Of a DNA stretch of 64,000 nucleotides, positions 1-64,000 are shown one piece after another. The DNA is taken from assembly GCA_025345505.1 (NCBI GenBank), contig JANVCC010000185.1, forward strand, positions 1,680,701 to 1,744,700, read 5' to 3'. The stretch's first letter is position 1. Each line of letters begins with the position of its first letter. Source of the stretch: Todiramphus chloris collaris. Lineage: Eukaryota > Chordata > Aves > Coraciiformes > Alcedinidae. The notes beneath the pieces are model-generated. The model searched no databases. It saw nothing but the letters and a program-made list of their open reading frames with translations, and was not told the DNA's origin. Position numbers and translations under genes: made by a program.

Positions 1-3000
1 AAATTAATCAGAGTGTTTAATTGTGGCAATCTCTGCCCCTTTCATAAATTCTTGGCACAGCTATAGGCATTGCTACGTTTTTGCCAGATTCATTCTTCCT
101 TCCCAATCTACAAATATGGCTTGAAGAATGAGGCATCCCTTAAAACATGGAGATTATTTTTATCACAGGACCCAGCAGATTTCTGTTGAAGTATTTCAGA
201 GTGTAAATTAAAAATATATGCTGTAAAGTATACACTGTTCTTGTCATCCCAGTTTGTGAGCTGTGCATATGGGAGTATGTAAAAAGTAGTGTGCGCGCTG
301 CGCAGGGATCTGGTTGGATAATAAAACAGCTGCCTCATAGACTCCATCTGCTTTCTGTACTGAATCTTTTTAGGTACCATACATTTTTCAGTGTTGTTAT
401 TTTCTCCTTTTTTTTTTTTTTATTGAATGTTCAGTTGAGGTCCAGCATATTCTTCCAAAGTCAGCACTTCAGATCTCTGGCAGCATGGTCTGTTTGAGCA
501 CAGGTACGTTCCGGACAGTGCATCTCTCTCCCATGTCTGATTGTCCCTAAAGCATACTAGCAATCTTGAACTTCTAGAGGAAAGAAGATACTCACGTAGA
601 TAAGCTTTGCCTTGGAAATTATTAAAAGCACCCCTCACTACTAACCGGGAAAGAGCAACACTTCTGTCTGTAGTTACAGTCAAACCAATTTTCATCCAGT
701 TGTGTTGCCTTCATGCATTTTTTTTCTCGTTGCACTTGTTGCTGCACATGAAATACCATCTCTAATTTACTCAAAAAGGCTCTGTTTTGGATACCACTTA
801 AAAAAAAGAAATCTCAAGACGTACACAGTTAGTTTAAGATAATATTCTGCTCATCAGCTGTTACCTCACAGACAAAAAAAGTATTTTTGTTAATGTTTTC
901 TCTGGTATAAAAGACCTAAATAGCTGTGTTGTGAAAGTTCCTTGGGTATGTGATAGCTGCTGTATGAGATGTGGGGTCTATAATTTTTAAATAGTATTTT
1001 TAGAGTGTAAAAGTGAATTGTAAGACTTTTCTTCCTACAGCATCTCATAGCTTAAAATCACTTGTCTGATAATTAGTAAAACAGTGCCAGATCTGCAGTC
1101 AGAAAATTGGCTTTCTGCAATTTTTCTGTCTTGTTGCTTCAGAAGTATTTAGAACAAGACAATTAAGAAAATATCTAGAGTAAAAAGTATGCTGGTAAAC
1201 AGCTCCTGGTGAGAACGTGCTAATGTAGAGATTTCTCCCCTTACAGAAAAGCACTCCAGTATGTACCTCTAGGAACACACCTAGAGTAGCAGTTTAGCAG
1301 CTTTGAGCAGCGTAGCCGTGTGCTGGTTTGTACCATTCAGCCTTACAGCACAGGTAATTAAGTTGATATTCCAACACAGCTTCCCCTCCTGACCTTTTAG
1401 AAACGACATGTTTTGCTGCATTAACAAATTAACTTCAAATCAATGGCTTTCCCAGTAAATATGGTCATTGTATAGTTTGAATATACTTGCATAGCCCATT
1501 CTGGTGACAGATATTAACATCAACATTAAGAATGAAGCTCTGGTAAAGGGCAAGTAACTGTTAGCTCCTGGTGGACCTCCACGTCAGTTACTCCTCACTG
1601 CCCTTTGCCTGTTCTTGTCTGTGCTTCACAACACCGATTTAAGCCATACGATTTCCCTACCCCTGTTCAACGGAGAGAGCACGCTGCTGTGACTGTCTAG
1701 TCTTGTCTCACTCTGTCCAGATCCCTGTAGGGTTCAGAAATGTACTGTCTGGTGCCATACATACAAGACTGCAAAATGAACTTCATTTCTGGTAGCTCTT
1801 GAGAATCTGAGTTTGGATTTGACTGTATTGTTAGAATTACTGAGGTCACGGTTCTGGGAATTAAGTTAATTCAATGCCTATTTAAAAGTCCAAGAAATGC
1901 AAAAGTTTCTGCACCTTTAATATTTTCCCAAAGCAGCATTTGTATACGTCTTTGTCGTGGCAACACATAGAATTTGTATTTTACCAGAGGTGAAAGCGTA
2001 TTCACGGTTTGGGTACACCAAGGAGTACACAGGGAGGTGGCAGTCCCGATAAACTCCTCCCCGTTGTACTGGAGTATCTCCTGTGTGCTCTCTGACCTGC
2101 CTGTGGATATTCCACAGCTGACAGTAGAAATTCTCCTGCAAAGGGGACTGATATTGGTGACTCCTTTAACACAGAGTCTGGTTTTCAGATACCCCTAAGT
2201 ATTTAAAACTCGATTGTATTGCAACTGTCTAATCAAACAGTGATGGGGCAGATAATTAACAAATCCCATCACACGTGTTCTCAGAAAAATACTCTTCCTC
2301 CAGCGAGTGTGTGGGTGGGCAAGTGCAGCTGAGTTGTGCATGTCCTTGCAGTGACTGTAATCAATGTATTGACCATCGTGCTGGGAGGTAATCCCCAGCT
2401 AGCGTGGCTGCCTGGCTGGCTGGCTCTCTGCAGAGCCCACCTTTCTCACACACCTTTTCAGAAGCTTTACCAGCACCGCTGTCGTTTCATCAGCTCACAC
2501 TGTTGATGCTGCAGCCTTGCAGTGTTTCCTCAAAAATCACCCTGGCTTTTGCTATAGAAAGGAAAAACTGATTCCCAAATCCAAGACATTGCTGCCCACG
2601 GCTCTAGGAAAATGGGTAGATGTCCCACCTAAATAACCTAGCAGAGAATTCTCTCATGTAGAAATTTTCCCAATTTCTAGGTCTGTAAAGGAGGAAAAAA
2701 TAACAAAGTATATATACTGGGGGCATACAAACATTGAAAAAATCAATCAGTAACAACTGCATCTTGGTTTTGTGCTTCATCAAACGCTTCACTGAAGTTT
2801 CTGGGTAGTAAGTGAATGTCTTTTCAGTAATTAGGAACATGCAAATTAGAGAGTTTAGCGTTCCATTATAATTCTGACTCATAACAGAATATAAGCATAC
2901 TATGCTACAGACCAGAAGTTAAAAAACATTGTGAGAGTGTACTCTCAGCTCGAGCAGGTAAGATGGGAAGATACATAGCAGCTTAACTCTGTTTCTGTGA

Positions 3001-4190
3001 CTGAATGGTGTAACAGAAGGCACAGAAGAGAAACCCTTCAGAGGGCTAATGGCAGGCACCTCAGCTCGCCACCCCGTCATTTCTCTCCTTGGGCTCCTTG
3101 TTTTCATACTTGCTTTCTTGGAAAATACAGAGGGAAGCTGTCCCATAGAATAATTCTGGCCTCAGCTCTCCATCCAAAGTGTCCTTTGTGGGGTTTTTCT
3201 TTCCTCACCCACCCTCCCCAGGAAGCTGAACCACGTAGGTGTGTGTGGCCCAGCCCTCCTGCACTGACAGCACACGCCATGAGAAGTGGAGCGATGGATG
3301 CACAAGTGCAGTCGGAGGGGAAATTTCCAAAGAAGTGTCTGATGAGATGCAAGAGGAGAATGAAAGTGGTGTTAAAAAGGGCAGACTGGAGTTGTACTAC
3401 TCCTGGCTGACGAGCAGGCTCCCACTGCCAGTTCCTGTTCCCTTGGTGTAAGGCGGGCAAGGTTTTGTCTCCGAAGGCCCCGTGCGCTGGGGTCAGTGAT
3501 GCAGTTGTCGTCCCCTGGTCACGCAGAGGTCAGAGATGTTCCCACCTCCTCACTGAAGGCCCCACGTCTCTCTTGAGGTGCTGATGCATGTACACAAGCT
3601 GCACAGAAAGTGCAGGCAATGCCCTGAAGCCTTGATCCAGTTCAGCATCTAAGCGCGTGTCATCCTTACGTGTATGGAAAGTTTGATTTAGGGTTTTTTT
3701 TCCCCAGTCTCTTAAATGTCTTTGTTGTTTTTAGGACTTTGCTGTAAGTTTTCACATGCACTAATATCACTCTTGAAAATTTAGAAAAAGTTTTTTGAGC
3801 ACCTTGCCTCACAGTTTTCTTTCCATTTGCATAAATGTGGTTTAGAACACTTGGAACCAGAGGTCCAAGAATCCACCTCGAGTGTCTTTGTTGTCTCACT
3901 AAGATTTGGATGATGATCTGGTCTGAGTGCTGATTGTGCTGCCTTTGGTTTGACATAGGCCGTGCAGCAGCATGTACAGGCAGGTGGCACTCTGTAGGTC
4001 ATAAGATCTGTCACCGTTTTGGGAAAAAAAAAAAAAAAGAATTGAAATAAAAACCTATTAAAATGGCATTTTGTGAGGTGAGTATGAAGCTAAGGTAAAT
4101 CACATGTTGTCATCCACTCATACTGCTTTTGCCACAAAATAAGAGGTGATTTCATGTAGGTCACTTAATTTAGTTTCCACTTTGATACAG
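1..4190 (+). other. DENND1A: DENND1A intron (left part)
   Basis: This 4.2-kb stretch precedes the first exon I can support. I looked for acceptor-open frame-donor combinations on the + strand and found none that continue the DENND1A protein. Open frames here are short and lack both family features and usable splice sites. There is a T run near 408-421 and a 15-base A run at 4024-4038. It is read as intron because the first supported exon begins in phase after an acceptor and the DENN-domain exons are absent. Confidence 0.7.
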
Positions 4191-4250
4191 CAGCAAAGAC
4201 TCCGTCCGCCCCGGCCACCGCCTCCAAAGATACAGCGTTCTTCTAGGCCC
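4191..4250 (+). CDS. DENND1A: DENND1A exon encoding a proline-rich SH3 ligand
   Basis: This 60-base exon runs from an acceptor at tttgatacag to a donor GTGAGT and is phase 0 at both ends. It reads [20 protein letters not shown]. The RPPRPPPP core is a typical class SH3-binding stretch. Because its length is a multiple of three, it could be skipped without breaking the frame. Confidence 0.85.
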
Positions 4251-7200
4251 GTGAGTAGCTGGTAGTTTTGTTTCACTGCCACAGCTTAACATTGCCTGAA
4301 CTACTCTCTCAGTAGCGTTACTAAACCCTGGTAGTTTGGATTGTCAAACTCTGTGGAAAAGCGATGCGTGAATTATGCTCCTAAACTCCCTTCTTCTCTG
4401 CTGCGGCACAGCCCCGGGACCTGCGTTTGTTCTGCTTTCTTTGGCGAGTTCTGCAGCTCTCGGTCAGTTCTGCAGGTAACTGATGCTGCTCTTGTAACAT
4501 TTGGGTTTACTTTTGCCGTGATGTGTTAAACAAAAAGTCTTGCTAGGCTGGTGTAAGTTTTTAGCCAGTGAGCTTTTGAAGACTTGCACTAAACTCAAAT
4601 ATGAAAGGAAGCAGAAGTCTGAAGAGAAAGTATTTATTCTCTGCAAGTTATGCTTTAAATTAATTGGGGACGCTTAATTTTTCTCCATGGAGTAGATGAG
4701 TGAATGCACGTGAAGACAGTGAAGTCTATATTTGGGCAGTAGAACATTAGTACCACATTATGGATGATACACATACACACTTTATGTTCATTTAAAATGC
4801 AAGCTGGGACTCTAAGTAATTGCATAGCATAAAAGATGTAGGCACAGCGTGTTGGCCAGAGGAAGTGTCTCTGCCACAGAAGTGGTACACAGAATTGTCC
4901 TCAGTGCCATACCTGTACTGGCAGGGACACCTTATCTCAGCAGCTTCACTTGTTATCTATTAACTGTGACAGATGGCTTTACACCTGCAGACCGTGCTGG
5001 GTCTGCACCAGGGGTTCTGGGTTTATCAGTTTTTTCAGTGGTACAGGGAAGTGGTCTCAGTTTAGAAGGCCCGTTGGTTTTTGCAACAGCCTCAGATGAT
5101 ATTTATTTCTATTCAGGACTTTTGCTTTATGAATATAATTCCCCCAAAGGCAAATACATCTTACTTCTTGCTTCCTTATACACACATGTATATGAATTAG
5201 AGAGAGATGCAAGTTTTCAAATCGAATCTTGCTAAAACTTGACAAAAACATGTTTTGGATGAGCAGGCAACTGGTTAACAAGTGCACTTGGGTGTGTGTT
5301 AACTTGGGATCTTCAGTGCATGTTCCTGTGTTACATTTCAATAGCATGTGTTGCTTTTCCTCTCTCTTCTTAACTCTGGGTGTTCAGCTTAAGAGTGAGT
5401 CCTGCTCTGAAGGTTTCTGTTTTCTGTGTTTGAAAGGTAGCATTGACTGTGCTTAAATGTGTTCTCTTAAATGTGATCGATGTGGGAGTCCCTCCCAGAT
5501 ACGTTACACCAGGAACAACCTTCCCGTGGTACTTCACAGCCTCCCGTTTCGTGTTTGGCAGGAGGGCACGTGGTGATTCCTCTGGACAGAAGTTGCTGAA
5601 CACTATTGTTCGGATTAATTTATTACATCGAAGTCTTGCTCAGACTGTTTAATCTCCCAGCTGTAGGCCATTAATAGTCCTGACTATAATGTGTTTGTGT
5701 CAACTGTCTTTGCTCCCAATGTGATTGATAAAAGGTTGGGAATGTAATAATAAAAGCTCCTGTTGCATTCATCTAGCTGTGTCAGTAAGTGGAACAGAAA
5801 TGCTTCATTCATCAAGAGGAAATTCAAGATAAATGTAAATGATTATAATCACTCCCAAAAAATATGCTTGTACAAAATATCCATAAATTTGTTGTTGTTC
5901 AGAACTGTTATTTGGCTTTTAATAGTTGAAACACATTTTTGTGTGTGTAAATAATACTTTGTGCAGGCTGCTTTTTCCCTCACTTAGTCTTGGCATACAT
6001 TACAGAGGTGGGTATCAGCAAGTGATGTAAGCTAGCCTGTTACAGCAGGCACTGACACGGGAGGCCAGGTCCCTCTGCTCTTCCAGGCAAGTTCGCTTAA
6101 TACCAGAATTGCTGAGAAGTGCTTCCCGTTTTCAGGATATATCTGTTAGGAGGAGGACTCTGTGGGCACTAGTCCTTGCAACACGAGTCATTGCTAATAA
6201 TGCAAACACAAACACAGACCAAAGGAAAGTTAAGGAAGCAGAACAGATATGTTCTTTGCATTCTGCTGCTTTGGAAATGAGTTGTGGTGGTTTTGTGAAG
6301 GAGAGAGGGCTGTTGCTTGCGATTAATAGAGATCTGTTTGGATTAATAGAGGCTGTTGGGAAACTTCATTCAATTAGGAAAAGGTAAAATATAATACTTA
6401 TGCATAAAGTTGTTGGCAGTAATAAGCACATTTAACTCTCCTGTACTGGGTGTTTACCTTTATTCTTTTGGCTGTATGCTCACGTAATTGGATTTCTGTC
6501 ATACTTTTGCATTTGGTAAGGATTTAGCCCTGCCTGTTTGGCTACGTAAGGCTCAGAATGCAGCAAGGAACTGGCTTGATTCCTGGCTTTTCCCTGCAGC
6601 CCCCCAGGAACAATGCTCTAAATCTACTTAGCATGTCACCCTGCACTCTGCTGGTCTGGTGGCCCCCTGGAGCCATCCAAAACTCTCATCTCTCTCCCTC
6701 ATCACCATCACTCCTGCAGGGTACCACCCAAAAGGTGAAAGTGTTCACAGCATGATGACAAGCCAGCTTTACACATCATCTTCCAGCTCAGATTTAATTA
6801 AACAGGTTTCTTTCTTCCTCTCTTTTTCTCTTTCTCCTTCTCGCTCTCTTCTCCCCCCACTCCCTCTTGCTTCTCTCCCCCCTCTCTTGCACGCACTCGC
6901 TCTCTCCTGCTCTCTCTCTCTGTTTTATCAACCCTAATGAAGCAGTATTCTTCATCGATCCTGCTGATTGCCAGCCCATTCCTTTTGTTTGTTGGCACCG
7001 AGCCATTCAGCCGCACTCTGACAGCTCAGCTCGTCTAATTAGCTCTGTTGTTCTTTTCCCCATGTTTCACCACGTTGCAAGTTCAGTTGAAGTTGCCACA
7101 AACTTAATCCTTCCATTCCTGCCATAAATTCACATTCTTAAGCCGTCTTTATTGTAGAGAGGAGCAGCCTTGTGTGGTGACTGATCTTCAAGACCTTAAC

Positions 7201-10200
7201 ATCTGACCTTTTTATAAGCCCTTTTGCTAAGAAATAGTGGCAATATTTCTCTGGATTTCTTCATCATATCTGCTGTACATCATTTCCTTTGAAATGAAAA
7301 TTCAATACAATAATCCTGCTCTGTCTTCTGCATACTCTTGTGTAGTGCAGAAACACTACTCGCAGTTCTGCGGCTTTTTCCTGGCAAGAAAATTTGAGCT
7401 TTACAGCTTTATATGGGGGGAGGGAAGGGGAAGCAAGCTCCCCTCCCAACAAACAAATAATAATAAAAAACCAAAACCAACCAACCAAAAAACCCAACAA
7501 ACTAACAAAACCCCCACAAATATTGTGGCTATTAAGGCAGCTCAAGCTCGGGGAGGTCAGAAGTTGAGTTGTGTTCCTAACTTCATTTGAGGGCTTTGGG
7601 GATTTCTGTTGAGGCTGGCATTCAGTAAGCCAACAAATCCGACTCCGGTTGAGGTACAGGAGCACTTCTGTAACCAACCCCGGCCAGCTCGGCCGTGCTG
7701 CCTGAGCCTGGGGCTGCAGATGTGCTTCCCACACTGAACTCAGAGGGGTCGGTTCATCGGCAGGGTCACTCGCCAGTGTGGGCAGGCACGTGCATTAACT
7801 CTGCCTTCAGAGCGAGCACGAGTGCTTAGTCCTTTCCTGGCAATAAAGCTTGTTTGCTTGTGGAGGTAATGTCAGTAAATTAAGCTTGATTTCTGACTGT
7901 TAGAAGGTGATGGATATGTTATTTAAGGTTGGATTTGCAGCATCATCCTCCACAAAAAAGATTTGGATTTTATTTGAGACACAAAAGGGAAACTAACATA
8001 ATATTGGGGTGAAAAAGATAATCTGTCCAGCAAGGGTTCCTGTTCAGCTGCTGAAAGGAAGCAAATTTTTAACGAAGAATGAGCTGGTTTTCATGTTATA
8101 ACACTTATTGTAAGTACAGGTTTTTCAGTGCTCCTTTACACAGAAGTCTTTGCTGGAGAAGTTGGGTTCCTATGAACAAGAGGACAAAAGGATCACGATG
8201 TCAGAGGTGATCTCCACTTTCCAGTACAATGTGCAGCAGCAGCACACGGGATTCTCCAGTTTTGCTCCATCGTGTAACTGTACAAGGGAAGCTCATGCTT
8301 CGGGAATCTTTTAGCAGAAACTTAGCCCGTGTCAAACAGGACAGCGGAATGAATTTTCGTTGCTTTGCCAGTAGCAAACAGCCAGTGATAGACATATATA
8401 TTTCATTTGTTGTTCAAAAACATGGGGGTTTTTGTCCTTAAGCAGTGTGGTTCTCTGTAGTTTATATTCATTTGTATCACTGTTGTGACACAAAAAATAA
8501 AGATGTTTAGAAACAGCTCTGGGACATCCCTTTAAGGTAACGGTGGCTATGCATATTTTTTATTTCTGTCTGTTTGATCAACTGGCAGTATTTGATGAAG
8601 TGTCTTCGATGTGTGTGTCTGTAATAGGTTCGCCCACCAAGACCTCATGTTGTTAAGAGACCCAAGAGTAATATTGCTGTAGAAGGACGACGGACTTCAG
8701 TCTCCAGTCCAGAACAGTAAGTACTTTGCTGCTCTGCTTCTCTCTAGTTGTGTCAACAAATAGTGCATTCAGAACTGGAGCTAGCCAAAGGAAAGATCAA
8801 AAATGACGACAGATCAAAGTAATTTAACTATCAAAAATACTTGTTTTATAATTTTTGGAACACTTTAGAGGAAGTGTGAAAAAGCAAGAAACCAAAGTTT
8901 ACTTAATGGAAGATTTTGGTTTGCCATGTGGGACATAATCTGATCAGCCTGTTCAGTGCAAGTTTTCAGGTTTTGGAGGTTTGTTCATTCCTCTTTTGTT
9001 CCGTTTTGAACTGTGCCTTACATGAAATTGTTAGCCACGTCCCTGCAAATCCCCTCTTCTTGCCAGGCTCTACCTAGAGGATATAGAACTTTATTTTGTA
9101 GCGATGGCAGTTGAGGGTTGTGTCTCATGCTGACTACAGCCCCATTAGCAGGAGGTCTGTCGTGAGCTCTATAGTGAAGGCTTTTGGAGTTTAAGTGTCT
9201 TGCACAGTACTAGGAAATGTATCAGCTCTCTCAGTTTGCCTCTGAAGCGAGCAGGGGTGATGTTCTGGAGAAGCTGTACTGCTGTAGCCTGCTGCTTGCA
9301 GGTACAGTGTGTTGGTCTCCAGCATCTCTCCTGCTCGTACGAGCAGAAACTCTTTTTCCAACTAGTTTGATGAATGTCACACATTGAAGTACTTTGTACA
9401 AAGAAGACAGTCCTGTGTATTGTCGCAGATATTGTTAACGTGTTGCTGTAGGTGAGTTAACAGCAGGGCATCGAGTGAAAACCTGAGAAGAGAATGGATA
9501 TATTGAGCTGCACCAACACAGCCCAAAAGACACTACTGTGTGTGACAAATACATGTGGAGGCTGCAGCGACACTTGGATTCTTCTGAGTGTGGCTACTCC
9601 AGCTGTTCAGAAGTAGGAAAGATTCAACAGCGTGACGTTTGGCTGGATACAGAGGCTGGTATTAGCTGCACTTCTTAAGTGTCCCAATAGGTAGATTTCC
9701 TCCTCTCAGTGCAGAATTTGGAAGTTTAAGAGCTGTGCATTTTGCCTGGAGCAGCTGACCTTAGAAAAAGGTGTTGTGAAAAATGTGGCTAGAGTAGGGA
9801 CAGACCTGCTTGGCCCTCCAGAGGAAACAGCTGAGCAGTGAGGCAAGGACAGCAGAGCCTGTAGATATTTTCCAGTTCAGGTGGCGAGATTAAACTGGTA
9901 TTCTCTGCATGTGAAGTATCTTTGATGCTGCCCTTGAACAGCAAGTGGAGCTGTGTTCTCCAAGCATCCAGTGTTGTGGCAGCACAGCCTTAGTGTGGGA
10001 AGTCAGCTGGAGCTGTTCAGACTGCAAGAAAAGACTCAAGGGCCACAAGATTGTTGCACTGATCTAATATGTCACAGGGGTTTCCTTGTACTTCTCTTCA
10101 CCTGCAGCACAGAGTAGTTGCTTGTATCAGAGCCACTTTGCTTTATTTGTTTATGTCCCAGCCCATGGTGGCTTTATTGTCAGTAAAGTGAAATGCTTTA

Positions 10201-13200
10201 GCTGATGCTCAAGGTTACAGGATATTTGTTGTATCTGAAGATAATAAAATCCCATAAAAAGAAAACTGGTTGGTTGCCTTAAACACACCTTTCCCCACAG
10301 TGTACCACTTCCCTGCCACCATCAATGAGGGACAAAGGGGTGGAGACACCCCCCAAAGCTGAGTGCGTGACTGGCTTTCTGCTGGCCACTCCGGGATGGG
10401 GAGAGATCCTGGCTTTTGCCTAAAATGAGCAGTCACTTCGAAATTCTGCGGGATCATTTTTACATTTTCTAGTGGAATTTGGTTGCCCTCTTGTGGAGTA
10501 GATCTCAAGTCCCGCAGAAGGGCTCGGCTTTCCGGGGTGGTCGCTCTCCCTGCGTGAAGACTGTAACCATTTTTTTAATCATTTTTTTCCTTAATATGAT
10601 GACTCCCTGCACATAGGTGAAGGATAACAGAGCTGGTGTAACCGTTGTGTGCGTTGCATGAAGGGGTGTGTGTGCTTGGATCCAAAAGCTGCTTGCCACT
10701 CCAGGGTGACTAACTGCTAACGTGGATTTTCAATCCCTGCCAGTGTCAGAACAGAAATAAATGTAAACATGAATGATAAGCATAATATTTATACTAATGC
10801 TAGCACGGTATCAAATTCGGTTATTATTTGACTTGAGTTTCATTTATTGCTGTTAATTTTAGTGAGCATAATTCAGCTGCTTTCCCGGGGTAAACTACAA
10901 TTTTTGTGTGTGTGTGGAAACAATTGACAATGGTCTCCAAAAGATAATGAAGATGCTTTGTAGCTATAAACAGACTTATTTTTCTTCATGTGCATTTTAC
11001 TGACGGATTTTTCCATCTTTCAATGTGGAAACAACGTGGGCAATATTGCTAATACCACTGACACTTCTGAGTGGTGCCAGTTGTACGCTCCTCCTGATGT
11101 TCCATAGCTCTGATATTTTACCCAGTTCAAATGCAGTGTCACAGCAGGACCCGATTATTTTCACTCTTTCCTGTCAGCAGCCTCAGGTGGTAAAACAAAC
11201 TTTGACATAACTACTTCCAGACAGTTAATTACGGAATATTGCACTCAAGCAGCTCTCCTGTAAGGTGTCTGGCTGGAGTGTTTTAATAAAGGCGAGTCGG
11301 GGTAGTGGGGGAGACAGGGCACACGACACACAAGGGTGATGAGACTGACACTACGGTTCTGGTTTCGGAAGTACAAGTGGAGGAAATAGCTAAGCTTGAA
11401 CTTAAATATAACCCAAATGGCTTACCTAAGAAATAACTTAAGGTGAGTGCCTTTGAAATAGGCAATGGCTCAGTAACCCTGACCTTTTCCCTTACTGTTT
11501 ATTCCCAAATTAAAGTTAGAATTTTGATCACATTTTTCACAAACTTTCTTTTGTCTGTCCCAGTAAGAAAGAATCTTCCCACATTGTTCTGAAACGAAAA
11601 CACAGGTGTTGACTCATTCTAAAATTCACCTGTTTCTCTCTGGTGTGCTGCTCACAAAGAGTGTTTGCAGTGCCGTTGGCTGGTAGCGCAGAGGAGGCTT
11701 CAGGAGAGCAGCGGCAGCCCTGGGCAGGGGCTTAATGGCACTGGCTCCATAGCTAGTCACTGGCCAGGTACCTGTTTCAGGTACTGCTGCGTGGGACGTG
11801 CCTGTCAGGGTGAGCTTCTCTTCAATGAGAAGTTTCTCTATTTAAAACTAACGATTTTTGGTCTTTAATGACTAAGTGGAGGGTTCAGAGGCATTTCCCA
11901 GCATATCTGGGACTGTGATTTTTGCATCCTCCCCCCAGTCTGGGGAGACAGGATCCTCAGGCAGTGCCACTGACCACTGCACAGGCCTGATCCTGCTCAG
12001 CTCATCCCGCTGGGCAGCTTCCTCTCTGTTTGGAATGGTCCGTGTTGCCTGAGAAGTGAACCGTTGCGGAGGCATGCTGTCAGGTGTTGCAGTTATTAAT
12101 GCTTGCCTATGAGATTAGGGAATACGTATCTTCAGTTACACGAGTTAATTTTTTTAATGTGTAGAAAAGAAAACCATTGCTTTGGGGGTGGATCTGCTCA
12201 TTTTCTAATCAGTCTTCAATTAAAACACAGGAGGGCACAAGCAGTGACTTCAAAGACCACCCAAGATCCTTACTAATGTCTGTTGTTAAGCCATTATATT
12301 TAGAAGAACTGGTGGAAGAATTATTGTTTCCCTCACTGTAATTTTCAGTGATTTTTTTTTTCTCTTTCAGTAGAAAGGTTCTGCTTTTACAGTTTTACCA
12401 ATAATTCAAGGTTTGCCATGTTTGTGATTCTTAAAAATTTGTCATTAAATCTAAAATATATAGTTTTTTAAGAAGACGACTATAGCTACAAGGTACCAGG
12501 AAGAATTTGTAGATGAGAGCTCAGAAAATGCTGGATTACCACCCGGGGCAGTCCTGGACATGTGGGACGTGCCTCTTTAAACACAAATGAATTGTTCACA
12601 GAAATAAAGTGTTGCATTTTTAACAGATAGGCAGTTTTTTTCAGCTCTCCCTTTTACACCAGAGCAAGATTTCCTATTAAATGGAGAATAGGCTTCCAGA
12701 GTGCTCTAGGAACTGTCTTCTCTAAGTACCGACTAACTGGCTTCCAGGGCATGCAGAGCAGGAGGAAATTAAAATAGGAAATCAGAGGGTCAGGCTCACA
12801 ATTAACAGCGTGTCAAAAGGCTCTTGGGCTGGCTAAGCCCGTGTCAGTGCGGCAGCAGTTCATTAGGGCTTTCCAGAAGTCGTGTAGGACTTCACAGAGA
12901 ATCTAATGGCTCTCCCCGATAGCGTCTGAATGAGAATGGGCTGCGGTGGCATCGCGGGGTGCTGCGCTGCATTCGCGATGAGGCCAGCGGGACGGCTCTG
13001 TGGAAGGGAAGGCTCAGCTCTGGCTGTTGTAGCCAGGCTCTGGGAGCTCTGCCCCACGGAATCGCTGCCGGGTGGGGGGTTCCAAGGCATCGCTGCAAGC
13101 AAGGGGCTCTCCTCGGGAAGAAAGCTAAGCCAGCCAGCACCCGTGTGGACAAGGGTGGCTGCAGTCAGAAAGAAAACGCTGCTTTGGCTGCTGTGCCGTG

Positions 13201-16200
13201 GGGAAATGGGCGCAGGGAAGCTGGGCACAATGCCAGCGGCACCGAGGCTGCAGGTGCCCAGCAAGGGGACAGCAAACGGGAGAGGGACGTACGGAGAGCG
13301 GTGGGGTTTTGGTGCAGGCCTTGCCAAACCAGAACCACAGCAGAAGGCAGGCAGGGCTCCCTTTGGAACCCCAGTCCCTCCTGGTTCTCCCGCCCTTCCA
13401 GCAGGGTGGTTTAAGAAACCTGAACTGTGGGGCCTGTTTCTGCTGTCTGCCTTGGCGGGAGCGCGTCGGCCACCCCAGCTCTCCTCGTGCAGGGCTGTGG
13501 TGGCTGTGGGGAGCCTGGTGAACAGCCTGGTGAACAGCCTGGTGAACAGCCTGGTGAACAGGTCCCTGTACTGAGGGATGGGACACAAATGGGAGGCAGC
13601 TTTGCAGAACCCTGCAGCTGGATCCGTCAGAGCAGGCAGGCACGGCACCCAGCTTGTTCCCCTTTCAATTCTTTGTTGGTATTTCCAGCTCTCTAAAAAA
13701 TCTGTTAAGTTCATAAAGAGTATAAACCAATTAGTTACCCGCCTTTGCTGGGCGGACTGTTGGCTTTGTTACTGTTTGGGTGACCATGATACTAATTTCT
13801 TTTGTTGGTGTCTTAATTTAAAATATCCTTTACGCTCATGGGTTTGTTTTTCTGCAGATCGGCTGCTCCGAGGAGCAGTGTATGAACCAAGACTTTTAAA
13901 ACCAATCAAATAGAAGCTTTAATTTTGCTGTTAGCTGCCGCTGGGGCGCAGCGAGTGGAAGGAGTCGCAGGGCAGGGCTGCGTGCCGTTCAGCTGCAGCG
14001 GTTCCTGGTGATCCCTCCGGCCCGGGGAAAAGCCCATGCATCCAAATCCCACTTACTCTTCACCTTACTGTCTAAGAGGGACAAATTCCGTAATTCCCTG
14101 GAGGTGCTGTGTTGCTATTCTTTGAAAAGATAGATTAATAGGAAAAAAGAAGTCCTCCTTCAAATTTGGAAAGCCCTTTTTAGGAGCGTAAGGACAAGTC
14201 CGTACTACGCCGTTGCAGCACGATCTCCGTGATCGGGGGAAAAGCGACACAGTTAATAACATAAACAAATTAAATTTTCTCGTAAGCAAAATAGCCTTTA
14301 AAATTATTACAGAATTCTCCTTATTAATTCCCATATCCTGTACTCACATTTCCTGTATATATTTTTTTTCTATCTCAAGTACATTTAGGTGTCAATTAAA
14401 TTTGAAATATCTACATTTGTCAGCATTTCATTTTTGGCCAGTGTGATGTGCTGCTGATTTGTCCATGCATCCTGACACATGAAAAAAGCTCCCGAGATGC
14501 AGATCTTCCTCATTAAAAAAGAACCCCCCACTATCATAATGGTGCGCAGAGCCACGGAGCGCATCCCCGGCTTTACTGCGCCGTGTTTCTGACATGATAT
14601 TTAAAAAGGAACAGCCACGGCTGTCAGTACTGTCATATGCTGGTGCTAACCGAAGACATGTTAAACTAAACATTAGAAAGAGATCAGCAAGTCATCTGCA
14701 TGGTAACTCCGCGAAGAGATTAGGGAGGCAGGAGCTGGTGCAGTCATGTGGAGATGATGAGGGTTGTAGCTGTGACGGACACATCCTTTTTTCCCTGGCA
14801 GACTGCGGCGGTGCTGCCGTGCAGCCGGGCTCGCTGTGACCTGCCTTTCAGAGACAGCTCTTTGTGTGTGAAATGCTAGCAAGTGGTGGGTGGCAGACGG
14901 CAGGAGAGTTCCCCAATTGGGTTAATGAGGGAAGAGGCACTTTTTTTGGATTCTACTGCCTCAAGCCGATAAAAAATTTAAACTTGGACAATTTTAGATT
15001 GTTCCTCCCTTATCCTGGACCAAAATCTCTTACGGAGCACACCAACCGTGAAAGTGAAGTGCTTTCTTTTTTGTAATTAGGAGATTCACTTTCATTTACA
15101 GGGTTTTGCAACAGCCGCGGACCCGCTGCACGTTGACTTGCTACACAGTGAATCTTACTCACGCTGAGCTGCGCTGAAGTGCAGCTGATGATCGAGCCGA
15201 GGTCCGGTCTCATTTCTTCATAGTTTGTCCCAGGTTTATTTATTGCCTGCACATGGACACAGAGCAGTTGAATTCGGTGTAGTCTGAAGGCAAACAAAAG
15301 GTAGCAGAGGCGGTTGCTTTAAGGGCCACTGCTCCAACATGTGTGCTTTGCTCAGTCCCCAAACACCCAGTGGAAATTCAGTGTTGCTCTGGGTTTCTGG
15401 AAATAATTTTAGTTTTTCTGGAATAGCGTTAAATGGTAATTTACCTTCCCAAGAGAACAAGATGTGTGTATTAGTCCAAAAAAGAAATATTTTTATAGTA
15501 TCTTTGGTAAGTGATCTATTTTAGGTGGAGCCTTTTGTTAGTGTAAATTGATGTTTTCGGATAATAGCCACTCGCTAGGAAAAAAAAAAGAGAGAGTGAA
15601 AAGAAAGTTTATCAAATGAAGATTTTTGGTGAGGGGCCTCATTTGGAGAGCTAGAAGCAATGTTTGCTTTTATGATCCTAGTGATTTCCATCATTCCAGT
15701 GATATGGGGAAGAAAAGAGAGACCTGTAAATGAGGCTCTCTAGCAACACCCATCGGTGCCTGCGGTTTGGTCCAGGAGACACGTAAAGGTGGCTTACGAC
15801 GCTGTCGAAACGGGGCTGTCTCGGGTGTTGGTAACTTCCCTCAAGCACACTGCGATACGCCAGAACGCAGCTGGGATGGGGAGAATAAAGAACTGCTAAG
15901 AATTGAGCCTGTGTTTTACTCTAAGTGTTTTGGTGGCTCTACACAACGTTGTCCTCGAGTTTTAGGAGGTTGAAAAGCACTGGGCTGTGGTGCAGAGGCT
16001 TCTGATTAATACTGGGAAATCCTGATGTGCTTTTACTGCTTTCAGTTACTTGTGAAGCATTTGTCTTGTTTAATTTGTGAGATGAGATTTTTTTATTTTT
16101 ATAAGTTCTGCTATCCAGAGCTTCAGAGAGGAAGGAACAGTGGCCCTTGCTTTGTATTTTGCTAAAGATTAGGGTATTTTAGCATTACAGAAGAGGGGTT

Positions 16201-19200
16201 ATTTGCTATTAATGTCTTTGTACACTTCAACCTCTTTGTTCCAGTGTATTTCTGCTGAATCACCCTGCTCCTGTTCCCTTTCCCTCCTCCTGAAGCTGAT
16301 TTAATTCTTTAAAGCAGTGATAGCCACTTCTGAAACCTTCCACTTTATGCAGAGTAATTTACTGGGATTTTGGTTAAAAAGAAGCAACCGATAGTTACAA
16401 TAAATAATGGGAAAATCAGACATTCAGCAATCTTTAAATGCTTTTACCCCCCAAGCAGTGTCCGTTTCCCAGACCTGTATTGGCAGGCGCAGTTAGCTTT
16501 ACATTCACTAAAAATTAAGGTATTGTGCTAGTGGAGAGAAGGTGGGGTTCTGTCTTGGCTGCTTTGGCAGCGTGGGTGCGATCGCACGTCTCGGTGCCCT
16601 GCCTGACCAGGTGGCTCCTTGGATGTTTTTAGAGGAGCTGTATTTTCTGCCTGAGGAGCAGAGCTCAGCACTGGCCTGGCGAGCGCTCTGCAGTGGCTCT
16701 CAGTCGTGTTCAGACGTGATTTAGAGCCCGTGAATCACTCGGTTTGTCTCTCCTCTGGAGCTTTGATTGTGACAACTTGATAACTTCCTTTTCTCTTCCT
16801 GTTTCCCTCAGCCTTGTAAAGCCCATGCGACACTATACGGTCTTCCTCTCTGAGGACTCTTCTGATGATGAATTTCAGCAGGAAGAGGATCCTGTCTCTG
16901 GCTTCTCTGAAAACTTTTTCTTCTCTGCTCCTTTTGAATGGTCTATCCTTTATTCTTTCATTGTATTGATTCGCTCTTCGAATGACGGGGTTTGCATCGG
17001 TCAGGGTGCCTGCTCCTGTACTTGGAATTTTGGAAATGCCCTGCAGTCTGTTTGGCACTTGGTGAATGTGCAGCGTTTCTCCTGCTCGTTTGGTTTGGTG
17101 CTCAGCAGCATGCAAAGCGCGCTCCTGCATGAACTCTGTGCAGCAAGGCACCGCTTACGGTTTCACATCGACTCCAGCTCTGTGGGGTGTAACCCTTCCA
17201 CTTGCCCTTTGTTCCAACACGCTGCCTGTGCTCCTGTCCAAGCCTTCTGCCCTCCTTCCTGCAGTGCTGGCTGTGCTGTTGGATTGTCTGTGAGCCTTGT
17301 TTCGGTGCGGTTACCGGCTTGTTCCCAGCCTCTCTGTTCCATCGAGTGCCACGTCCTCCGGGACTGTGCGGAGTCACCCTGCAGATGTCCTCCGAGGGGG
17401 CTGAGTACAACCTGACCTGAAACTGCACAAGAAACAGGAAGCAGTTTGTTGGGTTTACTCACTGTGTTATTTGTATCCAGCTTTTTCATTTATAAATTGT
17501 TGTAAATTCCCAAACCTCTGTAACTTGGTCCTGCCTGGTTTTGAAACACGTTGGAGCTGAGAGAGCCGTGCGTGCCAGCGCTGGCTGCAGGATCCTGCCA
17601 CCTGCCCCAGATACCCGGGTCAGAGGACCGGGCAGTGCCTGTCGGCTCCTGTGCACCCAGATGGGCTTCCCAGGTCCCGAGCGTATCCTCCTGAGCTGAG
17701 TGCAGGGCCGTCAGCAGCGGGTGCAGGCGGGCTCAGCTGGACCAAATACCACATTTTGGAGCATGCCAACCCCGGAGGGCAATCTTGAGCTAAGGCCTCA
17801 CTGAAGATCATCCAGAGGATTCGTTCTTTCCTAACCTCACCTGCTTGAGGATTTCTAGGGGCAGAAAAGGAGATAAATTGCACAGGATTATTCATTCTTT
17901 TAAGAAATGGAGTTACTGGTTGAGCAGAGCCTGTAGGAAGAGGTGCTGCTTCACACATCTGCATGATGCCAGACCTGGGCAGTTCAGGGTGCTGGGAGGT
18001 GGATGCCCAGTCACATCCCAGCAGCTGGGCCTGCCGGACGCAGTTGTGTTAGACTGGGCTGCAGAAGGAGGCTGCCAGTTTGGCAGTGGAGTCCCCATCA
18101 CTCATCTTCACGGTGTGATGCAGAAGGCAGGTTCAGAGGGTTTGGTGTGTTTTGCAGCGTGAACTAATGCCTAGCAGAGAGGCACACACTGAGATGCTAA
18201 AGGCAGGGCCGAGATTTGCAAGATCACCCTCTCCCAAGGACGTGCACCATCAGCTCTCTGTCGTGTCCTGCATTAGTACATCCTTGTGCGGCCAGCGGAG
18301 TGCTGCTGCTGGGCTGTCGATGGGTGGAAGGGAGATAATGTGTTACCATAAAATATGGAAAGAGGAGGAGGGTTCTTCCATAGTATCTGTTTCTGCAGGT
18401 CTCACAAATATTTTCTTTTAATTGAAGCAGTGTTTAAATGCCAGAGTAAAACTGGCTGCCAGTCAAGTGCCAATCACCAGCGATGTGCGTGGCACTTCTT
18501 GGTATTAATTGGATGCGCATTATGCCGCTGTGCTCTGTACACAGCACCAGTATGCAAATCTGCTGGTGCTCATTTTTTTGCTGAGGTATGTGCAAGAAAA
18601 GCATCCTGCTAACTCGGCCTTGGCTGTAAATGTAAAATAGGTGTCTCCATAATGGATTGTGTTGTTTCTTGATAAGATGACACCAATGTAATCATTGGAA
18701 CTCTGCACAGTGTTCCCAATTATTGCAGGAAAACACTGAATTATGTCCTGTGCTGAGTTAGCTTGAAGCAAGAGAATGTAAGTGCATGCAAAAGAGAGGG
18801 CTCCTGGCAGCGCTGGCTCTGCCGGCGCGTGTGAAAGCACCCGGGCCAGGAGCAGCGAGCGGCCTGCCTGAGGGCATGGCCAGGCTGTGCCAAAGGGCAG
18901 AGCTGGGTCCAGTTCCTGCTGCTCCCAGAGTGCCCTTGGCAGCCCGTCTGTCACCGCACGGTCCCGCCTTTCCTCCCAGTGCCTCCAACCCAAGCCACCT
19001 CTGTGTGTCCTCCTGCCCGTCGTGTCTCTGCTCACACGCCTGCTGTTCACAGGGCACTCTGAGCTGTCTTTGCCCCCCAAAGGCTCCCTGGTAAAGCCAC
19101 CCAGCTCCTTAGTAAATGCTTGTTCAAACCAGTAATTTGCATGACCGTTGTTTGCAATGCGATTTTTGTTTCTCTCCCAGGCCTCAGCCGTACCGGGCCC

Positions 19201-22200
19201 TGAAGGAATCCGATAGCGCTGACGGGGAGGAGGCCATCAGCCCGGAAAAACCAAAGGAGCCTCTGTCTCCGAGCCCTCTGCTCTCCAGCAAGGCCACTGA
19301 AATCAACCTCCTTGAAGACATTTTCCCTAGCTTAGAAGTAGATGCACAGCCTCAGCCTCTCAGCCAAGCTAAGAGCCTGGAAGACCTGCGGACTCCCAAA
19401 GAGGAGGGCGATCAGCGCTGCACGTTTGATTACCAGGTCTGGTCGGGCTTTCGCGGCAGGGTTTGCTCAGGCTGGTGCTGGCTGCCTTTCATAAGAGTGG
19501 GTAGATGTGTCCATTCTCCAGGCATTTGCTCATGCATGTCAAAGTTCCTTTCTGAATTAAGAAATTACTGGAGTGGGACTCAGTTATAAGACAGTAACTT
19601 TTTCCACTCAGACTACAGCCTTTCCTTGTAAAGGAGCAGGTATTTGCCCTGTTCCTCAGGATCTGTTTAATCCATTTGGCTGTCACACAGAGTTATCTTT
19701 GAAGCTGATGCTCAGCCGTGAGAATGACTCCTGGGAATTTTCAAGTCCATTCCAAACTGCACATTTTTTAGCAACCTTCTTTAACCTGGCCGTTCTGGTC
19801 TAGGCAGTACTTGAACAATCTAGATTGGAGAAGATTCTTTATGAAGAGCTTCACTCAGTGTATGCAGCCCAGAAAGTGCCAGACTAAAGCAGACTCTGAG
19901 ATCTTCATGTGACTTAGAAGAAAATAATGTCATTTCTACCTCATAATATTATTTAGTGTTATATCCAGATATTTCACTTGACAACTTTTTCCATACAGCA
20001 ATGAAGGCTTCTCAATTTCTGTACCTTAGGTACAGGTACATGCTTCTTACTTGGCCAACAAGAGTGTGTCACAGGGGAACTGCACAGTCCTGCTTTTGCT
20101 TTCCTCTCTGTCTCTCTAGCCCATGTGCTGTTGTCCTTCTCCAGAGCTCACAGTCTGTGGACAGATGCTCTTCCACTCGTGATCATCTAATCCAAACTCC
20201 CCACCATGGGCAGGGAAGCCTCTCAACTAGACCAGGCTGCTCAAGGCCTCATCCAACCTGGCCTTGAGCACCTCCAGCGAGGGGCATCCACAGCCTCTCT
20301 GGGCAATCGATTCCAGACTCTCACCACCCTCATACTGAAGAACTTTTTCCTAAGATCCAATCTAAACTTATTTTCCCTCAGTTTAAAACCATTTCCCCTC
20401 GTCCTATCATTGGTCACTCTTGTGAAGATCCCTCTCCAGCCTTCCTGTAGGATCCCTTCAGGTATTGGAAGGCAGTTATAAGGTCCCCCCAGAGTCTTCT
20501 CTTCTCCAGGCTGAACAATCCCAGCTCCCTCAGCCTGTCCTCAGAGCAGAGGTGCTCCAGCCCCTGAATCATCTTTGTGGCCTCCTCTGGACTCATCCCA
20601 ACAGATCTACATCCCTCTTATGGTAGGGACACCAGAACCGGATGCAGTATTCGAGGTGGGGTCTCACAAGAGCAGAGTAAAGGGGGAGAATTGCCTCTCT
20701 TGATCTGCTGGCCACATTCCTCTTGATGCATCCTAGGACATGGTTGGCCTCCTGAGCCACGAGCACACTGCCCTTCCCTTCCCTCCAGTGAGCCCAGCGC
20801 ACCACACAACTTGGTGTTGTCAGCAAATTTGCTGAGGGTGCACTCGATGCCGTTGTCCATGTCACTGACAAAGATGCTGAACAGCACTGGACCCAGAACA
20901 GATCCCTGTGGAACTCCTCTTATCACTGGTCTCCATCTGGACATCAAGCCATTGAGCACAACTCTTTGAGTGCGACCTTCTAGGCAGTTCCTTATCCACT
21001 GAGTGGGCCATCCATCAAGTCCATGTCTCTCCTTCTTAGAGACAAGGATGTCACCACTTTGCACAAGTCCAGGTAGATCACCTCATTGCTCTGATGTGAT
21101 GTGAGGAGACCAGTAGAAGTTAACTTTTCTTTTAATGCTTCCTTGCAGAGAATGGATCTTGGTGTGTCTGAGAGGAACAGGATTGTGCCAACCATGAAGC
21201 TGTCTCACCCTTACAACAAGCTGTGGAGTATGGGTCATGATGACATGGCCATTCCTACCAAGTACTCCCAGAGCTCGCCGGAAAGGCCCTTGACTGCACT
21301 TGGCAACATGCCACCGATCACAAGGAGACCCCGGAGCAGAGACAGCATTTTGACTCCTGCAGAAAAGGATGAATCGAGTCCTGCCATCCAAGGGAACATC
21401 ACCATTCCTAGGCCACAGGGAAGAAAGACTCCTGAACTGGGCATAGTGCCACCACCACCAGCACCCAGGGCTTCCAAGCATCAGAGTCCAGCTGGGCCGA
21501 CAGAAATCCTCAGTACCCACACTGCAGGCCGTAGCCACGTGGTTTCAGATCTCATCCCAGAGCCCTTTGGAGCTGGGAGTGTGTCCTTAGACACTGAAAT
21601 CCAACAGTCTGGAAATTACTCCTCTCATCCATCTCAGCTTTTGTCCAGTGCTACCAGCACTGCTGAGATGCTGCAGCCTGTCAAAGTTAAGGCAGATAAT
21701 GCAGGTAACGAAAGCGACTACCTTCTGAACCTCCTGGACCCGCTGAAAACAGCCAGCTGGCAAAGCACTGGCCCACAGCAAGGTCCCCACAGCCTGCAGA
21801 GCTCAGCCACAGCACCTTCAGCAGCTGGCTTTGGCTCGGTGGCAGGTGACTTTGTGCCTCCTCCAGCTGCACCATTTGTCCAGCCACTTGGTTACCCCTC
21901 CCCAGCACCTCCACCGTTTCTACAGCCGTCTCCTAATCCATTTACACAAACAGTGCCAGGAGCCCTTTCAGCGTCTCTAGTGAGACCCCCGAGGGGCTCT
22001 TTCACCCCCTCTTTAGGTCACGCTTATAGCTCTAGTTTCATAACACCCAGTTCTACCTTCTACCCACCACAAAGACCTCAGCCAAACATTTCAACACTGT
22101 CCATGCCAAACTTGTTCAGCCAGGCTCCAGCTGTGCCACCCGCTGGCTCCCTGCTGCTGCAGGGCCACAGCCCTTCTCCAGCGAGCTCTCTGCAGCCAGC

Positions 22201-22471
22201 GTGTTTAACTGGTCCTTCTAAAACCAGAACATTACGGGTGGGCCAGTCCAGCACAAAGGTAGATCCCAAACAAGCGCTAGATCTCCTCTCTAATGAACCC
22301 CCTTTGATCCCTGCCAGGCCACCTAAGGGCTTAGAGTCTGTATTACTGTCCTCAAAGCCTGAGGAGACAAAAGATCCATTTGAGGATTTGTTAAAAAAGA
22401 CAAAGCAAGATGTGTCACTCACACCAGGTAAGGTCGAACAGCTCCGAAAGCGATGGGAAACCTTCGAGTAA
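4191..22471 (+). CDS. DENND1A: DENND1A (connecdenn 1), C-terminal part, five exons
   Basis: DENND1A is a guanine nucleotide exchange factor for Rab35 acting at clathrin-coated pits and early endosomes. Its N-terminal DENN module is off the left edge; the window holds the last 618 residues. The exons 4191-4250, 8628-8716, 16812-16940, 19181-19436 and 21149-22471 join without a phase break. The tail is recognised by strong likeness to the vertebrate protein: the [14 protein letters not shown] segment, SAPFEW/PQPYR across an exon junction, [42 protein letters not shown] and the ending [12 protein letters not shown]. Visible short motifs include proline-rich SH3 ligands ([14 protein letters not shown]), clathrin-box-like LLEDIF and LLDPL, an NPF and a DPFEDLL. 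The gene converges on CRB2, as in human. The first two downstream donors are weak GTCT forms, described separately. Confidence 0.95.
6807..6922. repeat. Polypyrimidine (CT-rich) tract
   Basis: About 115 bases almost wholly of C and T on the + strand, with many CTCTCT and TTTCTC runs, inside a DENND1A intron. Such tracts can form triplex structures or act as decoy polypyrimidine signals for splicing. Nothing indicates coding use. Confidence 0.8.
6925..7140. promoter_or_regulatory. Candidate conserved intronic element
   Basis: This AT-balanced block contains a TAATTAG homeodomain core, an ATCGAT, a forkhead-like TTTGTTTGTTGGCA that also carries an NF1 half site, and TGACAG (Meis/TGIF type). 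The density of such sites next to simple repeats resembles vertebrate conserved non-coding elements. This is inference from composition only; conservation could not be tested. Confidence 0.3.
7447..7520. repeat. A/C-rich simple tract
   Basis: A stretch built nearly entirely of A and C on the + strand, with short AAT, CCAA and AAAAC reiterations. It lies in a DENND1A intron and looks like degenerate simple sequence. Confidence 0.75.
8628..8716 (+). CDS. DENND1A: DENND1A exon, second proline/basic segment
   Basis: This 89-base exon follows the acceptor gtctgtaatag and ends at a strong donor GTAAGT. It enters in phase 0 and leaves two bases of a codon that the next exon completes as histidine. 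It reads [12 protein letters not shown] followed by [18 protein letters not shown]-like sequence, which matches vertebrate DENND1A. The acceptor's pyrimidine tract is poor, so this exon may be subject to skipping; because of its length, skipping would shift the frame. Confidence 0.88.
10741..10990. promoter_or_regulatory. Candidate conserved intronic element
   Basis: An AT-rich block with GATAAG, ATGCTAG, TTATTTGAC, repeated TAAT-type homeodomain cores, CAGCTG and CAATTGACAATGG (SOX-like). Composition resembles a vertebrate developmental enhancer. Support is motif density only. Confidence 0.28.
12900..13650. other. GC-rich intronic island
   Basis: About 750 bases distinctly richer in G and C than the surrounding intron. 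Because stop codons are rare in such sequence, long open frames run on both strands (up to 283 codons on the - strand). They show no domain, no splice signals fitting DENND1A, and low-complexity composition, so I do not call a gene. It contains the 12-bp minisatellite at 13514-13561. Confidence 0.5.
13514..13561. repeat. 12-bp minisatellite, four perfect copies
   Basis: The unit CCTGGTGAACAG is repeated four times without change. The absence of mismatches suggests recent expansion, so copy number may vary between individuals. Confidence 0.95.
14060..14440. promoter_or_regulatory. Candidate conserved intronic element
   Basis: An AT-rich block with several homeodomain-type cores (GATTAATAGG, TTATTAATTCCC, GTTAATAAC) directly beside the GC-rich island. 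It may be a conserved non-coding element. This is inference from motif density. Confidence 0.27.
16812..16940 (+). CDS. DENND1A: DENND1A exon with acidic SEDSSDDE segment
   Basis: This 129-base exon follows a strong acceptor (tgtttccctcag). Its first base completes the split codon from 8716, and its last two bases (TG) complete tryptophan with the G at 19181, giving SAPFEW-PQPYR as in human. It reads [20 protein letters not shown], then an acidic stretch and [10 protein letters not shown]. The donor is GTCTAT, a weak match. If it is not used, the same frame stays open for about 158 further codons to a stop at 17413-17415. Confidence 0.93.
16941..19180 (+). other. DENND1A: DENND1A intron with open read-through frame
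   Basis: The first 475 bases continue the upstream exon's frame without a stop and are rich in cysteine codons. The rest holds no supported exon. A possible conserved block lies at 18640-18790. No AATAAA was seen shortly after the read-through stop. Confidence 0.7.
18640..18790. promoter_or_regulatory. Candidate conserved intronic element
   Basis: A block with ATAATGGATTG, TTGTTTCTTGATAAG, TGACACC, ATGTAATCATTGG (homeodomain plus SOX-like) and CAATTATTGC. The motif mix resembles a developmental enhancer. No conservation data were available. Confidence 0.27.
19181..19436 (+). CDS. DENND1A: DENND1A exon with clathrin-box-like LLEDIF
   Basis: This 256-base exon follows acceptor tttctctcccag. 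Its first base finishes the tryptophan codon and it ends in phase 0 at TTTGATTACCAG. It encodes [18 protein letters not shown], a serine/proline-rich part, [16 protein letters not shown] and [13 protein letters not shown], matching the human protein closely. The LLEDIF piece fits a clathrin-box type motif. The donor GTCTGG is weak; retention of the intron would add about 51 residues before a stop. Confidence 0.94.
19437..21148 (+). other. DENND1A: DENND1A last intron, carrying a CR1 LINE
   Basis: The intron contains an antisense CR1 fragment over roughly 20178-21110, leaving about 40 bases of unique sequence with a T-rich tract before the last-exon acceptor. No other feature is seen between 19437 and 20177. 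Confidence 0.8.
20178..21110 (-). mobile_element. CR1 LINE, 5'-truncated, antisense to DENND1A
   Basis: The - strand encodes the C-terminal part of a CR1 reverse transcriptase: [26 protein letters not shown] (the conserved RT block), [20 protein letters not shown] (the FADDTKL active-site block with the second aspartate changed to asparagine), then the CR1 3' region. Read on the + strand, the left end gives the usual reversed CR1 3' text (gatcatctaatccaaactcc, aggctgctcaaggcctcatc). The last bases with the octamer repeat are missing. The frame is interrupted and an active-site residue is altered, so the copy is dead. CR1 is the dominant LINE in birds and reptiles. The end points are approximate. 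Confidence 0.93.
21149..22471 (+). CDS. DENND1A: DENND1A last coding exon
   Basis: This large exon begins after acceptor cttccttgcag in phase 0 with [11 protein letters not shown] and runs 440 codons to a TAA at 22469-22471. It is a proline/serine-rich disordered tail. Conserved pieces are [48 protein letters not shown] (clathrin-box-like, near 21726-21745), an NPF (near 21934), [19 protein letters not shown] and [15 protein letters not shown] (DPF, the AP-2 ear ligand, near 22373). The end [12 protein letters not shown] is nearly the same as in human. Between these islands the sequence is diverged and repeat-poor, as usual for this tail. Confidence 0.96.
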   Translation, partial: RMDLGVSERNRIVPTMKLSHPYNKLWSMGHDDMAIPTKYSQSSPERPLTALGNMPPITRRPRSRDSILTPAEKDESSPAIQGNITIPRPQGRKTPELGIVPPPPAPRASKHQSPAGPTEILSTHTAGRSHVVSDLIPEPFGAGSVSLDTEIQQSGNYSSHPSQLLSSATSTAEMLQPVKVKADNAGNESDYLLNLLDPLKTASWQSTGPQQGPHSLQSSATAPSAAGFGSVAGDFVPPPAAPFVQPLGYPSPAPPPFLQPSPNPFTQTVPGALSASLVRPPRGSFTPSLGHAYSSSFITPSSTFYPPQRPQPNISTLSMPNLFSQAPAVPPAGSLLLQGHSPSPASSLQPACLTGPSKTRTLRVGQSSTKVDPKQALDLLSNEPPLIPARPPKGLESVLLSSKPEETKDPFEDLLKKTKQDVSLTPGKVEQLRKRWETFE

Positions 22472-22766
22472 TGCTCCCAACGGCCTTTTGATGTCCCTTG
22501 GGCATTGACAGAGGGGTTTTCCCTTTTTTTGAGCCAGCATAAAACCAAGCATTTCTTTTCTGGAAGGCTGAGCCAGGACAGCTGCAGGACCATCACCGTG
22601 CTGCAATTCACACACGAGTGCTTTTTGCCCAGATTTCAGAGTCCCCACATTGTCCCGGTCCCTCCACCTCTTCCCCACTCTCTACCACTGACAACCCCCA
22701 GGACTCCTGCACTGACCGAGGCGTGAGGGTAGCTGGGTTGGGTTGGGTGGCTTTCCACACAGACCT

Positions 22767-22802
22767 TTTCAGATGGTATTTCAGGTGGTATTTCAGATGG
22801 TA
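22767..22802. repeat. 12-bp tandem repeat, three copies
   Basis: The unit TTTCAGRTGGTA occurs three times in a row. The middle copy has G where the outer two have A. It lies in the DENND1A 3' UTR. Confidence 0.9.
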
Positions 22803-24833
22803 CTACTGATGCTGAAGTTACTCCTCGTGCTGTATTTTCAGTCCTCAGCACAGCCGGGAGCATGACACAGCAGGGTGTACTGGTGGGTGTTTCCTGCCCG
22901 TGTTCAGTTTTTCTTGCGTTGCACCTCGAGCTATCATGCTTTGCTTTCACATGGAAAACCCCACTGGTGGCCTGCACCCGATGAATCCAATAGGCTCTTG
23001 AGTTTGTCCTGTCTTGAAACAGAGGCGCTCACGGAGGTTATGCTCTTGGGTGAGCTGCTCTTGCAGGTTCTCACTTTCCTTCCCCCAGCGCCTTGACAGC
23101 CGGAGGCCGTAGGGAGCTCTCTGGGGCAGAATTGCCACAATTCCTTCTTGCAACAAAACCACGGAGCAGTGGCTCAGGGTTTGGTCCTGCAGCTCTGTAG
23201 GGAAACTGGAAACACCAGCAATTTTTCTTTTTTGGTTTTTTTTGTTTATGTGTTTGCTTTCGTAAAATACATCAGAAGATAAGAGGCCATCAGGAGTATC
23301 CTAGTTCTTATCTATGTGTATGTTAATATGATATATATAAATATTATAAATGGCTCTATATGAACGGGATGTAACAATAGCTTACTTGATAATTACAAAC
23401 AAAAAAGGAGGAAAAAAACCATGGGGGTATTGAGGTTGGCAGCTCCTGAGTTGGAGTCAGTGTGGGTGTGCTGGGGAGCTGGCCAGAGCGCAGGCAGACG
23501 AAGTCTGCAGGCAGTGTCTGGACCAGCAGAACCAGGCTCCAGGCACGGCTGGACGCCAGAGCTGCCAGGAAGCAGCTGGGGTTCCATTCTGCTCTGCAAA
23601 GCGCTCATCTCCTCCAGCCTGCCTGAGAAACCACAGTCCTCACCCTGCTGTCGATGAGGCCCCGTTGCTGGCGCAACGAGACCTTGGCCAGGGCATGACC
23701 TGGACTGTGAGGTCATGGAGCACAGCGGTGCCATAAGAAGGTCAAAGGGTACGTTCACTTGGACGTTCTAAGCCACTGCTCTGTGGCAACAGTGTTCTCA
23801 AGGAGTACCATCTTAATCTTAGCATCCCGTTTCCACCCTGCTGTCTGTGCAGTCATCAGTTTTATTTTACTTAAGTGGTGCTGTTTTGTTTTGTTTTGTA
23901 TTCAGCACAATCCGATGTAAAGCATCTTACTCTAGGAGACGTAATCACATCACCATTAAGCCTTTGATAAAGGAAATCATTTTGGACACGTGGGGAAATT
24001 CTTGTAAAGCTTTATCTGATTTCCAATGTATCTATTTTATTCATATAACCTTGGAAGTTTTCTTACTCTGGTGTATGAAAATGGCTGTCGATGCGTTCGG
24101 GGCTGGGTACAAAAGAAGAATACTCTTCCTATCTGAAATGCCAGCAGCCTGGGGAAGAGCACAGTATTACAGTGATACTCTTTCTGTAGTCTGGCAGTCT
24201 GTTACTCTGACAGGTCATTCCCTTGGATTTGTATTTTCTTTTTGTGTTGGAAGACAGATGGTTTTAGTATTGCATAGTAAAATATTTAAAGTCTAAGATA
24301 ATAGCTTCATTTTATTTTATATGAATGTTACGTATAAACTCAGTCTGGAATTGCAGATCTCCTTTGCTACGAGCCAGAGGATAAAACTTCCTCAATTCCC
24401 GCGGCTGCGTAGAGGCACCGGAAGGTTCTGCGTGTGACCTGCCCCTCGAAGCCCACGGTCTCTTTTTTAAAGTTTTTAACGTCGTGCACGGACTCTGCGC
24501 TGAGCGGGCCGCTTGCACACGCTGAACTCGCTGGAGAACGCTCAGGTAACGCTGTGTCACCGCCAATCATTTTCCATCCCTGGTTATTTTACTCTGCCCA
24601 CATTATGGAATATTTTAAGCAGTTGATTTGTAGATTAACAAGCACTCTTGGATGATTTTTAATTTTCTTTTCTCAAAGTGAGTTTTGAAGCACTGAAAAG
24701 CATTAAGACAAATGGGGTTCTCACCCTTCACCGTGTTTGGAAGGAGGGAGGTTGAGCCCATCCAGGGGTTTGTGACCTTCCTCCCTCCTTGACTAGAGTC
24801 TGTGAGCAGGGGGCTGGTTTCTGGGCTTCTCGT

Positions 24834-24839
24834 AATAAA
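24834..24839 (+). terminator. DENND1A: Poly(A) signal AATAAA, likely DENND1A end
   Basis: First canonical AATAAA on the + strand after the DENND1A stop that is followed by a T/GT-rich stretch (agttttttgtctt) some 30-45 bases on. Cleavage would fall near 24855-24865. Confidence 0.6.
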
Positions 24840-24860
24840 GGAACTGAACTATCCGAGGGC

Positions 24861-25546
24861 AGTATTTAGTTTTTTGTCTTATTTAAATTAGGGAATTCCT
24901 AACATGATTCATTCCTCATAGTGCCAGCTGTAAACGAAGAGAGTTCAGCTGGGAGAGCAGCCTGGGCAGTAAAGCGGCTCCGTTTCTGATGTACAGGTGG
25001 TTCTGATGTTTTCCCTGATCTGATCCATGAAGTCATCCTGGTGTCGCTCACCGGTGGCTTTGCGTTCGGCTGCGCGCGGCTCCCTGCGCCCGTTTGGTAT
25101 CGCTGCTGAGCTGCAGCTGCTTTCTTCTCCTACAAATAACTCAGATTTTTTTTAAAAACCCTCTTTTACGTTTCTGCTGCATCTCATGCTGTACGGATGT
25201 AAAACCATGTTTGTCTTGTTCGTTTATTAGGTTAGAAACATTTTAGACACTGCAGCTGGAAGCTGCCGAGGCACCCAGGAACTGGCGCTGAAGCCGTTTC
25301 TCTGGTTACCTTGCACACCCGTGCTGTGTCAGAGGCACACGCGCTTTGTTCGGCTCGGTGCTCGGAGCTCCAGTATGTGACAAAAATGATCAGAAAATGA
25401 ATAATATTTTACCTGTGGCAGGGGCACCGAGGTTTGCAGGTCTGCAAACTGTTTCACAGACCACAACCAGCCATCGAGACACCAAGTCACTCCTCAGGAG
25501 AAACCCAACCACGAGCCAAGGTAACGAGCACGATTTTTAACCAGAT
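24861..25546. other. Gap between the convergent 3' ends
   Basis: About 0.7 kb separates the predicted poly(A) ends of DENND1A and CRB2. I see no gene in it. If either gene uses a later signal, the two transcripts would overlap; in human the 3' ends of these genes are also very close. Confidence 0.5.
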
Positions 25547-25552
25547 TTTATT
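25547..25552 (-). terminator. CRB2: Poly(A) signal AATAAA, candidate distal CRB2 end
   Basis: TTTATT on the + strand, read as AATAAA on the - strand, about 2.75 kb past the downstream tail exon. Sequence beyond it on the - strand includes GT-containing runs. Chosen as distal CRB2 end by position and consensus. Confidence 0.5.
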
Positions 25553-28298
25553 GTAAATTTCTTTTGAAGGACATTCTAATTTTTTACAAATTATAAAATT
25601 TACAGTTACAAAAGAGATTGGGATCATGATCATTGACTACAGCAAATCCGGTTTTGTGAAAAAATATATTCAAAAATTAAATATCAAAAGCAAGTTAAGT
25701 TCATTATTGAAAAAAAAGAAACCCAAACTTTCATAAATTATTCTGCAGAAATGCTCAAGACACTGACAAAGTATTTTAACACTTTTGCTGGTACTGGCTT
25801 TGGGTGCTCGCAATAAAACCCTCTGCTCTGCCCATGCGGGGAGGCGCCCGAGCAGCAGCCTCCCTGCCACCCCGGGACCCCAGGGGCTGCAGAGCCCCGC
25901 TGCTCACCTGGGCTGCTTTTCACTCTTACTCGGGGGGAGTCTGTAGCTTCTTGTTGCCTTCCAGGATGTTTCAGTAGCTTAGTGAGAGTTCTTACACCAC
26001 AGTTCTGGTTTTCTTCTCTCAACGCCGCAGGCTGGGGTTCTATCGGTTCATTTCAATCCCAGGGCTGCCTCCTTTTTCTGTGATTTCAACACAGAAAGGG
26101 AGTGGAGCTGGAAAGCAGTTCACACCTCTACTGGCAGCGACCTGGAGGTTAGTCCGAGTTCTCAGAAACCTAACGCACGTGCTCTGTGTGTTGTGGGTTT
26201 ACTACACTCCTCGTGGGATGAAGGAAACCACAGCCTCCCTTTGCAGGGAGGTGAAGGCCAGGGAGTGGGGCTCTGACAGAGTCTGCTCTGCGAGTCCTTC
26301 TGGGGACCAGAAGGGACTGAGACCAAGGGGGAATTCTGTTGCACAGCTCAGTGTGTGGGGCCAGCCCCTTCGGACCCACTCTCCCAGGAGAGCGCTGCCT
26401 GCTCCCTTTGGTTATTTGCCTGCTCTACAACTGCTGCTGAGCAAAACCACACTCACCTTTTCCCTAAGGTGAGGGCTTCACTAGTCCCGCTGCGGGGAGG
26501 TGACAGCCTGACTGCCTCCACCCTCAAAGTGTTTGTTAGCCCGGCCTAAAGAGCAGCTGGCAAACACAGCCAGGCCCTGCCGTGAGCGGGACCAGCAGCG
26601 TTCCCACAGACACAGAGGGAAGCGCGGAGCTCACCCCAAGCAAGCTGGGCCATTTCTTACCAGGGCTGTGTCCAGCCCCTTCCCAGCCCAGGGGGCAGCA
26701 CCACTTGCTCGTTCAATGTTTCCTCAGTGGTAGAAGGACAGGGACTTTACCCACAAAATCTTCTCTCAGCTCCCAAGGGTTTGGGGATTTTTCTGTTTTC
26801 CAAAACTTACATTCCTCTTCCAGCAGCAGCTGCCTGCGTGCAGCCCTGCTCTAAAGGGGACAGACCTGCTCGGTAGTTTTGCACTCTTCCCTTTGCTTAG
26901 AATTGCAGAAAAAATTACAGCTGTAGTAAAGAAAAGATAAAACCCAAGAGCAAAAGTGAACGGCGTTTTCTCGCAGTGGCGGTTGGCTATGGTGGGCAGC
27001 TTTACACCCTGCTCATTAATAGTATTTAGAGATTAAAAAGCAGACACCATTTTCTAACTTACTTCTCAGTGATAGTTGCAGGAATGAGCCTGAAATGCTA
27101 ATGATTTAGACCTTATTTGGCCTGCTGGCTGCATTTCCTTCCCCAGGCTATGCTGGAGGACACCTAGCCCTCAACAGCTCCAGCAGTTACCAACAGAGAA
27201 GCCACAGACTCCATGCCCTTTTTAGGGCAATGTGGAAAGTGATGGAAGTGTCTCCCTGGTTTTGTGTTAAAGGTCATGATCTCAGTTAACGCCTCTCCAT
27301 GTTTCTGTCCCTCTGTCCCTAAAGGTGCAGCTCTGGAACCATCTCCTCCTGCCCCCTCCCACAGGCAGGGGCCCTGTGCTGGTCCAGCTCTGTCTCTCCT
27401 GCTCTGGCCCCTTCTTGGGTGCTGCAGCTTTGTGCAGCTGCTGGTCCTGGGCCAGCCTGCCCTGCCTGGACCGCGGCACGAGCAGTGGGGAAGGACGAAG
27501 GGCCCTCAGCCTAAGGCTGAAATCGGGGTCAGGTTTTCTACGTACAAACATCCTTTCAAGAAAGTTAATTCTGTAACTGGCAACTCAGTCTCAGAAAGGC
27601 ACTTAAGCCCAGTCTTAGGCGTAGCTTTAGCAGCAGTGTCCTGGGCCCAGGGCCGGGTTCAGGCTCAGGCAGGTGCCTGCTGGGCAGGGCAGCTCTGGGC
27701 AGTGGCCCCCGTCACTCACTCACCTGTCTCAGCTTCGCCGGGAGGCACAGGCACAGGTTTTTTGTAACCAACCACATTCTCTCTCTAAATAGAGTGGTTT
27801 AATTCCCCTTCATTAGACCTGCCTCACTTACCTGCCACTGTGGTGCCTGCATGGCAGTGGCAGCTCCTGCGGCTCCGAGGGCCTGGGGCAGAGGCTGAGC
27901 AGGGCCCAGCGATGCTGGTGCCACCGGTGACACACAGTCCTGCACCGGTAGCAGGGCTGGGTCCCCCCCTCTGCTCCACAGCCGCCGCTTGCTGCCTCCC
28001 CTCCACGGGCCCCTCCAGAACAAGCTTCTTTTCCTTCCAGACTTACTGCTCTTGCTGCAGCCAGTTTCATACAAAGCTTTTATGGGATGAGCCACAATAG
28101 CCAAGCTCATAATCAATACTCAAGCAGCTGACTCTCCCTGCCAGGTAACAGCAGGCAGTGGCCTGTAGCCTATGAAGTAGCTTAAAGCAGTGCAGACCTG
28201 TCCTACAACAACACAGCTGGAGACCTAAGACAGAGACGCTGCAGCAGTTCCAGGGTGGTTGAAGGATGACACAGCACCTGGTGTGTGACCCCGAGTTC
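25553..28298 (-). other. CRB2: CRB2 3' UTR (inferred)
   Basis: No supported exon on either strand follows the stop at 28299-28301 down to the poly(A) signals at 27798-27803 and 25547-25552. Short open frames here are featureless. The stretch is GC-rich near 27300-28060. Confidence 0.5.
27798..27803 (-). terminator. CRB2: Poly(A) signal ATTAAA, candidate proximal CRB2 end
   Basis: TTTAAT on the + strand, read as ATTAAA on the - strand, about 500 bases past the downstream tail-exon stop. It would give a short 3' UTR shared by both tail isoforms. Confidence 0.45.
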
Positions 28299-28517
28299 TT
28301 AGATCAGCCGCTCCGTTGGTGGCATCTTGATCACGTTCCACATTTCCACTCGAGCCCCATCTTTTTCTTGACGGCTTGGGCTGTACGTTCCCTGAGTTGC
28401 TCTCCTCCTCTTCATGGCGAGCGCTGTGACTGCAACAAGGGCGAGGAGAAGGGCAGCCCCTGCAGCCCCGACTGCTCCCACCACCGAGGAGTTGCTAAGA
28501 TGTGCCCAGACTGGCTG
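28299..28517 (-). CDS. CRB2: CRB2 alternative last exon 13b: CRB1-type transmembrane segment and tail
   Basis: An open 72-codon exon ending in TAA. On the - strand it is preceded by a good acceptor: branch-like CTCTAAC, pyrimidine run and CCGCAG, with a tandem CAGCAG. It enters in phase 0, the same as exon 13a, so exon 12 can join either. It reads a short stalk with an NSS glycosylation site, an alanine/leucine/valine-rich membrane helix, then [25 protein letters not shown] and the terminal ERLI. The tail carries the juxtamembrane FERM-binding site and the PALS1 PDZ ligand, but the [13 protein letters not shown]...RVEMWN pattern is that of CRB1, not of CRB2. Intact frame, splice signals and motifs argue for a working exon, not a relic. 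Confidence 0.85.
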
Positions 28518-29415
28518 CTGCGGTAGAACAGGGGGTTAGAGCTGCCGCGAGGACGCAGCTGCAGCGCACGTCCCTCAGCCCCCGGCCCCCGTGCCGCTCT
28601 CTAAGCTGGGAGCAGCGCTGGACAGGGGCTCCCCGGCCTCTCGCCCTCCCCTCCCTGTCAGAGTCCAGTGAACACAGAAGCAGCGGGGGGGCCCCTGTCC
28701 TGTTCGCCTTTCCCCCCACCCCCCCCAGGTTCAGCACTGGGCCCCCAACCCCCGCGCCTGCCCCTCCTGCGCGGTACCCATGGGAATGTCTAACACGCTC
28801 GGCATCGCTGGGGCTGCGGGCAGTGACCGCGGGAAGGCCAGTGCCGCTCGCAGGGCAGGAGGGCACAGCTGCTGTTGCTGTTGAAGGCTGCCTGGGAAAG
28901 CCTCGTACACCTGAGCTGAAAAAGCTGTGAGTGCAGTTCCGTTGTTGACAAAACCAGACCAGTATATACAAACCAACCATAAATACCCTCTGTACAAAGC
29001 ACCTTAAACGTACCCACAGAGCTTTTTCTGTAAATCAGTGCCTAATTTATCCCTGCCTTTTGAAGCAGATTTGACGATGCCATTGCTGCCTGAAAGGAAG
29101 AACGGGGCCAGAACAACATCAAAGCAGGTGGCCCCCCCACAGCTCCTGCTGGCAGGGGTGGTTCGGGGAGTCCATGGGGTGGGAGAGCAGGGAGGGAAGG
29201 GGCTCACGTGGAGCCAGTGTGTGCAAGTGAGCCGGGGACCCGAAACCTGCTGGCCCCGCGACCGCACTGACAGTCTGCCCCGCACGGCTACGTCCAGCTC
29301 TTCGTTACCGTGCCTTAGGGACACTGGGATGGGGTGGATCTGCTGCTGCAAGTGCTGGAGAAAAGCTCAAGGTCAAAGCAGACCTTGCAGGTGCATCTCC
29401 TGGTCATGGTAGTGC
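28518..29415 (-). other. CRB2: Spacer between the two CRB2 tail exons
   Basis: About 0.9 kb, GC-rich in its lower half. It holds no AATAAA or ATTAAA on the - strand; only a weak GATAAA variant near 29046. Transcripts ending in exon 13a would therefore probably run through to the distal signals and carry exon 13b in their 3' UTR. A long open frame on the - strand looks like a product of GC richness. Confidence 0.6.
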
Positions 29416-29643
29416 CTATATTAACCGCTCTTCGGGTGGCACCTTTAGGACACTGTCCATCTCCAGCCGAGCTCCTGCCACTTCTTGCTGGCTGGGACTG
29501 TAGGTTCCCTCTGACTGGCGCCTCTTCCTTGCAGTGAGAATCATGAATATGAGCCAAATACTGAGCAGCAGCAAAGAGCCACAGGCTACAGGGACAGCTA
29601 CTTCAATTAGTGGGGAGGGGAAGAGAGCACCTGGAGTCCCTTT
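29416..29643 (-). CDS. CRB2: CRB2 exon 13a: transmembrane segment and CRB2-type tail
   Basis: This 228-base terminal exon follows a strong acceptor (aatttcttttacag) in phase 0 and ends with TAG. It encodes a stalk [19 protein letters not shown], a leucine/isoleucine-rich helix, [18 protein letters not shown] and [20 protein letters not shown]. The GTYSPS region is the FERM-binding and aPKC target site; ERLI binds the PALS1 PDZ domain. The tail is practically identical to human CRB2 as I recall it. Confidence 0.97.
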
Positions 29644-32600
29644 CTGTAAAAGAAATTAATGGAGAAACAATGAAACTCCAGCAGTCACAGTAACTTGAAG
29701 AATCCAAAATGATCAGATTAGAGGGAAAGGTTTTTTTTTAGAAAGGCAAACAAACACCGAAGAGCTGCAGCCCAACGGGAAAGGCTGGGCAAGGAACAAG
29801 TACAGGGCTTGGGGTCTGCACAGAGCCCGCCCATGTTCAGTCTTTACTGTCCCAGCAAAACACGGTTCAAACTTTATTTTTTAACTGGACTATTTTCAAC
29901 ACCAGACCAGACAGCAGCACACTCTGAATTTTTCTTTCCAGTTCAAAACCAGTGACACTCACCCCTGGCACTCTAACTGGCAGCGATGGTGAAGCTGATC
30001 TCATCAGGGCAGAGTGATAAACAGAGATTTAGGGATGGAGCAGTTAATACTGTTACGCTAAGTCATGCAGGCACAGGGGCGGAATGACCGCAAGGAAGAG
30101 AAGGGAGGATTTCGGGGGCTGGGCAGCTGACCCACACCCCGAGAGAAACACGGGACCTGGTGCAAGCTGTCCCTCACACACCTCCTGCTCCTGCTCAGGA
30201 TGCTCAGCTGGGTGTTGGGGTTAGAACATCCCAGCATGGAGTCTGAGCAATGCCTCAGACGTTACTCGATGAGGTGAAACTGTCCAAATCACATCACGTG
30301 CTCCACAGGTTCCTCTCTGCTTTTCCCAGGAGGACATGCCCTTAAGATTAAAGTGCCGGTACATTCAGCATCTGCAGCAGAAATGTTTTCAGAAGCCTCC
30401 TTACCAATCTCAGATTAAAATACGTGGGTGGCACTAGGAAAGATCCAGCCAATGTGGGGGAAAAAAAAAAAAGAAACTAAACCATAAAGTTAATGCAGAG
30501 TAATGTGAATTTTCAGTAACCCCACAACACTTTCCCTGAGAAAGGGAGTGATACTAAAATACAATGATGCCTCTGATGGGAGGGCAGAGAATTTATTCAG
30601 CTGCCCCTTGCACCAAAGATTACAGGCAGCCTTGTGACTCAGCACATCCAGGAAGACCTTGGGACAGGGTGGTGTAAGGTTCAGAGTTAACCCTCAACAA
30701 TTCTCAAAGCTGGAGGGAAGACCAGGATCCAAACCCCAGAACTGAGAACACCTTGCAGGAACTTCATGAAACCCTAGGGCAGAAGAATTTAAATAACTTA
30801 AATGGTGAATGGCAAGGACTAGATCCCTTGAACTCCTAGCTCAAAACTTGTACATCCCAAAGCACAGGCGCTCTAATGTCCACAGGGTGTCTGAATGCTG
30901 GGCCGCAGACTTGAGGGCAACTTGCAGCAGGAAGGGGAGGATGTTAAAAAGGTCAGTGGATGGATGGGAGATGGAGATGATGTCAGAGCCAAGTACCGAG
31001 CAGAGAAATGTAGCTGCATGAGTATTCCTTAGGTTCTGGTGGAATTAAGGATGGTATGGAACACAAGAACAGAGAACTAAAAGAAAAACGGTGGAACTTT
31101 GATCATTAAAGAAAGCTTCAAACAATAAGCCCAGAAGTGAGAAATACTCTAACAACAGCATGTGCCACCTCCCAGATAAATCCGAAAGACTTGAAGCTGG
31201 ATTCCTTACAGTTTCTGGGTGCTGTATGGCCTGTGCTGCTGTCACGAAGCCCCCGCATACAGAGGGCTATGCCAAGTACCTGGAGGACACACGCCAACGA
31301 CTGAAGCTCCAGACGATGCACAGCCTGCCAAGCCTCAAGCCCTGTGCCAGGGTTAGTTCTGGGGCTGCCCAGCATGCACGTTAGTCACGCGGTACCAGCA
31401 CGGCAGGAGTTCCTCGCAGCCCACCCTTCTGCCTGCTGCAGCTCTTTGGCTGCTGCTGGAGGGGGGAAGAGCAGGAGAGCGCAGCCAACAGCCCTTGGCA
31501 CCAGCAAGCCCAGCATAGCCCTGCCTGTCCTCCCCCTGCCCCCAGCACGGCCCCGGCCCTTCCAGAAGGAAAAGACAGTCCTGCAAAAAGTAACGGGGGT
31601 GATGAAAATGAACACAAGGAATCTACAAGCCATGTCCTGAGACAGAGCGGACAGAGATGCCTGAAGGAGTCTGTGCATGCAAACTGGAACTGCCACATGC
31701 ACTACAGAACCCTCAGTAACAGCAACAGCAGCAAACCCCACCTTGGCGCACAGCCCTTTCCATGCAGTGTGGGTTAGTACATTCCCAGGTTACCAGACAA
31801 GCTGCCTGTCCATGCAGTAGCTGTACAGAGGAAAAGCAGGTGTACGATGGAGCAGCTTCCCCCCAGGAGGGGTTCAGCTGCTTTGCTGATGCCAAACAGG
31901 AGGCGTGTCGTTGGGGCTGCCCACCCGCCAGGCCCCGTGGCCAGCAGGTAAAGGGCACTGCTTTGTCACCCGTACCTCGATCACCGTTAGCCTGACTTCA
32001 TCTGACTTCCCCTCTCCAAATGCACCCGTTCCTACCCAGATGATCTCTGGAGAGGGAAGGTGCTTTGCAACTCTCATCCGAGATAAAATGCCAGCTGAAA
32101 TTCCATTCTCCAGGAAACTGGAGTGGGAGATACAAGTACCAGCTCCCTTCTACAGGCCCAGCTGCAGTAGTTTGATGAGTGTCCAGGGAGTCAAAGGCTA
32201 AGGAAAGTTGCAGCCAGCCCTGAAAACCCCAGGGCAGCCCAAGCAGCTACTGAGCACTGTTTGCTGCAGTTGCTGACTTGCTGCAGACTAACACGCAACA
32301 GCACTGCAAAGGAAAAATAACCCCACCTCGGGTTTCTTTGGTAGCAGCCGATTTCCTCCGTGCACTCAGCCGTGGCTGTGGCCAGGACAGACGTAGGGCC
32401 TGTCCAGCACACGGGCAGTGTCACTAACACCCCGTCCCCAGGGACTCTGCTAAGCCTACTGCTGCAGCCTCTCACCGCGCGGCTGACGAGAGGAGCCAGC
32501 AGCCCCGGGAGCCAAGGGCAGTGCTTACGTTAATGTCGCAGCGCTCGCCCGTGTAGCTGGCACTGCACAAGCACTCGTACTTGTTCTCCGAGTCTTGACA

Positions 32601-35600
32601 CGTGCCTCCGTTCTGGCAAGGGTTGGGATCACACTTGTTTATATTAATTTGACAACTGGAAAGGAAAAGGTGTATTAGAATTACATGAAGATCCTCGTGT
32701 GTGCTCTTGCACACAGAACACAAGATCACACAGCCTGCAAAACCCACGGTTATTTGAGAAGTTCCTGTTGCATTTTTTTTCAGGAACTTTCTCCAGGGTC
32801 CAACAACATCAAATTTATACCCACTCACACCCATCCTCCTCCTGTCATTTCTGTGCGACTGAAGCCACTTTGGGTCTCTGGCACAGTTAATGAATTCTCA
32901 AGGGGCACGAGAACTACAGCCTGGACATAGTTCTTGCTGCCGCAACTGCTCCTGTCAGCAGGATGGGCTCAAGCCTGTCTCTGCAGAAAACAACACCCAG
33001 GCTGTGGGTTTGGAGCTGTCATTTGAATGGCAAAAGGATGCAGCGTTTGACCCTGCTCAGGTACCCCACTGATGCAGGAACAAGCTCCTTTGCAGGCACC
33101 AGAAAACAGCACTTACTTCCTTCCAGTGAAACCAGGCTTGCAGGTGCAGTTGGCTCCCCAGCTCTCGCTGACGCACTTGCCACCATTCAGACAGGTGAAG
33201 TTCTTGCCACATTGCTGAGGTGGGAAAGGCCATCTGGGAAAAGCAAGAGACAGCCTTAAAGCCACTGGGGTTTGGGGAAAGCAAAAGCAGCAGCAGCACT
33301 AGGACATGTCTCACACAGTTGCCTATTGCTGATGAAAATACAGAGTCAGGATACTGTTGAAAAAATCAGACTGGAGACCAGCTGGGCCCCGGAACGGACA
33401 GTGCAAGTACCAGATGAGTGCCCACACCAGAAGGGTCAGGACAAGAGGAAACTCGACCTGGGTAGATTAGATACCTGGAGCTCAGCCCCATAAGTGTTTA
33501 TCTCAATGTTCAGTTTGAACAGGAACAAGTAGACCAAGGGCTAAGGAACATGCTGATCCCTACTTCCTTCACTGATAGGAAACATACCTTTGTGACTAAA
33601 ATATGCTGGATTTTGTTCCAAACTAACACAAATGCTATAAATACAGACCTTATCAAAAAACCAACCAAACCATCCCTCCTCCTGACTCTGTACTGATTTC
33701 CCAACAAATTTTACGTGAGCTGCATGGAGGGATCGTGAACCGTGCGCTGCTGAGCAGTGCAGGCTGTAGGGTGATGGGTAAAAAACCCTTTTTCTCCCAG
33801 TACACATTTGATAAGGAGCAGGATGCTCAAATAGATGGAAACAATGCCCTTAGTCTTAGGGCCAATACCACAAAATACAAACAAGCCCTTGGCTGAGGGA
33901 ATGCTGTTAATCAGTCTAGGAGGGCATGTGTATTTTTATCTCATATTACAGGAAAATATTTGTCAGGGAAAGGTGTGTTTGTGCAGAGGCAGGCCATGTA
34001 TCACTTGGAAATTGGCTACTGTGTGCCACTGGTAGCAAAAATAACCCCCCTTAAGAACAGGTCCTCTCTATAAACCCTACAGCAAAGGTTTGATAGACCA
34101 GCATTCTCAGCAGAGATCAGAGTATCCCTCTTCTGCACTCTGCCCAGGGGACCAGGATCCACACTGAGACCATTACTACCCCTCCAGGACACTCAGTGAG
34201 CTGGATACTGCAGGCCACAGCTTGCTCCACCTCTGGGGGCTGAGGGCTCCCTTCATGTCACAAGCAGCCCAGTGGCTTCTTTTGTTCATTCTGTTTTGTT
34301 TTAAATCAACGCAGGAATATCCCAGAGGGGAGTCAAACCCTGGAGAAGATGGATTTCTTGGGGAATGAAGAGGATAGTGACAACAGGCTACAGTGCCTGA
34401 ACTTCAAACAGCTCTGAAATATAGGGTGGGGATAACCCCCAGAAAAGGGAACGATCCTTACCCAGTGTGAGGCTGAGCACCCTGAGAGGACTTGGGCCTG
34501 GACAGCACCTCCCAATTCACAGCAGAATTTAGGTGCTTTACCTACCAGACACTTGCAATGAAAAATTTTCCCAAAGTGTCCCAAAGTAAAAGTCCAATTT
34601 ATCTGGGGCTCCTCTGACCCCTGCATCAAACCAACCAGGGACTTACTCGCAGCGAGGTCCCGAGTACTGTGGAGGACACTTGCAGGAGTAGCCGTAAACC
34701 CCATCGACGCAGGTAGCTCCGTTGCGGCACTGGTGCCGCACGCAGTCGTCGACGTTGATGTCACACTTCTTCCCAATGAAGCCCCGGAAGCACTCACACT
34801 GGAAATCTGCTACGGCATCGACACAGTCCCCGTGGACACAGGGGCTTGACTGGCAGTCGTCGATGTTGGCCTCGCAGAGCAGCCCGCCCCAGCCGGCACT
34901 GCAGGCGCAGCTGAAGGAGTTGAACAGGTCCTCGCAGGTGCCGGCGTTGAGGCAGGGGCTGGAGGAGCAAACGTCAGCGCCAGTGCAGCCCAGCTGGAGG
35001 GCCCTTCCGCCGGACCGCTGGAACTGCTCCGGCTGCGGGTATGGGAGGGGGGCAGTGAAGGGCAGGTAGATCCCCCCTATCTTCACCTGTCCCAGGCAGC
35101 CAGTGAAGTTTTCAGCCAGAACAATCGGTGCGTTGTTCTTTAGGAAGTCCAAGTTGCCAGCACTCCCCTGCAGCGTCACGTTAACAGACCCATCCAAACG
35201 GACCAGCCAGCTGGAAGAAAGCGCAGATGGCTCTTCCATGGACACAGCGACGGTGTGCCAGGCGCCGTCTGCGACGGGCGTCTGGCTCTGGAAGCTGACA
35301 CCTTCGATGCTATTCCCACTCCTGATGTCAACAAGCAGGGAGGAGTTCTTGATGGCTATCTGGAGGGAATCCACTTCTTCCACAGCCCGAAGCAACACAG
35401 CATCTTCATCCCTAGTCCTGAAATCCACGTGGAGGCTGCTCAGAGTTCTAGTCACCGATGTATTGGTGGTAAATTCAACAGCAGCATCATTGTTAAATGT
35501 TGCATTAGCCAGACCTATAAATAAAGGAGTAGAGCATAAGGGAATTGAAAGGCAAGTGGTATCATGTTTGAGGCAGACCAATGGCAAACTCCTGGTAGGT

Positions 35601-38600
35601 TCTCTCCCTTAAGAATCCCACAGGCTTAACGTGAGCAGGATTATAGGCCTAGCTGCTGGCAGCCTTAAAGCTCTTCCTGTTTACAGTTGCACCTCTGATA
35701 ATAATACCATGCTCTTGTGCAGCAATTCTTACTCATCAATCTCATAGCACTGCACATAAATATAACTATTCCCCTTTTACTGCTAGAGAAACTAAAATAT
35801 AAGTCAGGAAACTAACACACCCAAAGCTGCTGAGGCAGCCAGTGGCAGAGCTGGGAACGCCCCAACATCCCGAGTTCCAGGACACTTCCTGGCCACCAGC
35901 CAGCACTCTCTCCACAGCAGGGCATCAGTAGCTAACTAGTTTTTGTCATTCCCCATGGTTCTGTCTCAGGAGGAAACTTAGACCCATTTGCAACACTGAA
36001 TTGGGTCCCCCTTGGTGAAGTAAGTTGAGCCTCTAGAAATGGCTGAATGTTACAGGGAGCAGGATGGTCCTTGTGCTGCACCGATACGAAGGTGGGCAAT
36101 CACTCCAGCACCATGGACAAGCTGCTCTCTGATCAACACCTCTGAGTACGCTCTTCGCTCTATCACAAGCCGGTGTCAGCCCACAAAGAGCACCCTGCCT
36201 GCAAGAGGGGGTACCTGGCACCTTTTGCAGCACGTGTTTGCACTCACCCCACAGTGCGAACTGGGAATAGCGCTCACAGACAGCAAACACGAAGCATTTT
36301 GCCAACAGATAAGCAGGGTGCAGCACTTACACACATATCCTGCTGGAACATCTACACAGCTGGTAGCTTCAGGACATGGGTCACTCTCACACCAGACTCT
36401 CTCTTCACAAAATTTCCCAGTGAAATTTGCTGGACAGCTGCAATGGAAATCATTCCAAGTGACAATGCATCTGCCACCATTCTGACATGGTTCAGACTGA
36501 AAAACAGAACAGCAGAATTTAGGAGCAGCGTCATTCATCTTTGGATCTGAGAGAAATGGGTAGAAGCAAAACGTGACAACGAAGATTAGTAGGAGCAGCA
36601 CTTGAATCAAGAAGGGTAATTAAAATAGTGAAGGAAGCACAAGGGTCTCTGTACAAGAAACTCCTAAGACTTGGCCTCTCCCTGCGTGCTGCTGATCAAC
36701 AGAAACTCCCCAGGCAGAGCTCCACCAATTTGGAAAAGAACAAAGCACAAAAGCAAAGGTGAGAAACAGATGAAACAAGCTGAGAAGTCCCTGAAAACCT
36801 CACAAAGTTCTGTCATTAGAAGGCCACGCCTAATACCAGAGGCCACACCTAATACCTAATACTTTACAGCAGCACAGGCTTCAAGAGCACGATCAGGGAG
36901 GATGGCCTCCCCACCTCCACACGCGGCACGCAGGGGAGACAGCTTCTGATCTAAGGGCACCTGGAGAGAGTTCCTTCAATTGTTTTTGTTGAAGTGATGA
37001 ATTCCCAGGGAAGAGGTTGTTGTGCAATTGAAAGAGGAGGAAGGGAGGAGCTGGAAAGGTTACTGGTTAGAGGGTGGAGCATGGAGAGCAGGTGTGCTCG
37101 GCACAGCAGAGGTGGGCAGCACGAGAGCAGGACTGCCCATGGTCTATGAACTACCAAAACTACAGGGGAGCTACAGAAAACACGGTGTTTAAATTGTGAG
37201 CAGATACTGACTGAAGTAAGAGCGCATGGGACCACATGTCCTTCAGTATCACAAGACCAGAAGTTTTTTACATATCAGCAAGAGTCAAACTCTTCTGTAA
37301 TCACAGAACTATAATCAACAACTGCCCCCACGTAGACAGATGACAGACAGCCTACCTTGCAGGTGTTGTCAGAGATGCAGCCGCTCACAAGATTACCATT
37401 CTGAGTCTTGTTGAGTTCCTGAGGCAGACTGTAGTTCTCAACCTGAAAGAACTGTATTTGGTGGCTGTTCAGTTGGATGTCTTGCAAACAGCCTTTAAAA
37501 TACCCTCCCCACGAATCAGCGCTGTCCGGGTCCGGGTGCCCACCAACATACACTTCATACCCAGCCAGAAGAGGTATTGCTAGGAGCTGGCCTAGCTCCA
37601 GATATGTGTCTGATTGGTAAGCACCAACAGTTCCTCCTTGGAAAGACAGAGCTACCAAATGTCTTCTCCCATCAACTAGATTTTCTGGAAAGGTCACAGT
37701 ATCTGTGGATAACATCTCTATCTTGAGCTGGCCATTCTCCAAGTACATGGTGAGGCAGGGCTCGCTTTTGTTGCCGATTTGCAAGAGCAAACCGTTAGGT
37801 TTCCGACTACGAACGAAAAAGGAGATGTTGAAGTTTGCACCAAGGCTGTCAGAAAGGGTGAAAGAGGCAAAGCTGGTGGAGTTCTCTAGGCCAAATGTTG
37901 CTGCTGGGCGCTCTGGAAGAGAAAAGAACCTGATGTCAGCTCAGTGACAAGCGGAATGCAGTCAGCACAAGGATATTCTAAACTGCAACTTCTTCTGAAG
38001 GGGCAAGGCCTTTCCTCCCAATATTCTCAGCATGTGTCAGGATAGTTATGCTCTCTCCCCACACAGGTCTGTCAAATGAAGAAGCACGTGTGTCCTTGCT
38101 TTATCTGGAGGGCATGAATTCAAGCAGCAGAAGAGGGAAATACAGGTCTAGCAGAGTCCTTGCCACCTAGCAGATTTACTCAAAGAATTTTAAGCTACAA
38201 AGTTGCTTTTAAAATTCCTAAATTTGGAAACACCAGAACAACTTCATACTTGCCATGTACCAGGAGTGAAATGAAAAACTGAAAAAAAATCAATATAAGC
38301 CTTGCAGGAACAAAAAAAGTACAAACATGTACGATTTTAACTCAAAATTGTCAAAGAGCTTCCTTTGACACTTGGCGTTTTATCTATAAAGCAACACATT
38401 CCTATTCATCCTTAACTCAGAAGCTCAAGATCAGCTTTTCACAGTGAAACAACTTCCCTGCTCTCCTGCATTCATCTAGAGCTGACACAAAGATGAAGTC
38501 CAAGTCTCTGGCTCAACAAGGAATAACATCCACACCACAAAACTGACAATTGTTCCTGCAGGAGCAAGTGACAGAAAAGGGATCAAGGAGAATTTTATTC

Positions 38601-41600
38601 ACAGAGCATTTTGCTTTAGTTTTCTCAGTGCTCAAGTGAAAAATACTGTTTCCAGAGCTAGCACCAGTGCTTATCCAGGATCTTTGAAGCACCTGCTGAC
38701 AAGAGGAGCGGGCAGATGTAAATGATGCGCCACTTACCGTATGTGCAAGCGGGGCCCCCGTAAGGCCTGGAACAGTCGCACCTGAAGGTCGCCCAAAGGT
38801 CCACACACAGCCCCCCATGCGAGCAGGGCTGGGAGAGGCACCACTCTGTCCGGTCACAGCCCCGCTGCGCTGGGGAGGACTCGCCCAGCGGCAGATGTCC
38901 CGGGAGCACAGCTTCAGCGTCTACCTGAAGGTCCTCCAGGCAGCCGACAAAGCCTCGCTGGCTCTGTGTGTTGTTGGCCATTGGAACATCAGCACCTCCA
39001 ACGGAGACATTCAGGAAGGAGTGGGGGATGAAAGCAGGGCCGTGGGGGGTGGGAGAGCTCTGCAGGCAGACACCCGCCTCACAAGAGTCGTGCCAGAGCT
39101 TCAGCTGCACAGCGTCGTGCAGAACGACTTCAGCTTTATGCCACCGGCCATCATCGACTCTCAGCCCCTCCAGGAGCAGTGTGTACCCAACATCCTCCCT
39201 CTTCAGTCCTGCATGCAGAATGCCATCAAAGAGCTCCAGGAACAAGTATTCAGCTTCATGGCCTCGGTAAAAAAGGATAGCGCTGGGCAAGGTGGTTCGG
39301 AACCGGAGGGACACGCTGGCAAGCTGATCTCCTGCTACATCCCTCCTGCTCTGATTGTTCATGGGCAGCTCAATGAGGAGATACCCTCTGGAAGCAAAGG
39401 AAAACGTTGTTGGTGTTGAGCATGTGGCATCATAGAAACCAGGCTGGCACTGGCACAGGTGGCCGTGGCTCTCAGCTTGGTAGGTTGGGATGCACAAGGC
39501 CTCATTTTGGCAGTCATGCGTCTGGCACCCAGTGAGCTTGACAGAGCAGTTCTTCCCTCCCCATACAATGCCATCCTGGCTAGGGGCACAGTGGCAGGTA
39601 TAGTCAGCAATGCCATCCTCACAGACAGCTCCATTCTTGCAGGGACCCTCCTCACACTCATTGATGTTAACAGCACATTCCACACCTGCGAAAGAGATTT
39701 AGAAAGGGGATCTCACTGCAGGGGACCGAGACTCCCTTCCCCAGAGCAAGCCTGCCAGGCACAGGCCGCCCACCCCAGCACTGCTGCTCCCTAAACCGTT
39801 CTCTTCTGGAAGCCACCAAAAGACCCAGAGCTGCCTGCAGGAAGCCCCACACTTATGACAGCCCCACGACACAGGAGCAGGAAAACCAGACTTCTGTGCT
39901 GTCCTCCCAGATGCTGCAAAGAGGGTGCTATTTATAGTGCAGACTACAGCATCCATCAGCCTGCTGTCCTCTCCCAGGCAATCTCAGACTCCACAGGTAA
40001 CCGGCACGCAGAGGATATTAACGGGACAAAGCAGCAGACAGGGGTTTCATGCTTCTTTCATAATAGACTGGGTCCACTGAAACTCCAATTAAGGAATAGG
40101 TCTGCCCGGAGCGTGTTTCAGACACCGCCGTTGCAGGCAGCATTGAAATGGGAAGTTATTGGAAAGCCTCAGTTAAGAAAACTCAAACTCCCAGATGACC
40201 CTCCAGTTGTCAAGCACTCACCAAATCCAATTCATTACCAAGGAATAAACAAACCGTGCTCCACAGGCGCTTTGCCGTACGGCACTAAGCTGATTGCAGT
40301 TCTGGCCAGCCCGGCACAAGGGAACTGGGTGAAAAGTAACCGCATTGTCTCCTCGGGGCACATGGATCCCCACAGGGCTCAAGGAAATTGCCAGACTTTA
40401 CACTCAAATCTGGCTAATGAAAATCTGCCGTCATTTTCCCGAGCATCTCCAGCCCGCCAGAAGAGCCCTTCTGAACCGGTTCACTTTATCTCGCCCGTAA
40501 CACTGGTTTCCACTAATCTTCAGAGACAGTCACACAGATAACCCAAGCACGGATTATCCCAATCTAATAGCATTACACGCTGAACCAGCCAGCAAGCACA
40601 ACCAGGACAGCAGAAAGAAAAGGAAGGAATCCACACACAAAGGAGGGGAATCAAAACACAAAAGACATTTGTAAAGAAAAGCCACTAGACAGAATGTGCA
40701 TGTCAAAGAGATTAGAGACTTGCCTGAGGGAAAGAGATGAGGGGAGATGGGGCATTAGGAGCACTGGAGCTGGACTTGATGTGTGATGAAAAAACCCCCA
40801 ATTTAGCAAAAATAGAGGCTTCCTGCCTTTCTGCATTGATGGTTTATCCCCCTCACACCCCAGCAAGCCTCACAGGCAGCCTTGCACCAACGCCCGGTAC
40901 CCTGCTGCCTAAACCAAACACTCTGCCCCTCTCGGCCCCTGCCCTGCTGCCACCAGGGCGGAGGAGACTCGGCACAGCTTCCAGCGCAGGGATGTAACAC
41001 GCGTGGAGCTCCAAGAAGCACTGAAAGACAAATGGAAGGCTCTGGTAATTCTGCACCACGCTAGAGCTGTTCTGCAGGCAACATCATCTCGGGCTCCTCT
41101 AGGACAGAGCTCTCTCCTGATGTAAACCAGAAGGGGACTACTCTGTGTAGTGCCTGTGGAAAAGACTGAACTGTGCCAGCAACGTCTGCCTCGAGGAAGG
41201 GCTCAGCTGATGGGCAGATTCTGAGTTGCTAATTCTACCTCAGCACAGCATTTTCTCTGCAGCTATTAACACTGGGCTTCCTTGGCACTTCCTGGGGGAG
41301 ATCATACCTGGAGAGGAAGCAGCAAGGATCAGAATAAGATTTTGGCACAAAGCTATGGCCACACTTGAAGGAAATGTGTTGGAATAAATAGGGTAAAATG
41401 GACATCTCTGGGCCTGGAGAAACCCAGTCTGGGAGGAGATGGGAAGGCTTCAGTTGGAATTAAGAAAAATCAACAGAGCAGTAGAACTATGTGGAGTGAG
41501 TTTTCTGAGCTATCGGTGGACTGGAGGGCTCTCAGAACTGCCAGAGGCAGGTCTGTGGTCCCCTTTAAGGGGAGAGGCCGTTGAATGGCACCAGAAAGAT

Positions 41601-44600
41601 TGGTATAGTCCCAAGCCCTTGGGATGCTGCTCATTTCAAATCAGAGCAGTTGATATTTACCAGGGCAATGAGGAGAAGATAGCATGGGTTTGGAAAACAA
41701 ACGGAGAGATGCCGGGAATTTTTGCATTTCTGAGAAGGGAGGGAGGGAGGGGCGGGCAGAGCCCCCTTTTCCCGGGTCACATTCCTGAGCAGGTCTCCTG
41801 GCCCAGCCTGCTCTCCCCTCCGGAACACCTTCCTGGGCTGTCCCAGCCCCAGCTGACACCTGCGGGGTGAGGCTTCACTCCAGGAGGCAAATTAGTCCCT
41901 CCGGTGAGTGCACAACCCCAGGCTGGTGGCTAATTAAACACCAAGCTTTCCCAGGGGATTCAGCTCCTTTGATTTATTCAATTGTTTGTTTGAAATGGGT
42001 GAAAAGAATAAGCTGACACTTCAGGTCTTTACACAGAGCAGTCTAACCTCACAGGCGAAGGAAACGTTCAGCAGCAAGGAAGGAGGGCAGCTCTTCCTAG
42101 AGGAACCAAAACCACGAGCATCATCTCACCGCTGTCACTGCTCCTGCCAGAGAAGAGCCAGCCTTTGCAGGACTACAGCTGGAGAGGGAAAGGGCCTCTG
42201 AAACACCACTTAATGGGCTCCTGCCCTCTCAGAAGCCAGAGCAGTGCCAGATTTGAATTTGGAACTCTTTGAAGACAAACTGATAACAGAGGAGACTGTG
42301 CAAGAGTTCTAAAATCTGACTGACAATAATCTTTTCCTGGAAGCCAAAGTCACCCCTTGCTGAAGTTACCCAGTGCTACATCACTGACTCCTTGCATGCC
42401 TCCCAGTGACCCTACCTCCCATCAGCCAGCTGTCCTGCCCTCCCTCCTCCAGCATCACCACTGATTTTCGTCATTAGGAGACTTGAAATAATGTTCAATG
42501 AGTTTCTTATCTAGTATAAGACTATGGAATGCAAACCAGGGGAACTTGCTATCTGAAAATCAGACAAGTGTTATTTAAAAGGCTCCTATCTGGGGACAAG
42601 TATTTGCAAATATTCTGTGTTTAAGCTACAGTCCCAAGCTAACAACCCACAGGGGTTGGGTCAGAAACACATCCAGAAGTCACTGAGCTTTAACAGCCTG
42701 CAGTATTTGCAAACACAAATCTACTCACTAGGTTCTAAAGCGTTATCATGTGGTGAGAACGACCTGCTTTCCTAGATGCAAATTTCACTAAAACCCATAC
42801 AGCTCACTATTCCCTACATGATGGTAACAATTTACTGACTGTTATTAATAAGCAAAGACTCACTGTATACAGTGTAAGAATCATATACTTCAACAGAGAG
42901 ATAATATGTTCAAAGAACAAGCACACAGAGAGAAACTCTGATTTTGCTGTCATATACCAGAAAAACTTGAAGGACAAGGTCTGTTCACGGGCCCAATCTT
43001 GAAACATCAGTTCAGTGGGGCTTCTCGGCCAGCCCCAGCTTGCTCTCTCCCATACGACAGCTGAATTCCTCACAACCTTTCCCTGGTGCATCCTAATTAG
43101 GGGTTGTATTATTATCAAAAGAAAAAAGGAGGGCAGGGAGAGAGCGGGGAGAGAGAGAATTAGCTGCAACAAACGGACCCCGACACAATTATATTTGCAC
43201 AATTACTGCCATTTCCATGGCAACACACTGCTCTGACCTCTCTCCCACCACCACGACTACTCAAGGAGAGGGTGGGGGAGGAGATGGAGAAGTGCATGGG
43301 CCAGCAAAGGGTTTGTCCTCCGAATTAAAACAAAAACTGCTTCTGAGGAAAGGAGTTTTAGATCAAAACAGGACAACTGTGAAAACACCTGTAAAAAGCA
43401 AAACTAACATTTCACAGAACTACCAGGGAGACACCTGTGTGTTTCCAGAGTACACCTGAGGGCAAAGCACGGACCCGTGCCTCGGAACACCCCGGATTTG
43501 ATCGCTGCACAGGGCAAGGCAGAGCTGGAGCAAAGATGCACAGGGAACGTGCTGACAGCTCCGCATTCATCTCGCGGCAACAAGGAAATTCCTTACCCTA
43601 AAGTTTCCAAAACAAAACTTTAGGTCTCTTCAAAATAAAAACATTCTCCCTTTCTAGTCAGTTCTCGTTCCTTCTCACGCCTCAAGCCACCAGTAAGCGC
43701 ACAGCCAGCTCCCTGCCGCGGGCAGGCACACAAACACTCAGGACACATCGCAATTACTGTATAGATCTCGTTACCTGCCAGCAGAAAAACTCCCCTCAGG
43801 ATCACGCCAATCAGCACAGATTTCATGGCCGACTCCTTGTGGACATTTGTGACAGTAAAGTGGAAAAAAAGGGGGGTGAATGGGGGGAAGGAATGATAGA
43901 AAAAGGCTGGACCGAAACGCAGAATGTGTGTAAGCGCTCCCTGATGCCAGGCAGACAAAAAGGGATTGGAGATGGAAGCAGCCAATATAGCAGAGCCCTG
44001 CGCCGTGCTGAGGTCTAATCCAGCCCTGCTCTAGCCCTCCCAGCTGGCCTCTGTCAGTGCTGACATGAAGAATGTGGGCGCGCGGAGCTCAGCGGCACAG
44101 GAACACGCTGCAGGAGCCACAGCCTCAGCTCCCACCCTCCGAGCCAAGGGACAGTCCCGTGGCCTCGCCACCTCCCAGGTGAATCTGCCAAACTCCACAA
44201 GCGAGGCCAAAACTAGGGATTTTTCTTTTACCAGGCTAAGCCAAAAAGCTGTATTTCCACCACTGTGTAATATCCAAACCACGGAGATGAGAGTTCCAAA
44301 TGCAGGCGACAGCCTGGGCCCTGCTGTACATTCAGTACTGGCTTAACTGGGGAGCAGCACTTGGTGTAGCTTCCTTCCTCCACGTGCCCTGTTCTGTGTG
44401 TTTGTGAGCACAAGCATTTCCCCTCTGCAACACTCATGAAGAAAAGTCTCATGTTTTAGCTACTATAATCTGCTTCTCTGGGGTCAAACTGACCGGAAGG
44501 CAGCTCCCTGCACCGTGCTGATTGCATTGGTCCCAACACGAGACTGCAGGATCAAAATTCTCTTTTTCCTTATTAGCAACCTTATCAAATCACCCGTTGA

Positions 44601-47600
44601 AACATCATGGCTTTCCCTGCAGTTCTGGGTTTGGGTTTGTTTGTTTGTTTTCTCAAAATGTGATTACTTTCATACTGTAAAGTTCCCAGCAGCAGAATTG
44701 TACTTGCATGTTTCAAGAAGCCCAGAGAAGGTTCTGATTTCTCTGAAGAAATGTTATCTGGGAACTTTTTGACAAACTTGGAATCTCTGTTAGTATCAAT
44801 GTCATGTCCAAGCAAACAAAAACTCCCACATGTCAGACTTCAGGACCTGCACCAGCAGCATCACTGTCAGATGCTAAAAGAAAACATGCCAGCAACTCTT
44901 GTACCTATTTTATTTTCTCCATTTCACTCTCTCCAAACAGGCCAGTCAGTTTTGCAGATATTCTAAGTTGGAGGGAGGTGGCGAGTGTTTGTTTGGAATC
45001 AAATCTTCCCAGATAGTCACATCCGGGTCCTCTGCATACACAGAGCCAGCTCAGATTTTAATACCATCTGTATTAGGCAGCATGACCCCACTGTTACTGC
45101 TCAGGAGAAAACAAGCGGGTGGCTTGTGCCTTTTCAGCTGCCTGCTGCAACAATGAAGTGTAACAAGCAGGAAGACTGGGGCAGGTTAAAGACCCTGGAA
45201 GGGAGCTGCAGTGTGCAGAGGAAGGAAGGCAGGGGGGTCTCACCAGCATTCCCTAGCTCCCTTCAGCTATATTTACCAAAAGGGATTCTGCTGAAGGGGT
45301 AACAGTCCTCTAATCTCTTTACTAGCTTAACCTTTTAGCTGCCCTTACTGTAGAGGCTGCATCTCTGAAACAAATCTGACATCAAGAAATACCAGCACAG
45401 AAAAACTACATCTACCCAAAGATGATTGATTAGTAGGAAGAGGCATCTCCCATTTACTCCATGACCCGTGACCCAGGAATGCCAGCCTGTCTGATCTGGG
45501 CTAGCGCTCCTCCCGAGTACCCGCTTCTAGTGAGCTCCACAGAAGACATTCTGCTTCTTTAAGGACAACTGCCAGAGACACCATGGCTGACCAGCGGGCA
45601 ATAAGCCCTCCAATTACGCCGAGATACAGCCACAATCACAATCCCTCCCAAATTTATCACCACATCACCTTCTGATTTCTCCCAGATCAGAAGCACTCCT
45701 CCGCCATGCATCAGCCAGCTCAGGTTCACCATGCTTCCAGTGCCCAGGGGGCTGCAGTTGCAGTGACACTGGTGCTGACCCCTCTCTCTCAGCACTGTGT
45801 TTCAGGACACAGCTTTAGCAGGTGTGAAAATAAGAACGGGAGTGCTCAGACCATTTAAAAGCTTTTAAAGAATGAATAAACTAAATTACACTGAAGTGAT
45901 TAGGCCTTGCAGGTTAAAAATCAGTTCCCACTCCAAATGGAGGTACCCGACTTTTTCATGTCCTGGCCTAAACCCTTGCCTAGAACATAAGTGATGGACT
46001 GAAACCGTTCCTATGAATAAAGAATTCATTTTGTGGTTTGTCTTCTTCTCTTGTCCACAGTCACACAATGTCCAAGGACAAGCACAATTCTTTCTTCTCA
46101 CTTCATTTAGTGCCCATGCAATTTTTTGACTGATACTTCCTCTTGGGGTACATCCTCTGCTAAAGCACAAACTGACACATGGAACAGGCTCTTCAGGACC
46201 TACTGCGTAGTTCTCTGAGGAACAAGGCACCACTTTTGAAACAACTACATTTCAGAGAAAGCTGGCTCATCTCCCTGCACTGCTGTCACCTGAGACAGCA
46301 CTGAGGCAGTTAATTTGCAGAGAAAGAATTTCTCCTGACTCACATTGTTATCCCAACACTCCCCAAATTCCTCAGACTGAATTAAAAAAGAAAAAAAAAA
46401 AAAAAATACAGAAAGAACCCCTGCTGCCCCAAGAAAGCATTCTTCATCGGAGTAGCAAGTTCACTTTAATCAGCGGAGGCAGCTTAAACCCAAGTTCATG
46501 GCAGATCTAAGCTGCCACAGAAATGTGTTTTGAACAGAAACATTATGGGAAGCTTCACAAAGTTGTTCTGTGATCCTAATATGAAGTAATAAGCTGTTTA
46601 CCCAGCATGACTGTACTGGGATTAATTGACAAAGGAGGGGAGATTAATTGCTATTATTTCCCTGTCAGCTTCACTCCTCCACACGCACTCACTGATCCCA
46701 CAGACTGCTCCCAGCCTTCCACTGTGGTAAATGTGTCAGAACTACCTCAGCTGAGACAAAGTCCTTTACCAGAAGCAATATCCAGAAGAGCAACCTGCTT
46801 CTAATCCCCTTCAAGTACTAATGAACCCAAATTTGATGCAACAGAATGAACTCTAGCACTCCTTTGCCCATCATCCTGTTTCTGTCAGCTTTTCTGCCCA
46901 TATGCATGCTAGGAATTGGAAAGGATTAAGCAGATCTGCAGTTTGGCAAGGCACAGTGAAATTCTGAGCTCTGTGAGGGTGCTGGGGCACTGAAGGAGGA
47001 AAAGGGAACAGGGCATGTACGTGCGTGGGAATTCTGACAAGTAGGATAAACTTTAAACCATCTCTTTGGACAACATCTCAGCTCATCAGTACAGCATTGT
47101 GGCAATAAAGACTTAGATGAAAGCCTATTTTCAAAGACCTCACCTATAAAACCAACTTTTTCTTGTCCGAGCCTAAATCAGGAATCTAAAGCAAATAAGA
47201 CAGGCCAGAAAAGCCCTCAAAGAGCTCAGCCCAGTCACCAAAGGTGTTAGCTAGGAGCTGAATTGAGATTCTGGCAGTTAAAGTACCTGGATAATGGGTC
47301 TTCCCTGGAAAGAGCTGCACAGTTACACCAACGTAGCTCAAACACTATGACCACAGAAGGGAAACAAAACTTTCCCATGCAATAAAGGCATAAGACAGTC
47401 TCTGGAATGCTGCTACCTGCTGTTGCAAGACATTAAAGGCACAAGGTTTTCTTCTGGCTTCAAGTTTTTCTTTTTCCCACGAGATGGCAGCCTAGTAACA
47501 CTGCGGAAAAGGTACAGCACCTCAAGAATACACACACACAAGACTGTGCTGGGGATCACCCTTCTCATAAACTACTTTTTGGTGTTAAATTGCTCAAAAC

Positions 47601-50600
47601 AAGTGTATATTTGAAATTTAAAGATGCAGAAGACTGAGAAGGAATATTTTAAACGAAGATGAGGTTTAGGCTTAGTTAGCAGTGTACCTTCCCAACAGAG
47701 CTGATGTGGAATGCTCACTATCCCCTAGTTTCTCAGCTAGAAAACCGAGACCTATTAGGGTCAGGCAGGGCATGTGTGTAAGAATCCAGACACCCCATTC
47801 TCTTGTAAACAGAGAAGGCTTCATTTGCTCACATCACAAAGACCTTTTGACCTCCTAACACAGCAGATTACTGCCTTCAGCCAAAAATCGCTGGCTCTTA
47901 TCATCCAGGGGTGCTAGGGAACAGAGATGTTTTACAGATGTTGTACGTGCTGCTGAGCCAATCTGCTACAGTCAGTAGCTTGTGACAACTAGAATGTTAA
48001 GCCCCCATTTTTATTTGAAGCTGGGTTTGTTCACCTTCACAGTACGTGTATAAACCCAACCCCACAGTTCCTCCAGAAAACCTTCACTCCAGGACACAGA
48101 TCCCCTTGATACACTGATCTTAGACTCTTCTACATAGTTGATCTTACGTCTTAAAATCCAGTCTGTAGCCTGACAACTTACTTGACCAAAACCACACAGC
48201 CCTCCCATGGCGTTTGAGCCGTGAACTGCAGGCCTCCTGCTGCACCACTCTCGCACTCCCCACAGTCCATCTCAGCCCTGCTCAGCAGCCTGGGCTACCC
48301 AGCCCTGGAATCCAGCCCTGCAGCAACGCAGGGGCTCTGGCCCAGTGAACCAGAATTACCTGAATAACCTGGTGGGCAATGACAAAGGAAGCCGTTAGTG
48401 AGGTCCACGCATCGCCCTCCATTCCGACAGGGCTGGGACTCGCACTCGTCGATGTCAGTAGCGCAGGTCTCCCCTTTGAATGGAAAACATAAACAGGCAT
48501 CTTAAGTGCACACGTGCATCACTGAAGGAAAGAATCCCAGTGACAACGGTGTTCCGAATTTTTTGCACCACCTCTTTGTCATCTAAAAATGCAGAAGAAT
48601 TTCTCGAACTATAGCAGGTGTCTCCAGACACTCTGGCAAAGCAAACACTATCACTGAAACAATTTGGGGAAATGAAGTATAAAAGGTTGAATCATTTTCT
48701 TGTGCCATGAAAGGGAGCAGTGGCAGGACCAGAACCTTCTGAACCATTCCCATCTGTTCAATAGTGGGCCAAACTATCATTTTTCCCTGAAAAAAATAAT
48801 AAAGTACCATTGTTTATCTCCTTCTACCAGGGAATTTCCCCAGATGTTAAATCCAGACTTTTTTACACATCTGTAAGCCAGAGACAGGTGGTATTTCCCA
48901 GAGCTTCTAGCTCCAAGAGCAATATATCAAGAACCCCCTCTTCTACCCACTCTGATAATACAGTTGCTGTCATGAGAATACTTTCTATCCAGGAAACACC
49001 TAGAATAGTTAGTCATCTAAGACTCCAGGGAATTAGTTTCCTCAGAAGAGGAGTTTCAAAGATACCCCCTAGGGATGAGTTCTGCCATATGCATGACAGA
49101 CTGACAAAGAAAAACCACCTTGGCATCTGCATAGCCAGGAGGCATTCTTCAAAGCACTTGGGAAGTGCAGAGGCTGTTTCCTCAGCCCCAGACAGCCTTG
49201 CTGGACAGAATGACAGCCGCCTGCAACCTGTTCTTACAGTATGTGAACAGCAGGCTGTCTCCTGCTCTGAACTAACAGCTGTTAAGTGAGTTTTGCTGCA
49301 CAGATAACATTGCTCCGTTCCTGTCTACACCACGCAGCAGCCGTCAGGTGCAGGATGAACAGCTCCTGCATAGCTCACCTGCAAAGCCTGGCTGGCACCA
49401 GCAGAGGAAACCCGCTGCTTGGCTATAGCTGAAATTCCTGGGGAAGTCAGGTCGCGTTCCGTAATAGGCTTGGTTGGAGCGCTCAAAGCACACGCCTCCG
49501 TTGTGGCAGGGATCTGTCGCACACTCGTCCACGTCCTCTTCGCAGTGCTGCCCCGAGTAACCTGCCAGGAGACATCAGTGCCACCATTGTGAATGGCTTC
49601 ACTGGAACCACTCTCCCAAATATTGTGCTGCCTTGAAGGTGAGACTAAGCCCCGGAAGGCGCTGCAGCTCATCTAGCAGGGAGTCCCAGAGACCTCCATC
49701 TTCTCCACTGTGTCAAACACAGAAGCCAAATAACCAGTTGGCAGAAAAGCATTCCTGCATGATAGCAAAACACATGATAGGAAAAGGCAGAAAAGAAAAA
49801 GACAGTTTTATGGTTGAGAATCAGGTCAACTGGCCCTTGGGACGGCCTGTAAAGGGGAGCAGTGACAGCCTCGCAGTTTCAGACAATGAAAAATCCCACT
49901 GGACCACGCAGTACAATCTTTAATTCTTCCCTTCAACGCGGCACGTTCGTGGGTGCAGCAAACCAGATTTCTAACCTACCTGGCCAGCAGGCACAGCTGT
50001 AGCTTTTGATTCCCTCCACGCATGTGGCACTGTTCAGACAGGGTTCAGAGGCACACTCCAGGATATCCAGCTCACAGTGGTCCCCCTCAAAGCCTGTGTC
50101 ACTGCAGTCACAATGGTAGCTGTGGGGCAGCAAAACAGAGCAATGCACAGGCTCTTCATTTGACTGCAAATCCCAGTATGAGAGAAGAGCAAGAGGAGCT
50201 AAGCGGTGACTCCTCACACCCACTTGCAGGCAGAGGAAGAAGACAGTTCCATCTGCACAAACACACCATGCTGGTGATGAGCAGACAACCCTCAGCAGTC
50301 TCTGAGCTCACACTTTACCTGTGAAAAGGTAAATTCAGACACACAGGGATGTTCTCAGCAGTTGCCTTTGCTGTTCATGCTCTGCAAAGCACTTCCCTTA
50401 GCAACTGATATGTCAGCTGGAAGCAATAACTGGAATGTTTTCCTACTTTCCTTTATATATTTGAGGAGTTCTGCTACTGGGTGGGTCTTTCTCACATAAC
50501 TGCCATAAATCACTCTCAGTACTGCCACTGGGACCACTGGGATGTACGTTTAAGTAAATCCAATCCGCCACACAGATTTCCACTCTACTTTTGACAGGTT

Positions 50601-53600
50601 GCACGAAGTAGACCCTTAGACAGTCCTGGTGTCTAACTGCCCAAACAGCACCGATTTCTCACCTGGCAATGAGGTCACGACACGTCCCGTTGTGCTGGCA
50701 CGGCTGGCTCACACACTCGTCGATGTCTTCCTCGCAGTGGATCCCCTGGTAACCTGGTGCACAGGTGCAGGTGTAGAACCCAACGTGATCATTGCACAAG
50801 GCCCCATTCTGGCAAGGGTCTGAAGCACATTCATCTATTTCATCATCACAGTTCACACCTTTGTTACAAAACAGAGAAACATCTGCATTACAAATCCAGC
50901 AAAGTGTGTCTGTGCTGCCTGGACTTCCGAGCTGGAATCACAAAAGCCATGTTATCAACCCAAACTGGCTAGCATAGTGATCTCTTCCAATTTTACCGTA
51001 AGAATATTGGAGCTCATGAACAGCATGTGATTCTTACGAATCAGGACATTTAATTTTTATTTGCAAACATTATTTTGTCTAGACTTTTGGATTTTAGTCT
51101 TCTAGCAAATTTAGAAAAAATTTCCAGTGTTTGCAAAGCTTTAGCCACTTGCACTCAGGTTTACTTAAGTGGACAGTCAGCACTTCACAAACAACATCCA
51201 GTTTCTAAGCAAGCCGTAAAATCTTGATCTTACACGCAGTTCTTGAAAATCTAACAACAGTTGTTTTGCTTTGGGATCCTTCGAGGGCAGGGAGGACAGG
51301 GCTGGGCAGAGAAGAATCACGCTGCTAGTCAGTGTTATTTAAACTTTTATATACAATATAGCTCTTACAGTTTTAGTTAGACATGGTATTCTTCACTTGA
51401 GTTGCGTTGCTATTAATCAGATCCAGAGTTCTACATCAGAGGCAGGTGCATTTTGGGGATGGGAAAAGTGATCTCTACCTGCTTCTCCAAAACATTGTTC
51501 CATTTGTTTAAATAATATTGTAACTTGCTTTGAGATACCTAGGAAAAAAGCATTAAAGCAGTGCAAAAAGCTAATTACAGTGATACGGGATGTTAGTAGG
51601 TAATTTTATTATGATATGCTATTAAAAATTAGTGTCTAGCTCCAACACTATTAGCCTAGAATAAGTCACGTTGGTCCAACATTTCAACCTTCCTTGGCAG
51701 AATAAGAGCTCCTGTGCGACTTCCATGCACCTATCTTCCCATACTACATTCCACCTCTTAGCTGTCCATGGCCTGGCATCACCTCCCAACCTTAGTCATT
51801 ACAGTGGCACCTGCCAATCCATCTAATCTCCCCTTCTTGACAAAGGCTCACCACATAGTGGCCATGGCCATCCTAATCCTGACGGAATGTGGGCCCCCTA
51901 ATCTGCTGGCTCAAACCCGCCAATACCCACACAAAACTTCCTTCACCCAAATTCCAGCTGCAAGCACCAGGAAACAACCCAGCCTTGCCAGCCAAAGGCC
52001 CTAGAACCTCTGGGTGAAGCCCTGGATCATATAATGCAAAGCCTCACATTTGGCACCAGGATAACCTGGAGCACAACAAGCAATTCCAGCTGCGTGGGTC
52101 ATTTTATCAGTTCCTTGGCCGGGGAATACCACAATCCTGAACTGAGAATTCAGCGTAAAGATAAAAAAAGCAACTGATCTGCAAAGACAGAATTATGCTG
52201 GGTACTCAAAATCAGCAGTGATGTTCAGGCCTACACTGAAATTCTGCTTTTTTTCTCTTTCATCTCTGTTCATTTTTATCAGAGTGAGTCGGCATCAGGG
52301 GCTGCATTCCTGATGTTGTAACTTCTCATTCCACTGGTAATCAGCAGCATTCCTCCACAGCAACCTAATTTAAACACTTCAGCCTGTGACAACGAGGGAG
52401 GCTGAGAAAGTTCATGTGCTAGATGGTACCAGGCAGACTTGGGTGCAGTACAACTGCATTCCACCCCGATAAGCAGGGCTGGTGAGAGGAGGAACCCCCC
52501 CCCCGCTGCCTCCCTCACAGATAACTCACAGGTGTAGGTTACTCTGAGTCACAAAAAAAAAGATAATTGCCACATGCCAAAATACACTCGCCAGGTGTGA
52601 AAGAACTGGCAAAGAAACGTCCAGCCAACAGCCTCTTTATTCCAAACAGACTACTTCCTTCAGAGAAATCCTGCAGGACAGATAAAGAACCACAGGCCAG
52701 ACAGGCTGAGATAAGTTATACCTGGAAACACTAAGTATAAATTACCTGGTAACAAACCTCTTTTCTCCTGTATCTCCCTTAATTTAATACTGAGAGCTAA
52801 TCACATCCACTTTGTCACTAGTACACAAGTCTCAGTCCGCCCACTAGATCCACGTCTCTCAGCATCCACACATCCATGGAAATCAAAGCCTCAACTACTG
52901 CCTGGAAGGTGCAACAACAAGCCCTACGCTGTTATTTACACACAGTACCACATACTCCAGAGAAGTGAGTCATGCAGCAGAGATTCAGTCCCGTGGCTGT
53001 AAACCAGCAGCTTCTCAGGACAGCTACGAGCACTACAAGACGCACGGGCAAAGTGCAGAACTACAGGAGCAGTGAGAGGTAACCCAACCACCCATGAGCA
53101 TGAAAGGTACCTGTGTAGCCGGGGACGCACTTGCACACATAGTGATCCATCTCATTCAGGCAGGTGCCATTGTTTCTACAGGGCCGGGACGCGCACTCGT
53201 TGATGTCTATTTCACAGTTGTATCCTTGGAACCCCGGCACACAGAAACAGCTATACTCATTCACCCTGTCCCGGCAGATGGCTCCGTTCTGGCAGGGGTT
53301 CGAGGCGCACTCATCAGTGTTGTCTCTGCAGTTGGCCCCGGTGAAGCCAGGCTGGCAGATGCAGGTATAGTCCCCAGGACCCTCGACACACGTCCCGTTA
53401 TTTAGGCAGGGGTGGCTAGAGCACACAGAGCTTTCTGTTTGGCAGCCTTCTCCATTCAGTCCTGTTTGGCATTTACAGGTGTAGCCATTTACACTATCTA
53501 CACATTCAAAACGAGGGTCTGTACAAGGGTTGCTCTCACACTCATTAATATCAACGTTACAATCAATACCTGTGAAGCCAGGCATACAGACGCACTCATA

Positions 53601-56600
53601 TTCCAGGAGTCCTGGAGTCTGGTTGCAAATCCTATGGGCAGGACACTCGTGTTTAGCGCACGCGTCATAGAGGCGTTCACAGTTTGTGCCCATGTAGGCT
53701 ACAGGCTCCGTGGGGCAGGTGCACTCGTAACCCTCTTCCAAATCCTTACAGCTCCCACCATTTTCACAGGGGGATGAGGAACAGCCACTATCGTTTTCAG
53801 AGTAGGAAGTTCCTGTCGAGAAAAGAGACTTTGTTAGTCAGCACTCGTAGCCCCAAAGCAGAAAGTTCTTCTGTCAATCTCCACATGCCCACCTCAGTTC
53901 CACACTGTGAAGGACTGCTCTAGCCAGAGAAATGTCTATGAAAAAGAGACACAAAGCAAAGATAAAGCTCATGAAATAGCAAATGGGAACTGAGAAACAG
54001 CTCCTGCTTCTGGTGAGACAATCCTGACTCTGCCTAGCGCTGGGAGTCAAGCAACGGCTAGCGTTCAACCCTGGGGTTAGACACCATTTTGGCAAGCAGG
54101 TCTCTGCCCTTTCTGGAGTAAGCGTGGGCTGGCTGGTGACAGGAATCAGTCTCTGGGAAACCCCACAGGACTGCGGGAGGAGAGTGGGCAGGCAGTGCCT
54201 CTGACACCAGCCACAGCTCCCCAGACCTGGCCCTTGCTGCGCTGCTACTAGCTGAGCAATGTTCTCCTGACGTGCCACGCTCCACGTGAGGCATCTGCCA
54301 GGACCATGCACCACAGCATCACGTCTCAGCTGACCTTACACGTTCTCATTCCTGACATCATTATCCCAGCCCATTTTTGGTCATGTCTGCCTTGCCCTGG
54401 TGCACCTTCTACACAGCCAGCAGCTGATCTGCCATCAGTGGTTTTCATCCAACTCAGTGCCCCATCAGCGCCTTGGTCTCCTTGTACCTGAAGGTGGAGG
54501 CACCCCATTTGAGGGCCTGAAAGGGATGTACAGGAGACTTTGGTTTACAAAAGCTTGCCCCTGCTGCAACCTCCCCCAGATTCCTCCCACCAAAAGACTG
54601 TAGGGTTTCTAAGTCTTTGAAGAGGCGGTGTTGCTGGGGGAGGGAGGGTGCTCAGGGATTTAGACAGCCCTTTCTCTTCCCAGCATCATCTATACGCCCA
54701 CCCCTCCCATCCTCTCTCATGTGATGCTGAGCAGAGCTGCTGAGCATTGCACTGTCCAGCAATCTCATTATTCTGCCATCAACCCTTTTATTCTCAGATT
54801 CCCAGTCAGGCAGAAAACAAGGATGACGGAATCTGCCTGGAATCTCTGTGGCAATTAAGAGTGAGAGCCCAGGAAACTATTCGCAGAAGAGCTTTACCAG
54901 GCAGGAGCTACGAGCCTTTGTACGCTTAATGAGTAACCAGCCCCAGCCTGCACTTTCCATGGGCCAGGAGCACAGCCTATGATAAAACAGAGACCAAGTC
55001 CGATTCACAGCAGCCTCCATCTGCAGAGAAATTCCCTTTCCAACAGTGTGACCGAGCACTGTTACTGCAGACTGGCCGAAGACATTTCAAAGGCTACATG
55101 CTTTGTTTTCTGCTTCCATGAGAGGTGGACAGTTTACATGCTTCTTGCAAATAAACTTCACATCTCTTTGCCATTTCCTGTCTTTTCCAACACTCTTTCA
55201 CAACAGACATACCTTTTTGTACCTTCTCTATTTTGGTTCCGTGCAATGCTCAATAACCTGTATCAGTCAGTAATGCCTGTCCCTTACTAAAAGATTTGGT
55301 GCCTAATCTATGGCCCCACAGTCACACACGGAGCTGAGCTACAGGCAGACACCAAGTCAAGCCAACACAGAGCTTCACTAAAAAGTCAAGAGGCTCCCTT
55401 GGCTTACCAAAGAAGAGCAGTATTGTAATAGGAGAGCTCCAATCTCCCCTAAGCTCACCATACTCTGAGCAATAGCAGTGCCTAACCAGCTACGTGTACT
55501 CATAATCTGTGGTGAGGAACCAGTTATGTGCAGAACTGCACAGAGAAAAGGTGAATTCCTGTCCTGTTGCTGTGTTAGTTTTAGCTACTTTCTATGACCA
55601 AATGTGACTGTACTTCAGTTATGTCTAAAAGTGATGACCTCAGCAGGACCACATTTTGGAGGAAAATGTTCCTTCTTTGGAACACAGCTCCCGAGGTAGC
55701 ACAGCCCTGCTCCCAAGGCACGCACGGGGCAGGCCGGGAAGGCTGCGGCATGAATCACAAGAAACAAAACAACATCCAAAGAACTTCAAACTCTTCTGTG
55801 AACTGCAGCTTGCAGAAATTCACCCCCTGTCCGCCCTACTGAGAGGTTATAGGAGCATTAACAGCACTAACTCTGAGATTATGTCGTACAGTCCCCTGCA
55901 TATAGCACACCTCTGCTAATGCTGGGATAGTTCCCAAGGACAAACATGCCCTCCTCTAAACGCAGCAGGACCCTACTATTCCTTCACTGGCAGTGCTGAA
56001 CTTCTGGCTAAATAATTCCACAGATGAGACACTACTTGAAAACAATTTGTTACAGCGTGATGTCAGAAAGGGAGATTTCAGCTGCCAGAAGGGAGTGCAA
56101 CACTTATGATGTCCCCAGGAAGTTAAACGCAGTCTGCAAGATCCAGTGCACAAAATGGGTACTGAAGACCTAGACCAGCAGCCAGCTTGAGAAAGAACAC
56201 AGAGGGCTTTTTTACCTCTGGGTTTGTGATTTTCACCCATCAGTCCTAGGGCACACAATAACTCCTCTCGCTTTTGGAACGGATTACTCTATGCTGAATG
56301 GCATATAAATATACACCAAATGCTAATAAGCACAATGAATGAGTCTTCCTGCTGCACAACACACCAAGCATGAAAATATGTAATTCAGACTCTGCTCTTT
56401 CATGAAAATGGTGAAAATCAGGTCAAAGTAGTCACTGAATGACAAGAGTTTATATTTTTCCACAAAAGCAGCTGTTGCTGGATTACCAGGCACATTTGGG
56501 ATTTTTTCCTTTACGTTTCACAAGAAGAATATGAATCAGTGATATCTGTAAGTGGAAAAAACATTAAAACTATATTGTAGTCATGCCATCCTGCAGCTCT

Positions 56601-59600
56601 GCTCTGAAATGAAACTGGAGGAGCCTGCAGTTTCTTTGAAGAATACAGGCCAGGCATTTAGGGGTGGATTAGGAGGAACTTCAAAGGCTAACGGAGTGCC
56701 ATATAAAGCATTCATTGAGCCCTGTCAGGACAGGCCTGGTTTTACACTTTAAAGGTAGTTGACAAAGATTTTCCCTAAAAGATGAGGTTTGTGACCTTTT
56801 GTATCACTTTAAGGCAAACAAGGCACATTATCAGGCTTTGCTGTAATAACTGGCTTGAATAATGTTATGCTTTATACCTTTACTGAATGATCCTGTCAAA
56901 GGGCTGTTGCAACAGCCATAAAAAGAGAAACCACAAGAGGAGGAGACGCTGGTCTGTCGGGGATCCCCCTGGCAGTAAGCAGGTCACTGTCTCTGTCAGT
57001 GAGGAATCTCTTACTCCATAAACTGGGGGGCAAGATGCTGCTGCCCTGCACAGGCAGAGAGAGCTGCAGGAGCTGCTAAGAGGCTGCGGGAGGGTGGTGG
57101 GTCTGTACCACCCCAGGGAGGAGGTTCCCGAAGCTTCTGGCCTTTTCTTCAGAAAACAAACCAACCGGCCCCCTCCACTCTGTCTGTTCTCTGTTACCTC
57201 ACACGTGTTGTGAAATCTCCGCCGTAATTTCCCCCACAACGTGAGCTGCACTGAAGTAACTTCTTTCCGAGCCTCCCCTCTGCATGCTGACACTGTATCA
57301 GCACTGCTGGCAGAAGGTTTTATGAGAAAACAACAGAACAAGGAGCTTCAGTCACTCTATTTCACTGCTTGGGAGATGCTGCTTTAGCATTACTCACTGG
57401 CTCACATCCCTTGGGGTTTGTTTTCCACAAGTTTGTTTTTCAGAGGCTTGGGAAACTGCTCAAGGAGGGCCAGCCTCAGCCCGGGGACACACCTGACCCC
57501 GGGGAAGGTGCTCAGCAATGACCACCTTAACGGTGCTCCTAATGCTCAGTTCAAATTTCAACGGGTAAGCGGCAGCACTGGGGGTACCAGCCCAGAGATG
57601 ACCTTTTTTCCTCCATACTGAAGGACAGTTTTGACAATTTCTGGTTTTATTTTTAATATATTTAATGTTATTCAAATAGAACAATATAACCAGGTAGGAA
57701 TAGGGTGTCAGACTGGGCACTTTACCTGGATTAGTTATGGGAATGATAAAAGGTACTGTGCCTGCCCTGTCTTTGGGCCCATCAGAAGGGGGTTAGTGCT
57801 GCAGGGTTACCCTGCAGCTTAGTGCTACCCCTGGGGAAGGGACTGCTTCATGCTTACAAGTGTTTGCATTTCCAGAATCATGGCTCGGTCATGATGCATT
57901 AGGTACCTTTTGTGCATGAATTTGTTAGTGAGTTCCTTGACTTCCCTGCTGTTTTAAATCTTGCTCCCTACGACTGTCATCCTTTCCAAAAAGGCACTGC
58001 AGGCTTGGGGAGAAAGATGCTTCCTTTGGGTGCATTTCACCCACACTACTCACTACAACAACTGGAGGAGAGCCAATCTCCAGCCCAGAGGAGAGAAGAG
58101 CAGGCTGCCCGGTGGCAGCCCCTGCCCACACCGCAGCCGTAACTGAGCGCGAGGAACCTGCCCGTGCCCGAACCACGAGCGCCCAAAGCCCCAGCCAGGC
58201 TGTGCTCCTAGATCACAACAGCGAGGCCAAGGGCAGAAAGGGAACCCCTGCACCTCAAGCATCAGAGCAACACCTACTAAATAAACTCTCAATAAAGGAG
58301 CGGAGAGTTATGTCTCCATGGCAACAGGAAGGCATGTGCTTACATTAGTAAATCCCTGCCGACCTCTGCTGATCTTTCCCCATCCTGGTCAGTGTAAAGG
58401 ATTAGTGAGAGGGCCTGTTCCCAGCATCCACACTCCAGGACAGGCCTGAAAGGGGCTCGCAGGCTGTTCAGCCTCTCTCTTCCCCACCCTTGCCAGCTTT
58501 GGAAGGACGGCACATCTGCTATGGAAGGTAATGGCAGAATAAAATCAAACCCTTCTTCAGGAAGTACCTTCTGTGTACTTGTCCCAGGAGCACACAAGAC
58601 CTCTTCAGGTGGCTTTACACATCCTAGGGTTTTACAAGCCCCATTTCCTTCTTGACACAGAGAGATAAAACCCTTTCTTCCCAGATCCAAGCAAACAGCA
58701 TCAGAATTCCTTCTTGACACAGAGAGATAAAACCCTTTCTTCCCAGATCCAAGCAAACAGCATCAGAAAACAAGGCCCTAAAATTCTCTGACACTACTGA
58801 CAAGCTCATGACATGATAATAATTGGCACCGATTTTTCACCTGGCCTAAAACATTCCAGAACTTGTATTCCTTGTCCTGTTTAACACAGGAGTGGGCATC
58901 CCTTAACAGCTGCGTTAACGGTGGCCTTTTCTGTTCAACATCAGGAAACGGGATGTGGGCATGGGAAACTTTCCAAAATACCAGTGTTTGATCACAACCA
59001 CTAAGCCCCGAGCTGCAGCAGATTACCACCTCTGCAGCCACCAGGAGAAGCTCTGCTGAAGTAGTTTACTCTGATCTACCAGCTGCTCCCTCTCCCCCAA
59101 CAACTTCCCATCAGCTTTTGGTGCTCAGGTGATGTCACCATTAGGATCAGGTATATTCAATACCCCTCAGGATCCTGGTCCCCAGAGTCAAGTTCTTCCT
59201 CTCCAATTTTCCATAGCAACTATTTAATTTTTTCTTATGGTTGTGCAAATAGTATAAAAAGGAAAATGATACTTCAGTGAAAATGCAGCCTGAGATACTA
59301 TCTGCTGTCTGAATCTAAACACCATCATTGCCACCTCAGGTTATCAGATCTGACAATCTCTGTGAAGTTAAGACATGACACAATGAAAAAAAAGATATAC
59401 TCTGAAAATAAAGATCAGATAATCAAAAAGCAATGCTGGCAATCAGCAGGCAGTACCTCTAAGACAACACTGAATAAATGTCCCAGGCAGACACTAGGGA
59501 CCCAAGCAACGCCTCCAGCACCTTTCAGAGAGGCATTTTAAAAAGCACCTTGCCACTCATGCCTGTGCTCTCTCTTGTAGAGCTTGGGTAGATTAAGGGC

Positions 59601-62600
59601 ACAAGCCCAGCATCGCAGCCAACTGCCAGTTTGGATGCTGATTTAAATACCTCGAGTGCAGTGCCTGCACACAGTTCAGATTGTGGTTTTTCCCATCAGT
59701 GGTTTAGATGGATATTGTGTCTTCATCACTTCCCAGCCTGCTTCTGATGCTGTTTCTCTTTGTTACTGGAGACCACAACTTTTCCATGCTAGGTTTTTGG
59801 TCTGGCAGAGCCTTTTCATGCCAGAGATGTGTAAATGGCCTAATTGTGTAAAATGGTTATAAAGAATTTATAAAGGCCTAGACCACTAGACCTACTAGAC
59901 TTTCTTTAAGACAGGCATAAGAAGATGTTGCTCAGTTTCCCCTTGAGAAATATGCAGAATATTTACCCCCTCAAAGAAGCAGAATGCCAGTTCCTGGCTC
60001 TCTCCCACCCAACTTGCCCAGTGAACTGCTGAATGGTGCCCAACAGTGGGCAGCAATCCACAGGGCTGAGCAGTGCCAATGCCATGGCCAGAGGCATTGA
60101 CACCATTCATCAGAAATACCACTCCAGGGAATTAAACTAACTCTTTACACAGAGCAAGTAGCCAGCTAGCTTGTTTTCATTATCTGTTCACTGAATGAAG
60201 ATCTGAAGATGTAACTCCTATTATTCTTCTTCTAGAACCTGGAGAAAGAGCTATAAATCCATGTTTTATGATGGCATTGCATACATTGCCATAGTAACAC
60301 TTTGATCTTCTGTGCTTATGACACCCCAGTATTTTCCCTTAATAGACACTCCTCCAAGCTGACCTTCAAGGTTTACACATTCTCTGATCTCTCAGCCATT
60401 TCCACAGATCAAACGCTGAGACAGGGGGTTTCCTGTGTATTCAGTTCACCAGATCGAGTCACAAGCTTTAATTTCCAATTCTTATTTAAAATACGTTGTC
60501 AATCAACAACACAGCTGAAAAGATTGTATTTCTTTGTTTCCACCTTTTGAAGTGAGTAAGACTTAAACTGTCCATATGTCTGGGCTAATCTCAAGAGCTG
60601 GCTTTAGAGCAGATAGCAACTGCTGGAGAAAAGGTCTGTCTGCACATGTGCGTGCTCTCTCAATAGGGGTCCAAAGCACCTCCCAGCTCAAAGGTGTGGG
60701 AATCACTGTGCTCGCTGCTGGCCAGAGTTGTGGGAGCAAAAAAGAGCACTGACTCTGGCCTCCAGAATCCCCTTTAGAACATAACGAATTCAGCTGAGAG
60801 CTATTGTGCTGATTACACAGGCAGCAGCAGCAGCACTGGAGGCACAGGCAGAGCTGGTGGCACTGTCCCTCTGGAGTTGCCTGTAATCAGCTGGAGATAG
60901 TCCAGATCTGACTGTCTGCAGGACCTGCAGACATCTGCAGGATGGTCTTACGGTCACAGCTCACAACAGGCCATCTGGTACTGAGTTTTCTCAAAAGTTT
61001 TGAACAAATAACTTAGCCAGTCTTTGCTGCAATGACATTTAGACTAAATCAATTAGAAAGTTAAAAAACCCGTAGCCCTGTACCTCAGAAGGGCAAGACA
61101 AGGCATTTCCTTATGGCCTTAGAATTCTGCAAGTGCTACCTAAACATCAGCCACTACAGTTAAAATCTGGTAGAATTCCCCTTGCAACAGAGGGGTAGGT
61201 GGAAAGCCAATGGAAATTCCTGCCTCCCTTGAGCTCTGCTGGCTCTAACAAGAAGTGTCATCCACCTGCACTCCAAGAGAGAACAATGTTCTCAGTAAAT
61301 CACCGTTACCCCAGAGTGAAAAGCTGTTGGTGCAACGGCCAAACGGCAGAAATCCCCCCGGCCCTGCCAGCCCGCGGGCAGCCCACAGTGAGCAGCACCC
61401 TATGGCAGTGGGCCTTCCTTCTGCACAATACAAAGCCACCATAATTGCTTCACACTCCAAACCAGTAGCTATGGTTACTAGATACAAAAGACAGTCCCGC
61501 TGCTTCCCCATGGCCTGAGGAATTCCAGGCACTTGCAGCAAACGAACCAGACAAAGAAGCTGGTACAAAGAAAAGAAAAAAAGAAAAAAGAAACCCATAT
61601 TTTGACTTTTGTATTCATAGTCTGAGGTGATCTGGGCAAAGGAAATTTAGGGAGGTTTCAGAAGGAAAAAAAAAAAAAGACTGTTGGGGAATCAAAGGAA
61701 AGGCTGAAAGCTTTCTCCAACTCTCAGAAAGTACCTAAATATCACCCACTAACGTGAGGAAAGCCCAAATGTGGCATTCAGCAGACATCAGCAGAGAAAA
61801 GGGGCTTTGAGTGTATTTGCTGTATTTCATGTTCCCTGTACTTTACCTCCACTCCTTCACGTCACTGATTGCTCCTGTCCTAGCTCAGTGGGAGCCAAAG
61901 AGGACTTTATCTACAGACACTGGCCCGGGTGCCGAGGAGGATAAAGAGGCAGGTTCAATCCCAATCGTACTTTCCAGTAAAAGGTTGGACATGTTCCTGA
62001 CATGACCTTATAATCCCTGGATGACTAAAACAGATGTCTAGGCCCTGCAGATCTCCAGGCACCCATTCCAGATGAAACAGAGAAATCTATTTGCTTAGGG
62101 AGCATAAGAAGTTGTCACAAGGGTGATTTTTAGATCCCAAAGACATGTTCACATGAACTTGAAGAATTCCAGTATACACTCCCCTAGGTACACTCCTCTC
62201 TTACTTACATGTATTTCTAAAGCATATAGAATGGAAACAGAGCTCAGTGTTTCTTCTGTATGGGCACAACCATAAAATTCAGAACTTTTCAAACGAGAAA
62301 ATGTTTACTGTAATAGCTGAACACTGAAGCACATGAAAGCGTGCACGCTTCGAGCTGCTGTGAATAGATGCACACATACGTGTGCCCAGGGAGAAAGACA
62401 AAAGGAGACAAATAAATAGCAGGAAAAACATATCTAGAATGAAATGCCTGTCTACCTCCCAGACAAGTTTTCAGGCTTCAAATCTCACTGTGAGAGTGAG
62501 TGCCGTTTTGTTCTGCTGCCTTTGCAGTTCAAGGGCAGACAAGAGATTCGATCCAAAGTTACTGCACTGCAGCCGGGTGAGAACCACGCACAGAAGACAA

Positions 62601-62681
62601 AAACTTACCCCAAAATAAGAGGAAAAGTGGCAGCAGGAGAGCAGCATTGTACGCCCTGGAGGTAGTTTTCTTCAATTCCAT
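29416..62681 (-). CDS. CRB2: CRB2, Crumbs cell polarity complex component 2 (complete, 13 exons)
   Basis: Crumbs proteins are apical type I membrane proteins that organise the PALS1-PATJ polarity complex at epithelial and photoreceptor junctions. Thirteen exons join in phase to 1472 codons plus stop: signal peptide (1-25), about 13 EGF-like repeats (35-558), laminin G 1 (560-735), EGF 14, laminin G 2 (790-955), EGF 15-16, laminin G 3 (1030-1195), EGF 17-21 (1203-1395), a membrane helix (about 1412-1435) and a tail ending ERLI. Many EGFs carry the calcium-binding DIDEC/DINEC pattern. Order and phases match CRB1/CRB2; the main tail ([19 protein letters not shown]) and the DENND1A neighbour identify CRB2. 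Human CRB2, from memory, has about 1285 residues, so this one has extra N-terminal EGFs. The start is the ATG with G at -3 and +4. Confidence 0.96.
29644..32528 (-). other. CRB2: CRB2 intron 12
   Basis: A 2.9-kb intron. It holds a short A run near 30460-30472 and no other feature that I can support. Open frames are short and lack splice context. Confidence 0.75.
32529..32655 (-). CDS. CRB2: CRB2 exon 12: last EGF repeat
   Basis: 127 bases from acceptor tttcctttccag to donor GTAAGC. It reads [30 protein letters not shown] and [12 protein letters not shown], a six-cysteine EGF just outside the membrane. It ends in phase 0, which allows joining to either 13a or 13b. Confidence 0.95.
32656..33116 (-). 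other. CRB2: CRB2 intron 11
   Basis: A 461-base intron with nothing further visible. Confidence 0.85.
33117..33233 (-). CDS. CRB2: CRB2 exon 11: EGF repeat with non-standard spacing
   Basis: 117 bases, acceptor cttttcccag, donor GTAAGT. It reads [20 protein letters not shown] then [19 protein letters not shown], the EGF equivalent to the cysteine-rich segment before the final EGF in CRB1. It has NFT and NCT glycosylation sequons. Confidence 0.94.
33234..34646 (-). other. CRB2: CRB2 intron 10
   Basis: A 1.4-kb intron without any further feature that I can support. Confidence 0.8.
34647..35514 (-). CDS. CRB2: CRB2 exon 10: laminin G 3 and EGFs 17-19
   Basis: 868 bases, phase 1 in and phase 2 out. 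After [14 protein letters not shown] comes a laminin-G domain with the usual [34 protein letters not shown], and [17 protein letters not shown] end. Three EGFs follow: [25 protein letters not shown] and [14 protein letters not shown]. The third is calcium-binding type (NVDDC). All cysteines expected in the EGFs are present. Confidence 0.96.
35515..36330 (-). other. CRB2: CRB2 intron 9
   Basis: An 816-base intron. Nothing else seen. Confidence 0.85.
36331..36496 (-). CDS. CRB2: CRB2 exon 9: EGFs 15-16
   Basis: 166 bases from acceptor ttctgtttttcag to donor GTAAGT, phase 0 in and 1 out. It reads [20 protein letters not shown], then [11 protein letters not shown], and the half [23 protein letters not shown] that is closed by the next exon. 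The VTWNDFHC(S/T)CPANFTG text is nearly the same as in human CRB2. Confidence 0.96.
36497..37355 (-). other. CRB2: CRB2 intron 8
   Basis: An 859-base intron; no further feature is visible. Confidence 0.85.
37356..37912 (-). CDS. CRB2: CRB2 exon 8: laminin G 2
   Basis: 557 bases, acceptor gttcttttctcttccag, donor GTAGGC, phase 1 in and 0 out. It encodes a whole laminin-G domain: [71 protein letters not shown], and ends at the first cysteine of the next EGF (SDNTCK). Several N-glycosylation sequons are present. Confidence 0.95.
37913..38737 (-). other. CRB2: CRB2 intron 7
   Basis: An 825-base intron with AT-rich middle part; no feature called. Confidence 0.85.
38738..39685 (-). CDS. CRB2: CRB2 exon 7: EGFs 12-13, laminin G 1, EGF 14
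   Basis: The largest CRB2 exon, 948 bases, phase 1 at both ends. It begins [20 protein letters not shown], a calcium-binding EGF with the extended IVWGGKNC end typical of Crumbs, then [12 protein letters not shown], a laminin-G domain ([51 protein letters not shown]) and the [23 protein letters not shown]. Exon 7 is also the first exon reachable in phase from the alternative start exon at 43775-43826. Confidence 0.96.
43775..43826 (-). CDS. CRB2: Candidate alternative CRB2 first exon with leader peptide
   Basis: ATG at 43826-43824 in good context (GCCATGA) opens [18 protein letters not shown], a hydrophobic leader of signal-peptide length, although an arginine interrupts the core. Coding part of 52 bases ends at CAG with donor GTAACG in phase 1. 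Exon 7 takes phase 1, giving ...[15 protein letters not shown] without break. The product would be about 1020 residues: no N-terminal EGF block, the same laminin G domains, membrane helix and tail. Short Crumbs forms from internal promoters are known (zebrafish crb2b short form, CRB1-B in mammalian photoreceptors). No transcript evidence is available here. Confidence 0.6.
43827..44030 (-). promoter_or_regulatory. CRB2: Putative internal CRB2 promoter
   Basis: On the - strand upstream of the alternative ATG lies a TATA-like CTATATTGG (43982-43990 region) and, about 27 bases further up, GGATTA (TAATCC on the + strand, 44016-44021), the core site of CRX/OTX photoreceptor factors. The placement is right for a TATA-type start near 43955 and a 5' leader of about 130 bases. 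This is inference from motifs. Confidence 0.4.
46383..46406. repeat. A-rich run
   Basis: A 24-base nearly pure A run with a single G, inside CRB2 intron 6. No body of a SINE or LINE could be recognised beside it. Confidence 0.8.
48360..48473 (-). CDS. CRB2: CRB2 exon 6: EGF 11
   Basis: 114 bases, phase 1 both ends, acceptor ttttccattcaaag, donor GTAATT. It closes EGF 10 (GETC) and encodes [20 protein letters not shown] and [15 protein letters not shown], a calcium-binding EGF. It can be skipped without changing frame. Confidence 0.94.
48474..49378 (-). other. CRB2: CRB2 intron 5
   Basis: A 905-base intron with no further feature. A 159-codon open frame on the + strand is featureless. Confidence 0.8.
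49379..49561 (-). CDS. CRB2: CRB2 exon 5: EGF 10 with long insert
   Basis: 183 bases, phase 1 both ends. It reads [20 protein letters not shown], then [15 protein letters not shown] and [19 protein letters not shown]. The insert between cysteines 3 and 4 (YG...FSY..A.GF.C) is a signature of the same EGF in human CRB1 and CRB2. Confidence 0.95.
49562..49979 (-). other. CRB2: CRB2 intron 4
   Basis: A 418-base intron; nothing else visible. Confidence 0.85.
49980..50119 (-). CDS. CRB2: CRB2 exon 4: end of EGF 8 and EGF 9
   Basis: 140 bases, phase 2 in and 1 out, acceptor tgctgccccacag. It encodes [33 protein letters not shown] and [14 protein letters not shown]. The GFEGDHCE / CWPG text matches the mammalian CRB2 repeat pair. 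Confidence 0.95.
50120..50662 (-). other. CRB2: CRB2 intron 3
   Basis: A 543-base intron; no feature called. Confidence 0.85.
50663..50858 (-). CDS. CRB2: CRB2 exon 3: EGFs 7-8
   Basis: 196 bases, phase 1 in and 2 out. It reads [20 protein letters not shown] then [38 protein letters not shown] and LIAS, with the last codon shared with exon 4. Both repeats are of the calcium-binding type. Confidence 0.95.
50859..53110 (-). other. CRB2: CRB2 intron 2
   Basis: A 2.25-kb intron. It includes a 9-base C run near 52497-52505 and no other feature I can support. Confidence 0.8.
53111..53812 (-). CDS. CRB2: CRB2 exon 2: EGFs 1-6
   Basis: 702 bases, phase 1 both ends, acceptor tctcttttctcgacag, donor GTACCT. 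It encodes six EGF-like repeats in a row: [70 protein letters not shown]; and [15 protein letters not shown], the last closed by exon 3. Four are calcium-binding type. One large exon coding six EGFs contrasts with the single-EGF exons that follow, and gives the protein a longer N-terminal stalk than human CRB2. Confidence 0.95.
53813..62608 (-). other. CRB2: CRB2 intron 1, 8.8 kb
   Basis: No supported exon on either strand. It contains the 62-bp perfect tandem duplication (58645-58768). The rest has moderate GC content and no recognised repeat. Confidence 0.75.
58645..58768. repeat. Perfect 62-bp tandem duplication
   Basis: Bases 58645-58706 and 58707-58768 are the same in every position. 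Absence of any difference implies a very recent event or an assembly effect. It lies in CRB2 intron 1 away from splice sites. Confidence 0.95.
62609..62681 (-). CDS. CRB2: CRB2 exon 1: signal peptide
   Basis: ATG at 62681-62679 has G at -3 and +4. It opens [20 protein letters not shown] followed by LLFWG: basic start, hydrophobic core and a likely cleavage soon after, just before the first EGF. Coding part is 73 bases, leaving phase 1 with donor GTAAGT. The frame is open further upstream but without an ATG. A possible acceptor (tttctccccag) about 45 bases before the ATG leaves room for an upstream untranslated exon. Confidence 0.92.
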
Positions 62682-63060
62682 GACAAGTCTAAGAGTGGCT
62701 GTTCTAAAAACCTCTGGGGAGAAACAGCCGTTGGAAGCGAGCAAAGACCAGCTCTCCCCACATCACGGCCGGCGGAGAGTCCTCGCTGCTGCAGGCACCC
62801 GGTGCATGCCCTGCCGAGCTGGGGACTAGCACTAACAGGGTGGACAGAGTCCTGTCCACTCGCCAGAGCTTCGCTCCTGTCCCGAACAAAGGCAAAACGC
62901 TGCCTGGATCCACGGACTGAACTGCTGCGGGCAGAGCCAGCCGGGTTAGGGGCGCGGCGGCTGGGACAGCCCAGCCTGGCCAAGCTGGAAGAGGCTGAGG
63001 AGCCGGGAGAGTCGAAGGACAAGGCAAAAAGGAAAAAGGACCTCGCGTGGGTTTTTGCTT
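62682..63060 (-). promoter_or_regulatory. CRB2: CRB2 5' leader and GC-rich promoter region
   Basis: GC and CpG content rise directly upstream of exon 1 (for example ggggcgcggcggc near 62949-62961), as in a CpG-island promoter. The exact start of transcription is not visible. Confidence 0.5.
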
Positions 63061-64000
63061 TCTGTGTTTTGAACTCCTCCTGTATAATGAAGAAAACAAA
63101 TGTGGTGTCTCCTTCCTAGCTGTGTGACGGGAGCTCAGAAGTGGCCAGGGGTCATTTCTAGGATGCAGGCTTCTGTATCAGCTCCTACTTGCGAATGAGC
63201 TCCAGACAAGGATCAATCCCAATTTTCTGATAGAGGCTGCTTTGTGTGAAGAGAAAATAAGACAAAAGCACACCGCTGATCCCTGAGCCAGACCACAGTG
63301 GGTCTTTATCGGTGTCTCTCATAGATCACGAGATGCGTGAACCCACAAGGCACACAAACCAACAAAATACACAGGACCCTCCTCCGGTTAAGGAGCAGTT
63401 GTAGAGATCACCAGAAGTATCTGCAGAACACAGGCACCAAATCACATGACCTTCTTTAGATGCATCTGTTTAGTTTTAGAAGTGGAAAAAATTATCAGTG
63501 TCCGTGGTTTTATGAGAGTAACTGGAAAAAAAGGCCACACTCAGTTATGACCTACTAAATACCTCTAAATCCACATCACAATTGGATTAAATTAACTGTA
63601 ATGAGAATTACGTACATTGCCTCGCCCTTCCACTGACAACTAAAAATAGAAGGCAGGTAAGACAGGTAAATTCCCACTTTAAAGAAGATGAGGTATATTC
63701 CTAGTTTAAAAGAAGAAATCTGCAAGACAGGAAGGAATTGGTGCAGACAGACCTAGGTCGCACATGATGAGAACAACAGCAATTCTCCGGTGAGTAACTG
63801 GTATGATCTCAGCATCCTCACAGAGCAGGGGCTGATGGGCCACGAGCAGGGCAATGGCATCTTTAGGGCACTGCTTTTACCTTCAGTGCAGAAACCAGAA
63901 CAGTGACAGCAGGAGCATTTTAACCACCAAAAACCCTGCAATTCAGGAACAAATGGTTCCTCTCACCACCCTGCCTTGCAGTGCTCCAAAGATGATATAT
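63061..64000. other. Flank upstream of CRB2
   Basis: About 0.9 kb up to the window edge with no supported exon, RNA gene or repeat. Confidence 0.6.

Follow-up and report, generated by a model that had tools for sequence, protein, structure and literature searches.

Does the CRB2 gene of this genome possess two alternative last exons, one encoding a CRB2-type tail and the other a tail of the kind found in CRB1, and, if so, how did the second come to be there? The window, i.e., the whole stretch of 64,000 nucleotides that was analyzed, corresponds to C122:1680701-1744700 of the bird's own genome (1.17 Gb, 889 contigs). Our reading, which we hold with some confidence, is that the second exon, termed 13b, is a genuine, old and selectively maintained alternative last exon of CRB2, probably inherited from a two-tail gene that existed before duplication.

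Two last exons behind one donor

The minus strand of the window carries the 3' part of a Crumbs gene (CRB2), convergent with a plus-strand gene that we take to be DENND1A. The coding features considered are the following:

CRB2 exon 12: 32529..32655, minus strand; last EGF repeat, ending in CDIN, with the donor ATTAAC/gtaagc at 32529 in phase 0, common to both tails
Exon 13a: 29416..29643, minus strand; CRB2-type stalk, membrane helix and tail, C-terminus ERLI
Exon 13b: 28299..28517, minus strand; CRB1-type stalk, membrane helix and tail, C-terminus ERLI
ERLI PDZ-ligand codons of 13b: 28302..28313, minus strand; TAA stop directly after
Candidate last coding exon of DENND1A: 21095..22468, plus strand; open frame that converges on CRB2, with DENN-domain exons upstream on the same strand (the gene name is our assumption)

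Direct reading confirmed the coordinates, strand and frame that the original prediction had given for 13a and 13b, and translation bore out its claim that both enter in phase 0 and encode a stalk, a membrane helix and an ERLI tail. The exon 12 donor (6.3 bits) is left without a partial codon and thus exits in phase 0. Behind this one donor and on the same strand, each of the two exons lies directly after an AG, with 13b located 898 bases past 13a. The encoded proteins start with KGTPG (13a) and QPVWAH (13b), and each then presents a stalk, a hydrophobic helix, a basic stretch, GTYSPS and a C-terminal ERLI followed by a stop. The membrane helix was read by eye, without a membrane predictor, as a hydrophobic run followed by KRRR/RKRR and a tail of about 37 residues. 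In Pfam, 13a and 13b both gave matches only under the curated cut-offs. At the level of the sequence, the observation of a second, CRB1-like tail exon in CRB2 is confirmed.

It should be noted that all splice scores, including that of the exon 12 donor, were calculated with consensus matrices. Both acceptors had been described as good; this holds for 13a (7.0 bits) but was overstated for 13b, the acceptor of which scores 1.75 bits, or 2.0 bits three bases further on at CAGCAG, and is the second lowest among the 13 CRB2 acceptors scored. As many as 7% of all AGs in the window score at least as high. For the 11 other CRB2 exons, the best candidate acceptors range from 1.72 to 8.90 bits, values that are biased upward because the best AG per approximately 90 bases was taken, while the last-exon acceptor of CRB1, at 1.99 bits, is near that of 13b. 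The CAGCAG at the start of 13b (28514-28517) is a tandem acceptor that could add or drop one glutamine. Other signals around the two exons are:

CTAAC branch-point-like word: 28535..28539, minus strand; a good candidate for 13b, the A lying at -19 from the acceptor of that exon
ATTAAA: 27798..27803, minus strand; first AATAAA/ATTAAA hexamer behind both 13a and 13b, with GT-rich sequence after it
GATAAA: 29046..29051, minus strand; weak variant hexamer that could end a 13a transcript ahead of 13b
Four TGCATG words: 31676..31816, minus strand; in intron 12 on the sense strand, within 141 bases, a candidate regulator of tail choice

No AATAAA or ATTAAA is found between 13a and 13b, and a weak CATAAA variant lies behind 13b at 28084. 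TGCATG is presumably an Rbfox-type word. When the 64 kb strand was resampled 300 times by a Markov model, four such words never fell within a span of this size and three or more did so in 22 cases; in the window at large, TGCATG shows no enrichment (48 observed, 54 expected). The cluster was picked out post hoc, after a scan of eight splice-regulator word classes, and as a putative regulator of tail choice it should be taken as a lead only.

Identity of the two tails

When 13b was used as a query against the bird's own genome (E up to 0.001), three places were found, namely 13b itself, an exon on contig C18 at E 9.7e-15 (64 bits) and 13a at E 9.6e-10 (48 bits). It also matched, at E 7.5e-9, the Crumbs tail of PDB 4wsi, which we take to be the fly protein. 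With three such matches, the resemblance of 13b to Crumbs tails is not a matter of chance. With 13a as the query (E up to 10), these three places came up again, together with three weak matches at E 2 to 5, and the C18 exon (E up to 10) retrieved itself, 13b (64.4 bits) and 13a (38.4 bits). None of the three Crumbs tail queries found a CRB3 tail exon in the genome, for which a split exon or an assembly gap is a possible reason. When 13b was run against viral contigs and the genome contigs of GTDB, no relative turned up, which is unsurprising for animal DNA.

The C18 exon is the last exon of CRB1, since it is preceded, on its own strand, by EGF and laminin-G exons resembling those of CRB2 (9430525-9477662) and since the C-terminal 16-mer of CRB1-B, as given in the available text of PMC7335077, matched just behind these exons. 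Its size of 216 bases is close to the 219 bases of 13b (both with stop), and its phase is identical.

As for 13a, which had been assigned to the CRB2 type, its last 20 residues are identical to the mammalian Crb2 antigen peptide of 20 residues in PMC2266719. The same source gives 95% and 90% identity to this peptide for zebrafish Crb2a and Crb2b, respectively, so the fish Crb2 tails reported there are of the 13a type. The assignment of 13b to the CRB1 type on the basis of RVEMWN also stood, as its best match is the bird's own CRB1 on C18 and as RVEMWN is present in the human CRB1 17-mer of PMC4356366, a peptide that covers RVEMW but not TQG/SRQEK. Compared with fly Crumbs and 13a, five residues are common to 13b and CRB1 only: the Q of TQG, the R and K of SRQEK, and the V and W of RVEMW. 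The CRB1-type derived residues in these three motifs are all found in both 13b and own CRB1. Own CRB1, on the other hand, has NMVQ and GSR where 13b retains NVIK and GAR. Judged by sequence, the reading of the tails as CRB1-type and CRB2-type survives the test against the CRB1 of the same genome.

Descent, age and place of 13b

A tree of the tail exons had been proposed as a check, and the four-tail maximum-likelihood tree (38 residues; 13a, 13b, own CRB1 and the fly Crumbs of 4wsi) grouped 13b with CRB1 at a bootstrap of 88, with 13b on the shortest of the four branches (0.12, compared with 0.28 for CRB1). Grouping 13a with CRB1 is rejected by the AU test (p about 0.007) but not by the KH/SH tests (0.07 to 0.08). 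Grouping 13a with 13b is 7.9 to 9.2 log units worse, yet is not rejected by AU (p 0.10 to 0.14 under three models, 38 residues). The tail trees are thus best described as leaning toward 13b with CRB1 on short material.

In terms of age, 26 of 35 tail residues are identical between 13b and CRB1, with pS of 0.91 and pN of 0.13 (Nei-Gojobori). Among the codons for the same residue (M and W left out), 15 of 24 differ, as do six of the ten twofold ones, a level close to saturation. In a neutral simulation that started from the CRB1 tail and placed all change on 13b, the 26 identities were kept in none of 20000 runs at 0.5 substitutions per site and in none of 20000 at 0.8, while the share of runs that retained both frame and identity was 0.2% at 0.3, 4.8% at 0.2 and 43% at 0.1. 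This selection test uses paralogues within one genome rather than orthologues. Because silent differences are many and neutral change fails to keep the identity, 13b is neither a recent CRB1 copy nor a long-dead relic. The results support, as far as sequence can, an old exon preserved by selection, and a recent disuse of 13b is possible.

The surroundings of the two genes were compared by means of the DENN domain family, since the last exon of DENND1A, as a genome query, matched itself alone. On C18, DENN-domain exons at 9576755 and 9590684 (minus strand) lie downstream of the plus-strand CRB1, and on C122, DENN-domain exons at 1612738 and 1606738 (plus strand) face the minus-strand CRB2, all of these being among the best candidates listed. 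In both pairs, the first DENN exon aligns to one and the same part of the profile, 120-153. From human maps, we take the C18 and C122 genes to be DENND1B and DENND1A, respectively. Each of the two CRB genes thus runs toward a DENN gene, an arrangement to be expected if the blocks were duplicated, and at both loci the last tail exon before the DENN gene is of the RVEMWN type. This fits an ancestral order of exon 12, 13a, 13b and DENND1, from which CRB1 would then have lost 13a while CRB2 kept both in this genome.

Remains that we presume to be a CR1-type LINE lie near the last exon of DENND1A (20244-21082, minus strand) and have relatives in the CRB1 region. Stop-to-stop fragments of the window with start or end below 27 kb that gave matches (E up to 1e-4) in the 240 kb CRB1 region were also considered and set aside, as the matching parts were only pieces resembling such a LINE, the name CR1 again being our assumption.

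The original prediction had offered two origins, a two-tail ancestor or a copied tail. A recent copy is contradicted by the silent differences, whereas tree and position favor the ancestor, so that a gene carrying both tail exons before the CRB1/CRB2 split is the most likely source, as read from the sequence. A second tail exon at the CRB1 locus, which had also been suggested for search, did not appear: relaxed settings revealed no remnant of a 13a-type exon on either flank of the CRB1 tail exon (19.6 kb ahead of it and 20 kb behind it, 40 kb in all), nor did one emerge in the 240 kb CRB1 region at E < 0.05, and the proposed loss of 13a from CRB1 hence left no trace there. In its fullest form, that two interchangeable ERLI tail exons predate the split, that the tail difference is older than the genes and mirrors the choice of exon retained by each paralogue, and that this lineage still switches between them within CRB2, the reading is put forward tentatively, as close to evenly poised.

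Several other explanations should be considered. The tail might have been copied from CRB1 to the CRB2 locus after the genes separated, by exon capture or partial duplication, long ago, and then kept. The protein of 13b is indeed closest to CRB1, and when the human CRB1 17-mer was added to the tree, 13b was best placed outside the pair of own and human CRB1, while a position inside the CRB1 clade beside own CRB1 costs 2.6 log units without being rejected (AU p 0.125). Adding two further human tails gave the same picture (AU p 0.19 for this position). Such a copy has, however, to be reconciled with the wide divergence at silent positions noted above, and when window positions 26001-33500 were compared, as DNA and under relaxed settings, with the 40 kb surrounding the CRB1 tail exon, only one stretch reached E < 0.01, comprising 63 bases inside the tail coding part with no matching flank. 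Moreover, 13b retains residues common with fly or 13a that are altered in own CRB1 (NV.K, GAR), is equidistant from own and human CRB1 (26/34 each), and sits in phase at the expected place before DENND1A. We thus consider an old copy unlikely.

It might also be that 13b was formerly used and is now a relic, left unspliced in the 3' UTR of the 13a mRNA. Its weak acceptor agrees with this, as does the position of the first AATAAA/ATTAAA behind it, by which it may be transcribed without splicing, and the available part of the human CRB2 isoform table (PMC5380682) shows no counterpart. The open frame, stop, GTYSPS and ERLI of 13b are nonetheless all intact, its branch is the shortest among the four tails, and the simulation speaks against a long period of neutral decay. 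This explanation is distinctly unlikely.

The adjacency of 13a and 13b could further reflect an old tandem duplication of 13a, with the likeness to CRB1 acquired by convergence. In five of six placements, the AU test does not reject this (p 0.10 to 0.14; 0.119; 0.084), although the grouping is 7.9 to 14.1 log units worse and one placement is rejected at p 0.013. At least five convergent residues would be needed, and the CRB1 likeness extends beyond the tail into the membrane helix (55% over 62 aa). The silent sites point the other way, as 11 of 22 same-residue codons differ between 13a and 13b, including two of eight twofold ones, with pS of 0.78 compared with 0.91 and 0.96 for either exon against CRB1 (Nei-Gojobori). 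This silent-site pattern agrees better than the protein tree with kinship of the two neighbors or with a base composition common to the locus; it counts in favor of local kinship, but the contrast comes from few codons and may reflect such a common composition. Overall, a tandem origin is very unlikely.

Finally, 13b might close a small gene of the CRB3 kind, distinct from CRB2 and with a signal-peptide exon in front. In favor of this, a hydrophobic-start open frame at 28980 has a phase-0 donor (5.8 bits). It is, however, the only one with such a donor among seven hydrophobic-start frames listed for 32528-28518, the donor lies after residue 87 and leaves an intron of about 200 bases, and the tail is of the CRB1 and not the CRB3 type. 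This explanation is scarcely credible. With two short exon 11/12 queries, no EGF exon better than E 0.04 was found between exon 12 and 13b or behind 13b, and hence no separate gene for 13b is suggested.

Proposed use of the two tails and known alternative Crumbs ends

Returning to 13b as a maintained alternative last exon, we infer its use in CRB2 mRNA, the resulting protein and its function. The exon 12 donor would join either 13a or 13b, both in frame, such that one EGF/laminin-G ectodomain is carried by a membrane helix and tail of either the CRB2 or the CRB1 type. Given acceptors of 7.0 and 1.75-2.0 bits, the near exon 13a would be the probable default and 13b a regulated choice. As the first AATAAA/ATTAAA lies behind 13b, which would then sit in the 3' UTR of the default mRNA, tail choice may rest on acceptor competition alone, provided that GATAAA is unused. 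Both tails should support the Crumbs complex, as each retains GTYSPS on the FERM side and ERLI as the PALS1 ligand. Binding to the PALS1 PDZ domain is driven by ERLI, with a 6-residue peptide binding as well as one of 17 residues (excerpt of PMC4356366), so both tails should bind PALS1. For the FERM side, the CRB ligand ATRGTYSPSA (4YL8) is given in a table of PMC10249358. Differences between the tails would be expected on either side of GTYSPS, within the RVEMW/RLEMD stretch and in the membrane helix.

CRB1 and CRB2 are retinal and kidney disease genes, the division of labour between which is debated. Two tails behind one ectodomain would amount to a natural domain swap that separates the role of the tail from that of the ectodomain; it could also account for any ability of CRB2, acting by itself, to take on functions like those of CRB1. 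If both tails were already present in the ancestor, the identity of a tail evolved independently of that of its gene, and trees or antibodies based on tails could mislabel proteins.

Variation among Crumbs products is known in several forms. Fly Crb isoforms differ in one EGF repeat (PMC5312091) and zebrafish crb2b forms differ by start site (PMC7044448). For human CRB2, the legend of a review figure has four transcripts predicted from exons 1-13 plus the alternative exons a and b, and the isoform table, in the part available, holds no second tail (PMC5380682). By title or abstract opening among the full-text matches listed, a scope outside which most subscription journals fall, no description of a second CRB2 tail was found. 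Alternative Crumbs C-termini are thus known, for CRB1-A/B and CRB3A/B, while two complete ERLI tails in one gene were not found described in the excerpts available.

The closest parallel is CRB1-A and CRB1-B (Ray et al. 2020, PMC7335077), which differ in the helix and intracellular domain, CRB1-B being reported as conserved across vertebrates, cell-type specific and tied to another promoter. As with 13a and 13b, one Crumbs gene uses alternative 3' ends to swap helix and intracellular domain; CRB1-B, however, is without FERM/PDZ motifs, whereas 13b, in CRB2, forms an exon of its own and contains the two motifs. In the present genome, the CRB1-B tail (helix, MDDDDPAVEWGEQEDY, stop) arises where the penultimate CRB1 exon stays open beyond its donor and is read through (C18:9477663-9477790). 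The corresponding read-through of CRB2 exon 12 stops after 18 residues and gives no CRB1-B-type end. In CRB3, 3' alternative splicing likewise alters the C-terminus, but CRB3A ends in ERLI and CRB3B in CLPI (PMC7456964), thereby losing the PDZ ligand, while 13a and 13b both end in ERLI. The mouse variant Crb2+9A/CRB2S, a secreted CRB2 produced by alternative splicing (PMC7108746), is without membrane helix or tail, whereas 13b would give a second complete tail. Lastly, the CRB1 last exon itself agrees with 13b in phase and size class, but 13b stands in CRB2 beside a CRB2-type tail and differs from it in NVIK as against NMVQ.
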